A DNA stretch of 64,000 nucleotides, taken from the NCBI GenBank assembly GCA_001599975.1, contig BCIO01000005.1, positions 2,838,508 through 2,902,507 on the forward strand. Direction: 5' to 3'. A program made the position numbers and the translations under genes. Positions 1 through 64,000 of the stretch are shown here, piece after piece; positions within the stretch are counted from its first letter, which is position 1; every line of letters begins with the position of its first letter. Origin of the DNA: Cystobasidiopsis lactophilus. Its lineage: Eukaryota > Basidiomycota > Agaricostilbomycetes > Agaricostilbales > Chionosphaeraceae. Below the pieces are notes generated by a model, which had not been told where the DNA came from, made no database searches, and saw only the letters and a list, made by a program, of their open reading frames with translations.

Positions 1-192
1 TCTGAGCAAGGGCGAGAGCGGATGTCAACAAAGGTTCAAAGTCAACAAGTCAATGCGGGAGGCGACAAACCTGTGGGGCTTCTTGACACCACCAGCCGAG
101 GGGGCAGACTTGCGGGCGGCCTTGGCAGCGAGCTGCTTGCGAGGGGCCTTGCCTCCGGTGGACTTGCGGGCGGTTTGCTTGGTGCGGGCCAT
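1..192 (-). CDS. HHT1: Histone H3 (5' part, runs off the window)
   Basis: Core nucleosome histone H3, read on the minus strand from the ATG at 192. The first exon (192-71) encodes the canonical tail beginning [20 protein letters not shown] and continues to the Lys-Pro-His-Arg at residues 37-40, so the modifiable lysines 4, 9, 14, 18, 23 and 27 are all present. An intron follows (70-2, GTTTGT donor, CTCAG acceptor) that splits the Arg codon AG|A; exon 2 starts at position 1 of the window and the rest lies outside. It is divergent from the H4 gene at 469, the usual H3-H4 pairing that allows joint S-phase control. Identity is certain from the tail; only the missing globular part cannot be checked here. 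Confidence 0.97.
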
Positions 193-305
193 TGTTAATC
201 GGATGAAGATGGATGAGAAGGAGCAAGAGAGGTTCCTGCCAGGTAGTGCGCCTTTGTTATTGTTTTGAAATTGTATGAGAGTCTACCTTGTTGATTTGTG
301 CTCGT

Positions 306-327
306 TTGTGCACAATATTGTGCACAA
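306..327. promoter_or_regulatory. Perfect 22-bp palindrome in H3-H4 divergent promoter
   Basis: TTGTGCACAAT is followed directly by its exact reverse complement. It lies in the 276-bp interval between the divergent H3 and H4 start codons, 113 bp from the H3 ATG and 141 bp from the H4 ATG. A symmetrical site in a shared histone promoter is a plausible binding site for a dimeric regulator of both genes, but no factor is known to me for this motif and function is inferred. Confidence 0.5.
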
Positions 328-468
328 GCAGGGCAAGTCGAGGGCCGGGAAAATCAACAAGAAAAGAGCCTCGCAACCGCTCCATATTATTCCAAGCTCG
401 CCTCTTGCTCCCTTTCCACCACAACTTCTTCACCCACTCCCAACCCACCCCAAAAACTCATACCAATC

Positions 469-1058
<590 letters not shown>

Positions 1059-2515
1059 ACCATGCTATAGCCAACCAGCCTCTGCTCCTTCGTCTTTCTA
1101 TTACGAGCTTGTAAACCCGTTGTTGTTCAATGCGAATCCTCGTGCTTCCCTTGCCAGCTTGCTGCTCGCCACCTCTGCGCCCTTGAGCCTGGTCAGCTTG
1201 CATATCAAGCCTATCGTGTATCGTAGCAATGCTTCGCCCGGGCGCGTACCCCACCCGATAATCTCGACTGCTATCTGCCTGCGGATTGCGCGATTGCGTT
1301 TCAGGCTGCGCTTCAGGGCGCAAGGTCAAAGGAAGCCTTTCCCTCTTGCTCGGCCACCTCTATATCACCAGTCGCGTCCTGCGTTCGCTGTTGATTGCGA
1401 CGGAGACCTGCCTCTTGGTGGGCAGAGCTCACCGGGCCTGCCCGGTGGTGTTCGCGACGACCCCGATTTTTTTATGCGCATTTCTTGCAAGATTTCATTG
1501 CCACATCTGCCCCGAGTCCGCGCCTGCCATCGTAGCGAGTCCTATCCTGTCAAACAACGAGAGCTGCTCGAAGTGCCTTGGCGGCACAATTCATTTAGCC
1601 TGCCCGATCCACCTTTTTTTGGGAGCCGGCACCTCGTCTGCGTTTTGTGGCCTCGAACCCTCTTTCCTGGGACATGGTCTTGGCTCGGGCATCATTGGTG
1701 AGGCCATGCATAAAAATTGACACTTGCCCCGCGACGAATTGCAGCAGCAAGACCGGCTGGCACGGCCACAATGTCTCGCCGGGCCCCCGCCACGTTCAAT
1801 TTGCGGCTTCCCCAGAAAGATCGACCGTGTTTCTCCAGCTCGCTCTCAGGCGGGGTGCTGATTCAAGAGTCAATCTGACGATTTGGTGCCGGCCCAGATC
1901 GCCCGTCGCCAAACCTTGTATGCACCTCCGAAGTGGCAACGACACACAACGTGGTGCCTGTTTCCGTCCCAGCTTCCCCCTCTCTGGAAGCCACGCAGAT
2001 GGTGATAGGCTGCGCATTGCTTTATCTTGCTCGTCAAGTCGGATCTGAGGTGGCAAGGCAAGAGGTGAGGACCGATGACCGCCTAGCCGGCCCTAATTCG
2101 CTTGGCAGTCTGCTCGGTCCTTGCTATATATGCCCCACCTCCCTCTGCGTCGTGTCTTTCATTTGTCAAAGTCAGCCGCCGCCTCCATGACCAGCAGAAG
2201 CGGCTTCCTGGCCCTCTGCCTGTCGCCCAACTTGCCAAATGTCTGACTTTTCTCCGCCAGTCTGGTCAAAGCGATCTCAGGCCCACTGCTTTTTATGTCA
2301 GAGCAGAGACAAGGAGGGCTACATTGCTCTACCTAATAATCGGAGACCACTCAATCAGAAACCAAGACACACCCTGGCCCCAGCCTGTCAGCCTTGGCGC
2401 TGGAAAGTCCGTCTCTCCGCACTTTCACCTCTTGTTCTCCTTCAAGCACCTTCTCCCCCTCTGCTTCTTCACCTCCCTTCACACTCTACTTGCGCAAACT
2501 CAACAACAACACATC
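1059..2515. other. Intergenic, 1.46 kb, no gene recognised
   Basis: Open frames here have no recognisable domain and no coherent exon chain. An 8-bp inverted repeat (CACCGGGC, 2-nt spacer, exact complement) lies at 1430-1447, and a TATATA string near 2125-2130 could belong to the promoter of the secreted-protein gene starting at 2516. Nothing else stands out. Confidence 0.5.
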
Positions 2516-4119
2516 ATGAAGGTCTGGATTGCCCTCTCCGGCCTCATGGCCTTCACTGTCCCCGTCTTCGGCGCTGCCATCGATGTCAGCGGTGAGTCAA
2601 CGTCCTTTCATGATGCTTGCCTTCTCGATCTCATCCTTCCTGTTCCCAGGCGAGCGCTTGGCTGCTCGTGGCGGCAGCAGCTGCAAGCCCGGCCAAGTCT
2701 CGTACGTTGTTTACTACTCTCACATTCTCTATCTCAAGCTCAAGAGCTCTCTGCACAGGTACAAGAGCAAGTGCTGGGATGCCTGCGACCAAGCTTGCGG
2801 ATGGGTTGGCATGAAATAGTCCGTTGTCTTCCCCTCTCATCAACAAAACTTCCACTGACCTTGCCTCGCTTCTCGCAGCAACCCCTCGTCCAAGCACTGC
2901 TATGCTCCTGGCAAGCACCCCTCGGTCGAGAACTGCAAGGCGATTGGCCAATACTTCGACTCCAAGACCGGCAAGTGCTGCAAAACCCCCGTGAGCTTCC
3001 TTGGCTTCTCGCTCTCTTCGACTTCCGACTGACAAGCCCTTCCTATATTGCAGCCCTACGTTCCTCCGAAAGACCACCACTGCAAGCCCAACGAGTACTA
3101 CGATGAGAAGGAGCACTGCTGCAAGGTGAGCCTCGTTCTGAGCGTCGTCATGACAAGTGAAAACCATCCACTCACGCGCATTCTTGCAGCCGCATGCGCC
3201 CCCTCATCCGCCTCCCCAGAACGACGTATGTTTTATTTCTTTTCTTCGAAGCACCCTGGCACGCCAAGCTCACCCTATTGTGCAGAACACTCACCATTGC
3301 AAGGNNNNNNNNNNNNNNNNNNNNNNNNNNNNNNNNNNNNNNNNNNNNNNNNNNNNNNNNNNNNNNNNNNNNNNNNNNNNNNNNNNNNNNNNNNNNNNNN
3401 NNNNNNNNNNNNNNNNNNNNNNNNNNNNNNNNNNNNNNNNNNNNNNNNNNNNNNNNNNNNNNNNNNNNNNNNNNNNNNNNNNNNNNNNNNNNNNNNNNNN
3501 NNNNNNNNNNNNNNNNNNNNNNNNNNNNNNNNNNNNNNNNNNNNNNNNNNNNNNNNNNNNNNNNNNNNNNNNNNNNNNNNNNNNNNNNNNNNNNNNNNNN
3601 NNNNNNNNNNNNNNNNNNNNNNNNNNNNNNNNNNNNNNNNNNNNNNNNNNNNNNNNNNNNNNNNNNNNNNNNNNNNNNNNNNNNNNNNNNNNNNNNNNNN
3701 NNNNNNNNNNNNNNNNNNNNNNNNNNNNNNNNNNNNNNNNNNNNNNNNNNNNNNNNNNNNNNNNNNNNNNNNNNNNNNNNNNNNNNNNNNNNNNNNNNNN
3801 NNNNNNNNNNNNNNNNNNNNNNNNNNNNNNNNNNNNNNNNNNNNNNNNNNNNNNNNNNNNNNNNNNNNNNNNNNNNNNNNNNNNNNNNNGCCCCAAGGTG
3901 AGCTCTATTTCGAGTTAGACAGCTCGAGCCCAGTCGCTGAAAGGTCTTGTGTCGACGCCACAGCCTACTATGCCCACTCCTCCCTCCGAGCATCACTGCA
4001 AGGCCACCGAGTACTGGGATGACCACCAGAAGAAGTGCTGCCCCAAGGTGAGTTCCTTTCTTGCTAGAGCTCTCGAGACGAGCCACTCATGCGCTTTATC
4101 GCAGCCCAAGAACCACTAA
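2516..4119 (+). CDS. Secreted Cys-rich protein made of exon-sized repeats (interrupted by assembly gap)
   Basis: Starts MKVWIALSGLMAFTVPVFGA, a clear signal peptide with cleavage expected after Ala20 or Ala21. Seen exons: 2516-2591, 2650-2701, 2759-2818, 2879-2990, 3054-3125, 3190-3225, 3286 into the gap, an exon ending at 3897, 3964-4047 and 4105-4119 (TAA). The mature part is small, Cys-, Lys- and Pro-rich. A module recurs: HHCKPNEYYDEKEHCCK (exon at 3054), THHCK at the gap edge, and HHCKATEYWDDHQKKCCPK (exon at 3964); a looser copy is NCK...YFDSKTGKCCK at about 2930-2985. Separate Pro-rich exons act as linkers. Repeat exons start and end in phase 0, so whole modules can be duplicated without a frame change. 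No membrane segment or catalytic motif is visible. Function unknown; wall, adhesion or effector-like roles are guesses. Copy number is hidden by the Ns. Confidence 0.75.
3305..3889. other. Assembly gap (585 Ns)
   Basis: A run of 585 Ns inside the Cys-rich repeat gene. Sequence on both sides belongs to the same repeat-encoding gene (THHCK before, CPK-donor after), so the gap probably reflects collapsed or unresolved tandem exon repeats. The true length may differ from 585. Confidence 0.95.
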
Positions 4120-4450
4120 AGCTCCGGGCCTTCCTCGCCTTCCCTCCCCAAAGACACCCCAAAGACAGCGCACCTCGGTTCCTGTCACCAATTTCGGGCT
4201 CATCGTTCCTCTCCTCTTCCCTCCCTTCTAGCAAAGGACTCTTCGCAACTCGTCAAAACTCGCTACAAACGGACTCTCCAACTCGCAAGCAAACCCCCCT
4301 CGTTCTTGTACAAAGCTTTCTATGACCGATCTCTCAAATGAAAAATATGCAATGGAAATGGGCACAATGAGCCTCTGGGACTTTTGATCGGGACCTTGCG
4401 CTCTAATTTCATCTCTTGGCCATCAGCCACCAAAAGTTTTTTGGCCGATC

Positions 4451-5980
4451 ATGGAAATGGAGCACGAGGAAGGCCAGGACGAGGGCTTGACCGCCGACGA
4501 CATCCTCGAGGTTATAGAGCAGGATGACATGGACCAAGACCAGCCAATGTCCGAGGACGAGGACGACGAGGCCGGCTTGGAGGAAGTGGAAGAAGAGTAC
4601 ACCGGCCCAGACACGTCCGTTGCCCACTTTGCGTCTCATTCATCTGCCAAGACACAACCTGTATACGCCGTCGCCGCCCATCCGAAGACACCGCTGATCG
4701 CAGCGTCGGGCGGGCAAGACGATTTTGCTTATATCTGGGCCACCGAATCGGGGCAAGAGCTGGTCAGGCTGACGGGCCACACCGACTCAGTGGTAGCCGT
4801 GCAGTTCTCGGCAGACGGCGAGCTGGTCGCTTCGGGCGGGATGGACGGCAGGATACGAATCTGGCGGCGGGTGCAGCAGCCCACAGCGTTCAACGAGCTG
4901 CAGCAGTGGGCCGCCTGGGAGTTCTTGACCAACTTGGAGGGCCCTTCAGAAGTCACGGTACGTCTAGGTGTCCTCTCATCTTGTCCTGTAGCACTTGTAC
5001 TGAAGTCGCCACCGGCTGATTACTCAGACCTTGGCATGGCACCCTCGAGGCTCAGTTCTTGCGGCAGGTTCTTCTGACGGAACCGTGTGGATGTGGAATT
5101 GTGAGAATTGCTCCTCTTTCTAGGGAGATTGCGTTCTCTGAACACAGGAGCGCCTGCAGTGCCAAGTGGTCAGCTCATGAGCATCTTTTCCGGGCATACC
5201 GCTTCGATCCAAGCACTCTCCTGGATATCGCCGTCGGAAGGCAAACGCCTGCTGTCCGTTTCCGAAAGCTCGGAGCTCTACATCTGGGAACCGAAAGACC
5301 CCTACTCTGCCCCGGCCGTCAAGTTCTCAGCGGCGGCGTCCGACCCCAGATTCGCGTTTGAAGGCGGCGTCACATCTCTGGCTGTTAACTCGGCGGGGAC
5401 TTTGGCGCTGGTCGGTGGAGCGCAGGACGCAGCGTTGAAGCTGGTCAATTTGGCGTCTGGTCACCTGGTATCAGCTCTCGCCGGCGGGCACAAAACTCTG
5501 TCTAGCATTGAAGCTTTGGCCTGGCTGGATTTGGTTCCCGCAAGTGGCACGGGTCTATGGCTATCAGGTGGAACAGATGGATCGGTCTGCGCTTGGGAGT
5601 CAACGACGGGCGCCCTGCGGTGGAAGGTGGAGCACCCGCAGCCGCCCCCAAAACCGTCTGTTCAATCGAATGGTACCGCTCCGACAAATGGCGAACAGCC
5701 AGCACCCTCGGCTATGGCTCAGCAAGGACCGGCTCCTGGCGAGGAGGAGGAAGAGCACTTTGCCATCTCGGCCATCGCCCTCCACCCTTCCAAGCTCCAC
5801 TTCACCTCTTCGGCAGCAGACGGCTCGCTCCGCACCTGGGAAGCCAAGTCCGGCCACTTGGTCAATGTTCATCCGGGCCATTCTAAAGCAATACACGCTT
5901 TGGCAATCACGCCGGATGGCCAGCTTGTCCTCTCAGGGTCGGACAACGGTTTGGTCAGAGTGCATAGAGCAGCACCTTAA
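4451..5980 (+). CDS. SQT1: SQT1/AAMP-like WD40 ribosome assembly chaperone
   Basis: A 469-residue WD40 protein matching yeast Sqt1 and animal AAMP. In yeast Sqt1 is the dedicated chaperone that holds newly made uL16 (Rpl10) before it joins the 60S subunit. Exons 4451-4957, 5028-5100 and 5151-5980 join in frame (169 codons, then phase 1); the last acceptor is the CAGGAG at 5141-5150, because the nearer CAG would create a stop. The first ~50 residues are strongly acidic (MEMEHEEGQDEGLTADDILE onward), as in Sqt1/AAMP, followed by propeller blades with GH and IW/WMW signatures (SGGMDGRIRIW, GSSDGTVWMW, SADGSLRTWEA). An insert rich in Pro, Gln and Glu lies between two late blades. The gene converges on RSA4, with 63 bp between stop codons. 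Confidence 0.9.
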
Positions 5981-6043
5981 TCTAGAACTACACTGCATCC
6001 CTAGAAAATGTACAATCTCCCAATCCGCGCCGCAGGGCACAGA

Positions 6044-7792
6044 TCAATGCCGCCAGATCCTGAGCTTTTGATCCCGGCCTGCAGATGCTACTTTGTCCGC
6101 CACAAAGTCCACGCAGTACACCTCGTCAGTGTGGCCGGGCAGGTCGACCTTGATTTTGAATGTCTTCAAGTCCCAAAGCTGCTCACCGCCGTCAGAACGC
6201 GCAGAAGAGCTAGATTGAGCCATGGCAAACCTTCAGCGTGGTGTCCTTTGAAGCAGAAACTAATAGCCTCGAGTCGCTCGACCAAGTCAGGCGGTAGACC
6301 GCGCCGACGTGGCCTCTTAGACTTGAGATGAACCTGATGCCCTAAGTGGTGAGCGTCAAGCGGACAATGCGTTTGATGACAGCCACTCACTTTCCAGTCT
6401 TGCCGTCCCACAGCTTGACGCAGTTGTCCCACCCGGCACTCGCGATCCACCTGCCATCCGGCGAGAAGGCCACATGCCCGACGATCTTTTGGTGGCCAGT
6501 CAGCCTCGCCACCGGCTTCTTGGGGTTCACGTTCTCCTTTGGGTGGAGCGGCGGCCAGAGGAAGAGCGTGTGGTCGTCCGAACCAGAGATGGCGGTCTCG
6601 GGGTTCCGCGCGGTGAAGGCCTGGTAGCGCTCGAGAGCCCGGGCTTGGGCTTCTTCGTCTGACGCCGGTCGCTTGGAGGTGTGATCGAAGGGACCGGTGC
6701 GGAGGATGAAGTCGGTGTTGAGCGCCAGGCTGTTGACCCAGTGGGCGTGCTCGGACAAGGTGCGGATGAGCTTGCCGGAGGTCGCGTCCCAGAGCTTGAC
6801 CGTGCGATCGTGTGAGGCCGTGTAGATGACGTTCTCGCCACCCCATCTGACAACACTGACAGCCTGTGTATGCCCTCCGAGCGTGAACTGGGTTTGCCGG
6901 ACCTTGGGCAGCCAGATTCGCACGGTGCCGTCCTTGCTCGAGGATGCCAACCTTGGGTTGGCCGCATTCCTAGCAGCAATGGCAAAGTCAGAATCTTCTC
7001 AGTATGAGAGAGAGAAGGCATCCTCACTGATGGATGGGCTCCCAGGCCAAGCTCATGATGTGCTTTGAGTGGCCACGGAGCGTGTCCCCGACTTGCTTGC
7101 CCGTTTTGGGGTCCCACAGCCTCACAGCGCCTTCTCTCCCGCCGGTAGCTATTAGCCTCTCCAAACCCTCCCACTCCACCGCCAAAACGTGATTCGTGTG
7201 GCCAGTCAGAGTCTGCGCGGGCGTTTCGGTGTTGAGGTCCCATATCCGCGCCGTGTTGTCCCCCGAACCAGTGACCAGGGAGCCTCCTGTTGGTGAAAAC
7301 GAAGCGCACAGAATGGCGGCGTTGTGTCCTGACCATTCGGACACATTTAGCCATCGCGAAGAAATTTTCGCGCAGAGCATGTGAAAAGCCAGACTCACCA
7401 TCAAGAGCGGAGGAACAGCGGGTGATCTCCCTGACTTTGAAGATGGCTTGCGGGGTGCATTGGACTTTCAAAACCTGTTCGGTGGACAGCAGGTCCGGGA
7501 ACTTCTCCAGCAGGTCCTGCAAGGAGGTGTCGACCGCCATCTCCCGGCCATCCTCGAGCACCAGGTGAAAGTTGAACGGCAAAGGGTCCTCAGTCGTTGA
7601 CTGCAGCGTGTTGGCCAGCAGCTCGAGAGATTTCAGGTCCGTCGTGGACGCCAGCGAGATGGGAGGGCCAATGGCAGCGGCGTCCTGCGAGGTGAACTGG
7701 ACAATGACGTTCTGCTCTGCCTTGGGCGCCTCCACGATGGTCGAGGAGCCAGTCTTCTGCCTCTTGGGCTTAGGAGGGATCAAGGTGGCCAT
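6044..7792 (-). CDS. RSA4: Notchless homologue RSA4/NLE1 (60S assembly)
   Basis: 503 residues in five exons (7792-7399, 7328-7028, 6969-6391, 6333-6231, 6178-6044), all phases consistent. The N-terminal NLE domain (about residues 15-120) carries VIVQFTSQDAA and the LLSTEQVLKVQC stretch just before the propeller; in yeast this ubiquitin-like domain is gripped by the AAA+ ATPase Rea1/midasin to strip factors from the pre-60S particle. WD40 blades follow (GSGDNTARIWDL, TGGREGAVRLWDPKTGK, SSSKDGTVRIW, ASHDRTVKLWD, SASKDTTLK, SAGRDQKLRIW). The start MATLIPPKPKRQKTG is chosen because it is the first Met and resembles the basic start of the family. It converges with SQT1, which acts in the same 60S pathway, and is divergent from CSE1. 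Confidence 0.93.
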
Positions 7793-7857
7793 TAGTGCGA
7801 CAAGCTCGGTGAACGCAAAGAGAGAAAATAATTTCTGTCGACGTCGACCGCGAAACA
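7793..7857. promoter_or_regulatory. 65-bp divergent promoter of RSA4 and CSE1
   Basis: Only 65 bp separate the two start codons, so promoters and 5' leaders must overlap. It contains a perfect 12-bp palindrome GTCGACGTCGAC at 7837-7848, ending 9 bp before the CSE1 ATG, and an A-rich stretch (AGAGAGAAAATAATTT) at about 7820-7835. Confidence 0.6.
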
Positions 7858-10800
7858 ATGGCGGAGCAGCAGCAACTCGCCCAGCTGTTGCAGGCTACGT
7901 TCAGCCCTCAAGCGGCTGAGCGCAAGACGGCAGAGCGGGCGCTCGGCGAGCTCGAGCTGTCCCCTGGCTTTGGCCTCTTGCCACTCCAGCTCAGCGCGAA
8001 CGATGCGGTGGACAGACCGATTCGCCAGGGTTCGCTGCTCTCGCTCTCTCTACCGCCCAGTCCAAGCTGACAAGACTGTCAACAGGCGCGGCTGTGCTGT
8101 TCAAGAACTTCATCAAGCGCAACTGGCGCCAGGTGAGCCGGCTTCTCATCAAAACATTCTCGCCTCGATTGACACGGTGTGCATTGGCAGGACGAGGACT
8201 CGGCGAGCACGCTGCAGTGGCGCGCAGAGGACAGGGTGGCCCTCAAGCAGCATGTCATCCCCACCATGATCAGCCTGGCCGCCTTCCCTAACCTCCAGAT
8301 TCAAATCGGCGAGGGCATCGCTCTCATGGCGGAAACCGACTTCCCTCAGGACTGGGGCGACCTGGTGGATGTGCGTCCCTTTACAACTGCTACTTTAATG
8401 CAGGAGCTCAAGGTGAATGTTGAGCACAGCAACTGATTGGCAACCTCTCGCCGGACAACTTCACCATCAACAATGCCGTCCTCCAAACAGCCCACTCTAT
8501 CTTCAAGCGGTTCGTCCTGCCTACGGTTATACCCTTATAAAGAGTGTATGCTAAATCCGACCACGCAACAGCTGGAGAAGCCAGTTCAGGTCGGACGGCC
8601 TGTTCCTCGAGATCAAGTTTGTGCTCGACCGCTTCTGCGCGCCTTACCTCCAAGTCTTCCAGCGCGTCGACGCCCTGCTCTCCTCCTCTTCCGCCTTGCC
8701 ATCTCCCTCCGACCCAAAAACGCTGGCCAAATCCCTCCTGCTCTGCCTCCAGCTCTTCTTCGACCTCAACTCGCAAGACATCCCAGAGTTCTTCGAGGAC
8801 AACCAGGCGCCTTTCATGGCCCTCTTGCACAAGTACCTCACTTGGACTGCTCCTGCCGAGCTGCTGACCGAGGAGGACGAGGAGGAGGCCGGAGAGGTTG
8901 AAAAGATCAAGGCGTCCATTTGCGAGATTGTCGAGCTCTACTCGCAGAGGTACCAGGACGTCTTTCCCCAGATGGACCAGTTTGTCGAGACGGTATGGAA
9001 GATGGTGACTTCCCTGTCCTCGGCCCAAAAGTACGACATTGTGCGTGTTCAATCTCCTTTTGATGAGAAGGATGGTCTGACCATGCCTTGTTTTGCGCAC
9101 AGTTGGTCAGCAAGGCGACCAAGTTCCTCTCGGTGGTCGTCAAAATGCCTCACAAGGAGAGCCTGTTCAGCAACCCGGCCATCCTCGAGCAGTTTTGCGA
9201 GAAGATCGTCCTGCCCAACATGGCGCTCCGGCCTTTCGAGGAGGAGATGTTCGAGGACGACCCGATGGAGTATTTGAGGAGAGATTTAGAAGGCACCGGT
9301 GCGTTTTCGTCTTTGGGATCTGGCAAGGCGCCCGAGCTGATCCTGTGAGGTGGCGAGCGCAGACTCCGAGACCAGGCGGCAAGCGGCGGCGGATTTCACG
9401 CAGGCGCTCATGCAGCAATACGAACAACAGACGACCGGCATCATCACCAAATACATCGCGTCCTACCTGGGCCAGTACGCAGCGAGCCCGCAAGCCAACT
9501 GGCAGGCCAAGGACACGGCCATCTTCCTGCTCACCTCCATCGCCTCGCGCTCTTCCACCTCCACCCTCGGCGTCACCAGCACCAACGCGCTGGTCGACAT
9601 CGTCCGCTTCTTCTCCGAGCATGTGGTCGGCGAGCTCCAGAGCACCTCGGCACATCCCATCATCCAGGCCGACGCCATCAAATTCCTCTATACCTTTAGA
9701 TCTCAAGTGCGTCTTGGCCTTTGTCAGCTTCTACCTTAGTCAATTCTGAATCTATCGTTTCCACAGCTTTCAAAAGACCAGCTGCTCGCCGTTCTGCCTT
9801 TGCTCATCCCGCACCTCGAGTCCGACAGCTTCGTCATACACACCTACGCGGCAATGACCATCGAGCGTGTTCTCTTTGTCAAGAGGGACGGCAAGCTTTT
9901 GTAGGCTCCTCCCTCCCCTTTGCCGTCCCGCCCACCCTGTTCTCACTTTGACTCGGCGGATCTACAGGCTAACGCAGCACGATGTGCGACCGTTTGCCGA
10001 GCAAATCCTGGTCGCGCTGCTCAAGAAGATCGAGAGCGGGGGCACGCCGGAGAAGATTGCGGCCAACGACCACCTCATGAAGTGTCAGTCTCGAGCTTGC
10101 CGTTCTCAGCTTCTGACAAAACTGATCGTTCTTTTCGAGACTCTCAGGCGTCATGCGCGTCATTATCACGGCCAAGCAAACCCTCGCTTCGGATTATGCG
10201 ACCATCCTCCACCATTTGGTCGCCATCTTGACAGAAGTCAGCAAAAACCCTTCAAACCCAAAGTTCAACCACTTTGCGTTCGAGTCCATGTCCGCTCTTA
10301 TCAGGTCAGCTTTTGCAGCTTTTGCGTGATCGAAGAGCCGCTTCTTACGAATCCAAATGCCTGAGCAGATTCGTGGTGGCCGGCAACCCTGCCACGCTGG
10401 CCGAGTTCGAGAGCAGCCTGTTCCCTCCTTTCACCTACATCCTCCAGCAAGACGTCCAAGAGTTCTCGCCCTTCGTCTTCCAGATCCTCTCCCAGCTCCT
10501 GGAGCTGCACCACGAAAACACACTGCCGGACGCCTACCGCGGCCTGGTCGGGCCGCTGCTCATGGGCGCCCTGTGGGCCAACGCCGGCAACGTGCCCGCT
10601 TTGGTCAGACTCTTCCGAGCCATCTTGTCCAAGGGCAGCCAGACTCTGGTCGAGAACAAGCAGCTGGGCAGCCTCAAAGACATCGTCCGCTTCTTGGTCG
10701 AGTCCACAGGCCGAAAGCACGACGCCGTGAGCACAGATTTGGTAGAAGCGATCTGGGAATCCGTTCCTGCGTGCGTCTTTTTGTCTTTTGACTCTGCTTC

Positions 10801-11660
10801 AGGCGCTCGAGGCTTGACGGACGGAAACAGGCCGGATCTTTACTCCATCTCCGGCGACATTTTCATCATCTTGCTCACCCGCCTGATGCAAAAGAAAACG
10901 GATACGTTTGTTCAAGGCTTCATCAAGGCCTTATTCACTACCGTCGCGCTCAACCGGCCCGACTTCAATGCCGATACCATCATCGAGCAGCTGGACCGCA
11001 TCCAAGCTGGGTGAGAGCTTTACAACTTGCCGGCATTGACAATCGCTAACATCTGGCATTCGATGGTTGCAGCATATTTGGGCAAGTCTTGCTGGCGATC
11101 TTGCCCGACGTCCAAAAGGCACCTGCCAAAAACCGAAAGGCCATCACCATTGGGCTGATCCGCCTCTTGACTCAAAGCGAGCGAATGTTGGTGGCCCCAA
11201 TGTCGCAGCAATGGTATGCTTTCGGCTCCGGCGCCAATTGTAAGAAGAACGCTAATCTCTGCTGGAAAAGGCCGCTGGTGATGGAAGCGCTGCTGCGCCT
11301 TTTCCTTCTTCCCCAAGACCTTAAGACGCAAGACCAGCAAGAGCACGAGGAGATCCAGATCGTGGACCCGGACGAGCTCAGCTACCAAGCCTCGTTCTCC
11401 AAGCTCGGCGCTTCAGAGGCTTTTAAGCCCGACCCTTTCGCCGCCATCGCGGAACCTAAAGACCTCCTCCGACAGCAGCTCCAAGCCGCTAGCGCAGCCA
11501 AGCCAGGCGTGGTAGGTTACAGCCCTACGCTCGCGCTTGCAAATTGCTCACTTTGTCGAACTTGCGTGCGCAGTTCCGGCCTTTGCTAGCAGCCGTCACC
11601 CCCGACTTTCTGGCACCATTTGAAAGCTTCCTGCAACAGACAGGAACGACCATAGCATGA
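7858..11660 (+). CDS. CSE1: Exportin-2 CSE1/CAS (importin-alpha re-exporter)
   Basis: Karyopherin-beta that carries importin-alpha back to the cytoplasm with Ran-GTP. Fifteen exons can be joined with no phase conflict, giving 981 residues, close to human CSE1L (971). Exon ends: 8029, 8132, 8370, 8509, 9040, 9298, 9706, 9900, 10083, 10304, 10770, 11010, 11213, 11511, 11660. Family landmarks are the importin-beta N-terminal repeat (AAVLFKNFIKRNWRQ), NNAVLQTAHSIFKR, DDPMEYLRRDLEGTDSETRR (rebuilt across the intron 9299-9362), and HFAFESMSALIRFVVAGNP. The acceptor at 9361-9362 is a downstream AG that alone restores the family's DSETRR; the first AG at 9348-9349 breaks the frame. The intron 8371-8429 likewise must run past an internal CAG. 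The C-terminal region (RQQLQAAS...) is intact. Confidence 0.96.
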
Positions 11661-11900
11661 AATTCCAAAGCACGGCACCCAACGAAACTGATTCCCCTCG
11701 AACCCCATCAACCCAAATTGAACCCTCTACACGGCCTAGTCCCCTTGCCACCAAACATGTACAACAACAAAGTCTTCTGAAAAGACCGAAAACGCCGCGG
11801 AAAGAGAGGACGGCCTCAAACTGAGGCCCAAAAGTTGCTCATAGACGAGGCTTGGAGGAAGATTGGGGCGATGTAGGCCCCATCAGCGCCGGACTAGGTA

Positions 11901-13082
11901 TCAGCTTGCATGAGCAACTATGACCGTCAGGTTGAAAAGGGCAGAAGTGCTCACAAACACAGCGAACAAAAGACGATCGCAAATAAGAGCGACGCGGATG
12001 CCGTCTTCGCCTGACGAGATGCGGCGCGCGACGCCGAAAAGAGAGTCGAGGGCTCTGTGGTCGGCAGCAGACGGGATTTGCGATTCGGGCGAGCCCTCGA
12101 CCTTCGACGCGGCCCAAGAAAGGACCGAATCAAAGTTGAGGCTTTCGCTTGAGCAGCTGAGGAGGATCTGGCGGGTGATGCTGCCAGCCGCACACCCGGT
12201 GTTTGCGTCCAGCGCTACGGTGCCGGGAAGCAATGCCTTGAGATTGGTCGAGTCTTCCGAACGCATGAACGTCCAACGCAGCCTGACATGGCCCAGCCTC
12301 GGCTCAATGATCATGCTGGCATCGGAACATCAGATTGGGTCCCATGCAGCTAGGGGAGAGACAACACATACGATGCATGGACATCCTTAACGGCAAAGAC
12401 TGCAGCGGTGGGGACCTCCTCCCCGACTGTCGACTTTAGAATTAGGCCCTTGTCCGAGTACACCACATTTTCGCTGGTCCACGCGTCGTTAAGCTCCAAA
12501 GGTCCAGCAAGCACGCTGCTTGAGCCGCTCCACGCGCCCCGGGAGTAGTCGAGCGGTGGCAACATGCGCACCGGTTTAGGGGCCGGCACAACAACAGGAG
12601 GTGGTTTAGGAGTCAGAAGGTCCACCAGTCCGTCCAGTCCGTAGAAGAGGGCGCTGGGGAAGAGAATAAGATGGACCCACGGCACAAAGTCAAAGACTTA
12701 CTCTTTTAGGAGATTTTTGCGCGCGACTTCCAAGTCCATTCCCTTCGGGATGTTCTGAGGGCTACCGTCGAATCCGAGTCAGGTTCGCGTCCCCACGGGC
12801 TCTCTATACGCTTACTGGATGGAGATATCGTAGCCTCGCAGGTAATCCGTGATGAGCTCGAAGAGCTCGGGCGACCGGTCTAAGGAGATAAGGCGTGTGG
12901 AGGATTCCAGATAGCTCTCCTCGAGAAAGCAAGAGAAGAAGTTGGGGGCATCCATCAGCAGTTGGGACTCTACGCACGCCACTATCAGGACCGAGGCTTA
13001 TGAAGCGCGACTCGAGCGCACCTGTGAGAGTGAATGGGACACCCCGGCATTGGACGGTGTAGATCTCTTCTTTGTGAGCCAT
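11901..13082 (-). CDS. BTB/POZ (T1/KCTD-type) domain protein of unknown function
   Basis: Five exons (13082-13022, 12969-12816, 12761-12702, 12653-12372, 12315-11901) give 323 residues with a clean stop. The first ~100 residues form a BTB fold of the potassium-channel tetramerisation (T1/KCTD) type: IYTVQCRGVPFTLT, PNFFSCFLEESYLES, ISLDRSPELFELITDYLRGY, then LEVARKNLL. This domain usually makes homo-oligomers or links to cullin 3. A Pro-rich linker (LLTPKPPPVVVPAPKPVRML) is followed by a C-terminal region with no domain I recognise. The last ~20 residues are hydrophobic (LLFAVFVSTSALFNLTVIVA) and could be a tail anchor. Many fungi carry BTB proteins of this layout, none with a role I can name. 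Exon 3 uses the acceptor at 12764-12762, one AG upstream of a frame-breaking alternative. Confidence 0.75.
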
Positions 13083-13384
13083 GGCAGCTAGGAACGACGT
13101 GGGATTGGATGTGCGCGCGTTAACAAATGTTTGGAGCAAGGACAGGAGGTCAACAACAGCAGAGAACGACGGATGAGAGTGGTGGAAGGGGTAAACAAGC
13201 CAAACGCGGCTGGTGGGCTCGAGTCAAAATTGGCCCCGACCTCTCCGACCCCTTGCCGAAGCTTGAGCCCAACCGATAGTGGCAAATCTAATTAGACGCC
13301 GGCGCGTGCCGACTGGGGCAATGAATGGCTTGGCCAGGGTATGCCTCGCAATACAAGGAGCTCGCACTAGTGCAAACGATAGGA
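13083..13384. other. Intergenic, 302 bp
   Basis: Lies between the BTB start codon and the stop of the fuconate dehydratase; it must hold the BTB promoter and the dehydratase 3' end. No recognisable element seen. Confidence 0.5.
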
Positions 13385-15306
13385 TCATGGTTGCCGCTGC
13401 GAAGCCCAATAGGTTCCGTTGGGAAAGCGATACTGCTCGATCGACGCTTGCAAGAAGCGTATGCTGTAGCCTTCGTCGGGGTTTGTTGGGGCATTATAGC
13501 GCCCGGCTTCGTTCAGACTGCAAAGCCACTTGAAGCTGGAAAGCGTGAAGCAGTGGCAATCACTCCGGGTTTCCAGCTTCGAGGGATGGGCGACTCACTG
13601 TTCGTGGAGGTGGTCGACATATTCAAGCACATTTGTATCGATCCGCCCAGAGATGGCAACGTAGTCGATGAGTGAAAGATGGTTGACATACTCGCACAAT
13701 CCAACTCCGCCGGCGTGCTTTATTCGAATCAGTCGTTTCCCTCAGAGCCGGCCAAAGTGGCACTTACCGGGCATACGGGAACGCCTGCTTTTGCGGACAT
13801 TAGAAGCACGGCCAAGACTTCGCTGTGGTGCATTGTCGATTAATACAGAGCAGGCTTCGTTGAGGGAAGGAGAGCAAACTTGAGTCCTGCGAGGCGGCAA
13901 CTGTCGATTTGGCAAATATCGATGGCCTCTGCTTGCAAGAGCTGCTTGAAGATCATGCTATAAATAATGAGGTGAGAACGGGACGTTCTCAGAAGACTAT
14001 ACAAGGCTCACCGGTTGTGCGCGTGCTCGCCGGTGGCAACTCCCATGTAGGGCTTGAGTGCTTTCCGGATAGCCGCATGGCCCAGCACGTCGTCGGGTGC
14101 CGTGGGCTCTTCAATAAACCAGGGTCGAAATTGAGCCAGCTCTTTGCACCATTCGATGGCTTGCCGCACGTCCCACACTGTGCTCGCGGGATTCATGAGC
14201 TGAGGCCTGTTGCGAAAAGGGCGAAAGAGTACCTTGATTAGCATCAATCTACAAGGAAGGTTTAGAGCCGTAGCATTTGGAGTGGGTGAAGAGGACGTGC
14301 CATTAGAACGGCACCAGTTGGCCCAGCGTTCTTGCCAACCAGGGTCGCTGGGTCGGGCGCCGGTCGTCCTTGGTAGTGACGCGGATCATCAATGATGGAC
14401 CTGACCAGGGACAGGCGGTGCTTGTCTCCTTCGACTGAGCCGCCCACTTTTATCTTAAAATGTCGGAACCCTTCTCCAATTGACTTGACGAGCAGCCGCT
14501 CCACCTTTTCGTCCGAGTAACCAAACCACCCAGCGGAAGTAACATAGGCAGGGTAGCCTTCCTTCAGCATCCGCTGTGTCCGGGCTGCCTTCGACGCCTC
14601 CTGTGCCTTGAGTAGCTCAAGAGCCTCGGCGGGAGTGATGAAGTCAGTGATATACCGAAAAGAGACGCATAGAACGAGCTCTTCTGGCGTCATGTCGCAG
14701 ATGAGACGCCAGAGCGGCTTGCCTTCAGACCGCGCAAACATGTCGAAGAGGCTGTTGACCACGGCGGCGGTGGCCAAAGCCACTACACCTTTCTCAGGGC
14801 CCAGCCATCGAAGCTGGGAGTCGCTGGTGAGGAAGCTCCAGGTCGCACCCATATTGGAGAAAAGCTCCGCGACAGGCTTGCCAACGAGGGTCTTGGCCAG
14901 AAGCGCAATTGCCTGACAAACCAGCTCTTGCCCTCGGCCAATCGTCTAAACGTCTCCATCCCCTTTAGCTTTATCTTAGATAAGAGCCTGCACTCTTACA
15001 AATGTCATGCCATAGCCGGAGAGCTGGCCTAAAGACGTCTTGATGTGAATGTAAGCAGCCGAGTAGTCACAGTCTTTGTTCATGGCATCTGTGCCATCTC
15101 CTGTGAGACTGGTTGGAAATCTGTGGCACCAGGAGCGAGCAACAAATGAGAAATGGCGAAGCCGAAAGCACTGCCAGTTTGGCCTCACCGAATATCCTCC
15201 ACCACAAAGTCGTTGATTACAACGCCTTTTTGCCCCATATATTTCAACTTCAAAGAGATAGAGACTACAGAAATTGACAATACATACCTTCAAGATTCAT
15301 CTTCAT
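13385..15306 (-). CDS. ENOSF1: L-fuconate dehydratase / ENOSF1-like enolase-superfamily enzyme
   Basis: Mandelate-racemase-group enolase that dehydrates L-fuconate (and related sugar acids) to the 2-keto-3-deoxy acid. Readable blocks in order: VVINDFVVEDIRFPTS, GTDAMNKDCDYSAAY, TIGRGQELVCQAIALLAKTL, HFKIKVGG (the KxK base pair), GKNAGPTGAVLM|IDANQ (metal Asp), WFIEEPTAPDDVLGHAAI (metal Glu), GVATGEHAHNR (metal Glu), SAKAGVPVCPHAGGVGLCEY (catalytic His) and the end ASQRQP before TGA. All catalytic residues are present, so the enzyme looks active. The start is taken at 15306 (MKMNLEG) joined by a 62-nt intron to VVIND; a Met at 15238 is an alternative. One intron, about 14309-14258, appears to use a GC donor (ATG|GCACGT). 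It suggests use of fucose- or sugar-acid-containing polymers. Confidence 0.88.
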
Positions 15307-15550
15307 GGTCGACGCCTCTGAATCCGAGACCTCAGGGTCAATCCCTTCTCAGCAGGCGACTTGCAAGCGCGAAGTGGTCCTTTCGACGATAGAGGTAGTC
15401 AAGTAAGAACCACCGCCACTCGAGAATCACTGAAGAAGCCTCGTGGAGAGAGCGCAGTCTCGGTCGTTTGCAGACGACCATTTTGACGCCCGTCTGTTCT
15501 CCTCGCAATCGCGGGATGCGGTGTCCAGTGCTGTGCAGGTATCGACCCAC

Positions 15551-16550
15551 ATGTTCTTGAGAGCGTATAGTGGTCCCTTCAAGCGAAACCCGGTCACCTG
15601 GCAATCGCAATCGAGCATTGCGACGATGTATCCTCGACCAAACCATGCGGAGCGTACCGCCGAAGAGCCTAGGCAGCCGGAGCTTTACGAGGCCCAAATC
15701 GTGTCCTCAAAAGAAGAGAACTCCACTGGGACCGTCAAATCCTTTCTCTTCCAATTGGCCGGCTTGGGTGCTTCCGCACCACCGCGGCCACCGTTTTCGT
15801 TTGCCCCTGGCCAGTGGCTTGATGTTCACATCCCACAAGAATCTATAGTGTGTCCCATTCTTGCACCGTTTCGAGAAAGGATTCGGCTGAGAGGCATTGT
15901 AGGTGGGAGGCTACAGTCTTATTTCAGGGCCTTCACAGGCTAAAGCAAACGGCTCCTTCGAGCTTGCCATCAAAAAGTCAACGCATCCACCTGCTGCTTG
16001 GTTCTGTGAGAGAGCGCGTCCGGGCGACAAGGTATCAGTCCGAGTCGGTGGCAAGTTTGTCTTTCCGCCACCAGACGTCACGGGATGGCGAGACCTGGTA
16101 TTAATTGGGTCAGTAGGCTCATGCTCGTATCTTGTTTTGATATGGCCTCATTTTCCATGTAGCGCTGGCGTTGGCCTCAATCCCTTCCTTTCCATTTTGC
16201 AAGAGATTGAGCATAACCCGGCTCTGTGCGCGGGCAACATTCACCTGCTGTATGCGAGCAAGCGCGAAGAAATTCTTTACCTGGATCGCCTATCTCAACT
16301 GAAATGTCTTCCATCGGACAACGCCTCGCTCTTCCTCACGGGCAATAGCACGGCTTTACCATTGCCGTCACCCGTCGCCCCTTTCGGCCATATTTACCAT
16401 CGCCGTCCCTCGGCACAAGATGTGTCAGCAGCGCTTCAACGTTCCACGAGACCATTGGTGTATTTGTGTGGACCCTCTCAAATGACGGACGAAATGGAGG
16501 AGGCTCTGAAATCCCTCGGGGTTCAGCCCCAGCTGGAGCGATGGTGGTAG
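15551..16550 (+). CDS. OXNAD1: OXNAD1-like FAD/NAD(P)-binding oxidoreductase
   Basis: Ferredoxin-reductase-type oxidoreductase, about 299 residues, exons 15551-15847, 15903-16108 and 16163-16550. The FAD-binding barrel holds FAPGQWLDVHIP and GGYSLISGPSQ (RxYS-like flavin site, with Gly-Tyr-Ser in place of Arg-x-Tyr-Ser), and the NAD-binding half holds the glycine-rich GAGVGLNPFLSIL and the terminal CGPSQMTDEMEEAL. The layout matches OXNAD1, a mitochondrial family of unknown substrate. The chosen start, Met at 15551 (MFLRAYSGPFKRNPVTW), has the basic, hydroxylated, acid-free look of a mitochondrial presequence; Met at 15626 (MYPRPNHAERT) is the alternative. The open frame extends further upstream without an ATG. 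Confidence 0.82.
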
Positions 16551-16623
16551 AGCATGTTACAACTTTGATGCAAGAATGGTACAAGAGGAAGCAAAAATGC
16601 AAATCGTATATTGGGCGTCAGCG

Positions 16624-18038
16624 CTAGGACGGAGCAGCGGTCGCGGCGGAAGCGGCATCACCGGCAGCAGCAGCCGCAGCCTTCAACTTTTGCTGCTGTA
16701 GGCGTTTCTTCTGCTCGTCCCGGATCTTGGGATCGATATTGACGTTGTAGTGGGAGGCCGAGATCTCCCTGAAGAGGTCATACGCTTTGATGTTTCGCAT
16801 GGGGCTCTGGAAGGGTCCGGTGATGCTTGTCGTAAGAAGGTCGGTGTCGACTGGCACAGGCCAGTGGGCCCGAAGGATGAAGACGATGCTGAAGCGGTAG
16901 CGAGAGTCTCGGCGTGTGGGCGGATCAAAGATAGACGGAGGGCTAGTAACAACCCGATGTCCACCAGCAATGTAGCGGTTGTTGGAAAGTCGTGAGAGCT
17001 GGGTCCCGACTAGGAGAGACGAGGCCCGGTCGACAAACTTCACAGCGCGATTTCAGAGGGTCTCGTTGTGCTACACGAAGAGACCCTCACCTCGCGTTCT
17101 ATTGGATAGAAGGTTTGTGTGACACGTTCCCAGACCTCCAAACCAGGAACGTCGCCCATGACCATTGAAAGGAGGCCTAGATCCGCGTGGGCTATTTCGT
17201 GGCTCGTCAATCCGGCCACAGCATCGATTATCTTGGCTACGGACTCACGCTCTGCTACCACTTTGTGCCCGTCCGTGGCTTCGTATCTGAACAAACGGAG
17301 CATCGTGGCAGTCTGCTCTTCTTTGAGCGAGACGCACGGCTCAGAAAAAGCCGTCAAAGATGAAGGTGGCAGTCCCAACGACTGAGCAATGAGCGCCAGC
17401 ATGTCGTTCAAAAGCTTGCCACACATCGACCAGAGCTTGGAGGCGGGCTCTTTGAGGATGTCGGGTGTCGAGGGGAGCGCTCGCAGGGTAATCAGCTCCT
17501 TCTCGGATTCGACCAGCGACCAGCCAAGCCTGGTGGGACATTCGCAAAGACTCGTCACTGATTGAACCTTCTGTCGGCCGGTAAAGAAACGCCCTTACTC
17601 TGAGCCTTGGTTGGACTGTGTCCAATTGAAGTCAGCCAGGCCCAGGGGCAGCTCGCCTGGGGACACAAGCAGCACCTACCTTGAACTTTGACTTTTCCTC
17701 CGCAGGCAGGTTGAAAAAGGCCTCTGAAGCTGCCAGCAAGTCGTCCACGGCGTGCACCAGCGCCTCGTCGTCCTACAAGCGATTCGGACTTAGCTTTCTG
17801 TCCTTTGATGGCATGCTTCTGGAGCCCTAGACGGAGTCTCGCTAACCAAGTTGACCTTAGTCCAGCCCTCGATGGATAGCGCTGGCACGTCGTCAGGGTG
17901 GACGTGGGGAAGCTGGATCGATTTCAGAGGAGGTGGCCCTGGAGGCGGTCTGTACTTGGGCTCGTCCGCCGTCATGCCGCCCTCACCCTCAGCGATTGCT
18001 GCAAGCAACTTCGGGCGACTGAACGTGGTCGTTGGCAT
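16624..18038 (-). CDS. 2-oxoglutarate/Fe(II) dioxygenase (isopenicillin-N-synthase-like)
   Basis: Starts MPTTTFSRPKLLAAIAEGEG at 18038. Blocks across the exons follow the DIOX_N/2OG-FeII fold: EALVHAVDDLLAASEAFFNL, the KSNQGSE|LGWSLVESEKELIT junction, LLNDMLALIAQSLGLPPSSL, the metal site HADLGLLSMVM (His-x-Asp), the distal His in GGHRVV, and RYRFSIVFILRAHW, whose Arg-x-x-x-Ser (RFSIVF) would bind 2-oxoglutarate. The facial triad is therefore complete. The C-terminus carries a low-complexity tail of Lys, Gln and Ala. Substrate cannot be told from sequence; relatives act on secondary metabolites, hormones or amino acids. It is divergent from the FSP1-like gene with 253 bp between starts. Confidence 0.8.
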
Positions 18039-18291
18039 GAGGAAGTCAGACTCCGAGCACGGCGCGGCGGCAGAGCCGGTTGAACAGGGATGCCGTCTGG
18101 ATGTTCTGCTCGTCCTCGCTTTCCCATAGGTCAGACGAAAGCAGCCAACCTCAAGGTCCGATTCCTTCAGATGCAGCCTTTTGATGCTGCGTAGAAGCGC
18201 CCGCGCCTGTAAGGGAGCATTGCCCTAACGAAGATTGACGCCGAAAGGGCCAATCTGATCATCTTTGCAAGATTCGTCCGTTGCCTCCATC

Positions 18292-20000
18292 ATGAAAAAC
18301 GTTGTTGTCCTGGGCGGCAGCTACTCTGGTACTGTCTCTTGCGGCATCCTCAGTAAGGATCAGGCTGAGGAGAGGCAAAGGCGCCAGGGCTGCCGACGTT
18401 CTCAGTGCTTCGCTGGCTGGAACTGACTACCGGGTCATCCTCATCGACAAAAGTAGGGCTCAGATCAGCCTCCTAGCTTCTTCTCATCCCCATTGCAGGA
18501 TCCCACTTCAGCCACATCTACAAGTTTGGCCGCCATGCAGTCGTGCCTGGCCAGGTAAAAGCTCTTTTCATCGCGCGGCGGCAAACCCAAGCTAAAATCC
18601 GAAGCAGAGCCACAAGTCTTTCATTCCCTATACCAACCTTCTCCATTGCCCGGCCATCTCTGAAGACTCTTGCCCGCGCGAGTCGGGCGATGCGCAACGG
18701 AATTACGTTGTCCAAGCTCATGTCCACCGCATCACGCCCACCCACATTGAAGTCGACCAAGACTTATGCGACATCCTGAACGTCTCCGAGCATGATTACT
18801 CGCAAGTCTGCTGCCGCCAGGGCAAATGCATCGACGTGCCCAAGCAAGGGTCGCGCATACCTTATGCCTACCTGGTTTACGCCCTTGGATCGCATCTACC
18901 GCCGCCCATCGCGTCGCCGGGGCTCAGCAAGCTGGAGGGCATGGCTTACCTGAAGAAACAGCAGAAAATGATTGCGGAAGCCACCAGCATCCTGGCGAGT
19001 TCTCCGCTGTCGTCATTTGTGCGAGTGGAAGGCTGACAACCAGGCGCAAGCAGATCATCGGCGGTGGCGCTTTAGGCATTCAGTACGCGACAGAGTAAGT
19101 CGTTTTTGAACTGTGGCGAGCCTAGGAAAAGGCTCAAGTGTGAAAATCAGCATCAAAGAAGTTTGGCCGGAAAAAACTGTCACCTTGGTCCACTCGCGGC
19201 CGCAGCTCTTACCTCTGTTCGACAAGAAGCTACATGACGAAGCCATCAAGCGATTTGACGAGCTTGGCGTGCGCTACGTCCTCAGCGATCGCATGGTTTT
19301 GCCACCAAAATTAGACTCCAAGGGTTGGGCCACCATAAAAACCGAGTCCGGTCTGGAGCTCTCGAGCGATCTTCGCGCAAGTTCTTGCTCTATTCTGACT
19401 AGCCGCGGCGTCTTGACTCATCTCCACTCTATCCTGCAGATTTTTTCCATTGGCCAAAAGCCGAACTCTCACCTGTACTTGTGATTTCTACCTTCTCTCA
19501 AAGGCCATTGACCACTTCCTCTCTTTTAGAATCAAATCATTATCCCCAAAGTCCCTCAACCAGCAGGGCTTCATCAAAGTCAAGCGCTCCATGCAGATCG
19601 CCGACGAGCGCTACCCGAACATTTTTGCGGTCGGCGACGTCGTCGATGGATTCGGGGCCATCAAGGCTGGACACGTCGGCTGGAACCAGGCCACTGTCGC
19701 CGCTGATAACATTGTCAAGCTGGTGACGGCAACACCGGGCGACCCGGCCCCGCCGTTAACAGATTACTACCCCGGCCAGCCCATGATCCGGCTAACCTTG
19801 GGCTTGGTAAGTGTATTGCACTACCTGAATGCAAGCATGGAATGTTGTGCTGATGCGAGAGCACACAGCGCAAGCAAGTCAGTCAACTCGTCAAACCGGA
19901 CAATCCCAACGAATTGGACATCGTGGTCGACGACGACTTGGACCAGGACGCTGGATGGGAGCGTATATGGGAAAGCTTTCGCATGCCGACAGACGAGTAA
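18292..20000 (+). CDS. FSP1/AIFM2-like FAD-dependent NAD(P)H:quinone oxidoreductase
   Basis: Pyridine nucleotide-disulphide oxidoreductase of the AIF/FSP1 type, which reduces quinones such as CoQ using NAD(P)H. Start MKNVVVLGGSYSG|ARAADVL is a Rossmann FAD site split by an intron at about 18337. Further blocks: VILIDKRSHFSHIYKFGRHA, PYTNLLHCPAI, QGSRIPYAYLVYALGSHLPP, the NAD site IIGGGALGIQYATE, VTLVHSRPQLLPLF, FDELGVRYVLSDRM, IFSIGQKPNS, and the C-terminal FAD site IFAVGDVVDGFGAIKAGHVG. The end is ERIWESFRMPTDE. No disulphide CxxC redox pair is seen, consistent with FSP1 rather than thioredoxin reductases. Some inner exon junctions (around 19018-19055, where any intron would be only about 35 nt) are uncertain. 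It shares a divergent promoter with the dioxygenase. Confidence 0.82.
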
Positions 20001-20394
20001 GCGGCGTTTCACTTATTCCTCTGCCGACCAAGCTCACCATTCGCCGCTCAAGCCCTTACAAATGAGCCCTGGCTTTCGTTATTCACTTTTGCAGACCTGT
20101 AAATTTACCTCGCATAAAGTCCTGCATTGCATCTTTCGCACAACCCCCAACCTTTCTCATCGTGCCTAGCAGCGGCAGCTGTGGCGAAATTTTCCTCCCT
20201 TGGGATCGTCCACCCCGCGCTTCGGTCGACAGTCCAGCGCAATACATTAATGCTCCTTCGGCTTGTTACCGGTGATATGGCGCACCCGCTTGCGCTCAGG
20301 CCCCGTGATCAAGTGCGTTAGCCGCTTGCGCGCCCGCCAGGAGAAATCGACCTTCCACCTCTCTTCTTCGACTTCTCCATCACCGCATTCTCAG
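20001..20394. other. Intergenic, 394 bp
   Basis: Spacer between the FSP1-like gene and the PhyH-like gene. Pyrimidine-rich stretches near 20350-20380 fit a fungal promoter; no other element seen. Confidence 0.5.
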
Positions 20395-21826
20395 ATGGCC
20401 ATCTCTACAGCTGTACGCGTTGCTCAGATGTTATTGCCCGCAGAAACTCATCCCGTCATGTAGGAACTCGCCGCCCAAAAGCCCATCGGCTTGGCAGACT
20501 GCCTCACGAATGCCAGCGCCCCCCACGATGAGATTCTCGACCTCTTGCTGCAGCGAGGAGGCATTATCTGCAAAGACTTCATGTCCAAGGAGGATGCGCT
20601 CAAGATGAAGGCTGAATTCGACCCTCATATCATCGAGCATGCCCCCAAGCCGGATGCTGTGTGAGCGCTTTCCAATGCTTTGCGTGGTTGTCTCCTCTGA
20701 TAGACTCTACGCAGTGAATACTTCTTCCCCACGTTAGTCGCCTGCGCAACGGCGCCCTTTCGTCGAAGGACCTGACCTTAGCTGCCGGCTCGAAACAGGA
20801 CCACCGTGAAGTTTGGCGGTCTCATCACCAAGTCGGACACCTACGTCGATAAGTGAGCTTGGCCTCTTGAATATTGATCCCATCCGAGCGCGCTTTGATG
20901 CTGTTTATTCAGATTTCTCCTGAACCCTATTGCCCTCCACCTCGCCAACAAGATCCTGTCTCGCAAAGACAAGGCCCGCTTCAATGAGAAGCCCAAGTGG
21001 GCGACTGCAGAGCCTCAGGTCAACGTCACCAGCGTGTTGCAGATCCATCCGGGCGCAAAGGCTCAGATTCTGCACCGCGACGACGCCATCTTCCACAACT
21101 CGCTCCCCGAGGTCGAGAAGTGGTACCCAGGCCGCGAAGCTTCCATCCTATTCTTTGTCGCCATGTCCAAGGTCACACCAGAGAACGGCGGCACCCTATT
21201 TATCCCCGGCTCGCATCTCTGGGGCGACGAGCACGAATACCCTTCCCACCCACAGGCGCTGCGGGCACAAATGGAGATCGGCGATTGCTTCATCATGCTT
21301 TCGTCGACTTATCACGGCGGCGGAGACAACACCGTAGGCTGCCGTTGTTTGGTTGGCTCAGTTTGGCAAGTGGCGCTGACACCCCCTTTTGAACAGATGG
21401 AAGTCGGCGCACCCGACAGCGTCCGCACTCTGGCATCTCTTGGATTCACTAAGGGATTCCTGCGCCAAGAAGAGAACCAATACTTGGCGCTGGACCACGA
21501 GAAGCTCAAGACGCTGCCCCTCAAGGCGCAAGAGCTCGCGGGCTGGGCGATCTCCAGGCCTTCTCTGTTCGTTTTTGCCCTTATGATTCATTGAATGTGA
21601 CCAGTGTCTAACCATTGCTCGTTGTCATCAGAGGATGGGTACGTTTTCTTGCCAATCAGCGCCTCGATGCGCCACCTGATCTCTGATACGTTCCGTGTTT
21701 GTTCAGATTGATTTCAACACGCCTCTCAACCGTCTTGGGCACAACCTGCCTGAGGACGATCGCCTGTACTACGATGACGACCAGGTGAGAAGAAGGTTCT
21801 GCCTTGTTCGCGGATCTAGACACTGA
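20395..21826 (+). CDS. Phytanoyl-CoA dioxygenase (PhyH) family protein
   Basis: 2OG/Fe(II) enzyme of the PhyH family. Start MAISTA|ELAAQKPIGLADCL, with an intron after codon 6 ending CATGTAG. Blocks: ILDLLLQRGGIICKDFMSKE, TVKFGGLITKSDTYVDK, the metal site QILHRDDAIFH (His-x-Asp), ENGGTLFIPGSHLWGDEHEY, and the distal His in SSTYHGGGDNT, so the iron triad is complete. The family includes peroxisomal fatty acid and secondary-metabolite hydroxylases; the substrate here is unknown. The 3' end is uncertain: the frame after SRPSLF can splice at 21571-21706 to IDFNTPLNRLGHNL and reach a stop at 21824-21826, but a small block AGGATGG (21632-21638) between good splice signals suggests a further exon that I could not phase. 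Confidence 0.8.
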
Positions 21827-22383
21827 GGCCTCCTATCTAAACAGAGCGAGCCCATCTGACCTGTCCACCCTTTGTTCATTGCTTTTTTCAGGCGGTTGTT
21901 TGTAGGGATGACATCGCAGAGTGGATGTGGAGAATGGGCATGAGCTAGGACGCCACCTTGAACCTTTTTGCTCTGAGATCTGGTCTTGCCATCGATTTTG
22001 CACTTGTGCTTTCTCTCCTTTGACCTTGTGCTTGTAAGAAGGTCATATAAACCCAGAAGGATGCACACCCAGAATTTGGCGATGTTTGGGCGGCACTCCT
22101 CGTCACAAACTTCCTGCGCCTTCTGCCCATTGTGATTGCACTGCTTTTCCTTCCCTAGTCGAAATGGCTACAAAGTTTTGGTTCGCGTCGACCAGCAGCC
22201 AGAAGAGGCGCTGGACCTCCCACGCCCGCCATTCGCCAACGCCTAAAACTGCCAAATGCGAGTGCCCGTGGCCCAACTACCTTTCGCGTGAAGGCTGGGG
22301 CCAGCTGCACCACCTCTGATCACTCCTTTTGTCTTGATTCCACACCACAACACCACAGCGGTCTCAGCCAACGACCATCCAGC
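21827..22383. other. Intergenic, 557 bp
   Basis: Between the PhyH-like gene and the first GT90 gene. Open frames lack any domain. Part of the 5' side may be a last exon or 3' UTR of the PhyH-like gene. Confidence 0.5.
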
Positions 22384-24916
22384 ATGCTGACCTCCGCCGC
22401 CCGAGTGTCGTTCTCCGAGGCCACTCGCCGGCGCCCTCAGCTCTACAAGAAGCCCAGCAAGGATGACCCCAACAGCCCGTTTTATTCAGAACAGCAGCGC
22501 AACCACCTGGCGCGCACCTTCAAGTCGCTCTTCCCACATTGGGCTCGCTCTGTCAAGGGCCTGATCGCCTTGGTCGGCCTGCTCTTCTTCCTCGCCGTTG
22601 TCGCTTTGACCCACTACCGCATCGACCCTTCCCTCAAGCAAGCCCGGTTGGAGGCCCAGCTCGCAGAGGCCGCCTTGCGAGACCCGCATGAGTGGGCGAG
22701 GCAGGCCAACGCCACCAAGTGGTCCTTCTGGTCCACCAGCTCGGCGTCCACCGACAACCAAAATGCAGCATCGCCCAAAGCCATGGGCAAGGCCCACCAG
22801 TTCTTGAACAACGGCTTGATGATGGTCAGCGAGAACAGCGACCAGCACCCGATCTTGGCGCTGTTGGAACGGGGCGAGCAGGAGTGGAAGGCGCTCAAGG
22901 CCGGGCAGAGCAAGAACTTGACCGATGTCGTGCGCGAGTACAAGAGACGGTATCACAAGAGCCCGCCTGCCGGATTTGACCAATGGTGCGTTGCTTTCCG
23001 AGTCTTTCGCATTTGTGTCAATAGCTGATCAGCGCGGCTCAATCGACCTGACAGGTGGAAGTATGCCCAGGACAACGGTGTCCAGCTGCCCGACGAGTAC
23101 GACCAAATCAACAACGATCTCGCCCCCTTCTGGGCTCTGGACCTCCAAGACCTGCGCCACCGCGCCAAAGTCATGCAAGAGCGGGAGCACACCTTCACCG
23201 TCGTCATCAAGGACGGCGCAGTGTCTTTGGAAGGCCGGGAAGCTCACCTTCGCCGGGCCACGGACATTGCAGACATCATGAAGCGCTTTGCTCACAACCT
23301 GCCGCACGACGTGAATATGTAGGTTTGAGGCAGCTTTATTCCACGGAGCAGGAAATTGAGTTGAGCGGTTTCCCGCAGGACTTTCATCATGGATGATCAG
23401 CCAGCAGTGTTGCTTCAGCACGAGAGCAAGTCGCGCATGATCGAGATGGCGCTTCAAGGCGAACGTGAGTGGCGCGGCCCAACTCAATGCGATACTCGCG
23501 CTGATACGATGAATGTACAGACTTTGGCCCTTCTGATTTCATTGAGGACGACGGCGACAAGGGCTTGACCAACTTTGCCAGGGCCTGCCCACCCAACTCG
23601 CCTCTGCGCCGCCAAGAGCATGGCGAAGAAGTCCACTTCCCCACCCCTGACGAGAAGTCCTTCATCTGGGACCCACGTACCGCTAACGACGTCTGCCTCC
23701 ACCCCGAGAACCGCGGTCTGCACGGCCACACCGTCAACAAGGGCACCGAACCCACGCCCATCGTTCCGCTCTTCGCCTGGGCCAAGACTGGCACGCACTC
23801 AGACATCCTGGTCACCCCTCTGGAGCAGTACTGGGACTCTTACCATGGCAACGACCCTGAGTGGGCGGAGAAGCCGATCAACAAGGTGCTTTGGCGAGGA
23901 TCGACTACTGGCGCCGAATTCACTACCGGTGCGCCGTGGAGGGACAGCCAGCGCGCGCGCCTGCACTTTGGCTCTCGGGAGACAGAAGGCAACAAGACCA
24001 TCGTTTGGGCCGACCCGGACGGCAAGTCGCACACCTCGTCCTACGCCGTTTCCGAGCTCAACCAGCTTTACATGGTGAGATCACTCCCATCAGGTTTGGA
24101 GGGAACGCCACTGATTCTTCGTTCTTCCTCAACCATAGGACACCAGCTTCTCTGGAGCCCCCACCCAGTGCGACGCTGAGACTTGCAAGTTGATGGAAAG
24201 GATTATCGATTTTGCTCCAACCCAGGGCTTGGAAGACAGCTACAAGGTGAGCTGAAGCCTTCCCAAGCTCTTTGATGAGCTCTGTTTAACGACATCGCTG
24301 TTCAGTACAAGTACATGCTCGACGTGGATGGAAACGCATGGAGGTGAGACTCGTTCACTTTTTTTTTAGCACTTTTGGATGCTCATTTCGATTCCAGCGG
24401 TCGCTTCCATCGCTTGATGTCCACAAAATCTGTCGTCCTCAAGTCCACCGTTTTCCCCGAATGGTACAACGATCGGTGTAAGTTCCAAGTCGTTTTCCCA
24501 CAGTGGTGTGCACGAGCTAAAAGCGCCAACAGTGATCCCTTGGTATCACTATATTCCGGTCAAGGTCGACTACAGCGATCTCTATGACAGTATGTCCGAA
24601 TCATGATGCCTTTGGCGCCGGACTCTCTCTCAAATGGCCCCGCGCAGTCATGTCGTTCTTCGTCGGAACTCCCGATGGCAAGGGCGCCCACGATGAGCTA
24701 GCACACCGTCTCGCTGAGAACGGTCGTATGTGGGCCAAGCGCTACGTAAGTTCTTTTATCTCTGCATTAGTTTCCGAGCTCAAGTGCTTGTTCCTCCAGT
24801 GGCGCCGCGTCGATATGGCCAGCTACATGTATCGACTGACACTGGAATTCTCGCGTCTTCTTCAGCAAGACGAGGGTGCCGATTTCGTCCTTCGACCAGA
24901 GCACGTCAACATGTGA
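22384..24916 (+). CDS. CAP10/CAP64-like glycosyltransferase, GT90 family (copy A)
   Basis: Type II Golgi membrane glycosyltransferase. A short cytoplasmic N-terminus (MLTSAARVSFSEATRRRPQL) is followed by one membrane helix near residues 60-80 (GLIALVGLLFFLAVVAL) and a lumenal domain. GT90/CAP10 blocks: [111 protein letters not shown] and the end FVLRPEHVNM. Members include cryptococcal capsule proteins and beta-1,2-xylosyltransferase Cxt1, so xylosylation of wall, capsule or glycolipid glycans is likely but not proven. The DxDGN and RFHRLM blocks that mark the active site are intact. It converges with a second GT90 gene. Confidence 0.9.
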
Positions 24917-24944
24917 ACGACCGATCGGTGAACGACCGATCGGT
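24915..24944. repeat. 15-bp tandem duplication over the GT90-A stop codon
   Basis: Two exact copies of GAACGACCGATCGGT (24915-24929 and 24930-24944). Each holds the palindrome CCGATCGG, and the first copy contains the last two bases of the GT90-A TGA stop. Likely a simple replication duplication; the palindromes could fold in the 3' UTR. Confidence 0.85.
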
Positions 24945-25239
24945 GCTCACACTTCAAGACTTGTCCAGCCATCTTTTCTTTTCAGCAGTGCCAACAGGGA
25001 TGCTCGTTTTTCAACGAGCAGCGGGGTTTTCTAGGCCAACACATTCTTTTCGTCGCTTTATCACCCGCCACTATTCGTTCATATACACGTTTTCGATACC
25101 CTTTGCACTTCGCACGTACGCACGCACTCATCGTTCCCCTCTTAATTCATGAAATTCCATCGTTACTGGTGCAGAATGCAAACATAGACAGGTTCGGTAT
25201 GCGAATGAAAGGGTATCTGTGGGTGGCATCACCTCGTCA
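24945..25239. other. Convergent 3' interval between two GT90 genes
   Basis: The space between the two GT90 stop codons is 323 bp (24917-25239), including the tandem duplication. It should hold both 3' UTRs and poly(A) sites. No gene seen. Confidence 0.5.
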
Positions 25240-28013
25240 TCAATCTAAAAAGTCCCATGAAGAATCTTCGCCCCTGTGCATGATTCGCCCCCATTCTGTA
25301 ATTTACCAGAGTAAGTGGCAGCCGCAGTTAAAGCAATCACTCAGAGCGCACCTAGCATAAGTCGGAACATGTACGCCGCCATGTCTTCTTTGCGCCACTA
25401 GCGAAGTTCCAATGTTAAGCCTATCGCTGTTCGAGGGGCAATGGTGGGACTGACATGGTCTCTGGCCCACTCCTTTCCGGCCGTGGCGATCCGCTCCGCT
25501 AATTCGTCGTGCCCGTTCTCGCCATCTGGTGTGCCGATGAAGAAGCCAAGAACTGCCGAGAGACATGAGAACAGCCGACTAGAGAGAGCGTAGTCACTGA
25601 CTGTCGTATAGATCCGAGTAGTCGATTCTGAGAATCAGAAACATTTTGTCAGTGGAATCCACTAGTCCTGGTCCCCAGAACTAACTTTAAAGGAACCTGC
25701 AGCGAAGCCCATCAGCGATGCACAGAAGACGACACATAAATACGCACGTAATGTAGCCAGGGCATGACTGGAAGATCGTAATCTATCAGAGGAAGCCTTA
25801 CGGGCATGGAGCAACAGCGAGCTTACCTCGATCGGCATACCTGACAAAGCCCGTTAGGTCGCTCTCCAGCAAGATGATGAAAAGACGACATACCACTCCG
25901 GAAACAAAGTGCTTTTGAGCACCATTGACTTGGTGGACATGAGTCGATGGAAGCGGCCGGACCAGCCATTGCCGTCCAGGTCGACCACATACTTGTACTG
26001 TGCGGCGCAACTCCTTCAGAGGTGGCTCTGTCGGCGACAATACGAGCGAGCCTACCTGATATGATTCGTCCAAGCCCATCGTCGGTGCAAAGTGGATCAG
26101 CCGCCGCATTTCTTCACATGTCTCGGGGTCACATTGCACCGGCTCGCCGGAGAAACTGGTGTCCTGGGTTAAAAATCATTGAGTTAGCTTATAGAGAGAG
26201 TCTGTCCGAGCGACCGGCGCACCAGATATGCCGCGTTGAGGTCCGGTGACGGCCAAACGCCGACTTTGATCTTGCCATCCTCGTCTGCGAAGAGCATTGC
26301 TTCTTCACCTTCTTCGACATGTGACATGAAGTGCATTCTGGCCCTCTGGCTGAGCTGCCACTGCACGTTGACGGCAAACTCGGCTCCGGTGGTGGAGCCT
26401 CGCCAGAGGACTTTGTTGACGCTTTTGTCGGCCCAGTCCGGGTCGTCGCCGATGTAAGAGGAAGAGTACTGTTCTAAAGGGGTGGCGAGGATGTCGGAGT
26501 GCACGACGGTCTTGGCGAAGGTGAAGAGCGGCACGAGCTCGCCGAGGTTGGTGCCCAAGGACGTGGTAAAGCCGTGCAGGGGCATAATTTCGGGGTGCTG
26601 GCAGATGTCCATCGCCGCTGGGTGGTCGTGGATGAAGGAACGGTGGGAGGACATGGGCAAGGCTTTGAGCCCCGAAGGGTCCGCCAGCTCGGCTTCCCTC
26701 AAACTCGACGAAGGCGGGCAGCCGTTGGCCCAGTTGGTGAGCTTGGGGTCTTCAGTGTCCACAAAGTCGGAAATGCCGAAGTCTGTTTCGCCTTTAAATT
26801 AGAATGCCAGGCCAAATGCGGCAATGAGGGAAGGAGACTCACACTCCCCCTCCTCCGCGAGCTCCTTCATTTTGGTCTTTTGCTCCCAGCTAAGCGCAAC
26901 CGCCGGTTGATCGTGCTTGGTAAACGTGATGCTGACTTCGCCGGGCATGTCCTTGGCGAAGAGGCCGATGATCTCGCCCAGGTCGGTCGCCCGCCTGAGA
27001 CCCGCTTCCTCGCCCGAGTAAGACACCTGGGAGTCTGCAGGCGCCCCAGGGTTGACGGTGATGGTGAAAGTCTGCTCCCGCTCTTGCATGCGCTGTGCCT
27101 TGAATTGAAGGTCATGCGGTTCCCTGTCAAACCAACGCATGAATTTCTGTGAGAAATCCTGCGATGGAAAGGAAGAAGAGACGCACAAGGCCCAGAATAC
27201 GCTCAGATCTCGGTCGATCTGGTCGTACTCGTCCTTGAGCACGATCTTGTTCTGGGTCGCGAACTGCCACCACTTGTCGAAGCCCTTGGGCGGGTTCCGC
27301 TTGTACCGCTGGCGATACTCCTCCGCAGCTTGGGTCAGAGAGGTGGACTGCTTGGCCAGCAAAGTGTTCCAGTTGGACTCGGCACGATGAATGAGCTGGA
27401 GGATGGGATGCTCGGCGGACGTGGCGTTGAGGTCGTCGGGCAGCAACAGGTACCCATTCTTGGCGTAGACCATCTCTGTGACTGGCCTGTTGGCGTCATG
27501 CTGATGCTCTGCGGGCCGGTGCCAATGCTGCTCCTCGATGACCTGAATCGGATCCGCCTCCTGCTCATGGGCGAAGTGCTCGGAGTCGAGCCGGTCACCT
27601 TCCCTCTGCAGCTCTTCGAACAGCACCTCATCTGAGACCTCATCCATCAACGCGCCTCCCTGTTTGTGCGCGGGCGACCAGCCCTTGAGGGAGTCTGACC
27701 ATTTGTTGAATTCGTCCTTGATGCCATTGAAGCGCTCCTGCTCGAGCACTTCCCTCGCCGCCCGCCGCGAGCTGCTGGACGTAAAGAGCAAGACCAAAGC
27801 GGCCAGGCAGGAGAGCGAGAGCCAGACGCGGGGCCTGAAGAAGGGCAGGCAGCGCCAGGGCGAGCCCCTGCGCGAGGAGCGGGCGCGTTGGAGAGCCACG
27901 CCGCCTTCGACGGGCGAGCCTGCGAACTGAGCGCGGGCCTTGAGCAAAGGGGAGGCGTCTAGTTGCGACTCTTCGTCCTGGTTCGGCGACAGCAGGGCGT
28001 ACTCTTGGCCCAT
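25240..28013 (-). CDS. CAP10/CAP64-like glycosyltransferase, GT90 family (copy B)
   Basis: Second GT90 type II membrane enzyme, paralogous to copy A. Start Met at 28013 ([20 protein letters not shown]); the frame stays open upstream but has no ATG. One membrane helix at about residues 60-85 ([17 protein letters not shown]) follows a basic cytoplasmic tail. A long acidic, His-rich stem ([17 protein letters not shown]) replaces the shorter stem of copy A. Shared blocks: [127 protein letters not shown]. The last exons read [18 protein letters not shown] and end DSSWDFLD. Active-site blocks are intact. Divergence from copy A is clear in the stem and C-terminus, so it is not a recent duplicate. 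Confidence 0.88.
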
Positions 28014-28228
28014 TTGCGGTGGACGCGGTGAAAGGGGCAGCTGCTCGGACTGGTTGGGCGAAGGACCCAAGCGCTGGCGCCTTGAGATAGAGAAAAACGT
28101 ATTGATTCAACGCAAAGACTCAGAGAGGCGTGTAGGAGAGCAGCATCGTCATTATGAATCCGAAAGGCCGTCAACAAGCCACCGTCCATCGGTCCTCTCC
28201 AACACAATTGCTTGTTGGCTTCTCCTCC

Positions 28229-28853
28229 TTACTTGGTGAACCACTGTTTAACGGGCAGGAAAATCCATCGATGAGCATAAGGGGAGACGACACAAGAGAC
28301 GAAGCAAGGCTAACCTTGGCAACCTTGTGAAGCAGGTGGAGGCCCACGACTGAGAAGATGAAGACGACTGCCAAAGTCATGATGACGAAAGGGTCCTGTG
28401 CGCAGCAACAAAACGAGGGATTGAGTATCGACGGGTTTGCCAGACCAAACACAGTCGACGGAAACGCACCACGCGCAAGCCTGGGCTGTCGTCTGCTGTG
28501 TATAACCGCATCATTGTGCTGCTGCTGCCACCTGTTTGATTGCCACCACAAGCTGAATGAGACGAGCGACCGAGAAAAGGACACTAGGAGCGCAGACGAA
28601 CCATGGCCAGCCGCTCGCGTTGAGGTGGGCTTGTCTGCTTGTTGGGAGGTCGCTCTCCGCCTGCAAGTCGACGCATCAACAGCCATATCAGCATGCATAA
28701 GATGCAGGCAGCACAGCGAGGGCAAACTACCTGATGGCGCCAGAGGACGCTGGCCTGTTCAGAGTTGGCGTCGCTGGTCTTGAGCTTTCGGAGCCGGACT
28801 ATTCCCTCTGTTTAGGGCAGGGCCAATTCGGGCAGGCGATCACAACGCACCAT
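28229..28853 (-). CDS. SBH1: Protein transport protein SEC61 subunit beta
   Basis: A 95-residue tail-anchored subunit of the ER Sec61 translocon, rebuilt from six tiny exons: 28853-28851, 28798-28731, 28660-28602, 28531-28470, 28395-28315 and 28243-28229. The total is 288 nt with every phase agreeing. The product begins MSGSESSRPATPTLNRPASS, has a flexible Ser/Thr/Pro-rich head, then the family hallmark LYTADDSPGLRVDPFVIM, one membrane helix (TLAVVFIFSVVGLHLL) and the lumenal end HKVAKWFTK. The first coding exon is nothing but ATG, followed by a GTGCGT donor; the second exon supplies SGSESS. The length and layout match Sec61-beta. No long open frame covers the gene. It is divergent from the LENG1-like gene. 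Confidence 0.9.
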
Positions 28854-29189
28854 TTTGAGATTTTTGGGGGAGCTACAGAGGTCGCTAGGGAGCAAGCTTG
28901 GACAGAGGGACAGACGAGCGGCATCTTGCCGGGCACGGACGCTGTCCCTGCTTCCTCGCGGGTTGGACAGCAGCGACGAGGGCTCTTTCTGATCCATCAC
29001 GGCCGACTGCTAGAGCCTACGTCACTGAACCCCCTCGGACCCTCAGCGATTCTGGCTCGAGGGCTGAACCTGGCTTTAATTGCTCTCATTGGTTGCCACC
29101 GACCGCATCCGCTTTCGCGCTGACCCCAGCCACTTCTTGGGCCCTTAAGGCCTACGTTTTCTGCTTAGAAAGCCGATCAAGCGCCCAGG
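28854..29189. promoter_or_regulatory. Divergent promoter interval, SEC61-beta / LENG1-like
   Basis: 336 bp between the two start codons, so both genes must be driven from here. No repeated or symmetrical motif was found by eye. Both flanking genes have an intron exactly at the start codon. Confidence 0.5.
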
Positions 29190-30593
29190 ATGCAAGTCCT
29201 CCGTAGCTCTTCTGCCCAGAATCAAGGCTGACCAGAGCTCAATTCTAACAGGCCGCTCAAGATCACCCATCACAAGTGAGCCCAGACCCCGAGACTGGCA
29301 TTGGATCCACGCTGATGATTCGGTATATAGGTCTTACAATCCCTATGGCAAAGGTAACGACCTTCATTCCTTTCAAAAGGCACCGTTGGTCCGAACGAAC
29401 GCTCTTCCGCAGATAACATTGCCAAGGTCAAAAGGGATGAAGCTGAGGCTGCGGCGATAGAGGAAGAGAACGAGCGGCGGTCCTTGCAGGCCGACTCGGA
29501 GGCTCGCCTGGCCCACCTTCGCAAGCAAGCCTCAGCCCGCGAAAGTGGCCAACAACTGGCGGAGGCCGGCTCTTCCAAGCTGCTGACCGAGCACCAGATC
29601 GAAAAGGCGGTCGCAAAAAAGCGCAAGAGGTTGGACCCCGGCGAGGCCGAGCTGGAGCAGCAGTTGTCGGCTAAAGGGTGGGAGATGTCCGGCGCGGCGA
29701 GGCAGGAGCTACGCCAGGCCGAATCTTCCAGAGCCGTCATTATGAAGGCGCCAGATTCGGTCGACGCCAAGGGCCACATCAACTTTTGGGCCGACATGGA
29801 AAAAGGCCTGAAGCCAGCTGGCGGGCCGCTGGGCAACGCCGACTTCTTGGCGGAGAAGAAGAAAGAGGACGACAAGTGGGACGCCCAGGTCACCATGTAT
29901 CTGGGAAAGCCGGCGGCAGAGCTCAAGCCGTGGTACGGCGAGCGCGACCTGCAGAATGGGGAAGACCGGAAAAAGACACAGGATCAACTGCTGGAAGCTG
30001 CGTGCGTCACGGAACCCTTCTCGTGGCTTATTGATGCTCTTGATTGACTCAAAATTTGGAGCAGGTACAAAGACGGCGAGCTGAAGCGGATGACGGACCC
30101 GCTGGCCTTGATGAACTCCTACCTCAAGCAGCGGTCAGACATTAAGGAAGCCCAAGATCGCTCGCGAACCAATCCATCTTGGTCCAGGACGCCGACATCG
30201 TCTCTCGTGGCGACACCCACGCCCTCTCTCTTGCGACCACCAAAAGTGCGGCAGGGCGAGGAACCGGCGTGGAAGTCGCAAAAGCTGGCCACCGAGGCAG
30301 ACGACTACGGGCCTGCAAGACCAGTCGCTTCATCTTCGGCGAAGCCTCCATCGCCTGATCGCAAGCCTTCGGTCGAAAGCGAGTCGAAGCAGAGGGTTCA
30401 GTCGGAGCGAGAGCGGGCCAAGGCGCTGAAGGAGAAGGCCCGCCTAGCCAAGAGGGATGCGTCAGAAACGCCTCGTTCAGACTACGGCTATTCCAACCAA
30501 TTCAACCGAACAGATACAAGAGAGGCGCATCGCCACCGGGAGGGATGGAGCTCGTCTACGGACGGGATTCGGCGGAATCGGCGGTGGGACTGA
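29190..30593 (+). CDS. LENG1: LENG1-like protein with CIR N-terminal domain
   Basis: 388 residues from five exons: 29190-29191, 29252-29275, 29331-29353, 29413-30001 and 30065-30593. The start codon appears split: AT at 29190-29191, a 60-nt GC-AG intron with a consensus GCAAGT donor, then G CCG CTC. The product opens MPLKITHHKSYNPYGKDNIA, followed by KVKRDEAEAAAIEEENERR, the CIR_N domain shared by LENG1 and CWC25, which are linked to spliceosomes. The middle is charged helix (about residues 20-130), then a block around PLGNADFLAEKKKEDDKWDA, and the tail is Ser-, Arg- and Glu-rich and disordered (RAHRHREGW-like region, end RRNRRWD). No other catalytic domain is seen. A nuclear role in RNA processing is expected from the family. 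Confidence 0.8.
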
Positions 30594-30801
30594 ACGCTCT
30601 TTGCCTTCCCCCTGGGCCTTCCGCTGTATTGATTTGTACTTTTATCGATCGCAAACTCTTGTAATCCGACCAGAGCCTGCATTTTTTGTTCCTTGCGACT
30701 CGCTTTAAACTTTAAACGTCGTCGCCGACTGGAGTCGCGCTTGAGCGCCTCTCAATCCCTACCCTTCGAAATCTTCCACTTCCTTCCCGTCCACCATCAA
30801 A

Positions 30802-31928
30802 ATGAGCAAAGTTTTCCTCATCACTGGCGCTGCGTCTGGCTTTGGCTTCGAGCTCGCTAAAGAGGCCTTGGCCCGCGGCTACCGCGTTATCGCCACTGCG
30901 CGCAAAGCCATCCCTGCCTTGGAAGCCTTGGGCGCTGCGACTGTTTTCCTGGATGTCAACGCACCCTTCGAGACCCACAAAGAAGTGGCAGCAAAAGCTA
31001 TGGACATCTATGGCCAGGTGGACATCTTGATCAACAAGTGAGGCCTCCCCTGCCTCTGTCCCGTCCACTCTTAACTGTTTTATCTGCAGCGCCGGGTTCT
31101 CGCAGCTCGGCGCTATCGAAGAGATTACGCCTGAGCAAACCATGGCCATTTTCCAGACGTGAGCGCCTGTCGTCGCCACCGCAATTTGGTGTGCCCCTGA
31201 TGTTGATGCGCGCCAATTTGGGAGAGCAGAAACGTTTTTGGCGTCATCAACCTCACCAACGCTTTCATGCCGTACTTCCGCAAGGCCAAGAGCGGCTTGA
31301 TCGTGAACATTTCGAGCGAGAGTGGAATGTTGGTAGCCCCATTGATCGAAACTTCTTTGACTCAAGCTGTCCTATAGGTACCCCGAGCCAGCATTGGGAA
31401 TCTACTGTACCACCAAGGCTGCTCTTGACAGTGAGTGGCCGTCTTCCATTCGTTGACATTGCTGACTAGCCCCTCGCCTACCAGTGTACTCGGACTGCCT
31501 TCGCGACGAGATTGGTCCCCTTGGCATCAAGGTCTTGACTATCCAACCCGGCGAATTTGATACCGACATTGGCTCGGCCGCTCACTTGAAGCAACCCTCG
31601 GTCAAGCTGGCAGGCTACGAACACGTTTCTTTCGACGTGAGTGCAGAGTCTTCAGGGTGCAGCAGCTCTGACATTGCTCTTGTAGTGGATGGTCTACAAG
31701 AAGCCAGGCACGGCTGCAGCGGCCGCCCACCGCATGCTCGATGTCATGACGCTGACTGGCGTTGCCGCCGGCCGTGAACTGCCCAAGCGCTTCTCCATTG
31801 GCGCCGACAGCTCTCTGCATGTCAGGAAAATCCTCAAGGCTCGGTTGGAAGAGAACTTGGCGTGGAAGGATTTGGCAGCGGGCGAGAACCTGGCGCTAAT
31901 TCCCACGAACGAGGTGGACGATGCCTAG
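30802..31928 (+). CDS. Short-chain dehydrogenase/reductase
   Basis: Classical SDR. Start MSKVFLITGAASGFGFELAK with the nucleotide motif TGxxxGxG (TGAASGFG). Then FLDVNAP, NNAGFSQLGAIEE (the NNAG motif joined over an intron), NVFGVINLTNAFMPYF, LIVNISSESGM with the catalytic Ser, and YCTTKAAL holding the YxxxK pair; so the active site is complete. PGEFDTDI is the usual post-catalytic PG motif. A donor at ATGTTGGT (phase 2) joined to the acceptor before TACCCCGAG gives SSESGMYPEPALGIY, restoring the family sequence. Substrate unknown. The upstream 208-bp spacer separates it from the LENG1-like gene on the same strand. Confidence 0.88.
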
Positions 31929-32278
31929 AATCTTATACTCTGCTCAAGGGACTACTTCACATTGCATATTTTAATGGAATCACCTGCATCACCTTCCACT
32001 ATTCCACTTTCGGAGAAGCCTTTCTAAATTTACTGCCTTCCTAGCAGGCAGAGTACAGTAACCGAACCGCTTGCGTTTCGGCTTGCGATGGCAAGCATTT
32101 CGAACGCATTTCTCCCTTCTAGGCATCGCTCAGCGGCAGTCTGTTACCTCTTGCTACTCCCATTCGACACACCCAGGAGCGCTATCCCCTTTGCCCCTGT
32201 TTGCCACTTGCCATCAGCTCAAATTGCGGTGTCGACGCGAGTCAAGAATCAAGGGCAACAACTCCTCTTGACGCCTCC
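31929..32278. other. Intergenic, 350 bp
   Basis: Spacer before the ABC transporter on the same strand. The transporter's frame is open back to about 32201 without an ATG. No other element seen. Confidence 0.5.
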
Positions 32279-35200
32279 ATGGACGACGTGAAAGGCCTTG
32301 ATGGGGTCGAGAAGCAGGCTCTGCCATCGAGCTCGACGGACTCCGATGAGTCGCCACTGCCGAATTTGTCAAGGACCGATCTTCGGCGGCTATTTCGCCC
32401 AGCTCACCCAGCTCCCTCATCGATGGAAGACGCAGCAGTTACACCAGAAGCAACAGCCAGCTTCATTTCGCGCATGACCTTCTTCTGGCTGAATAGTTTC
32501 ATGCTGCTAGGTAAGCCGTCTTTTTTGGGGCAAGCCGATGTCGCCTTTCGAACGCTGGTGGGCAGGGTGGAAGCGCACACTGCAACCGACCGACATGTAT
32601 AAGGCGGGTTGAATCCATTCACTCGTGCTTTGGCAATAGCTGACGGGGATATTCGTCGGCAGATGGACGTGAGTTGTGCGGTCGCGTGGTGGGCACCTGA
32701 AGAAGACCGCTCAATTTGAGGACATCGCAGGACGCCAGGAAAGCTCAGCACTTGTCTGACTTACTGGAAGAAAGCTGGAAGCGGCGATGTGTCGAAGCCG
32801 AAGAGTTCAACGCCACCATCGGCCAGAGAAAGCCGCCACTTTCCAAGCGCCTGCGCTGGATGCTCTCATCGGACCGGCAACGGCGAATCGATGAATGGCG
32901 TCAAAAGACCGGTCGACGTGAGGCAAGCCTGCTGTGGGCTACGAACGACACGATCGGGTTCTGGTTTTGGTCAGCGGCCTTGTTCCGCATTCTGAGCGAC
33001 TGCTGCCAAACGCTATCTCCCTATGTTATGCGACATCTCATCAACTTCTTGACGGAGGCATACGAGAAGCATCGAGCTGGTCAACCGGTTCCTTCACCCG
33101 GCTACGGCTACGGCCTCGCTTTCTGCATCTTTGGCATGCAGCTGTTGGCCTGCATAGGCCAGGCCCAGTTCTTTTACCGAGGATCAAGCTCGGGCGTGCT
33201 CATCAGGGCGGCTCTAATTGTATCGCTCTAGTAAATTATCTTTTCGCTTCACCGCACCGCATCTGACGAAGCCCCCTCCAGCCAACGAGCACTCAACTTT
33301 TCCAACCGGGCGCGGACAACCCTGAACGACTCTAAGATCTTTACTCACCTCTCCACCGACATCTCGCGAATCGACTTTGCCTGTAATTTCTACATGGGCA
33401 TCTACGCAGGTGGGACTCTCTGTTGGAGCTGCTGTCTGCGTCCGACTGACTCCCTTGTGCAGCCCCAGTGCAACTTTCTCTTTGTATCGCCTTGCTAATA
33501 GTCAATCTGGGCCCCAGCGCTCTTGCTGGCATTGCCGTCTTCGCCTTGACGTTCCCGTTCCAGCAGGTCCTCACAAAATACCTGTTCGCGGTTCGCAAAC
33601 GGGCCATCGTTTTTACGGATGAGCGCACGCAAGCTATCAGCGAAATCGTCAACGGCATTCGCATCTTGAAGTTCTTCAACTGGGAGCAGCCCTATTTGGA
33701 GAAACTGCGCCAAATCAGAGCCAAGGAGTTGAAGCAGGTCTATCGCATCCTCAACGCTCGCGCTGGCAATGTCTCGATCGCCTTCACGCTGCCAGTCATC
33801 AGTGCCGTCATTGCCTTCGTGGTTTACGCATCGACCGGACACGATCTCAACAGCGGCATCATTTTTTCATCGCTGGCCCTCTTCCAGCTGGTAAGCAGCA
33901 TCTTCGGCCAGCCGACCGCCACGATAGAACGCTGAACTGTAGGAGTACAGCTTCGCATGCCATTGATGCTCCTTCCTCAAGCTTTGAATGCGGCCACGGA
34001 CGCCAAAGCTGCCTTTGACCGTCTTCAGGTTGCCTTCAACGCTGAACTCACCGACAGCACCAAAGACATCCAGACCGCCGCGAAGTTCGGCGTCGAAGTT
34101 GTCAACGGCAGCTTTGTTTGGGACGCGGCTCCGCCAGAAAAGCAAGCGAAGCTCAAGAAGAAGCACGCCAAGTCTGAGAAGCCCGAGCTACCGACTTCGG
34201 AGCAACAGGCATACACTCCGTTCGAGCTCAAGAACATCAATTTGCAGATCGAGCGGGGGAAGCTGACTGCCATTGTTGGTTCCGTGGGCGCAGGCAAGAC
34301 CTCCCTGCTTGAGGGCATCGTGGGCAGTACGTCTTAATACGCTCAGTCGGCGTCTCGCTTTTAACACTTGTCGCCAGACATGCGCAAGACCGAAGGAAGT
34401 GTCGTGTTTGGCGGGAAAGTCGCATATGCTGGCCAAATCCCTTGGTGCTTCAATGCCACCATCCGAGACAACATCCTCTTCGGCCTCCCTTTTGACCAAG
34501 AGCGCTACTCGGAGTGCATCCGGCAGTCGTCTTTGCAGCGCGATCTTGATATACTGCCTTCGGGCGACATGACAGAAATCGGCGAAAAGGGGATCACTCT
34601 CAGGTGAGTCGACTCCGCGTTGCGATAGCACCTTTGGGTGACATCGCGAGCAGTGGGGGCCAAAAGCAGCGCGTCTCTATTGCGCGGGTCCTCTATCTGG
34701 GGGCAGAAGTCATTTTGCTCGACGATTGTTTCAGGTTCGTCCAGCCGTGCTCTTTGGGATGTATTCGCCAAGCTTACGACTGCTCCAGTGCACTGGACGC
34801 ACAAGTCGGACAGGAAATCTTCGACAACGCTATCTTGAGTGAGTCACTCGGACTGCCAGTGCTTGCAGAGCTAACGCCAAGCGAGCAGACGGACTGCAGG
34901 GTAAAACCGTCCTGCTCGTCACCCACGCCCTCCACCTGCTACCCAGGTGCGATCACATTCACACCATTGTGAAGGGAAAGCTCTCCGAGGCTGGATCTTA
35001 CGAAAATCTCATGGCGCTCGACGGCGACTTTGCGGCGTTGGTTCGCGAATTTGGCGGCTCGCACCAAGAGACCGCCCAAGTCGCCAAAGCAGAGAAGGCA
35101 GAAGACACACCAAAGCAGGATGTCGTGCCCAAGAGCACCAAGCTCATGTCGCAAGAAGATAGGGCAACGGGCTCCGTCGACTTTAAAGTCTACAAAGGCT

Positions 35201-37421
35201 ACTCACGCTATGCGAATGGTCGAATCTACGTCCCTCTCGGCATTCTTTTCATCATCTTGATGCAAGGCAGCATCGTGTTGACTTCGTACTGGCTGGTGTG
35301 GTGGCAAACCGAAGAGTGCGTTTCCTCATCATCAAATTCCAAAGTTTATGCTGATTTAGTTTTGTGCGATTGTAAGGTTCTCGCAGCCCCTGGCGTTTTA
35401 CGAGGGCATCTATGCTGTAGGTTGTTTCTGATGCTGCTTGGAAGCGCTCTGATTGACCGCGCCCTTAGGCGTTGTCCATTTGCTCGGCTCTCACCACGTT
35501 CGCGATGGGAATCATCTGCAGTGCGATGTCGACAAGCGCCAGCTACAAACTCCACGATGCGGTCGTGAGGTCGCTCGTGGGGTCGAAGTCCAGCTTCTTC
35601 GAGACCACTCGTGAGCCCGCCCCAGTCGAAAATCTCGTTCACGGACTGCCTTTTGACTGTGTCTATAAGCTACTGGCCGCATTTTATCAAGAGTCACCAA
35701 AGACGTCGAGACTCTGGACAACGTCCTCTCCGATTCGGTCCGAATGTTCATCCTAATGGCCAGTAACGTCCTGGGAGGGATCATCTTGATAACCATCGTC
35801 GAGCACTGTAGGCCTGCCAGCATCCATATTGTGTCTAACTGGAAGCTCAATCAAGAGACAGACTTCTTGGCCGTCTTCGCCGCCGTCGCGTGCGCCTACT
35901 TCGCCCTCTACCGCTTCTACGCGGCCTCAGCGCGCGAAGTCAAACGGATCGACGCCATCCTACGGTCTGAACTCTACGCCCACTTCTCGGAGTCCTTATC
36001 TGGCCTACCGACGATCAAAGCTTTCGGCCGTGTCAGCAACTTCTGCCAACGAAACGCCCACCTCACAGACCAGGAGAATCGAGCCTACATCCTGACAACC
36101 AGCAACCAGTGCGTAAATCCCCAATGCCTGGTTGCAAAGTAGCTCATGATCTTGGTGTAGACGATGGGTGGCCATTCGACTAGATCTCCTCTCCTCCTTG
36201 CTCACCCTGACAGTCGGCCTCATTGGCGTGGGCGAGAGATACCACCTGGCCCCAGCCGCCATTGGTGTGGCGCTTTCCTTTGTGCTCACAATGCAGCAAG
36301 GGTTTAGCTTCTTGGTCCGGCAAGGTGCGAGCGATCGGTCCAGTCGCCTGTGCCTATCTGACGGGCAATCAACAGGCACCATGGTGGAGCAGAATATGAA
36401 TAGCTGCGAACGGATCCTGGTCTACGCCGAGGAGCTGGAGCAAGAAGCACCGCAGCACATGCCCAACGTCCAGCTTCCGGCCCACTGGCCCTCGCATGGC
36501 GCCATCACCTTCAAGGACGCGGAGCTTAGCTACCGCCCGGGACTTCCACTGGTGCTCAGTAGGTGACTTCTCTGTACCACAATAAAGATTCACACTCACC
36601 AGAAGCCTACACAGGGGGCATCTCGCTGGACATTCACCAAGAAGAGTCCATCGGTGTTGTGGGACGCACCGGCGCCGGAAAAAGCACAATCATGCTGGCC
36701 CTTTTGAGGATGGTCGAGCTTTCAGGTGGAAGCATCACCATTGACGGAGTCGACAGTGAGCCTAGTCGTCCTTGCACAGACTGATGGTTTAACCTTGAAA
36801 AGCAGTTTCGACGATTGGCCTTCACGACCTTCGTTCTTCCTTATCAATTATACCACAGGACCCAGTGCTTTTTAAAGTGAGTCCATGTCGTGGTTCAGCT
36901 CGATGGATGACTTATCGTGCGTGCAGGGCACACTGCGGTCCAACCTTGACCCATTTAACGACTTTGACGACCTCAAACTGAACTCGGCTCTTCAACGCTC
37001 TCATCTCTTGGACCCCAAACGCACAACTTCGTTCAATCTAGACATGTCCATCGACGACGGTGGCAGCAACCTCAGCGTTGGGGAGCGGGCTCTCGTCTCC
37101 CTCGCACGCGCTCTCGTCCGCAACACCAAAGTTATTCTGCTCGACGAAGCGACTGCGTCGATCGATTACGAAACAGACGTGCAAATCCAGGCCACCATCC
37201 AGAAGGAGTTTGCGCATCACACCCTGCTGTGCATTGCCCATCGACTTCGAACTGTCATCGGCTATAATCGGATTGTCTGCCTGGACCATGGGCAGGTGGC
37301 CGAGTTCGACACTCCGTTGAAGCTCTTCCGGGCCAAAGGCTCCTTCCACCAGATGTGTGTGGCCAACGAAATTTCGGAAGCGGATATTGTAGCCGCCCAA
37401 GCGCATCTTTCTGCCTCTTAG
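32279..37421 (+). CDS. ABC transporter, ABCC family (YOR1/MRP-type)
   Basis: Full-length exporter of the TMD1-NBD1-TMD2-NBD2 type, roughly 1,350 residues in many exons; the start is [20 protein letters not shown]. There is no TMD0, so it is closer to Yor1 than to the long MRPs. N-terminal ABCC motif: [18 protein letters not shown] then [11 protein letters not shown]1: Walker [18 protein letters not shown]-loop region [18 protein letters not shown], signature [15 protein letters not shown], Walker B VILLDDC. NBD2: Walker [18 protein letters not shown], signature [16 protein letters not shown], Walker [17 protein letters not shown] and the His switch in IAHRLRT. In NBD1 the residue after Walker B is Cys rather than Glu, the usual ABCC asymmetry with one weak ATPase site. 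Yor1-type pumps export organic anions and drugs from the plasma membrane. Convergent with AMSH. Confidence 0.9.
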
Positions 37422-37593
37422 ACCTGTCAGGTTGTCCCTAGAATCGCCACAGCATCACTAGAGTCGCATGTAATCCATTCGTCAGCCTTCTAATGTAATC
37501 ATTGCTTCTTCGCCCTCTGCGGCACTTCAGCCCTCGGCATCCGCGGTCTAAGTCCGCCATGAGGACCGCTGCCACTTGTGTACAGGTCTGGCG

Positions 37594-39572
37594 TCACTGG
37601 CGCAGGTCGACAACGTTGAACTTGGTCTGGACCAAGTGCACATGCCCGGATGCCGCGTCGGCGTCGGTGTATAGCGGCTGCGGCGGGTGTGGGTGAAAGC
37701 CTCGAAGGGAGCAAGCTGCTATCGTCTGCAAACCTGGTGGGTCGGTCAGACTGTGTGTGTATTCGTCAAAATGCACGGCCTTTGAAATGACGTGGAGAAC
37801 TTACCGGAAGATCCCAACCCTGTTGCAACCAAGATCAGCTCCCGAGCCTGCCTCGCTGTTGGAAATACTCACGCAGGGCTTTGGGTCGGAGCAACTACAA
37901 TGGCGATTGCTTCAGGCAGGCTCATTTGGTAGGAGCACTGTGTGTGGAGGTCTAGCGAAGAGAGGAAGCAGCTCTGGGACGGGTGCCTGCAAAGCCCTTT
38001 GCTTCAGTCGACAAGTCACGGATGGCCAAGGTCAAAGCGCCTCAACGTGTGGATCCATCCAAGAACAAGAAGGTGATGGCTCTCCATGTACTCAAGAATG
38101 AGTTCCTCGGACTCCTGTAGAACCAATCAGACGCGGGCCCCACGGCCTGTAAGCACTTAGATCAGGGCACGAGGCGTACCGTCTCACACTGGTCCGCCTG
38201 CCGTTTCGGTAAAGAAGCGCTCCCGCGGCGCAAAGAGACACGCGACGTACAGATCCCTTTTGACGAGGAACAAGCAGGCACGTCACGGTGAAGACCTCCT
38301 GGCGAAAGGTGCCCAGCAAGAGGCCGCAGGTCTCGATCTTGGCATCGGTGTTGGGCAAAGCCAAAGCGGAAAAAGCATCGACCAATTCTTGTGGCAAACG
38401 AATGGCTCGCAGACCGGTGGTGGCTGCTCCTCACTGCGATCAGTAAGCGCATGACAGGCCTGAAAGGCCAAGCAAAAGAGGGGCAGGCTTCACAGATAGG
38501 GATGTTTGGAATGTGGTCAGCAGCTTGCGAAGGCGAGCGGAGGACCAAAGTATCCAATTGCGAGTTTTGCTTTATGCTCGGTTGCTTCAGAGTCGGATAG
38601 AGGATCTTGGAACCGGGAGAAGGAGCGAAGCCTTGCATTGTCTGGTCCGAGCCCAACCGACTCTGGGCCATTCTCCGGTCTGGAACAATGAGGTCGTACA
38701 GGTCCCTATTCGGCGACACGTAGGCTAAAGTGCTTGTTGGCTGCGGCGACTGCTGGAGTGGGCGCCAGTCGGCAAGGTCCTGGGCGAGCAAAGAAGTAGC
38801 GACGGTCAAGTCGGCGGTGGACGATAACGTCGAATCAGGCAATGACCATAGCGCTGGCGTCTCCTTCTTGACGTAAGGTATGGCGATGCTGGGCGACCGG
38901 GAAGACTGCACTGGCAGGCCGTCTATACCACGGCTGTTCCCCAGCAGCGCACTGATGTCGACGCCCGCTTGGCCCGGAGGCTGAAGAGAGGATGAGGCTT
39001 TCCAGTCTTGAGAGAACGCGTCTGGCTTGGAGGCATCCTTGCTGTAAGGCAAGCTCGGCCCAACTGCGGCGGTTGTCGCCACCTGCGGCCGACGTTCTTC
39101 CTGCGCGAGATCAGGGTTGGCAGCCCGCCACGCCTCGAATGCGTCGTTGAGAGGAGGCTTCAATCTCGATAAAAGGTCCATCAGAGTGGCGGTTTTCTGC
39201 GGCAAACGTGAACAGAATGAGCGTTCAGGAGTCAGCCGAGCACAAAGACGGGCTCACTGAGATCAGCGCTTTCCGGCGCTCAGACGGGAGACTTGCATAT
39301 TCGCGATGCCTGGTGATTTCAAGGGCGATCCGTGCCGCCTTGGCAGCGTGAATGAAGGCCGCCTCGAGCGATCCTTCCCTTTCGTACGTGAGGGCCTGGC
39401 TGCTCAAGCCGTCCACCGACCGCATGAATGCATTGATGCTGAAGAGGCTAGAGATCGAGGAGACGCCGGTGTCAGCCAGTTTGGACAGCTCTGCTGCTCA
39501 GTCAATGAGAGCTCCTGTCCAGAACAACGGAATAGACGACGAACCCGCAATGGACCGCGGGCGATGCTTCAT
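37594..39572 (-). CDS. AMSH/STAMBP-like JAMM deubiquitinase
   Basis: Zinc metalloprotease that trims Lys63-linked ubiquitin on endosomal ESCRT cargo. Start at 39572 (MKHRPRSIA), joined over a short intron to [11 protein letters not shown], which matches the RPRSI opening of AMSH. The MIT/USP8-dimerisation region runs through [20 protein letters not shown] and [15 protein letters not shown] disordered Ser/Pro-rich middle (residues ~95-290) precedes the MPN+ domain: [10 protein letters not shown] with the catalytic Glu, [20 protein letters not shown], then [17 protein letters not shown], giving His-x-His...Ser...Asp, interrupted by a 60-nt intron inside the HTH codons (37987-38046). The insert Cys/His elements and the C-terminal [16 protein letters not shown] are present. 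Its function couples naturally with the SNF7 gene 1.4 kb away. Confidence 0.9.
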
Positions 39573-39775
39573 TATGCAGACGTATGTGCGTGAATTCCTG
39601 TTTCCCCTAAGTCTTGTTTGACCACCGGCGACTCGGCCTTAACGAGCTGACATGGTAAGACTCAAAGACGCCAAGTCAGTGGCGAGACCTGCGGGCATCG
39701 CAATTGTACAGCTTGTGGCAATGCTGGCTCAGCAGCACGGCCTTTGAGAAAAAAGCTGGAAGCAGCCTTTCGCTT

Positions 39776-40812
39776 CTATTGCACGCTCTGGTCGGCAAAT
39801 TTAACGGCGATGTGGACCCCTTTCGCCATTTGAAAGCCGTCCAGCGCGCTCTTTGCCTCGCTCGCCACCTGCCAAGTTTCGTAGTACACGTAGGCAGTCC
39901 CTTGCACTACCTGGTGGCGGACTGTGGCGCCCGGGAACCTGGAGAAAGCGCCGGCTGAGCTAAGCCTGGCAAGGCCTGCGGAAGAAGCCAGACTTACTGC
40001 TGGAAAAGCACGTTGAGCATCTCTTGGTCCGCTTCGCTGGGTAAGTTGGAAACAAAGAGAACGCGGTGAGGAATTTCTGGCTCTGGCTGCGGGCCGTCGT
40101 CGCCGTCCGACTCGTCTTCCTCCATTGGAGCTTGCGGCACCATTGTTGAGCTCTCCCTGCTCGCTTCGGAGGTACGACGAAAAATCTCACCTTCGTCTTC
40201 TGGGGCATCGAGCCTCCCTTTCTTGGCCGGCCTAGCGTCCTCGTCTTCCTCTGCCGCCTCGGCGTCTTCGAGCTCTCGCTTGTTCTTGGCCGACTCGGCC
40301 TCCATATTAGCCTTTTCCGCTCCCGACACAATCATCTTGGGGGTCTTGGCGTTGTGGATGCCGATGCGGACTCGGTAGAGCTCCTCGGGGCCGTCTTCGT
40401 CCTTGACAGTAGCGTAGGACTTTGAGTTGGCGTACGCAATTCGCTGAAAAGGCCGACGGAGGACTCGAATTTAAGCACAAGGAGCACGGGCGTAGTGAAC
40501 AAGGGAGGGCCTTACCATGCGCTTGCCCAAGAAGGCGTTGCCATCCTCCCTCCGGCGGGCAGCTGTTGCCGCTGCCTGGTCTCTGAAAACGACAAAGGCC
40601 TGGCCACGCAGCTGGCCCCGGGACGCGACCACATCAAGGACCTTGCCGTGTGCTGAGAACAGCTGGTACAGGCTCCGCTTGAGGTCTGGGCGGTCCCAGG
40701 TCAGCGTGAATTTTCGCTGCATGGGCCCAGCTGGGCCGGCACGCCGCTCACCAGCTGTCTTGAGTTCCTCGCCCAGGTTCTTGATGAACAGAGTCGGGCT
40801 GGGTTGGGCCAT
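39776..40812 (-). CDS. U1A/U2B''-like spliceosomal snRNP protein (two RRMs)
   Basis: RNA-binding protein of the SNRPA/SNRPB2 family, which binds stem-loops of U1 or U2 snRNA. Start MAQPSPTLFIKNLGEELKTA carries the RNP2 motif LFIKNL. A 66-nt intron follows, then DLKRSLYQLFSAHGKVLDVV and RNP1 RGQAFVVF, ending FLGKRM|RIAYANSKSYATV. The linker is acidic and Lys-rich with PAKKGRL as a likely nuclear signal. RRM2 reads HRVLFVSNLPSEADQEMLNV, FPGATVRHQVVQGTAYVYYE and KGVHIAVKFADQSVQ, then stop. Fungi often keep a single protein for U1 and U2, so I do not choose between A and B''. It is divergent from SNF7, with 113 bp between starts. Confidence 0.9.
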
Positions 40813-40925
40813 GGCGGGTGAAAGGGTGGGTAACCACTTCTAGAGACTGGCCGTCTGCGCAAGACGAGACTCAGAGAGGATGGGTTGGATTCGGACAACC
40901 GCCGCCGGTGCTCGCGATTGAAAGG

Positions 40926-41989
40926 ATGTCTTCTAGCTGGAGCTCATGGCTGTTTGGAAAGTCTTCAGGTGGCGGCAGCCGGGATAGGTGCGCCCAGCGG
41001 CTCGTTCGCACCGGGAGACAAGAAGCCAGTTCTGACGAGGCGCCAATTCAGGGCCGTCGATGCGATCATCAAGCTGCGCCAGCACTTGCTGCTACTGGAG
41101 AAGAACGAGGAGCACTTGAACAAGAAGATAGAGGACGAGGTGGCCAAGGCCAAAGCGAATGCTACCACCAACAAGCGAGGTAAACGCCTCCCCATTTGCC
41201 CCTTGGGCCCGGCCGAGCTCATTGCTGGGCAAACTAGCGGCCCTCAATGCGCTGCGCCAGAAGAAGAACTATGAGCAGCAGCTGGACCAGCTCGCCGGCC
41301 GGCGGCTCACGCTGGAGACGCAGGTGAGCGCGAGTCTTGGGCCGTGGTGATGATGTGGCGGAGCTCAGCGGGTGCGTTCACTCTAGGTCAATGCTCTGGA
41401 GGCCGCCAACATGAACATGGAGACGATGCTGGCCATGAAGGAAGGTGCCTCAGTCCTCAAGAAGATTCACGGCAACCTGTGCGTTGGCCCTTATCTCCTT
41501 CCTATCACCCTCGCCACACCAAAGCTGACGCGGCCGTTGCTGGTTTTCACAGCAACATCGACAAGGTGGATGCCACCATGGAGAGCATCCGCGAGCAGAT
41601 GGACCTCACCGACGAAATCTCGAACGCCATTTCCAACCCAGTTGGCATCGGTCACGAGGTGCGCTTGCTTGCTCGGGCTCTATTGCCCTGCGCGTCGACT
41701 GCACGCATCGAACTGATTCGCATGGCAATCTGACAGATGGACGAGGACGAGCTCAAGGCCGAGCTCGACGAGTTAGAGCAGGAGCAGCTGGACGAGAGGC
41801 TAGCCGGCGCGCACTCTGTTCCCTTGACCAGCCCATCGCGCGTGGACCCAGGTAAGCATCCTCTCTGCGTTCTTGCTGTGCCCGTCCATATCTGAATCGA
41901 CATCGCGACCAGTGCGCATGCAGCCTTCGCGGGAAGAAGCCGACGAAGAAGAGGAGCTCCGGAAGCTTCAAGCCGAGCTGGCGGCTTGA
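40926..41989 (+). CDS. SNF7: SNF7/VPS32 (CHMP4), ESCRT-III subunit
   Basis: Main polymer-forming subunit of ESCRT-III, which cuts membrane necks in multivesicular body formation. Seven exons give 222 residues with no phase conflict: 40926-40968, 41030-41179, 41238-41323, 41387-41478, 41553-41658, 41737-41851, 41913-41989. The N-terminus MSSSWSSWLFGKSS joins VLTRRQFRAVDAIIKL over a 61-nt intron. Core helices follow: LRQHLLLLEKNEEHLNKKIE, KKNYEQQLDQLAGRRLTLE, ANMNMETMLAMKEGASVLKK and the acidic helix MDLTDEISNAIS. The C-terminal acidic helix (DEDELKAELDELEQEQLDER) and the end ELRKLQAELAA fit the Vps4/Bro1-binding tail. Length and charge pattern match the family. Confidence 0.94.
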
Positions 41990-42540
41990 TCCGCACTTGG
42001 ACTTCCTCTCGCCACCACCGCCACCACGACCCTCTCACCGCCAGTCTCTTTTCGCGCCGCAGCTCGGCACTTGCTGCCTGCGGCTCTTTGTCGCTTCATC
42101 TCAATCGCTGTGGTTCTTCGATTCTTTCCTTCCGACCCTGTGGCTTTGGCTTTAGGCCTGCAGAAACGTGGCAGCCACTTCTTCAAGGGATGCTAGGTCT
42201 ACCGGCTCGCGTGAGGTGCGGCTTGAATTCGTCGTCGTGTTCCAAGGGCTGTTTAGTCCTCCCATCCCTCCACCCGGCCCGACCTTACCACTCGATGCTT
42301 TGTATAATGTAAAACCTTCCACACGTCAATATCCAGAACCATTACCCCTCGCCAACGTGAATGAGTTGGGGGGACGAACTCTTTCTTCGGTTTTGTCGAA
42401 GCTCCACCATCTTGCCACCACACACTGCGACAGACCACAAGGGTGTGAGCTGTGCAAGCAATCCATCTGCATAAAAAGAACGAGCTCGGCTCCAGAGGGC
42501 AAGCGCAAGCGACGGACGGGATCTCCCAAGAGAAATCGCC
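41990..42540. other. Intergenic, 551 bp
   Basis: Between SNF7 and RPB12 on the same strand. Contains the SNF7 3' end and the RPB12 promoter; no gene or repeat recognised. Confidence 0.5.
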
Positions 42541-42987
42541 ATGAATTCGGGCAGCACATACGGCGGCGTGGGCGCCAATGCCGACCCAGCCGCTTCAGCC
42601 AGTCGCACCGCGTTCAGTGAACTCTCGACCGATGCCCAGACTGGCGAGAAACCGCAGTACCTCTGCGCTGGTGCGCCTCAGCCTTGGTGTGGATTTTGAT
42701 GAGCGCTTTGCTAACGCCGGCAGCTGCCCCTCAGACTGCGGCACCACAAACCAGATCAAGCCTAAGGAAGCCATTCGCTGCAATGACTGCGGCTGCCGCA
42801 TCCTTTACAAGAAGCGAGTCAAACGAAGTGAGTCGGGATGTCCCAATTTTTTTTCGAGGTGCAGTCATCTCACGCAATTGCTTGGTGTGCTGCAGTCGTA
42901 AGTGCCCAATACAGTTTCTGAAGTGTGCTCTAGTGCACGAGGCTAAGACCACGAATCTTTTGCCAGCTCCAATTCGAGGCTCGGTAG
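42541..42987 (+). CDS. RPB12: RNA polymerase I/II/III shared subunit RPB12 (RPABC4)
   Basis: Small zinc-binding subunit common to all three nuclear RNA polymerases, 81 residues. Exon 1 (42541-42670) gives a Ser/Ala-rich head and KPQYLCA; exon 2 (42735-42827) gives DCGTTNQIKPKEAIRCNDCG and CRILYKKRVKR. The four zinc Cys (CADC, CNDC) are all present. The universal ending of the family is KKR-x-KR-(M/V)-(V/L)-QFEAR. To reach the QFEAR at 42970-42984 in frame, a 2-nt exon (TC, 42896-42897) must be inserted; it sits between TGCTGCAG and GTAAGT. The last exon is 42967-42987. The rebuilt tail, RILQFEAR, has exactly the family length. Without the microexon the frame misses QFEAR. The identity is firm; the microexon is inferred. 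Confidence 0.9.
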
Positions 42988-43189
42988 CGCCACCAAGACG
43001 AGGGCCTCAATGTACAACTCCTTGTAATACAACCCTTGGCTCTTCCAGCTCTCTCACTTCACCTCACCAAGGATCTTTGACTTGCCCTTTAATCCGCCGA
43101 CCTTCTGGGAGCACAGGAGACGCCAGGGCCTCTGACGGGAGTACATTCCAAGTCGGTGGCAAAAGAGCAAACAGTGGCGCACGCTCCAT

Positions 43190-45907
43190 TCATGGTCCGT
43201 CCTGCTTGACCCGCTTCGCTTCCAACTCCTCCGCCTCTTGAGCGGGACGCTTGTTGATGCGCTGAAAGCCGGCCTTGCGCGGGGTGCTGCTGCCCGGCTC
43301 GGGCGTGCCTACAGCCGATGATGAGCCAGTGGAGAGGCCAGGCGGGGCGCTCAATGTTGGCGTGAGGTTGATCTCCGCTGGGGCAGCCTTGCCTTTGCCC
43401 TTCTTGCCCTTGGCGGCTTTTGAGGGGTCCAGAGTGGACGTAGTCTGGAAGTCTTCAAAGCCAGGCGCGGTCCTGTTCCCAACGCCACTCAGCATCGGTC
43501 CAAACGGGACTTGAGCACACCGGGGACTGACATCTTGTTGCCCACGCTGAGCACCATGGTCGCGCTGCCCAGCTTTTCCTGTCGAGCTTGAAAAGCCGCG
43601 TTGGTAGACAGCGGCGTATCTCCGGAAGCCATGGCTTGCTGTGTGAGGCGCGCGAATCAGCTCTGGGATCCAGGGCGAGCTAGACGGGCCCACCTTCTTC
43701 TTCTCCTCTGCGATCTTGCGCAAGCGCTTCTCTTGGGCCTTGACGCCGCTGCCCTTGCCATGGAAGCGGTGGGATAAGTGCCTGCGCAAAACAAGATCGT
43801 CAGCCATAAGGATCCGCCATGCAAGCAGAAAAGACTCTACTTACTTCCAGGCCTCCTTGGGTGTCATCTCCCGCCCCAACTCATCGTTGTACTTGATGTC
43901 GATGGTAGGGTTGTAGGTCTTGAAGTGCTCCAGCTCGCGCGACGCCTGGTCCTTTTCGCGCTGCCGGTTTTCGAGCTCGCGCGTGCGCTGGTCTTTGGAG
44001 CTGCCGGCCGCCTTAGATGCAGCCCGGTCTTCCTGCAGTCGTTTGTCGTCTGCGCGCCGGCTCGCCAGCCAAGCCTGCCGCTGTTTGTAGTCCGCATCCT
44101 TCTTCCGCTCGTCGTCGGTCAGCGGCTTCAAAAGGCCCTGTTGTCGAAGCATGGCCAGCGTGCTGCCCAAGCCACGATTGACGAGCAGCTCGCCAGCGGT
44201 GCCATCGACGAAGGCGTCCGGGTCAGCTTTGGCGTCCTCCAGTGGCATCTCCTCGTTGGCTTCCTCTTCAGCCCCGACCCCGTCGACGTCCATTTCAGCC
44301 AAAGGCTGGTCCTCCTCTGCCACCGGTTCCTCTTGCTTGACGGGCGGCCGTTGCTCCGTCGGCGCAGCGGAGGGCGGGGCACGGGCAGAGGTGAGCGGCT
44401 GGGCGGTGATGCCGCGCACAAACTCAGCCGTTTGGTCCAAAACCAGGCCGCCCCCTTCTTCGTCGCTGTCGTCGTCTTCTTGCTTCACGTCGGGCGCGCC
44501 GTTGTCGGCGCCATCAGTGGGCGACCGCGAAGCTTCGGCCTCGGCGCCTGGATGATGAGCGCCGTGAGCTCGCAAGACACAGGCTTCGGCACTTGAAAGC
44601 AACGCACCGTCATCCCTGAGCCGCTTGATGGCTTCCACCGCTTTTCTGGCTTTCGCGCGCCGCTGACGGGCGAGCGCCGCCTGCAGCTCCTCGTCATCGC
44701 GCACCGCTTGGTCCTCTAGCTCGAGCTGGCTGGTGCGCGGCAGCCCATCCACAAGCATGCCGCTGGGCGCGGCTTCTCCGTCGTCGTCGTCGTTCCCCGC
44801 GCGCCGAGCTGCGCCGCCCTTGTCCTTTCGCTTCTTCTTCTGTGGGCCAAAACCGTAGTAAGAGCCCGAATGACCTAACCATGGCAGCTGATCCAGACGC
44901 ACCTTGGGCTTCTTGAAACCGGCGTCGCCTTCCTGCAGGTAGTCCGAGACCTCGAGGCTCTCTGTGGGGAACGGACTGAGTGAGGCGACCGGAGGGGAGC
45001 GTGGAAGCAGGGCCTCACTCTCGTAGTTGAGATTGGCCAAGGTCCTTGTCAGCTCTTTGGCCACTTCTTGCTTGGCTTCCGCGGAGCGAACGACGGGCTG
45101 CGCCACTGCCTGGTACCCAGCAGCCGCCTCGCTGGCCTCGTCGCCACCCAGCCTGAAGCCGGCCGCGCTCTCCCGTTCTTTCGCGTCCTTGATGTCGACG
45201 TCGTATTTAGACAGCACGCCCTTCCTGGCGCCCACCTCGCCAAATTCGTCGTCATCGAGGCCTGTGTACTTGCCGGCCTGCCGCCCAGCCTTCTTGAGGG
45301 CGAGCCGCTCCTCCAAGCGCTCCTGGTCGGCCATGTTGACGTTGATGAGCTCGTCGTCGTCGCCGTCGAGGATGCGCGAGTCCTTGAGGGTCAAGATCGC
45401 CTCTTCGTCCTGGAAGCTGTCCAAGTCGTGCCCGACTTTTAAGCCCGCCAGGTCCTTTGAGCCGTAAGTAGCGGCCAGCTCTTGCTCCAGCTCGGCCAGC
45501 TCGCGCGCCTTTCGCTTCGCCAGATCGGCCGCCACTTCTTTGGCCCTCTTCTTTTGCTTCTTGGCCCAACTCTTGGCGTCCTCATCGCCCTCGCCCTCAC
45601 CCAAACCCTTGCCGGACAGCTTCGCCTTGAGGTCGCGCTGGGTTTGGGCCTTCTCCAGTCGGGCCTTCAACGCAGAGGTCTCTTTGTCGAGATCCTCTTT
45701 AGCTCGCTGCTGACGGAAGTTCTCCAAGGCGATATCCTCTTCTGTCTGAACGGGGCCGCTAGTGGAGGGGTCTGCCAAAGGAGCCAGCCCCATCGCCACC
45801 CGCAGCTTGCTGCTCGGACTCGATGAGCAGCCGTTCGCTGTGAAATGGAGCAAGGAAGCAACGCACTTTGTCTCTTCCAGCGAGATGGACTCGTTGTTGG
45901 TCGTCAT
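43190..45907 (-). CDS. SNU66: SNU66/SART1, U4/U6.U5 tri-snRNP protein
   Basis: Tri-snRNP factor needed for spliceosome activation. Start at 45907 (MTTNNESISLEETN) joins over an intron to KLRVAMGLAPL, giving the family opening SLEETNKLRVAMGLAPL. The rest is a long, highly charged, largely helical protein: DIALENFRQQRAKEDLDKET, KSWAKKQKKRAKEVAADLAK, INVNMADQERLE, GARKGVLSKYDVDIKDAK, and the C-terminal hallmarks EGGGLVLDQTAEFVRGI, FKTYNPTIDIKYNDELGREM and FHGKGSGVKAQEKR. The final exons include MASGDTPLSTNAAFQARQEK and KRVKQDGP. An acidic, Glu-rich insert with PVKQEEP motifs lies around residues 470-560. No enzymatic domain is expected. Almost the whole opposite strand is also open, which is a composition effect. 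Confidence 0.93.
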
Positions 45908-46587
45908 CTTGGGCGCAGAGCACTCCACTAGGGACCAGGTGGGAGAGCTGCTGGTCTACAAGAAGTGCCGGGTCGTCGGAGCCCGTTGGATTTTGATCTG
46001 CCGTCAGACTGGCTGGCGCTGCTCTTTGGGCACCAGCTTTGGTGACAGGCGAACCAGAAGAGGGCTTGGTGCTTCACGCAGAGAGACAAAGAGGCTCGTC
46101 GTCGACGCGGCCGTTTCTGTCCAAGATGAGTCGACGCACACTTTCTCGCTCCAACGGCGGAGCGAGGTCAACTCTTGGTTCCACCTTTGCTGCCCGGTGC
46201 GGTTCCAACTTTGCTGTTCTGCTCAGGATTGCCGCAGACTTAAGGATGTATCGAACAAACAGAGCCTGAAAACCACGGGCGCCTGAAGCCCCTTCCCAGG
46301 CGGAGCTGCCAGCGACAGCAGCCCTCTTGGACGGACGCCCATCACAACATCCTATCACGAACCTCGGGAGCAGCAGAGAACAGCTGGTCAAGCTTTAAGT
46401 CAAGCCCTGATCGCCCAATACCCCGAGAAGCTCGCCAATCGGTCTGAGACACGAAGCCCGCCGCTCAAGGACGGGCCTCCCAGGTCGGAAATAAACAAGG
46501 GCAGCCCCTTGTTCGACCCAGCGTAAGTTCTATGTGCAAAGCGCATAATGGGCCCGCAAGCTTACTGGCCGCTGAGCCAGGCATGCG
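45908..46587. other. Divergent interval SNU66/SWI1 with possible upstream SWI1 exons
   Basis: 680 bp between the assigned start codons. On the plus strand, a frame open from about 46283 to 46521 ends at a perfect GTAAGT donor and joins in phase, through the acceptor GAGCCAG at 46574-46580, to the SWI1 reading frame. A further upstream exon beginning with ATG at 46126 (MSRRTLSRSNGGARS) can be joined at 46201/46300. These may be 5' coding exons or a spliced leader. Confidence 0.5.
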
Positions 46588-49449
46588 ATGGCAATGAACG
46601 GCCACCACGGCTACAATGCCCCCTTCTCGCCGGTCCACCGCCCAGGGTCCGCGATGGCTGGATCTCCAGCTTTATCTCAAAACTCCATGAACTCGCCGAT
46701 TCATGCCGAATATGCGAACAGCCCTTCCTATTCGCCCCATCTACGCCAGGGCTCAAACCCCTACGCCCAAAGCCCGCAACAGCCCCAACCAAGCCAGCGA
46801 CCTAGTCCAGCTCAATTGCTTGCTCTCTTCAATGATCCGGTCGCCTTCAACAATTTCCTGCGCCTCCAGCCTCTAGATCAGCAAGAAGGAATTCGCAGAA
46901 TGCAGGCGCACTACCTATCCCAAGCGCAAGCGCAACAACAAGCAACTGGTGCCAATCTACCTCGCCCCCAATCAGCCACCAGCAGCAGCGCTGCGACGCC
47001 CCGTCAAATGTCTTTCCCACCGCAGCCGGCCGCGACCGATTCGCCCACATTTGCTCCCTCGCCTCTGGGGGCCCGAGGTTCCATGCCGCCGCCGCCTGGG
47101 TCCGCAACGGCCAATCAGCCAGCCTCACGCCCTTCAGCGCCGCACGACTTGTTCATGCAAAAGCTGGCGGAGCATTTGGCTTCGGCGGGCACGCCTCTTC
47201 AAACGCTACCCCTCATCGAAGGCCGCGTCGTCGACCTCCCTCGCCTGTTCCAACTTGTGACTTCTTTAGGCGGCTTCAACAGCCCGGCTCTCCAGCTGCG
47301 CCACTGGGACGGCATCCTGCGCGCCCTGAACTTTCTGCCGTTGGAGGACGGGCAACAACCTCCAGGACGGCGCGCTGCCATTCAAGAAGTCTACCAGCGT
47401 GTCTTGCTCTCCTTCGAGTTATTTTTGAAAGAGCAATCGCAAGCTCGCTCTGCACACCAGCAGCAGGTTGGCCCAAATGCAGCCGGCACTCCGGCTGCCT
47501 CGCTCCACCACCAACCCACGACGCCAGCCGCAGCTTCTGCGCCGCAGCCAATCGCCGCCCAAGCCCCGCCAGTGCCCTTGTCCAGCCAGATCGCAGCCGC
47601 CTCGTCGCAAGCGTCGCCGCAAAGTCCGCACCTCGCTCTGCAGAACTCGGCCCGCGTACCGCCAAAGCCGCTCCCAGAGGCGCCGAAGAGCGGCAAAGTG
47701 GCCACTCCCAGGTCTATGGCAATGGCTCCGCAAGGCCCGCCGGCTCGAGGTGAGCGCCGCTCCCACCGTTCGCACTGGGATTCTGACAGGCCTGGGCAGC
47801 TGAAGAAAACGCCACTGTCAACGCCACGGCGTCTTCCTCTTCGCTCCCGAGCTCTCCAAAGAAGGAGGACGAGGCCGCCAAACCAGTCATTGGGATCGCA
47901 CCTCCCAAGCGCAAGCGCCAGCGGATCGAGTACATCCCGCTTAGCCGGCCAATGGACACCTTTGGCGGGATTGACCGCGGTACCGTCCGAAACACGATAG
48001 ACAATCTGTGGCAGCGGCGCCCGCCGAAAACCATCTTAGATCTCGGTGCGTGGCGTCCGTTGGTGACACATGGCCGCCGGCGCCCTTGTTGACAGAGCTG
48101 GTGCAGGCACCATCGACATTTACACGCTAACGCTTGGACTGCGCAGCGGCATTGCCTCTGAGCAGACGTACGCCCTCAACGCCGTGAACTTGATTGCCCA
48201 GGCGACCCGGACAGAGAGCTTTGACACCCGCTTCGGGCTCGATGTCAACGTCTACAACAGCGTTCTGGATGGCCTGTTCGACCTGCTCGAGGACACGGCT
48301 TTCCCCCAAGGCACCGCGGCCGGCAAGCGCCCTCGCGCCCCCAAAACCTGCCGGGAGCTTGCTCGGCTCGCTGCGGAGCGCAAGCGCAAGTTTCAGTCTT
48401 ACCGGTCCAGCCAGAAGCCCGACTTGCTGCTGCCGTCCCAGATTATCCTCAACATAGTCAACACCCTCCGAACCTTGGCGCTCTCGCTGCTCCCAACGCC
48501 GACCGGTGAGCAGCAGCAGCCGGTCGCCACCTGGTTCGTGCGCCAGCCCAAACTGGTCGACCTGCTCTTGCGCTTGTGCGACTTTGGTACTGGCGACGCC
48601 GTCCAAGAAGAGCGTAGCCAGCGCTCGCCGGTCCACCTCACCTTCAGCGACCTGCTCACGGTTCGCAAGGATGTTGTCACCATCTTGGCCGAGGCCGCCG
48701 TCTATCTCGACCTCCAGCACTTGCCGTCGACGTCAGCGAGCGCGGTGGTGGACCTCGTCCTCTTCTTCTTGCTGGACCCAGTGGACGAAACTGACGCGCG
48801 ATCGGAAGCGGCCGACACCAAGAGGCCGAACGCGCGGCTGGGCGACATTGGGACATGCACTGCGGCAGCCATCAGCCTACTCGTGTCTGGAGCAGCGAGC
48901 GACAGCAACAGAGAGGTGCTCGCGTCGAGTCGGTCCGCTGCCGAGTTGTACGGCCTGTGGGAGGCCCTCGTCCGCTTCCTGCCCCTGGACGACGAAGAGC
49001 TGGGAGCCTTTTTATCGCCCGACGTCACGCTCGCCGAGCGCATCAGCTTTGCGCTGTACAACATCGCGTTCATGGCGTCCGCGGAAGTTCGCGCCCGCAT
49101 CCGCCACCGTTCACCGTTCCCCCAAATCATTCTGCGCATGCTGCTGCGCTTCGCCACGTTCCAGCCGCAAAAGGCTTCGCAGCTCCACATCTTCGCCACC
49201 CGCAGCCTCGAGACTCTCCAGCTGCTCGTGTCTTCCGACGACGACGAGGCGGCGCAAGACACGCTGGACCCCAACGCCCCCTTCTTCGGTGGCTCCTTTG
49301 CCGTGCCAGCGGACCTCGAGGCCACAGAAGCCCACTCGCGGCCCTTGCGGTCCACCCTCGCAACCGACGAACGAGCGCTGCTCGGCTTGCTCTCTTCGAG
49401 GGCGTTTGACAAGGACTTGTACTCGTTACTGGACAGGCTGTTTGGATAG
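46588..49449 (+). CDS. SWI1: SWI1/ARID1-like subunit of SWI/SNF chromatin remodeller
   Basis: ARID-domain subunit of SWI/SNF. The conservative start is Met 46588 (MAMNGHHGYNAPFSPVHRPG). The N-terminal third is rich in Pro, Gln, Ser and Ala, as in all Swi1/ARID1 proteins. The ARID lies at about residues 185-275: DLFMQKLAEHLASAGTPLQT, GRVVDLPRLFQLVTSLGGF, then ILRALNFLP and AIQEVYQRVLLSFELFL. A basic block PPKRKRQRIEYIPLSRPMDT follows, and the C-terminal BAF250-type helical domain starts at TIDIYTLTLGLRSGIASEQT, with LNAVNLIAQATRTESF and YNSVLDGLFDLLED, ending SLLDRLFG. Introns at about 47749-47798 and 48045-48113. The CDS may begin further upstream by 100 or so codons. Confidence 0.88.
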
Positions 49450-49530
49450 GCTAGTGGCTAATGTCGCGCGCAACAAGTGCATTCGCGCCCAGAGGGAGCG
49501 CCCAGAGAACTACATTCCAGTTGGCATTCC

Positions 49531-50188
49531 CTAGCCCACTTCGAGGATGGCGTCTTCCATTTTCGACAGCGCCCAAACACTTTGGCGCTCGATGAACCTG
49601 TACAGCTGCCTGATCACTCGTGCTGTGCCGATGAGGATGAACAAGATGGCCAAAATCGCGGCAAGGTCAGTGCCTCTGGTGCGCTCGTTCGCTCGCTGGT
49701 TGCGCCCGCCGCCGTCGCTTCTCCGAAACAATCTGAGGTGGTGGAGTGGCGCGACCAAGGAGTATGATATGGCCCTGATGCCCGCGATTGTCAGGCCTGG
49801 GCAAGCAGTCGCTCAATCAGACATGAGTCACCCACATTTGGAGAAAGGAAACAATGCCGATGAAGCTGAAGCCCAGCGAAAAGTGGACCAGCGTGGCTGC
49901 TGTCCAGGAATTCTGGTCTTGAAGCCAGCGGACGGGGCTGAACGTCTGCACGCCCTTTTCGGTCAGGCCTCCGATGGCGTCCCCGTAGTCGTACCACGAT
50001 GCAAACGGTGAAGAATAGAAAAGCCACCCGTCCAAGAATGGAGCCGAAGGCAGACTCGAAGTGAAGTAAAGCAGCGTCGAGGTGAGGAAGCCGCAAACAA
50101 AGACCAGCATTAGAAAGGCGGCCACTGTCACAGCGCCCAATGCGACTGCGAGACATTGCGCTTTAGTGTCATCAGATAGCCCGATCAT
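49531..50188 (-). CDS. Small multi-pass membrane protein, unknown function
   Basis: 198 residues from two exons (50188-49836, 49774-49531), all phases consistent. Start MIGLSDDTKAQCLAVALGAV. Hydrophobic helices: AVALGAVTVAAFLMLVFVCG (about residues 14-40), SWTAATLVHFSLGFSFIGIV (about 98-118) and LAAILAILFILIGTARVI (about 150-170). The soluble parts include FYSSPFASWYDYGDAIGGL and a polar, basic loop RLFRRSDGGGRNQRANERT. The end IERQSVWALSKMEDAILEVG is amphipathic. I do not recognise the family; fold suggests an ER or vacuole membrane protein. Its stop lies 81 bp from the SWI1 stop on the opposite strand. The intron acceptor was chosen at GGGCATCAG because a nearer CAG breaks the frame. Confidence 0.65.
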
Positions 50189-50886
50189 GAAGTCCGATTA
50201 CCTTGGTTGCTCGCCAACCCAGATATGCTGGTCCGTGCTAGTCGGTACTTGTAACGGCACTGCGGGCATTGGAAGACTGGCAGAGGCTTTTCAGCCAGGA
50301 CTCAAATTTTGAATCTTTCAATGGGACCAACTCACAGGCAGCTGCAACCGGGAGACGTTACTTTCAGTTGAATGCCGGGCAACCAGGGCGACCCGCCCGC
50401 CGTTACACTTACTGGTGCTGCTTTTTCTCCACCGTTCTAGACATGTAGTGTGTACATAGGCTTGCGTTCCTTTACAGAGGCAAGGCCGGAAGAGGCGCCC
50501 TATGGGTTGGCTTCAGGATCGCATTCGAGACTTGCAAGGCATCAAGTGAAACGGCGAGAATCTTACCTAGTTCAACGTTTTCGCCTTCGAAGCAAATCCG
50601 GCAGATATCTCCGTCCGTGCTCATTATCTGCTGCGTGGGATAGAGAGGCGTTGAAAGACAAGCCGCTAAGCAGCGGAGATCGGATTCGCCACCTCGAAGG
50701 TGTCAACTTGTGGCGCAAAGCAAGGGTTGCCCTACCCAAAATCTCAGGTAGCTTTGATCATGGCTGGTGATATGAAATGACCGTCCCGGCTACATTGCTC
50801 GACGCTCAGAAGAAGAAAGATCGACAAAAGACTTTTTTGCCACTGTGACTTGCTTGCTCTCAATCAACCGCGAGAGCCCCGCGAAT
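50189..50886. other. Intergenic, 698 bp
   Basis: Divergent interval between the membrane protein and NUFIP. An open frame of 107 codons (50450-50770) has no domain and no splice context, and I do not call it a gene. Confidence 0.5.
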
Positions 50887-52398
50887 ATGCAGGGCTCTTC
50901 GAGAGGCTACGACAGCTACGGCCACAACGCTCGCCCAGATCCTCGCCAAAACTTTGTGCAAGGAAATCAGGCTGTCCACGGTGGGCCATCAAATCTGGTT
51001 CAGTCTCTCTCGCTGGCGGCTTCCCACGCGGCTTCCCATGCACCATTCTATCCACAACGATCTCTCCAGCCATTTGAACAACCGTTACAAACCTATGGCT
51101 ACGGCCAATATGGCGCCCCCACTTTTTACCCTCAGCCCCAGCCCTACGCAGCTTGGCCGCCGCGACAGTTTACGGAGCAAGGCTACGGGCTCTCCCCTAC
51201 GGCGCACTTATATCAAGAAGAGCCACCGAGACGAGCGCCGGCTTCTTTCAATCCCAGGCCTCCAGCTCGCATGGGAGGAGGAGGAGGACCGCCGCGCCGG
51301 CAGACGTGAGCTTGTTGGCCTGCCAGGCATCTCGCACCGTCTCATCAGCCTCTCTCCGAATTCAGAGTCGAGTGCTTCTCTTGCAACAGAACCTTTCCTG
51401 GCCAGATCGACCTCATTGCGCACAAAGCAACTCATGTCAAGTGCCCGGCTTCCGGCTGCGCTTATGAAGGCGACCCGGAAGCGATGACGGTCCACCACAA
51501 TCGACGCCACAGCCCAGTAGCGGTGGCCGAGGTATTGAAGCACGAGAAGAGCATCGAAGAAGAGCAGCATGGGCAGCGACCGTGAGCACGGCGAGCTTTG
51601 GAGGCAGTTGAAACCGGTCTCACTGTCAGAACAGCCCCGTCATCCAAGGCACCAACATTCGATTGGATACTCCAGAAGCTATCTCTGCTTGGATAGCTGA
51701 CAGAAAGCGACGTTGGCCGACTCAGCTCGTGGTCGCCCAAAAGGTACGAGCCACGACTACCGGAAAGGTCTGGTCTTTCTGACGCTGTCGCAAACGCAGC
51801 GAGCCAATCAGAATGGCACAGCAAGCAGAGGGCGACCGCTTACTCGGCCTGCCAAGCGCGCTCGCCACGACACGGCCTCTGACGACATACCTCGCTCAAT
51901 AGTCCCAGCTTCACCAGAGAACAGCCGGCACAAGGTTGCAAACGACTCCAGCAGCTCGTCGGACTCCGAAGCCAGCTCAAGCAATTCGGCGCTGCAGCTG
52001 GACGCTGGGTCTGCCAAGATGACCACTGCAAAACGCGCCGGCGATCTGGTGGGTCCCATAGTTTCTTATCTGCTTCTTAAACCCTTGCGACTCTCCCTAA
52101 ATATGCTGTTCCAATACAATAGGAATACGTATCGAGACTCCAGCGACGCCCTCGATCAGGGCCCGCTCCGGCATCACTCATGAACAAGGTTCGGTTTGAT
52201 TGCCCTCAACGATGCGGAGCCGAGCGTGATTTCTGAAAGACTCGATGTGAATCACCAGCTTCTCGAACATGAGGTCGTGGGCGAAATGTTTGTCCTGTCG
52301 CAGGTCGCCGAATTCCTGGTCCAAAATAGGGTCGGTGCTCGCTTAAGCTTTCGGAGGGGCGCCCTTGTCTTTGTGCTGACAGGTGGCAAACCCCCTAG
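50887..52398 (+). CDS. RSA1: NUFIP1/RSA1-like snoRNP assembly factor
   Basis: Platform protein for box C/D snoRNP assembly with the R2TP complex. Start MQGSSRGYDSYGHNARPDPR; the first ~140 residues are Tyr-, Gln- and Pro-rich. A C2H2-like zinc finger follows (CFSCNRTFPGQIDLIAHKAT, then HVKCPASGCAYEG and HHNRRHS). The NUFIP core is IQGTNIRLDTPEAISAWIAD followed by RKRRWPTQL, diagnostic of the family (interaction with Snu13). A Ser-rich acidic region (NDSSSSSDSEASSSNS) is next. The last exons, EYVSRLQRRPRSGPAP...LMNK, LLEHEVVGEMFVLSQVAEFL and VQNRWQTP, match the conserved C-terminal helix (LLxKLLExE). Exon ends and stop at 52396-52398 are inferred from splice sites. The frame around 51,310-51,680 contains introns that I did not fully place. 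Confidence 0.82.
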
Positions 52399-52704
52399 TT
52401 CCTCTGCGGCGTGGAGTTGGCGCCCGAGCAGTCGCAGCCCATTGAAGAGGTGCAGTCCGCTTGAATAGTACAGACGACGCAGCCACGCTGGCAGCATTGA
52501 TTCGACGTGGACACCTGACTAGCCGTGTCTGTTGAGTACTTTGAGTGCAATTCGGTTCACGGCCTTCGGGTGCATTCCTTTCTTTCGCACGCCTCGCTCG
52601 TGACATTCAAAAGCGGCGCCGCCTCGCTCGACCCTTCTCTCCGGGCCCAAATGCAAGCCTGCTCCCTCACAACCACCCAGTAGCCGCACTCTGCTTGCCA
52701 CACC
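52399..52704. other. Intergenic, 306 bp
   Basis: Spacer between NUFIP and the bZIP gene on the same strand; promoter of the bZIP gene. CCACACC lies just before its ATG. No other element seen. Confidence 0.5.
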
Positions 52705-53793
52705 ATGCCCAAGAAGTCCAGCAAGCGCCCGGTGTATGACGAGGAAGAGGCCGTCGCCAAGCGCAAAAAGAATGCATTGGCCCAATCGGTGAGCACAAAT
52801 CGAGACCTTCCCGCTTTTTTTGGGCGCGCAGAGCTGACCTGCCAAGGGGAACCCTAGCAATTCCGCCAACGGCGCTCCGAGTACATCAACGAGCTCGAAG
52901 GCGCGGTGCAGGAGCTGCAGGGCACAGTTGGCGAGCTGGTAAGACCTCCTTCTCGCGGGGTGTTTCACCGCCCTCAGCACCTGCGCAAGCTAACCTGGTG
53001 TTGCGCGTACAGAGGAACCTCTGCAAGACGTCCACCGCTGAAGCGCAGTTCTTTCGCTACAAGTACGAAAGCATGGAGGGCATCGTGCGCGACTTGACCG
53101 CTCAGCTCGACGGCAAGATGGTCGCCGACAAGACTCCCAGGAAGACCAACTCGCTCCCGTCGCAGCCTGCCATCCCCGCCCAGTTCGACCCAATGCAGGA
53201 CCCCGGCTTGATGAACCTGCTCGGCTCTCACGCGACGTGGACCCACGAAGGCGACGATGCAGACCGGTACGCCCCGGCCAGCGCAAGCTACATGGTTCCC
53301 CTCCCCGTCCACAAGCCCTACTCCTACACACCCGACTTCTATTACTCCTCTTTTGGCGGCGGCCGCGAAGTCGATCCAGCCCACCTCGTCCAGCACCAAC
53401 CCTTAGCCGTCGCCACCACCAAAATTTCGCCCCAGTCGCCGCAGCTGAGCGAAGAGTGCGGCCCACTTTGCATGTCGCCAACCGATTCGGAGCACTCGGG
53501 CAGTCTCATTCGTGTGCGCGCCCACTTTTTGCACCGCGCAGGTAGCCTAGCTGACCAGCTGCGCGTCATCTTGGCAGACCCCACCAGCCAGCCTCTCTGG
53601 CATGCCTCTGGGCGCCCCCCTCATCGCCCACTCGGCAGAGCATTTGGCTGAAGGCGGTTACACCTCACCCTCGTTCAGACCCAATTCCCTGCCGGCCCGA
53701 TTCGCCAAATGCGAGGAAGCGCTGCGCCTGTCCCGGGAAGCCCTCGCCTTGACCAAGCAAGAGATGGCGCTCGTCAAACCGCCAGGTGCTTGA
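52705..53793 (+). CDS. bZIP transcription factor
   Basis: Start MPKKSSKRPVYDEEEAVAKR. Basic region RKKNALAQSQFRQRRSEYIN (residues ~20-40) holds the Asn-x-x-Ala-Gln...Phe-Arg pattern typical of fungal bZIPs; an intron (52789-52857) splits it. A short leucine zipper follows: LEGAVQELQGTVGELRNLCK, with hydrophobic heptads that fade after about three turns. The middle and C-terminus are Pro-, Ser- and Tyr-rich (PHKPYSYTPDFYYSSFGGG) with no second domain. A final helix (FAKCEEALRLSREALALTKQ) lies before the stop at 53791-53793. No Cys-rich redox domain like that of Yap1/Pap1 is seen. Target genes unknown. Confidence 0.8.
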
Positions 53794-54059
53794 GCAAAAG
53801 ACCCCTGGAGTCACACGATGGGCCTGCCTGCGTTTTTGGCATTCATCAGAGCAGGTCTGCTGCTGCTTTCTTAGTGTCATATCTCTTCCTGGGCATGTCG
53901 AAAAGCTCGAGTCTTCTTTTGTTGTACGGAGCTCCCCGTGTTTGTTGCGCAGTCCCCGACTCCTCTCCTTGCAAAGAAACTAGATTGTACTATGACAACG
54001 CCGGGCCTCCACGCCCGCTCGAGTTCTTGTCGTCGGTCGGCCACCGCCACTAAATCGAA

Positions 54060-55208
54060 ATGTCCCTCAATTATCTGCTTGACGCGGAAAGCGGGCCATG
54101 CGATGAAACTTGGAGTATGGCGTGGCATGCAGAGACTCTGATCAGGTGAGGCTGGCTCTCGAAGCGTTGGATTTGTCGATAGCTGCTGCTGAATGAAAAC
54201 TTATTTGTCAAAGCGGTGGCCTCGATGGCTGTCTGCGCATTTGGAAGCCTGCAAGCTCTCGAGAGCAACCCTCCCACTGCATCGCGTCCACGAGCAAGAA
54301 GCCGCTGGCTCTGGTGTCGATTGATATTCACTCAAGCGGCAACTACATTATCGCCAACAACTTGGCCGGCCGCCTCTGCCGGTATGATTTGGAGGGCAAT
54401 TTGCAAGCCTGTGCCAATGTCACTGGGGCATGGTCCATCTCCCTACACCCTTCTGATGACATTGTGGCTTGCGCTGGCGAGAAGGGAAAGGTTGTGCTGC
54501 TGTCGACTTCCCTCGACACATTCGGCCAACAGGTTGTGTCCGTCAGCAGCAGCACCGGTAGGCAGGAGTACGCATACTGCGTCAGGATCTCCCCGAATGG
54601 CGCCTTGGTCGCGGTCGGCGGCGCGGAGGGAGGAGTCGCTCTCTACGCCACCTCTGGCGAGCTACTCCACCACTTCTCGGGTAAGCCGGATCACGCCGGC
54701 TGGCTTCTGGTTCTTGATTCGTCCTTTGTATCGAATGCAGGCCACACCAAGGGCATTCGCGCCATGTGCTTTTCGCCAGACTCGAGCCTGCTCCTCACGG
54801 GCGTAAGTTCAAGCCCTCCTGCACTAGCGGCAGAACGCTCAACGAGCTTCGAATGGAAGTCCTCTGACAAACGTGTCCATGTCTACGATGTGAAGGCTGT
54901 GGTGGAGCGGAGAGGTGCTGGCCAGCACGTTGCTGCCCTCGAGTTGGCAAGCTGGGTCTCGTCGCTAGCGATTCGCTCGGATGGCAAACTGCTTGCTTGC
55001 GGGTATGGCGACTTCTTATCTTCATCTCTCACATTTTGGACAGCGGAGAAGTATTGAATGCTTGCTTGCCAGTACTGCGGACACGATAAAAATTTACGAT
55101 TTGGCGCGATTGTCGTCTCCACCTCTGGCTACCATTCAAAATTCGTGCGTTGTCGGCCTTCAATATGTATGGCTGCTTCTCGCGCTCAAGTGGCATGCGG
55201 CTTCTTAA
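54060..55208 (+). CDS. SKI8: SKI8/WDR61-like WD40 protein
   Basis: WD40 scaffold of the Ski complex (cytoplasmic exosome) and, in many organisms, of PAF1C. Start MSLNYLLDAESGPCDETWSM matches the family's opening (LLDAESAHDDAIWSVAW). Blades: SGGLDGCLRIWK, VSIDIHSSGNYIIANNL, AWSISLHPSDDIVACAG, KGKVVLLSTSL, YCVRISPNGALVAVGG, HTKGIRAMCFSPDSSLLLTG, SSDKRVHVYDV and ACGGTADTIKIYDLARLSS. The 70-nt intron 55003-55072 restores GGTADTIKIYDL in frame. The expected last blade (VWGVxY...VSVGDD..IxIYD) is poorly matched: the frame reads YVWLLLALKWHAAS and stops at 55206-55208. The 3' end is uncertain; another splice would keep the frame open to 55614. I prefer the earlier stop. Confidence 0.75.
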
Positions 55209-55669
55209 AGAGGCAACGAAACGACGAGCATTGCATGGAAGCCGCATCAGCAGCTCCAGTCCCAAGGCTTCGAAGGCGCTGGCGGCAGTAGTCTCTCTGG
55301 GGGGTGGTTCTGTGCGGCTTCCTCAGCGCTGCGCTTTTATAGAAGCACGGGAGGCGGGTAGTGCGGAGCTCTCGAAAAGGCCGCCCTTCAAGGAGGGTTC
55401 ATTTGCACTCGAGCAGCCACTCAGAAGAGCTTCAGCGTGTACTTTGGATGGAATTTACGCAACGTCAGCCTTAAAGTCTGACCTTGGCACGCTGGTAGCA
55501 CCACGAGACGTAGCCGCCGTGATGGTCTCAAAATCAGTGGCTCCGACTCCGAGCTCGGGCCAGAACAGTCATGGAACTTGGCGGCCGCTTCAACTTGGAC
55601 CGAGCCCGTGTTGACTGTTGACCAGTCATCGATCCGACAACATAGAGACCGCTGGGACCGAGCTGGGCG
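55209..55669. other. Unassigned 461 bp between SKI8 and DPH7
   Basis: Holds an open frame (55150-55614, 154 codons, plus strand) that could be an extension of SKI8 if 55152-55197 is spliced out, but its sequence (RISSSSPKASKALAAVVSLG) shows no WD repeat. Otherwise it is the DPH7 promoter region. Confidence 0.4.
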
Positions 55670-56906
55670 ATGAAATCGACGGTGACCTTGGACGAAACAA
55701 GCAGCGAGTACTGCGCCTGCTCCGCTGAATTCCACCCTACGCTTCCTTTGCTGGCCGTGGGCACTTACGAAGTCGTCAAAGATGAAAGTGACCCCAACAA
55801 CGAAAACCCGCCAATCACGAGGCTAGGGCGTTGCATCTTCTATGACACGACGAACAACAATCTGTGCGTCGTTTCGATTCGGTGCTGCAGCCTCAGAGCT
55901 AAATCATATGGGGGCAAACAGTCGGAAGGCGTTTGAAATGGATATGGCAGCCATCTTAGACATGGACTGGGCGGGTGACAAGCTGGCCATCGCGACTTCC
56001 GCAGGCCAAGTGCATCTCTACGACTGGGAAGCGAGCACCGTAGGCCCGACTGCCTTTACAAAGTGTTCTGATGCTTCATATCATCTCTCTCTCTTCTTAG
56101 AACAGCGCAACAAGCAAAACGATTCCCCTGCAGTGTGCCGGGCCAGATGTGCTCTGCTTGTCCTTGGAGTGGTCAACACGGCAAGACCTCGTTGTCTCGC
56201 TCTCTGACGGCACCATCAGTCTGCGCAGAGGTCAAGAACTGTCCCAGATCAGCCGTTGGCGTGCCCACGACTTTGAGGCTTGGATTGCCGCCTTCGACAA
56301 TTGGAGCCCATCCACAATTTGGAGCGGTCCGTCGGGCTGCCATCTAGTGCCCGGCCAGAAACTGACTCGCTGAATTCCAGGTGGCGACGACTGCGTCTTG
56401 AAGCGGTGGGATGAGCGCGCCGGACTCGGCACACCGGCCACCACCAACAAGCGTTTCGAAGGTGGCGTAACATCCATAGAGTCCAGCCCTTTCAGAGAAC
56501 ATCTGCTGGCCGTGGGAAGGTGAGCTGTGGTGCCTTCTGGCTTGCCCAGCTCTTCATCCAATATCCGGACTGTCTTTGATCCTGGGGTTGCAGCTACGAC
56601 TCTAAGATCCGGCTCTTTGACACCAGACGACCGGCAACCCCAATACTAAGCCAGGACGTGGGCGGTGGAGTGTGGCGTACTAAATGGCACCCCTCAGACC
56701 CACAACAGTTGGCCCTTGCCTGCATGCATGACGGCTTTAAAGTTTTGCAGTTGACGCATGGCGCAGATACGGCGACCGCGGTCGACTATCCTCATCAAAA
56801 GACCCTAGCGTACGGGGTGACTTGGGCAAGCGAGGGAGACATGTTGGCAAGCTGCAGTTTCTATGATCGCCTAGTGCATCTGTGGCAACTACGCCCAGAA
56901 GGCTGA
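55670..56906 (+). CDS. DPH7: DPH7/WDR85-like diphthine methylesterase
   Basis: WD40 enzyme of the diphthamide pathway that removes the methyl ester from methylated diphthine on eEF2. Start MKSTVTLDETSSEYCACSAE then FHPTLPLLAVGTYEVVKDE. Blades: FEMDMAAILDMDWAGDKLAI, VHLYDWEAST, CLSLEWSTRQDLVVSLSDGT, GGDDCVLKRWDERAGL, SSPFREHLLAVGSYDSKIRL, FDTRRPATPIL, the hallmark GGGVWRTKWHPSDPQQLALA and the end CSFYDRLVHLWQLRPEG. The GGGVWRxKWHP and SFYDxxVHLW blocks are diagnostic of DPH7/RRT2. Introns at about 55864-55921 and 56040-56100. The start could be earlier, but this Met is in frame and the local sequence matches the family. Convergent with SEC31, 41 bp between stops. Confidence 0.92.
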
Positions 56907-56947
56907 GCCGCCACGGCCCTTTTCTTTACTGTAATCATCGTATGCCA

Positions 56948-59900
56948 TCAAGCGACCCGCGCAATGATCTTTACGGCAGGCATCCACGCAGTCAAGTTGT
57001 CGCCAGGGGGACCGGACGTCAGGAGGCGTAAATGGAGGTCGAGGGCAAGGTCAGGGTTGTGAGCTTCGACGGCTGGGAGCACGGGCACCTCTGAGCTTTC
57101 GTCGCTGGCTTCGCTAATTGAACCAAAATTGCATACCTTGCACAAGCTCGTGCAGCGACGCAATGGTGGATTTGGACAGCGTTTCGCAGTTAAGAGCGTC
57201 AAACAGCACGTTAAGACGTCGTTCGGTGTCGTCGACCATCTTCTTTTGTTGTGGCTGCGCATCTAGAGGATTAGCGATAGAGCTGAATGGAGCAGGTAGA
57301 GGGGGACCGAACAGGAGTGTTTTGTCGTATGACTTGCACACGTTGGTGCAAGACCTCGTAAATGATGCGGTTCTCGTCAGGAATGTGCGACCGGTCACCG
57401 GCAGCTGATACACCGCCAGTCAGTGGGGTCGGCGATGCAGCTGCGAGAGCCAAAGTGACTCACGGTATTTGGGCTTGGCCGGTTCCGGTTTGGGAGTCGG
57501 TTTGGGGGCAGGAGCCGATTGTTGCGGCGCTCCAGGACCAAACCGCCCGGGCGGGCCGTTCATTGCCTGGGGAGGACCTGCTGAGCGTGCTGCAGGGCCC
57601 TGGCCGCTTGTAGCAGGGTCATAGGGCGAAGCTGCACCGGGAGGCGGCGCGTATTGTCCCGGCGCGGCATGTGGCCCGTTCGGGGCATATCCGCCGCCGG
57701 CTGGCCCATACTGAGACTGTGCTGGCGAAGGGGGTGGGGGCACAAAGTTTGAGGTGCCCGAAGTGCTGCCCGCTCGCCCGGGAGCCGGAGGTGGCGGCGA
57801 CATGGCGGACCGCATCGAAGGCGGCGGCGGCATATTGTGACCGGCCGGCGATGCCGTAGCGCCTCTGCTGGGTGGCGGTGCTACACCAAACTGGCCGCCA
57901 GCAGGTACAGGGGGGACAGGCGCGTTGGGAAATGGCGAAGTGAGGGCGCTGCGGTTGGCGGCTGCAGATGCAGTCCGCTTTGGAGGCGGAAGGCTCGGGG
58001 CGTCGTTCCAGCCTTGATCTGTGCGCTTGGGGGGAGGTGGGTTTGAAGACGGAGGCGGCGGGAACTGGCCATTCGGCGCCTCTTGGCCCAGCACGACCGG
58101 CGCTTGCGGAACAAAGGACGGATTGGGTGGCGGCACGCCATAAGGGTTCGGTTGCTGCACACTTCGCGAAAGGGGCGGCTGTGGAGGTGCTGGCGGAGCA
58201 TAAGGCATCGACTGGCTTGCAGCGGGAGCATATGGCTGGGCTGGTTGCGAAAAGTTGCTGCTCGGCGTTGCGGCCGCGTAGGGGCCTGCTTGAGGCGGAA
58301 GTGCGTACGGGTTGGCGGCTGCGGGTGCAGATGCGAAGCCGGTTTGGCCGCCTGGCGGGACAAATGCTCCAGCCGTGGGTGGCCCATAGGTGCCCGGCTG
58401 GACAGCCGGCTGCGCTGGCTGGCTGGAAGCATAAGGCGCGTAGGCAGGTGCTTTGATGGGCTGAGCCGAGTTCGGGAGAGCTCCTCGGGCTTTGGGCTTC
58501 TGCGCCTTGGAGGTCGCCTGCTGCAGCCTTTCCTTGACAAAGCTGGCTCGCGAGGTGGTGCCGCCATAGTCGGTCGGAATTTTGGAAGCGTAGCGCAGAG
58601 CCAGCGTGACCAAGCCTTGGGCGGCAAGAAGCTCAGCGTACTCGCTGTACCTGTCGTAAAGGGACGCCAGCTTGTAAGTCCGAGCGCCCGACTGCGCAAC
58701 GGCAGCAGAGTTGGTCGGTTGAGATAAGTCGGCGTCTGCGTAGTTTGTAGCGCTTTGGAAGATGGCGACCTTTTCGATGAAGCCCTGCAAGGCGCTGGCG
58801 TGGGCCGAGTAGGGCGGGGATTGGTCGGCGGCTTCCTCCTCCCGCATCTCCTCAGACCAGATGCCCACCACCTTTTCCAGCTTTCCAGCTGCTAAGTAGC
58901 AGAGCACGGCGTTCTTGCGCAGGTCGAGGGTGGACATGGCCTGCTCCGCCCTTTTGGTCATGGTCGATTGGAATTCGAGGCGCTGTCCCAGTTGCTCAAC
59001 CAGGCTGGCAAACTCCTCTTTCTTGGCGAAGGTGCACAGGACCACAAAGATCTCTTGCCACTCGGAGATGTCGGCGTTCTGGACGATGTCGGACAAGTCG
59101 TCGGACACGATGGACTGAAAAAGGCGCAGGTAGGGCAGGTGGCGAGTTTGGCGCTCAAAATAAGCCTTTTGCGTCTGGGCCAGGAGCTCTGGGCCGCCGC
59201 GCACCGCCAGAAGCAGGGCATCTGCGAAGCGGTCCGCCGACATGCACAGCGAGACGGCGCTGGCGAAGTCGCCCAAGATCAGGGCGCGTGTGATCAGGCG
59301 ATCTGCATCCGACTCATCGGAAGGGTAGATCTTGAACGTATTGCCCTTAAGTTGATCAGCCGAGGCGATGGACGAGGGCCGAGAGCCAATGGTGGCCGCA
59401 ACGGAGGATTGCTCCTCTGGCTTGAACAGATGGTCTGGCAGGGCGGCAGGGCGTCCGTGAGAAATGGAGTTGTAGAAGTCAGCCGCTGCCTGGTTGGGGT
59501 TATTGGCAGCGTTGACGCCGTCGTCCAGGTTGGTGTCACCCCACAAGCTCGGCTCCGTGGTCTCGGACTCCGTGCTCGCCCCTAGCTTGGTGCTGTCAGA
59601 GACGTTGCTGACGCTGGCTTCGGATGGCGCAACACGAGATGAGGCCGCCGCAGCTTCCCCTTCGCTCGAGGCCGAGAGCCCGTCGACCGGTGTGTCGGCA
59701 AATGTGACCAATGGCTCGCGAGCGACCGAGCCATCCTCGGAACCCGCTGCCAGCCTCCCGTCACTTGAGGATCGAGTCAAACGGGCGCGCTCCTTGAAGG
59801 TGCGAATAGCCTCGTCGACCTTCGACTTGACCTCGTCTTTCGAAAAGCCGAGCAGGGAGACGAGCTCATCTCTTGTGTCGGCATGGAAGAGAGTGGCAAG

Positions 59901-61731
59901 CAAATGCCACGAAGAAAGATCCGCCTTTGCCCCGTCCAAGGTGTTCTGGCCACTAGACAGCTGCTGGGCGCGTTCGTCGGCAAAGGCTTGCAGCGCTTTA
60001 GCGTCGGCCGCGGTTTCCAGCTTCAGCGCGCGCTCGACAACGTTGGCCTCGCTGACGACTTGGTGAATCTTGACACCGAAGTGGCTGGGCGCGGCCGCTT
60101 TGTTCAAAGAGACGAGCTTGCCGCCAAAGCCAAACACGGCTGAGACTGGGCGCTTCAGCCACTTTGGCGCCTGTGAGAGGGTGACGGCAGGGTAGCTCTG
60201 GACATTGAGGTTGCCCTGCTCGAAGATATCGGCCCCACTGGGCTGCTCGGCCTGCAGCTCCGACTGAGAGCGAGTGGACTGCAACGGGTGAATGTCGATC
60301 TTTCCGTCGAACGACGAGACAGCCACGAGATCTGGCAACGATGGAGACCAGTTGCACTCGAAAGCCCAGTTGGTGCTCCGCGACAGCTGTGACGCGCTGA
60401 GCAAAACTCATTGCCCACACGTTGCAAGACTCAGCTCACCTCGCCGACCATCTTGCCCGAGTTGGGATTCCAGCAGATGCTGCGCGAGTCTTTGCCGCAG
60501 CTGATCAAGAGATCGGAGTCGGTTTGGCACCAGTCCATGCTGAGGATGCCCTTCTCGTGGCCGGACAAGATCTGCAAGCACCCAGGTAAGACCTCGGTGT
60601 CCGGCAAAACAGAGGTGAAGACACGGACCTTTTCAGGGGCCCGAGGGTTTCTCAGATCCCAGACCATCACAACGGGGCTCATGTCGTCCTCAGACGCCGT
60701 CGCGATCTTGGTCGGCTGTGGACAAACGCTTGAAGGTCAGAGCAACTCTCGCCAACAACGAATGCGCCTCACGTTGTCGGGATGCCAGGCCACGCTGCTG
60801 ATGCCTCGCCGTCCGCCTTGCTGTGGGCCCATCCATTGCTGATTGGGCATCGCGTTCATGCCGGGCTGGCCAGCGGCGCTGGCGGCGTTGAGGGCGACGA
60901 CCTCCCGCTTGCCTTTGAGATCCCACACAACGGTGTAGCCGGAGGAGGACGAGGTGGCCAAGATGTGGGACACTTGGCGGTTCCAGGCGAGGGACGTGAT
61001 GTCCTCAAGGTTGCGCGAACGGGTGCCGGGCGAATAGGGCTTCTGGGGCGTGTTAAGGTCCCACACCCAGATCTGCTGGACGAACGTGATGAGCAATTGA
61101 TAATCACCTTCCGAGTCGAGGGCCTGCCTCTCCATTGGTGGCGCCAGTGGCTAAGACGTGGCTTTGTGCCACGTTGAAGTCCAATCCTCGGACTGGGCCG
61201 TTGTGCTGCTGGTTTTTCCATACCAAGGCGCTGAATGAGCGCGCATGAGCGACTGGGCGCCCTCCATGCACACGCAGAAGACCAGGACGTACCTCTCGCC
61301 CGCTCCCTCGACAATCTTGGCCGGGTCCCAAATTCCGAGCTCCCCGTTCTCCATGCCGGCCGCCAAGACACCCATCGGGTGCTCTGATGTCTTAGTGTAG
61401 CTCCAAGCAAGTCGGTTGAACCTGCCGAAGCGCCCGTGGTTAACTGGTGCCGCCATCACAAGCCGGGCAAGTCGCGCTCGCACGGCCTGCCTGGGCAGCT
61501 GCAAAGCCCTCACCTGGTTGTGCACGTCACGCTACCAATGACTTGAGCTTCAGTTGAGAGCGCTTCGGCCGCGGTGTTCTTTCCAAAGGGGTCCCAGACC
61601 TCGAGCTTGGACTCGTTGGAGAAGGATTCGTCCAAAGCGCCCGCGACAGTACCGGTCGCGAGCAGAGGCCGCCCAGCCCCTTGGGGCGACCATGAGAAGG
61701 TAGCCGAACGAGACAGGCTCGCTTTGACCAT
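56948..61731 (-). CDS. SEC31: COPII outer coat protein SEC31
   Basis: Forms the outer cage of ER-to-Golgi COPII vesicles with Sec13. Start [20 protein letters not shown] at 61731, typical of Sec31. The N-terminal WD40 propeller follows: [117 protein letters not shown]. Next is the ancestral coatomer element domain ([60 protein letters not shown]). A long Pro/Gln/Gly-rich region (about residues 1000-1300; [15 protein letters not shown] onward) binds Sec23 and is encoded mostly in one exon, 60404-57420. The C-terminal helical domain includes [40 protein letters not shown] and the end [10 protein letters not shown]. All parts are present. Confidence 0.95.
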
Positions 61732-62012
61732 CGTTTCGTTGTTCAGGCGAGAGGACCGCTCCCGCTGTTCGCTGCAAGGCTTTACGACAGCCGACTCATG
61801 GGCTTCATTCTCGCTCGAGACAGCTATTCCGCAGTTTCAATTCTATCAAAGTACAGCGAGCAGCTCAAAATCGCCACCTTGGGCTCTGCCTCTTGGTCAG
61901 CGGTCGAGCCAATGAGGACCGAGGTTCCCATCGCTGGCGAGGCCCTGAGTGGCGTGTGCGTTGGTGGCTTTATAGCGCCTCACAAAGGGTCGATGCAAGG
62001 ACGCGAGATGAG

Positions 62013-62048
62013 CCTTCTCAATACCCGCGGTGCGAGGTATTGAGAAGG
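62013..62048. repeat. 13-bp perfect inverted repeat (hairpin)
   Basis: CCTTCTCAATACC, a 10-nt GC-rich loop (CGCGGTGCGA), then the exact complement. It lies 282 bp upstream of the SEC31 start. It would form a stable stem in DNA or RNA. Confidence 0.9.
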
Positions 62049-62787
62049 AGTTGAACGAGGGGCTGAAGAGGGCCGACCACCTGTACTGAGTGTGTTGGAG
62101 ACCGAGCAATAGCGGTCCGACCTGGTCTTGCACCCACACAGGCAATACGCAGAATGGTTCGACAGAAGTTGGGCTTGATGTGGAGCAGTGGACTCGAATG
62201 GCGTCCCTGGGCAAATGCCAAAAGCTGATTCGCTTTCGACCTGTTTCACCTTTCCTGAGACAAATCGTCTTCGGTCTTGCTCAGCTTTAAGTATTGGGGC
62301 ATCTTTTAATGTTCACGCACCTACTCACAAGCATCCCCTTGCAAGTCCTGCCAGCACTCCGACGGGGTCGAAGGTGTGTTCTGACTTTGCGCGTCTCGCT
62401 ACCCAGCAGAAGCTCTGCGCTGAGGCAAAGAAGTAGGAAGTGTGTGACACCACCGGGATTGAGGCCGATCGGTGACGCGAGTGCCCAGATGAATTGCTGG
62501 CCGACGCCACCGCTCGTCGAACTAGGAGACAGTCAATGTGTGCGCATCCATTTAGCGCGACGTATAAGTCCTCTCCCTGTAAAGTTCTGGGGCATTTTTG
62601 CGCTCCTCCTGTTTCGATTTGGTCCCTGTTGTAGCTCAGGAGGTCATCGAAAGAAGGCCGACCAATCTTGCGTGGAACGGCGGCTTGCTCCTCGTCTTCT
62701 CGGTCGGGACTGTCTGCTACAATTTGCCTCGCCACTGCGGACACTTGAGCAACTAGGAAAAGAGCTTTGGATCAGCTTGGAGACCAC

Positions 62788-62857
62788 GTACTTACCCAAA
62801 ATTCACCCCGGTTTCCCGCGTGACAAGCGGGTGTACTAACCACTATACGACCAAAGA
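62788..62857 (-). pseudogene. Decayed tRNA-Asp (GTC)-like sequence
   Basis: Minus strand. The D-arm and anticodon half look like tRNA-Asp: CGTATAGTGGTTAGTAC, then the stem CCCGC/GCGGG around a TTGTCAC loop with anticodon GTC (62824-62822). The variable region leads to ACCGGGG, but the T-arm that follows (GTGAATTTTGGG) lacks the TTCRANNC loop and a pairing 3' strand, and the expected acceptor complement to TCTTTGG is absent. A TTTT within the T-arm would also stop Pol III. It therefore appears to be a tRNA whose 3' third is lost or replaced. Confidence 0.65.
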
Positions 62858-63714
62858 TAGGCATCCTTGGTGTCCTCAACCGCTGTGCGACTGAAGCCAT
62901 CGATGTTGACGTGCCTCTGTGCTGGCCTCTCATCACCTTTGCAAATGGGAAAAAAAAAAAAAAAATTTACTTTTCGAGCTTGATCTGCCGCGCTAAGAGT
63001 CCTGTCTGTTTGCCACAGCGGGCCTTGAGTTAGCCAATAGTATCTACTAGAAATTGACACGCAGAGGTTACAGCTTTCTGAACGGGCGTGATTGGCCATG
63101 GTCAGCCCGTGGTGGCGACCCAGTTCTTCACAGCGGCACATCGTCCGCTGGGTGGTGGACGACAGACGTGGAGGGTGTGGCCTCTTCTGCTGACACCATC
63201 ATACTCGCCCCCAAAGTGGAGCCAGGGCCCAGAGGCCGATTGCGTCGAGCCCCCGTCTTACAAGTCACCACGCATGCCGGACCAGAAGGGACGCCGATCA
63301 AGTCCTGCGCTCTCTTCCCTCAGCCTGAGACCCGGCGTCACCTACATTGGAAGATGCCTTTGCCATGCTGACCTGAGCGGGGAGCTCGCCCAAGGCAAGA
63401 CGTCGACCAGCAGGCCCCGGCGGCCCCCAGCGCGGTCGCTCCTTGTTGAGGGGTTTCACATTTGCGCAACAGTGTTGATCTCCACCATTCCATTATTCGT
63501 AAGCCGTAAGTTGTATCGCGGGCCAGAAGTCCCAGACCCCAGACCTTGAAGTTGCTTCGGAGTCGGCTTTTCTTTCATCTTCGACCGACTCGTCAACCGC
63601 TCTGCCTACGGACAGCATGAGTGGATGAGAACGCACAGTCTGATTCTGCAGTCGGCATTCCTCTTGTCCCTCCGCTGCAAGTTCAACGTCCGCCTCCTGC
63701 ACCGAAGCAGCAAG

Positions 63715-64000
63715 ATGGCCGAGCAAGTCGGCAGCTACCGGCGCACGCTGGGGCCCATCGACCTCAACGCCATATACAACAAGCAAGCAGCAGCAGACGA
63801 CAGCAAGCGAAAGACGCTGACCCAGTGGCAGTCAGAGAGTTCTGGTCTGCGAGTGTGTTTGGTGGATTCCGCGTCCCCCTTGGTCCAGTTGTATGCAGTG
63901 GTGGCCACGGAAATTTTCAACGGTGTGTTTGCTGTCCTTTCCATGACACACTGCTGCAGGGCTCTTGGACTGAACCGAGTCGAGCAGATTCGGGCATTCG
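63715..64000 (+). CDS. M16C-type zinc metalloprotease (5' end only)
   Basis: Partial gene running off the window. Start MAEQVGSYRRTLGPIDLNAI, with a polar head, then WQSESSGLRVCLVDSASPLV and QLYAVVATEIFN, which fit the start of the insulinase-like family of yeast YOL098C and fission yeast relatives (LVD..GPLV..FVVATE). The exon ends at 63922; a 65-nt intron ends CGAGCAG at 63987, and the next exon opens with Asp-Ser-Gly-Ile, the residues that precede the zinc motif HxxEH in this family. The zinc site itself lies beyond the window. Inferred from the opening only, so the family call is moderately sure. Confidence 0.65.
   Translation, partial: MAEQVGSYRRTLGPIDLNAIYNKQAAADDSKRKTLTQWQSESSGLRVCLVDSASPLVQLYAVVATEIFNGVFAVLSMTHCCRALGLNRVEQIRAF

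Follow-up and report, generated by a model that had tools for sequence, protein, structure and literature searches.

A probable two-nucleotide exon in a fungal RPB12 gene

The RPB12 gene and its surroundings

The window, the whole stretch of DNA analysed (64000 bases, 585 of them N), carries an RPB12 gene at 42541-42987 on the plus strand, and the region 41800-44200 around this gene contains 0 N. As shown in Table 1, the gene was modeled with four exons and three introns. The first-pass annotation had ended exon 2 in phase 1 at 42827 and started the QFEAR exon in phase 0 at 42967, in agreement with this model. The joined coding sequence of 246 nt yields a protein of 81 amino acids with the C-terminus KKRVKRILQFEAR. 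The junction formed by removal of intron 1 reads YLCADCG and aligns without gaps to 3h0g, the best RPB12 row in the PDB. The zinc-ribbon profile PF03604 scored 54.5 bits on the protein, its cut-off being 24; this profile has 32 positions, and the RPB12 tail is outside its reach. DUF5816, the second Pfam family on the protein, remained under its own cut-off. The gene product is RPB12 (RPABC4), a zinc-ribbon subunit common to RNA polymerases I, II, and III and essential in yeast.

Table 1. Exons and introns of the RPB12 gene in the window, and the uL3 microexon found elsewhere in the assembly
Feature	Position	Strand	Description
RPB12 exon 1	42541..42670	+	130 nt; ATG start; ends in phase 1, ...QYLCA plus one base
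RPB12 intron 1	42671..42734	+	64 nt; GTGCGC...CCTCAG; branch-site-like CTAAC at 42711-42715
RPB12 exon 2	42735..42827	+	93 nt; zinc ribbon up to KKRVKR plus base A; Pfam PF03604 match
RPB12 intron 2	42828..42895	+	68 nt; GTGAGT...CTGCAG; branch-site-like CTCAC at 42869-42873
RPB12 microexon TC (putative)	42896..42897	+	2 nt; bases 2 and 3 of the ATC Ile codon
RPB12 intron 3	42898..42966	+	69 nt; GTAAGT...TGCCAG; candidate branch sites CTAAG at 42943-42947 and CTGAA at 42918-42922
RPB12 terminal exon	42967..42987	+	21 nt; LQFEAR-stop; starts in phase 0 after TTTTGCCAG
uL3 11-nt microexon	L032:2080-2090 (G000 contig C2, near 1.28 Mb)	-	flanked by introns of 58 and 59 nt

The assembly comprises 22.1 Mb in 8 contigs. 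PF03604 exceeded its cut-off at a single place, the RPB12 locus, and the other place listed genome-wide was below it (E 0.085). Therefore, no intact second RPB12 copy was found in the 22.1 Mb. When relatives of RPB12 were sought in the viral and prokaryote contigs of IMG/VR and GTDB, 110 and 593 stretches, respectively, matched the peptide pattern, and none of them passed tblastn. 5.8S rRNA had no match in the assembly, from which the rDNA may be missing.

Several further genes were recognized in the window. A SART-1 family gene, presumably encoding a tri-snRNP splicing factor, lies convergent to RPB12 (43841-45928, minus strand), and an ORF with an ARID/BRIGHT DNA-binding domain is located at 46588-48000 (plus strand). 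A SEC31-like coat protein with a Pfam Sec16/Sec23-binding domain, whose best PDB match is SEC31, is encoded at 57420-60404 (minus strand). An ORF with WD40 repeats occupies 5108-5980 (plus strand), and an NLE-domain ORF is found on the opposite strand at 6527-7858.

The TC dinucleotide and the C-terminal tail

Exon 2 and the terminal exon of RPB12 are two bases out of phase with each other. The dinucleotide TC, which sits between CTGCAG and GTAAGT, can fill this deficit, the A at 42827 plus TC forming ATC (Ile). We consider it highly probable (approximately 0.9) that TC is a constitutive 2-nt exon of RPB12 flanked by two short GT-AG introns of the ordinary U2 type, and its inclusion in the mature mRNA is predicted from the genomic sequence. 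The mature message would then read AAACGA-A-TC-CTCCAATTC, with GTCAAACGA upstream of CTCCAATTC. When TC is skipped and 42827 is joined directly to 42967, the protein continues as ...KRTPIRGSV... and QFEAR is lost; retention of intron 2, intron 3, or both likewise abolishes LQFEAR each time. Canonical GT-AG introns are complete on either side of TC, and the frame of a conserved protein depends on it.

The tail was then compared with known RPB12 proteins. Of the 12 eukaryotic RPB12 rows that the PDB provides, 11 match the last 23 residues of the TC-containing protein with their exact C-terminal 23; the rows are not independent, since several repeat one yeast or mammalian protein in different versions. 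The alignment with the 12th row, 5x4z, covers 20 residues, and the match of the tail to an archaeal Rpo12 is weak. All five of the printed RPB12 alignments are gap-free, and the residue of the microexon codon is I here versus M, V, V, L, and L in those rows. These alignments bear out the earlier proposal that TC supplies both the two missing bases and the family length. The tail is basic and has a QFEAR-like end at the fixed distance from the last CxxC when TC is included, a length that 0 of the 19 other parses gives.

Those parses came from an enumeration in which exon 1 and intron 1 were fixed, one or two GT-AG introns of at least 45 nt each were allowed (donors at 42770-42959, acceptors at 42840-42989), and the protein had to end in FEAR. 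Among the 20 parses obtained, only the one with TC combines the family length with sites that all fall within the range of real introns. Its site scores (5.8, 7.0, 8.4, and 3.4) are all positive; the runner-up parses, ranked by their weakest site, reach at most 0.8 and carry intron-derived residues. The first-pass annotation had called the TC exon required, and it is indeed the sole enumerated canonical solution that keeps both the conserved tail and its length.

Splice-site quality, chance expectation, and competing explanations

Splice matrices were trained on 36 introns of no more than 95 nt identified de novo in 264 kb (the window plus L012-L031), 0 of them from RPB12; this set may include false introns, and some look doubtful. 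Relative to the 36, the intron-2 acceptor stands at the 67th percentile, the intron-3 donor at the 56th, the intron-2 donor at the 28th, and the intron-3 acceptor at the 6th. TC had been described as lying between two strong sites; the CTGCAG and GTAAGT flanks are present as described, but at the 67th and 56th percentiles they are typical rather than strong. The four sites flanking TC are inside the score spread of the training introns and of seven homology-supported introns of the uL3 gene (donors 3.1-9.3, acceptors 3.4-7.6). In intron 2, CTCAC is placed 24 nt from the end, and CTNAY motifs were seen in 27 of 44 short introns versus 6 of at most 44 exonic controls. Two features of intron 3 speak against the TC exon. 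Its acceptor scores low (6th percentile among the 36), and its branch-like motifs are limited to CTAAG or CTGAA, of which CTAAG, the nearest, occurs in 2 of the 44 short introns. In the uL3 comparison, one intron has an equally weak acceptor (3.4), and CTAAG is the sole such motif in 2 of 7.

The 68- and 69-nt introns had been taken as normal in size, and this holds: 33 of 82 de novo intron clusters measure 50-70 nt, the short mode of the genome, as do all seven uL3 introns that were read (50-68 nt). Another 30 of the 82 clusters are at least 139 nt long, many of them probably spurious (introns up to 300 nt were allowed), and this noisy distribution gives no verdict on an intron of 139 nt.

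To estimate chance expectation, the 139-nt gap was shuffled by dinucleotides with its first 6 and last 14 bases fixed. A 2-nt exon whose sites together matched or exceeded the observed combined score arose in 18 of 20,000 shuffles, and an exon of any length equal to 2 modulo 3, from 2 to 29 nt, in 87 of 20,000. Among 74,161 overlapping genomic 139-mers (264 kb, both strands), 21 reached the score, representing three distinct sites with RPB12 included. Counting both strands of the 22.1 Mb, there are 8 exact matches to the 11-mer YAGTCGTAAGT. Genome-wide enrichment of YAG-NN-GTRAGT was not found, 381 places being counted against 697 for the reversed control, or about half; since the motif is rarer than its control, the count gives no indication that such site pairs abound in the genome. 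When the 264 kb were scanned blindly for exons of 1 to 15 nt bounded by good sites, 75 candidates emerged, 6 of them of 2 nt. Nothing is claimed for these candidates because their coding-context scores failed to separate real from chance, giving no support even to RPB12, whose terminal exon is just 21 nt.

The putative RPB12 microexon is not alone in this genome, as the uL3 gene (L032, minus strand) shows with a second case, one gene rather than a survey. It needs an 11-nt exon to produce LDRPGSKMHKK, and without these 11 nt the protein is frame-shifted. Seven introns of 50-68 nt were identified in the part of the gene that was read, and the spliced product is gap-free over 359 of 360 residues against 8oo0, the best PDB uL3. 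The best matches were 8oo0/7olc, 7r81, and 8esq (which we take to be Chaetomium, Neurospora, and fission yeast, respectively), followed by other yeasts, with plants and animals lower. From this ranking we take the organism to be a fungus, a placement that was the sole reason for analyzing uL3.

The phase mismatch might be bridged by a single intron in place of two. An intron with a non-canonical border, either GA-AG (42830-42966), giving KRVKR-S-LQFEAR, or GT-CC (42828-42964), giving KRVKR-K-LQFEAR, preserves both the frame and the family length. However, Ser or Lys would then occupy a hydrophobic position, where the RPB12 rows shown carry M, V, or L, and the well-flanked TC with its two normal-sized introns would be left as a coincidence of the rarity met in the shuffles (18 of 20,000). 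Neither GA-AG nor GT-CC is a standard spliceosomal border pair, which also counts against them, and we regard such an intron as very unlikely. Among the single GT-AG introns enumerated, the one running from the weak donor GTCAAA (42818) to 42966 preserves LQFEAR without intron-derived residues and gives YKKR-LQFEAR in frame. Nevertheless, the tail becomes four residues shorter than the 23 on which 11 of the 12 RPB12 rows agree exactly, and the donor scores -6.1, compared with 4.1 at the 5th percentile of the training set; this intron is extremely unlikely. These single introns were rejected on the grounds of the donor score and the four lost residues in the one case and of the Ser or Lys at the hydrophobic position in the others.

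The mismatch could also be an artifact of a small indel within either exon 2 or the terminal exon, in which case one intron of about 139 nt would suffice and the microexon would be unnecessary. The very large contigs (8 for 22 Mb) presumably reflect a long-read assembly, a type that can carry indels. On the other hand, both exons are free of long homopolymers near the junctions, the eight uL3 exons that were read join into one open frame, and the properly flanked TC would again have to lie at the right offset by coincidence, so that an assembly error is judged highly improbable. A stwintron, in which one intron is nested in another and the whole 139 nt are removed with no exon between, has precedent in fungi, where nested pairs of short introns with successive removal have been described in the passages available. 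Here, the loss of all 139 nt leads to a frame-shifted tail (TPIRGSV...) that lacks LQFEAR. Moreover, intron 2 is preceded by A, so that no [D1,2] donor (G then T) re-forms over the junction. The interval was not assigned to the stwintrons, which leave no exon remnant, because its complete removal breaks the frame, and this explanation is hardly credible.

Order of intron removal, related systems, and meaning

For the 2-nt exon, the intron-2 acceptor and the intron-3 donor, being 2 nt apart, could presumably not be bound by spliceosomes simultaneously, so that introns 2 and 3 would be removed successively. Under intron definition, each may be recognized separately, with one removed first. If intron 2 leaves first, intron 3 would find a good donor at the junction AATC|GTAAGT, an arrangement resembling a recursive splice site that carries a 2-nt exon. 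On the matrix, the intron-3 donor improves from 6.4 to 7.4 once intron 2 is gone, while in the opposite order the intron-2 acceptor changes from 7.0 to 7.3. Since the donor gains more than the acceptor, removal of intron 2 before intron 3 is weakly favored.

Exons this tiny are known, and they are rare. The 2-nt exon had been placed among the smallest known; this stands, although 1-nt exons have already been published for APC11, VPS55, and Fusarium CYP621A. In the portions of these papers available to us, the 1-nt exon of Arabidopsis APC11 was examined with minigene tests (PMC4674806), 1-nt exons of APC11 and VPS55 are reported across land plants, VPS55 with conserved GTRAGT donors (PMC8831610), and the 1-nt exon of Fusarium CYP621A has RNA reads and is, per its authors, the first in a fungal gene (PMC12940212). 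Exon lengths are quoted from two nucleotides up in a passage of PMC8042270, and the small-exon survey of Volfovsky 2003 is cited by both PMC12940212 and PMC8042270. As far as these passages go, a 2-nt exon is therefore not a new kind of exon. None of the titles and abstract beginnings among the matches listed names a 2-nt exon in RPB12. In the passages found, the stwintron paper PMC5639578 has none on microexons, and the review of non-canonical splicing PMC13149111 mentions no exons below 3 nt.

According to the available text, Fusarium CYP621A is a close parallel (PMC12940212). It is fungal, its exon was revealed by a phase mismatch in a conserved motif, and the exon restores both motif and length; the apparent intron of F. 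graminearum CYP621A is 139 nt, the same as the RPB12 gap. In contrast, the RPB12 exon has 2 nt instead of 1 and belongs to a polymerase subunit instead of a P450, and the CYP621A exon has 18 RNA reads and at least 20 orthologues behind it (PMC12940212), whereas that of RPB12 is predicted from the genomic sequence. As in the plant genes APC11 (PMC4674806) and VPS55 (PMC8831610), an ultra-small exon is required for the frame of a conserved protein, and as in VPS55 a GTRAGT donor directly follows it (PMC8831610). Unlike that of RPB12, the plant exons were shown experimentally, and the Arabidopsis APC11 interval is far longer, with 422 nt assigned to the intron (PMC4674806, PMC8831610). Passages on fungal stwintrons likewise describe short introns back to back and consecutive removal reactions, but there the outer intron has one of its splice elements split by the internal one and nothing exonic is left, whereas in RPB12 two coding bases would be kept and both introns have complete sites (PMC5639578, PMC9024468). 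Recursive splice sites, or ratchet points, share the nearly adjoining acceptor and donor and the stepwise removal; in the part of PMC8605326 available they are mostly a feature of long introns and as a rule contribute no sequence to the mRNA, in contrast to the 2 nt kept and the introns below 70 nt in RPB12.

A broader scenario, which we consider unlikely, is that fixed-order removal of the two introns around the 2-nt exon is required for RPB12, a core subunit shared by the three nuclear RNA polymerases. Since failure would give a frame-shifted or cut tail, the supply of RPB12 would be linked to splicing capacity; this layout may be conserved throughout the fungal lineage concerned, and microexons in core genes, as also in uL3, may be common. 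In view of the essential role of RPB12 in yeast, mis-splicing should not be tolerated. An annotation pipeline unable to model a 2-nt exon would report a wrong or truncated RPB12 tail. If spliced as proposed, TC would be among the smallest exons proposed in a fungal gene, beside the 1-nt exon of Fusarium P450s, and RPB12 would offer a clean natural substrate for how the spliceosome handles sites 2 nt apart in short introns, with respect to both intron definition and the order of removal.
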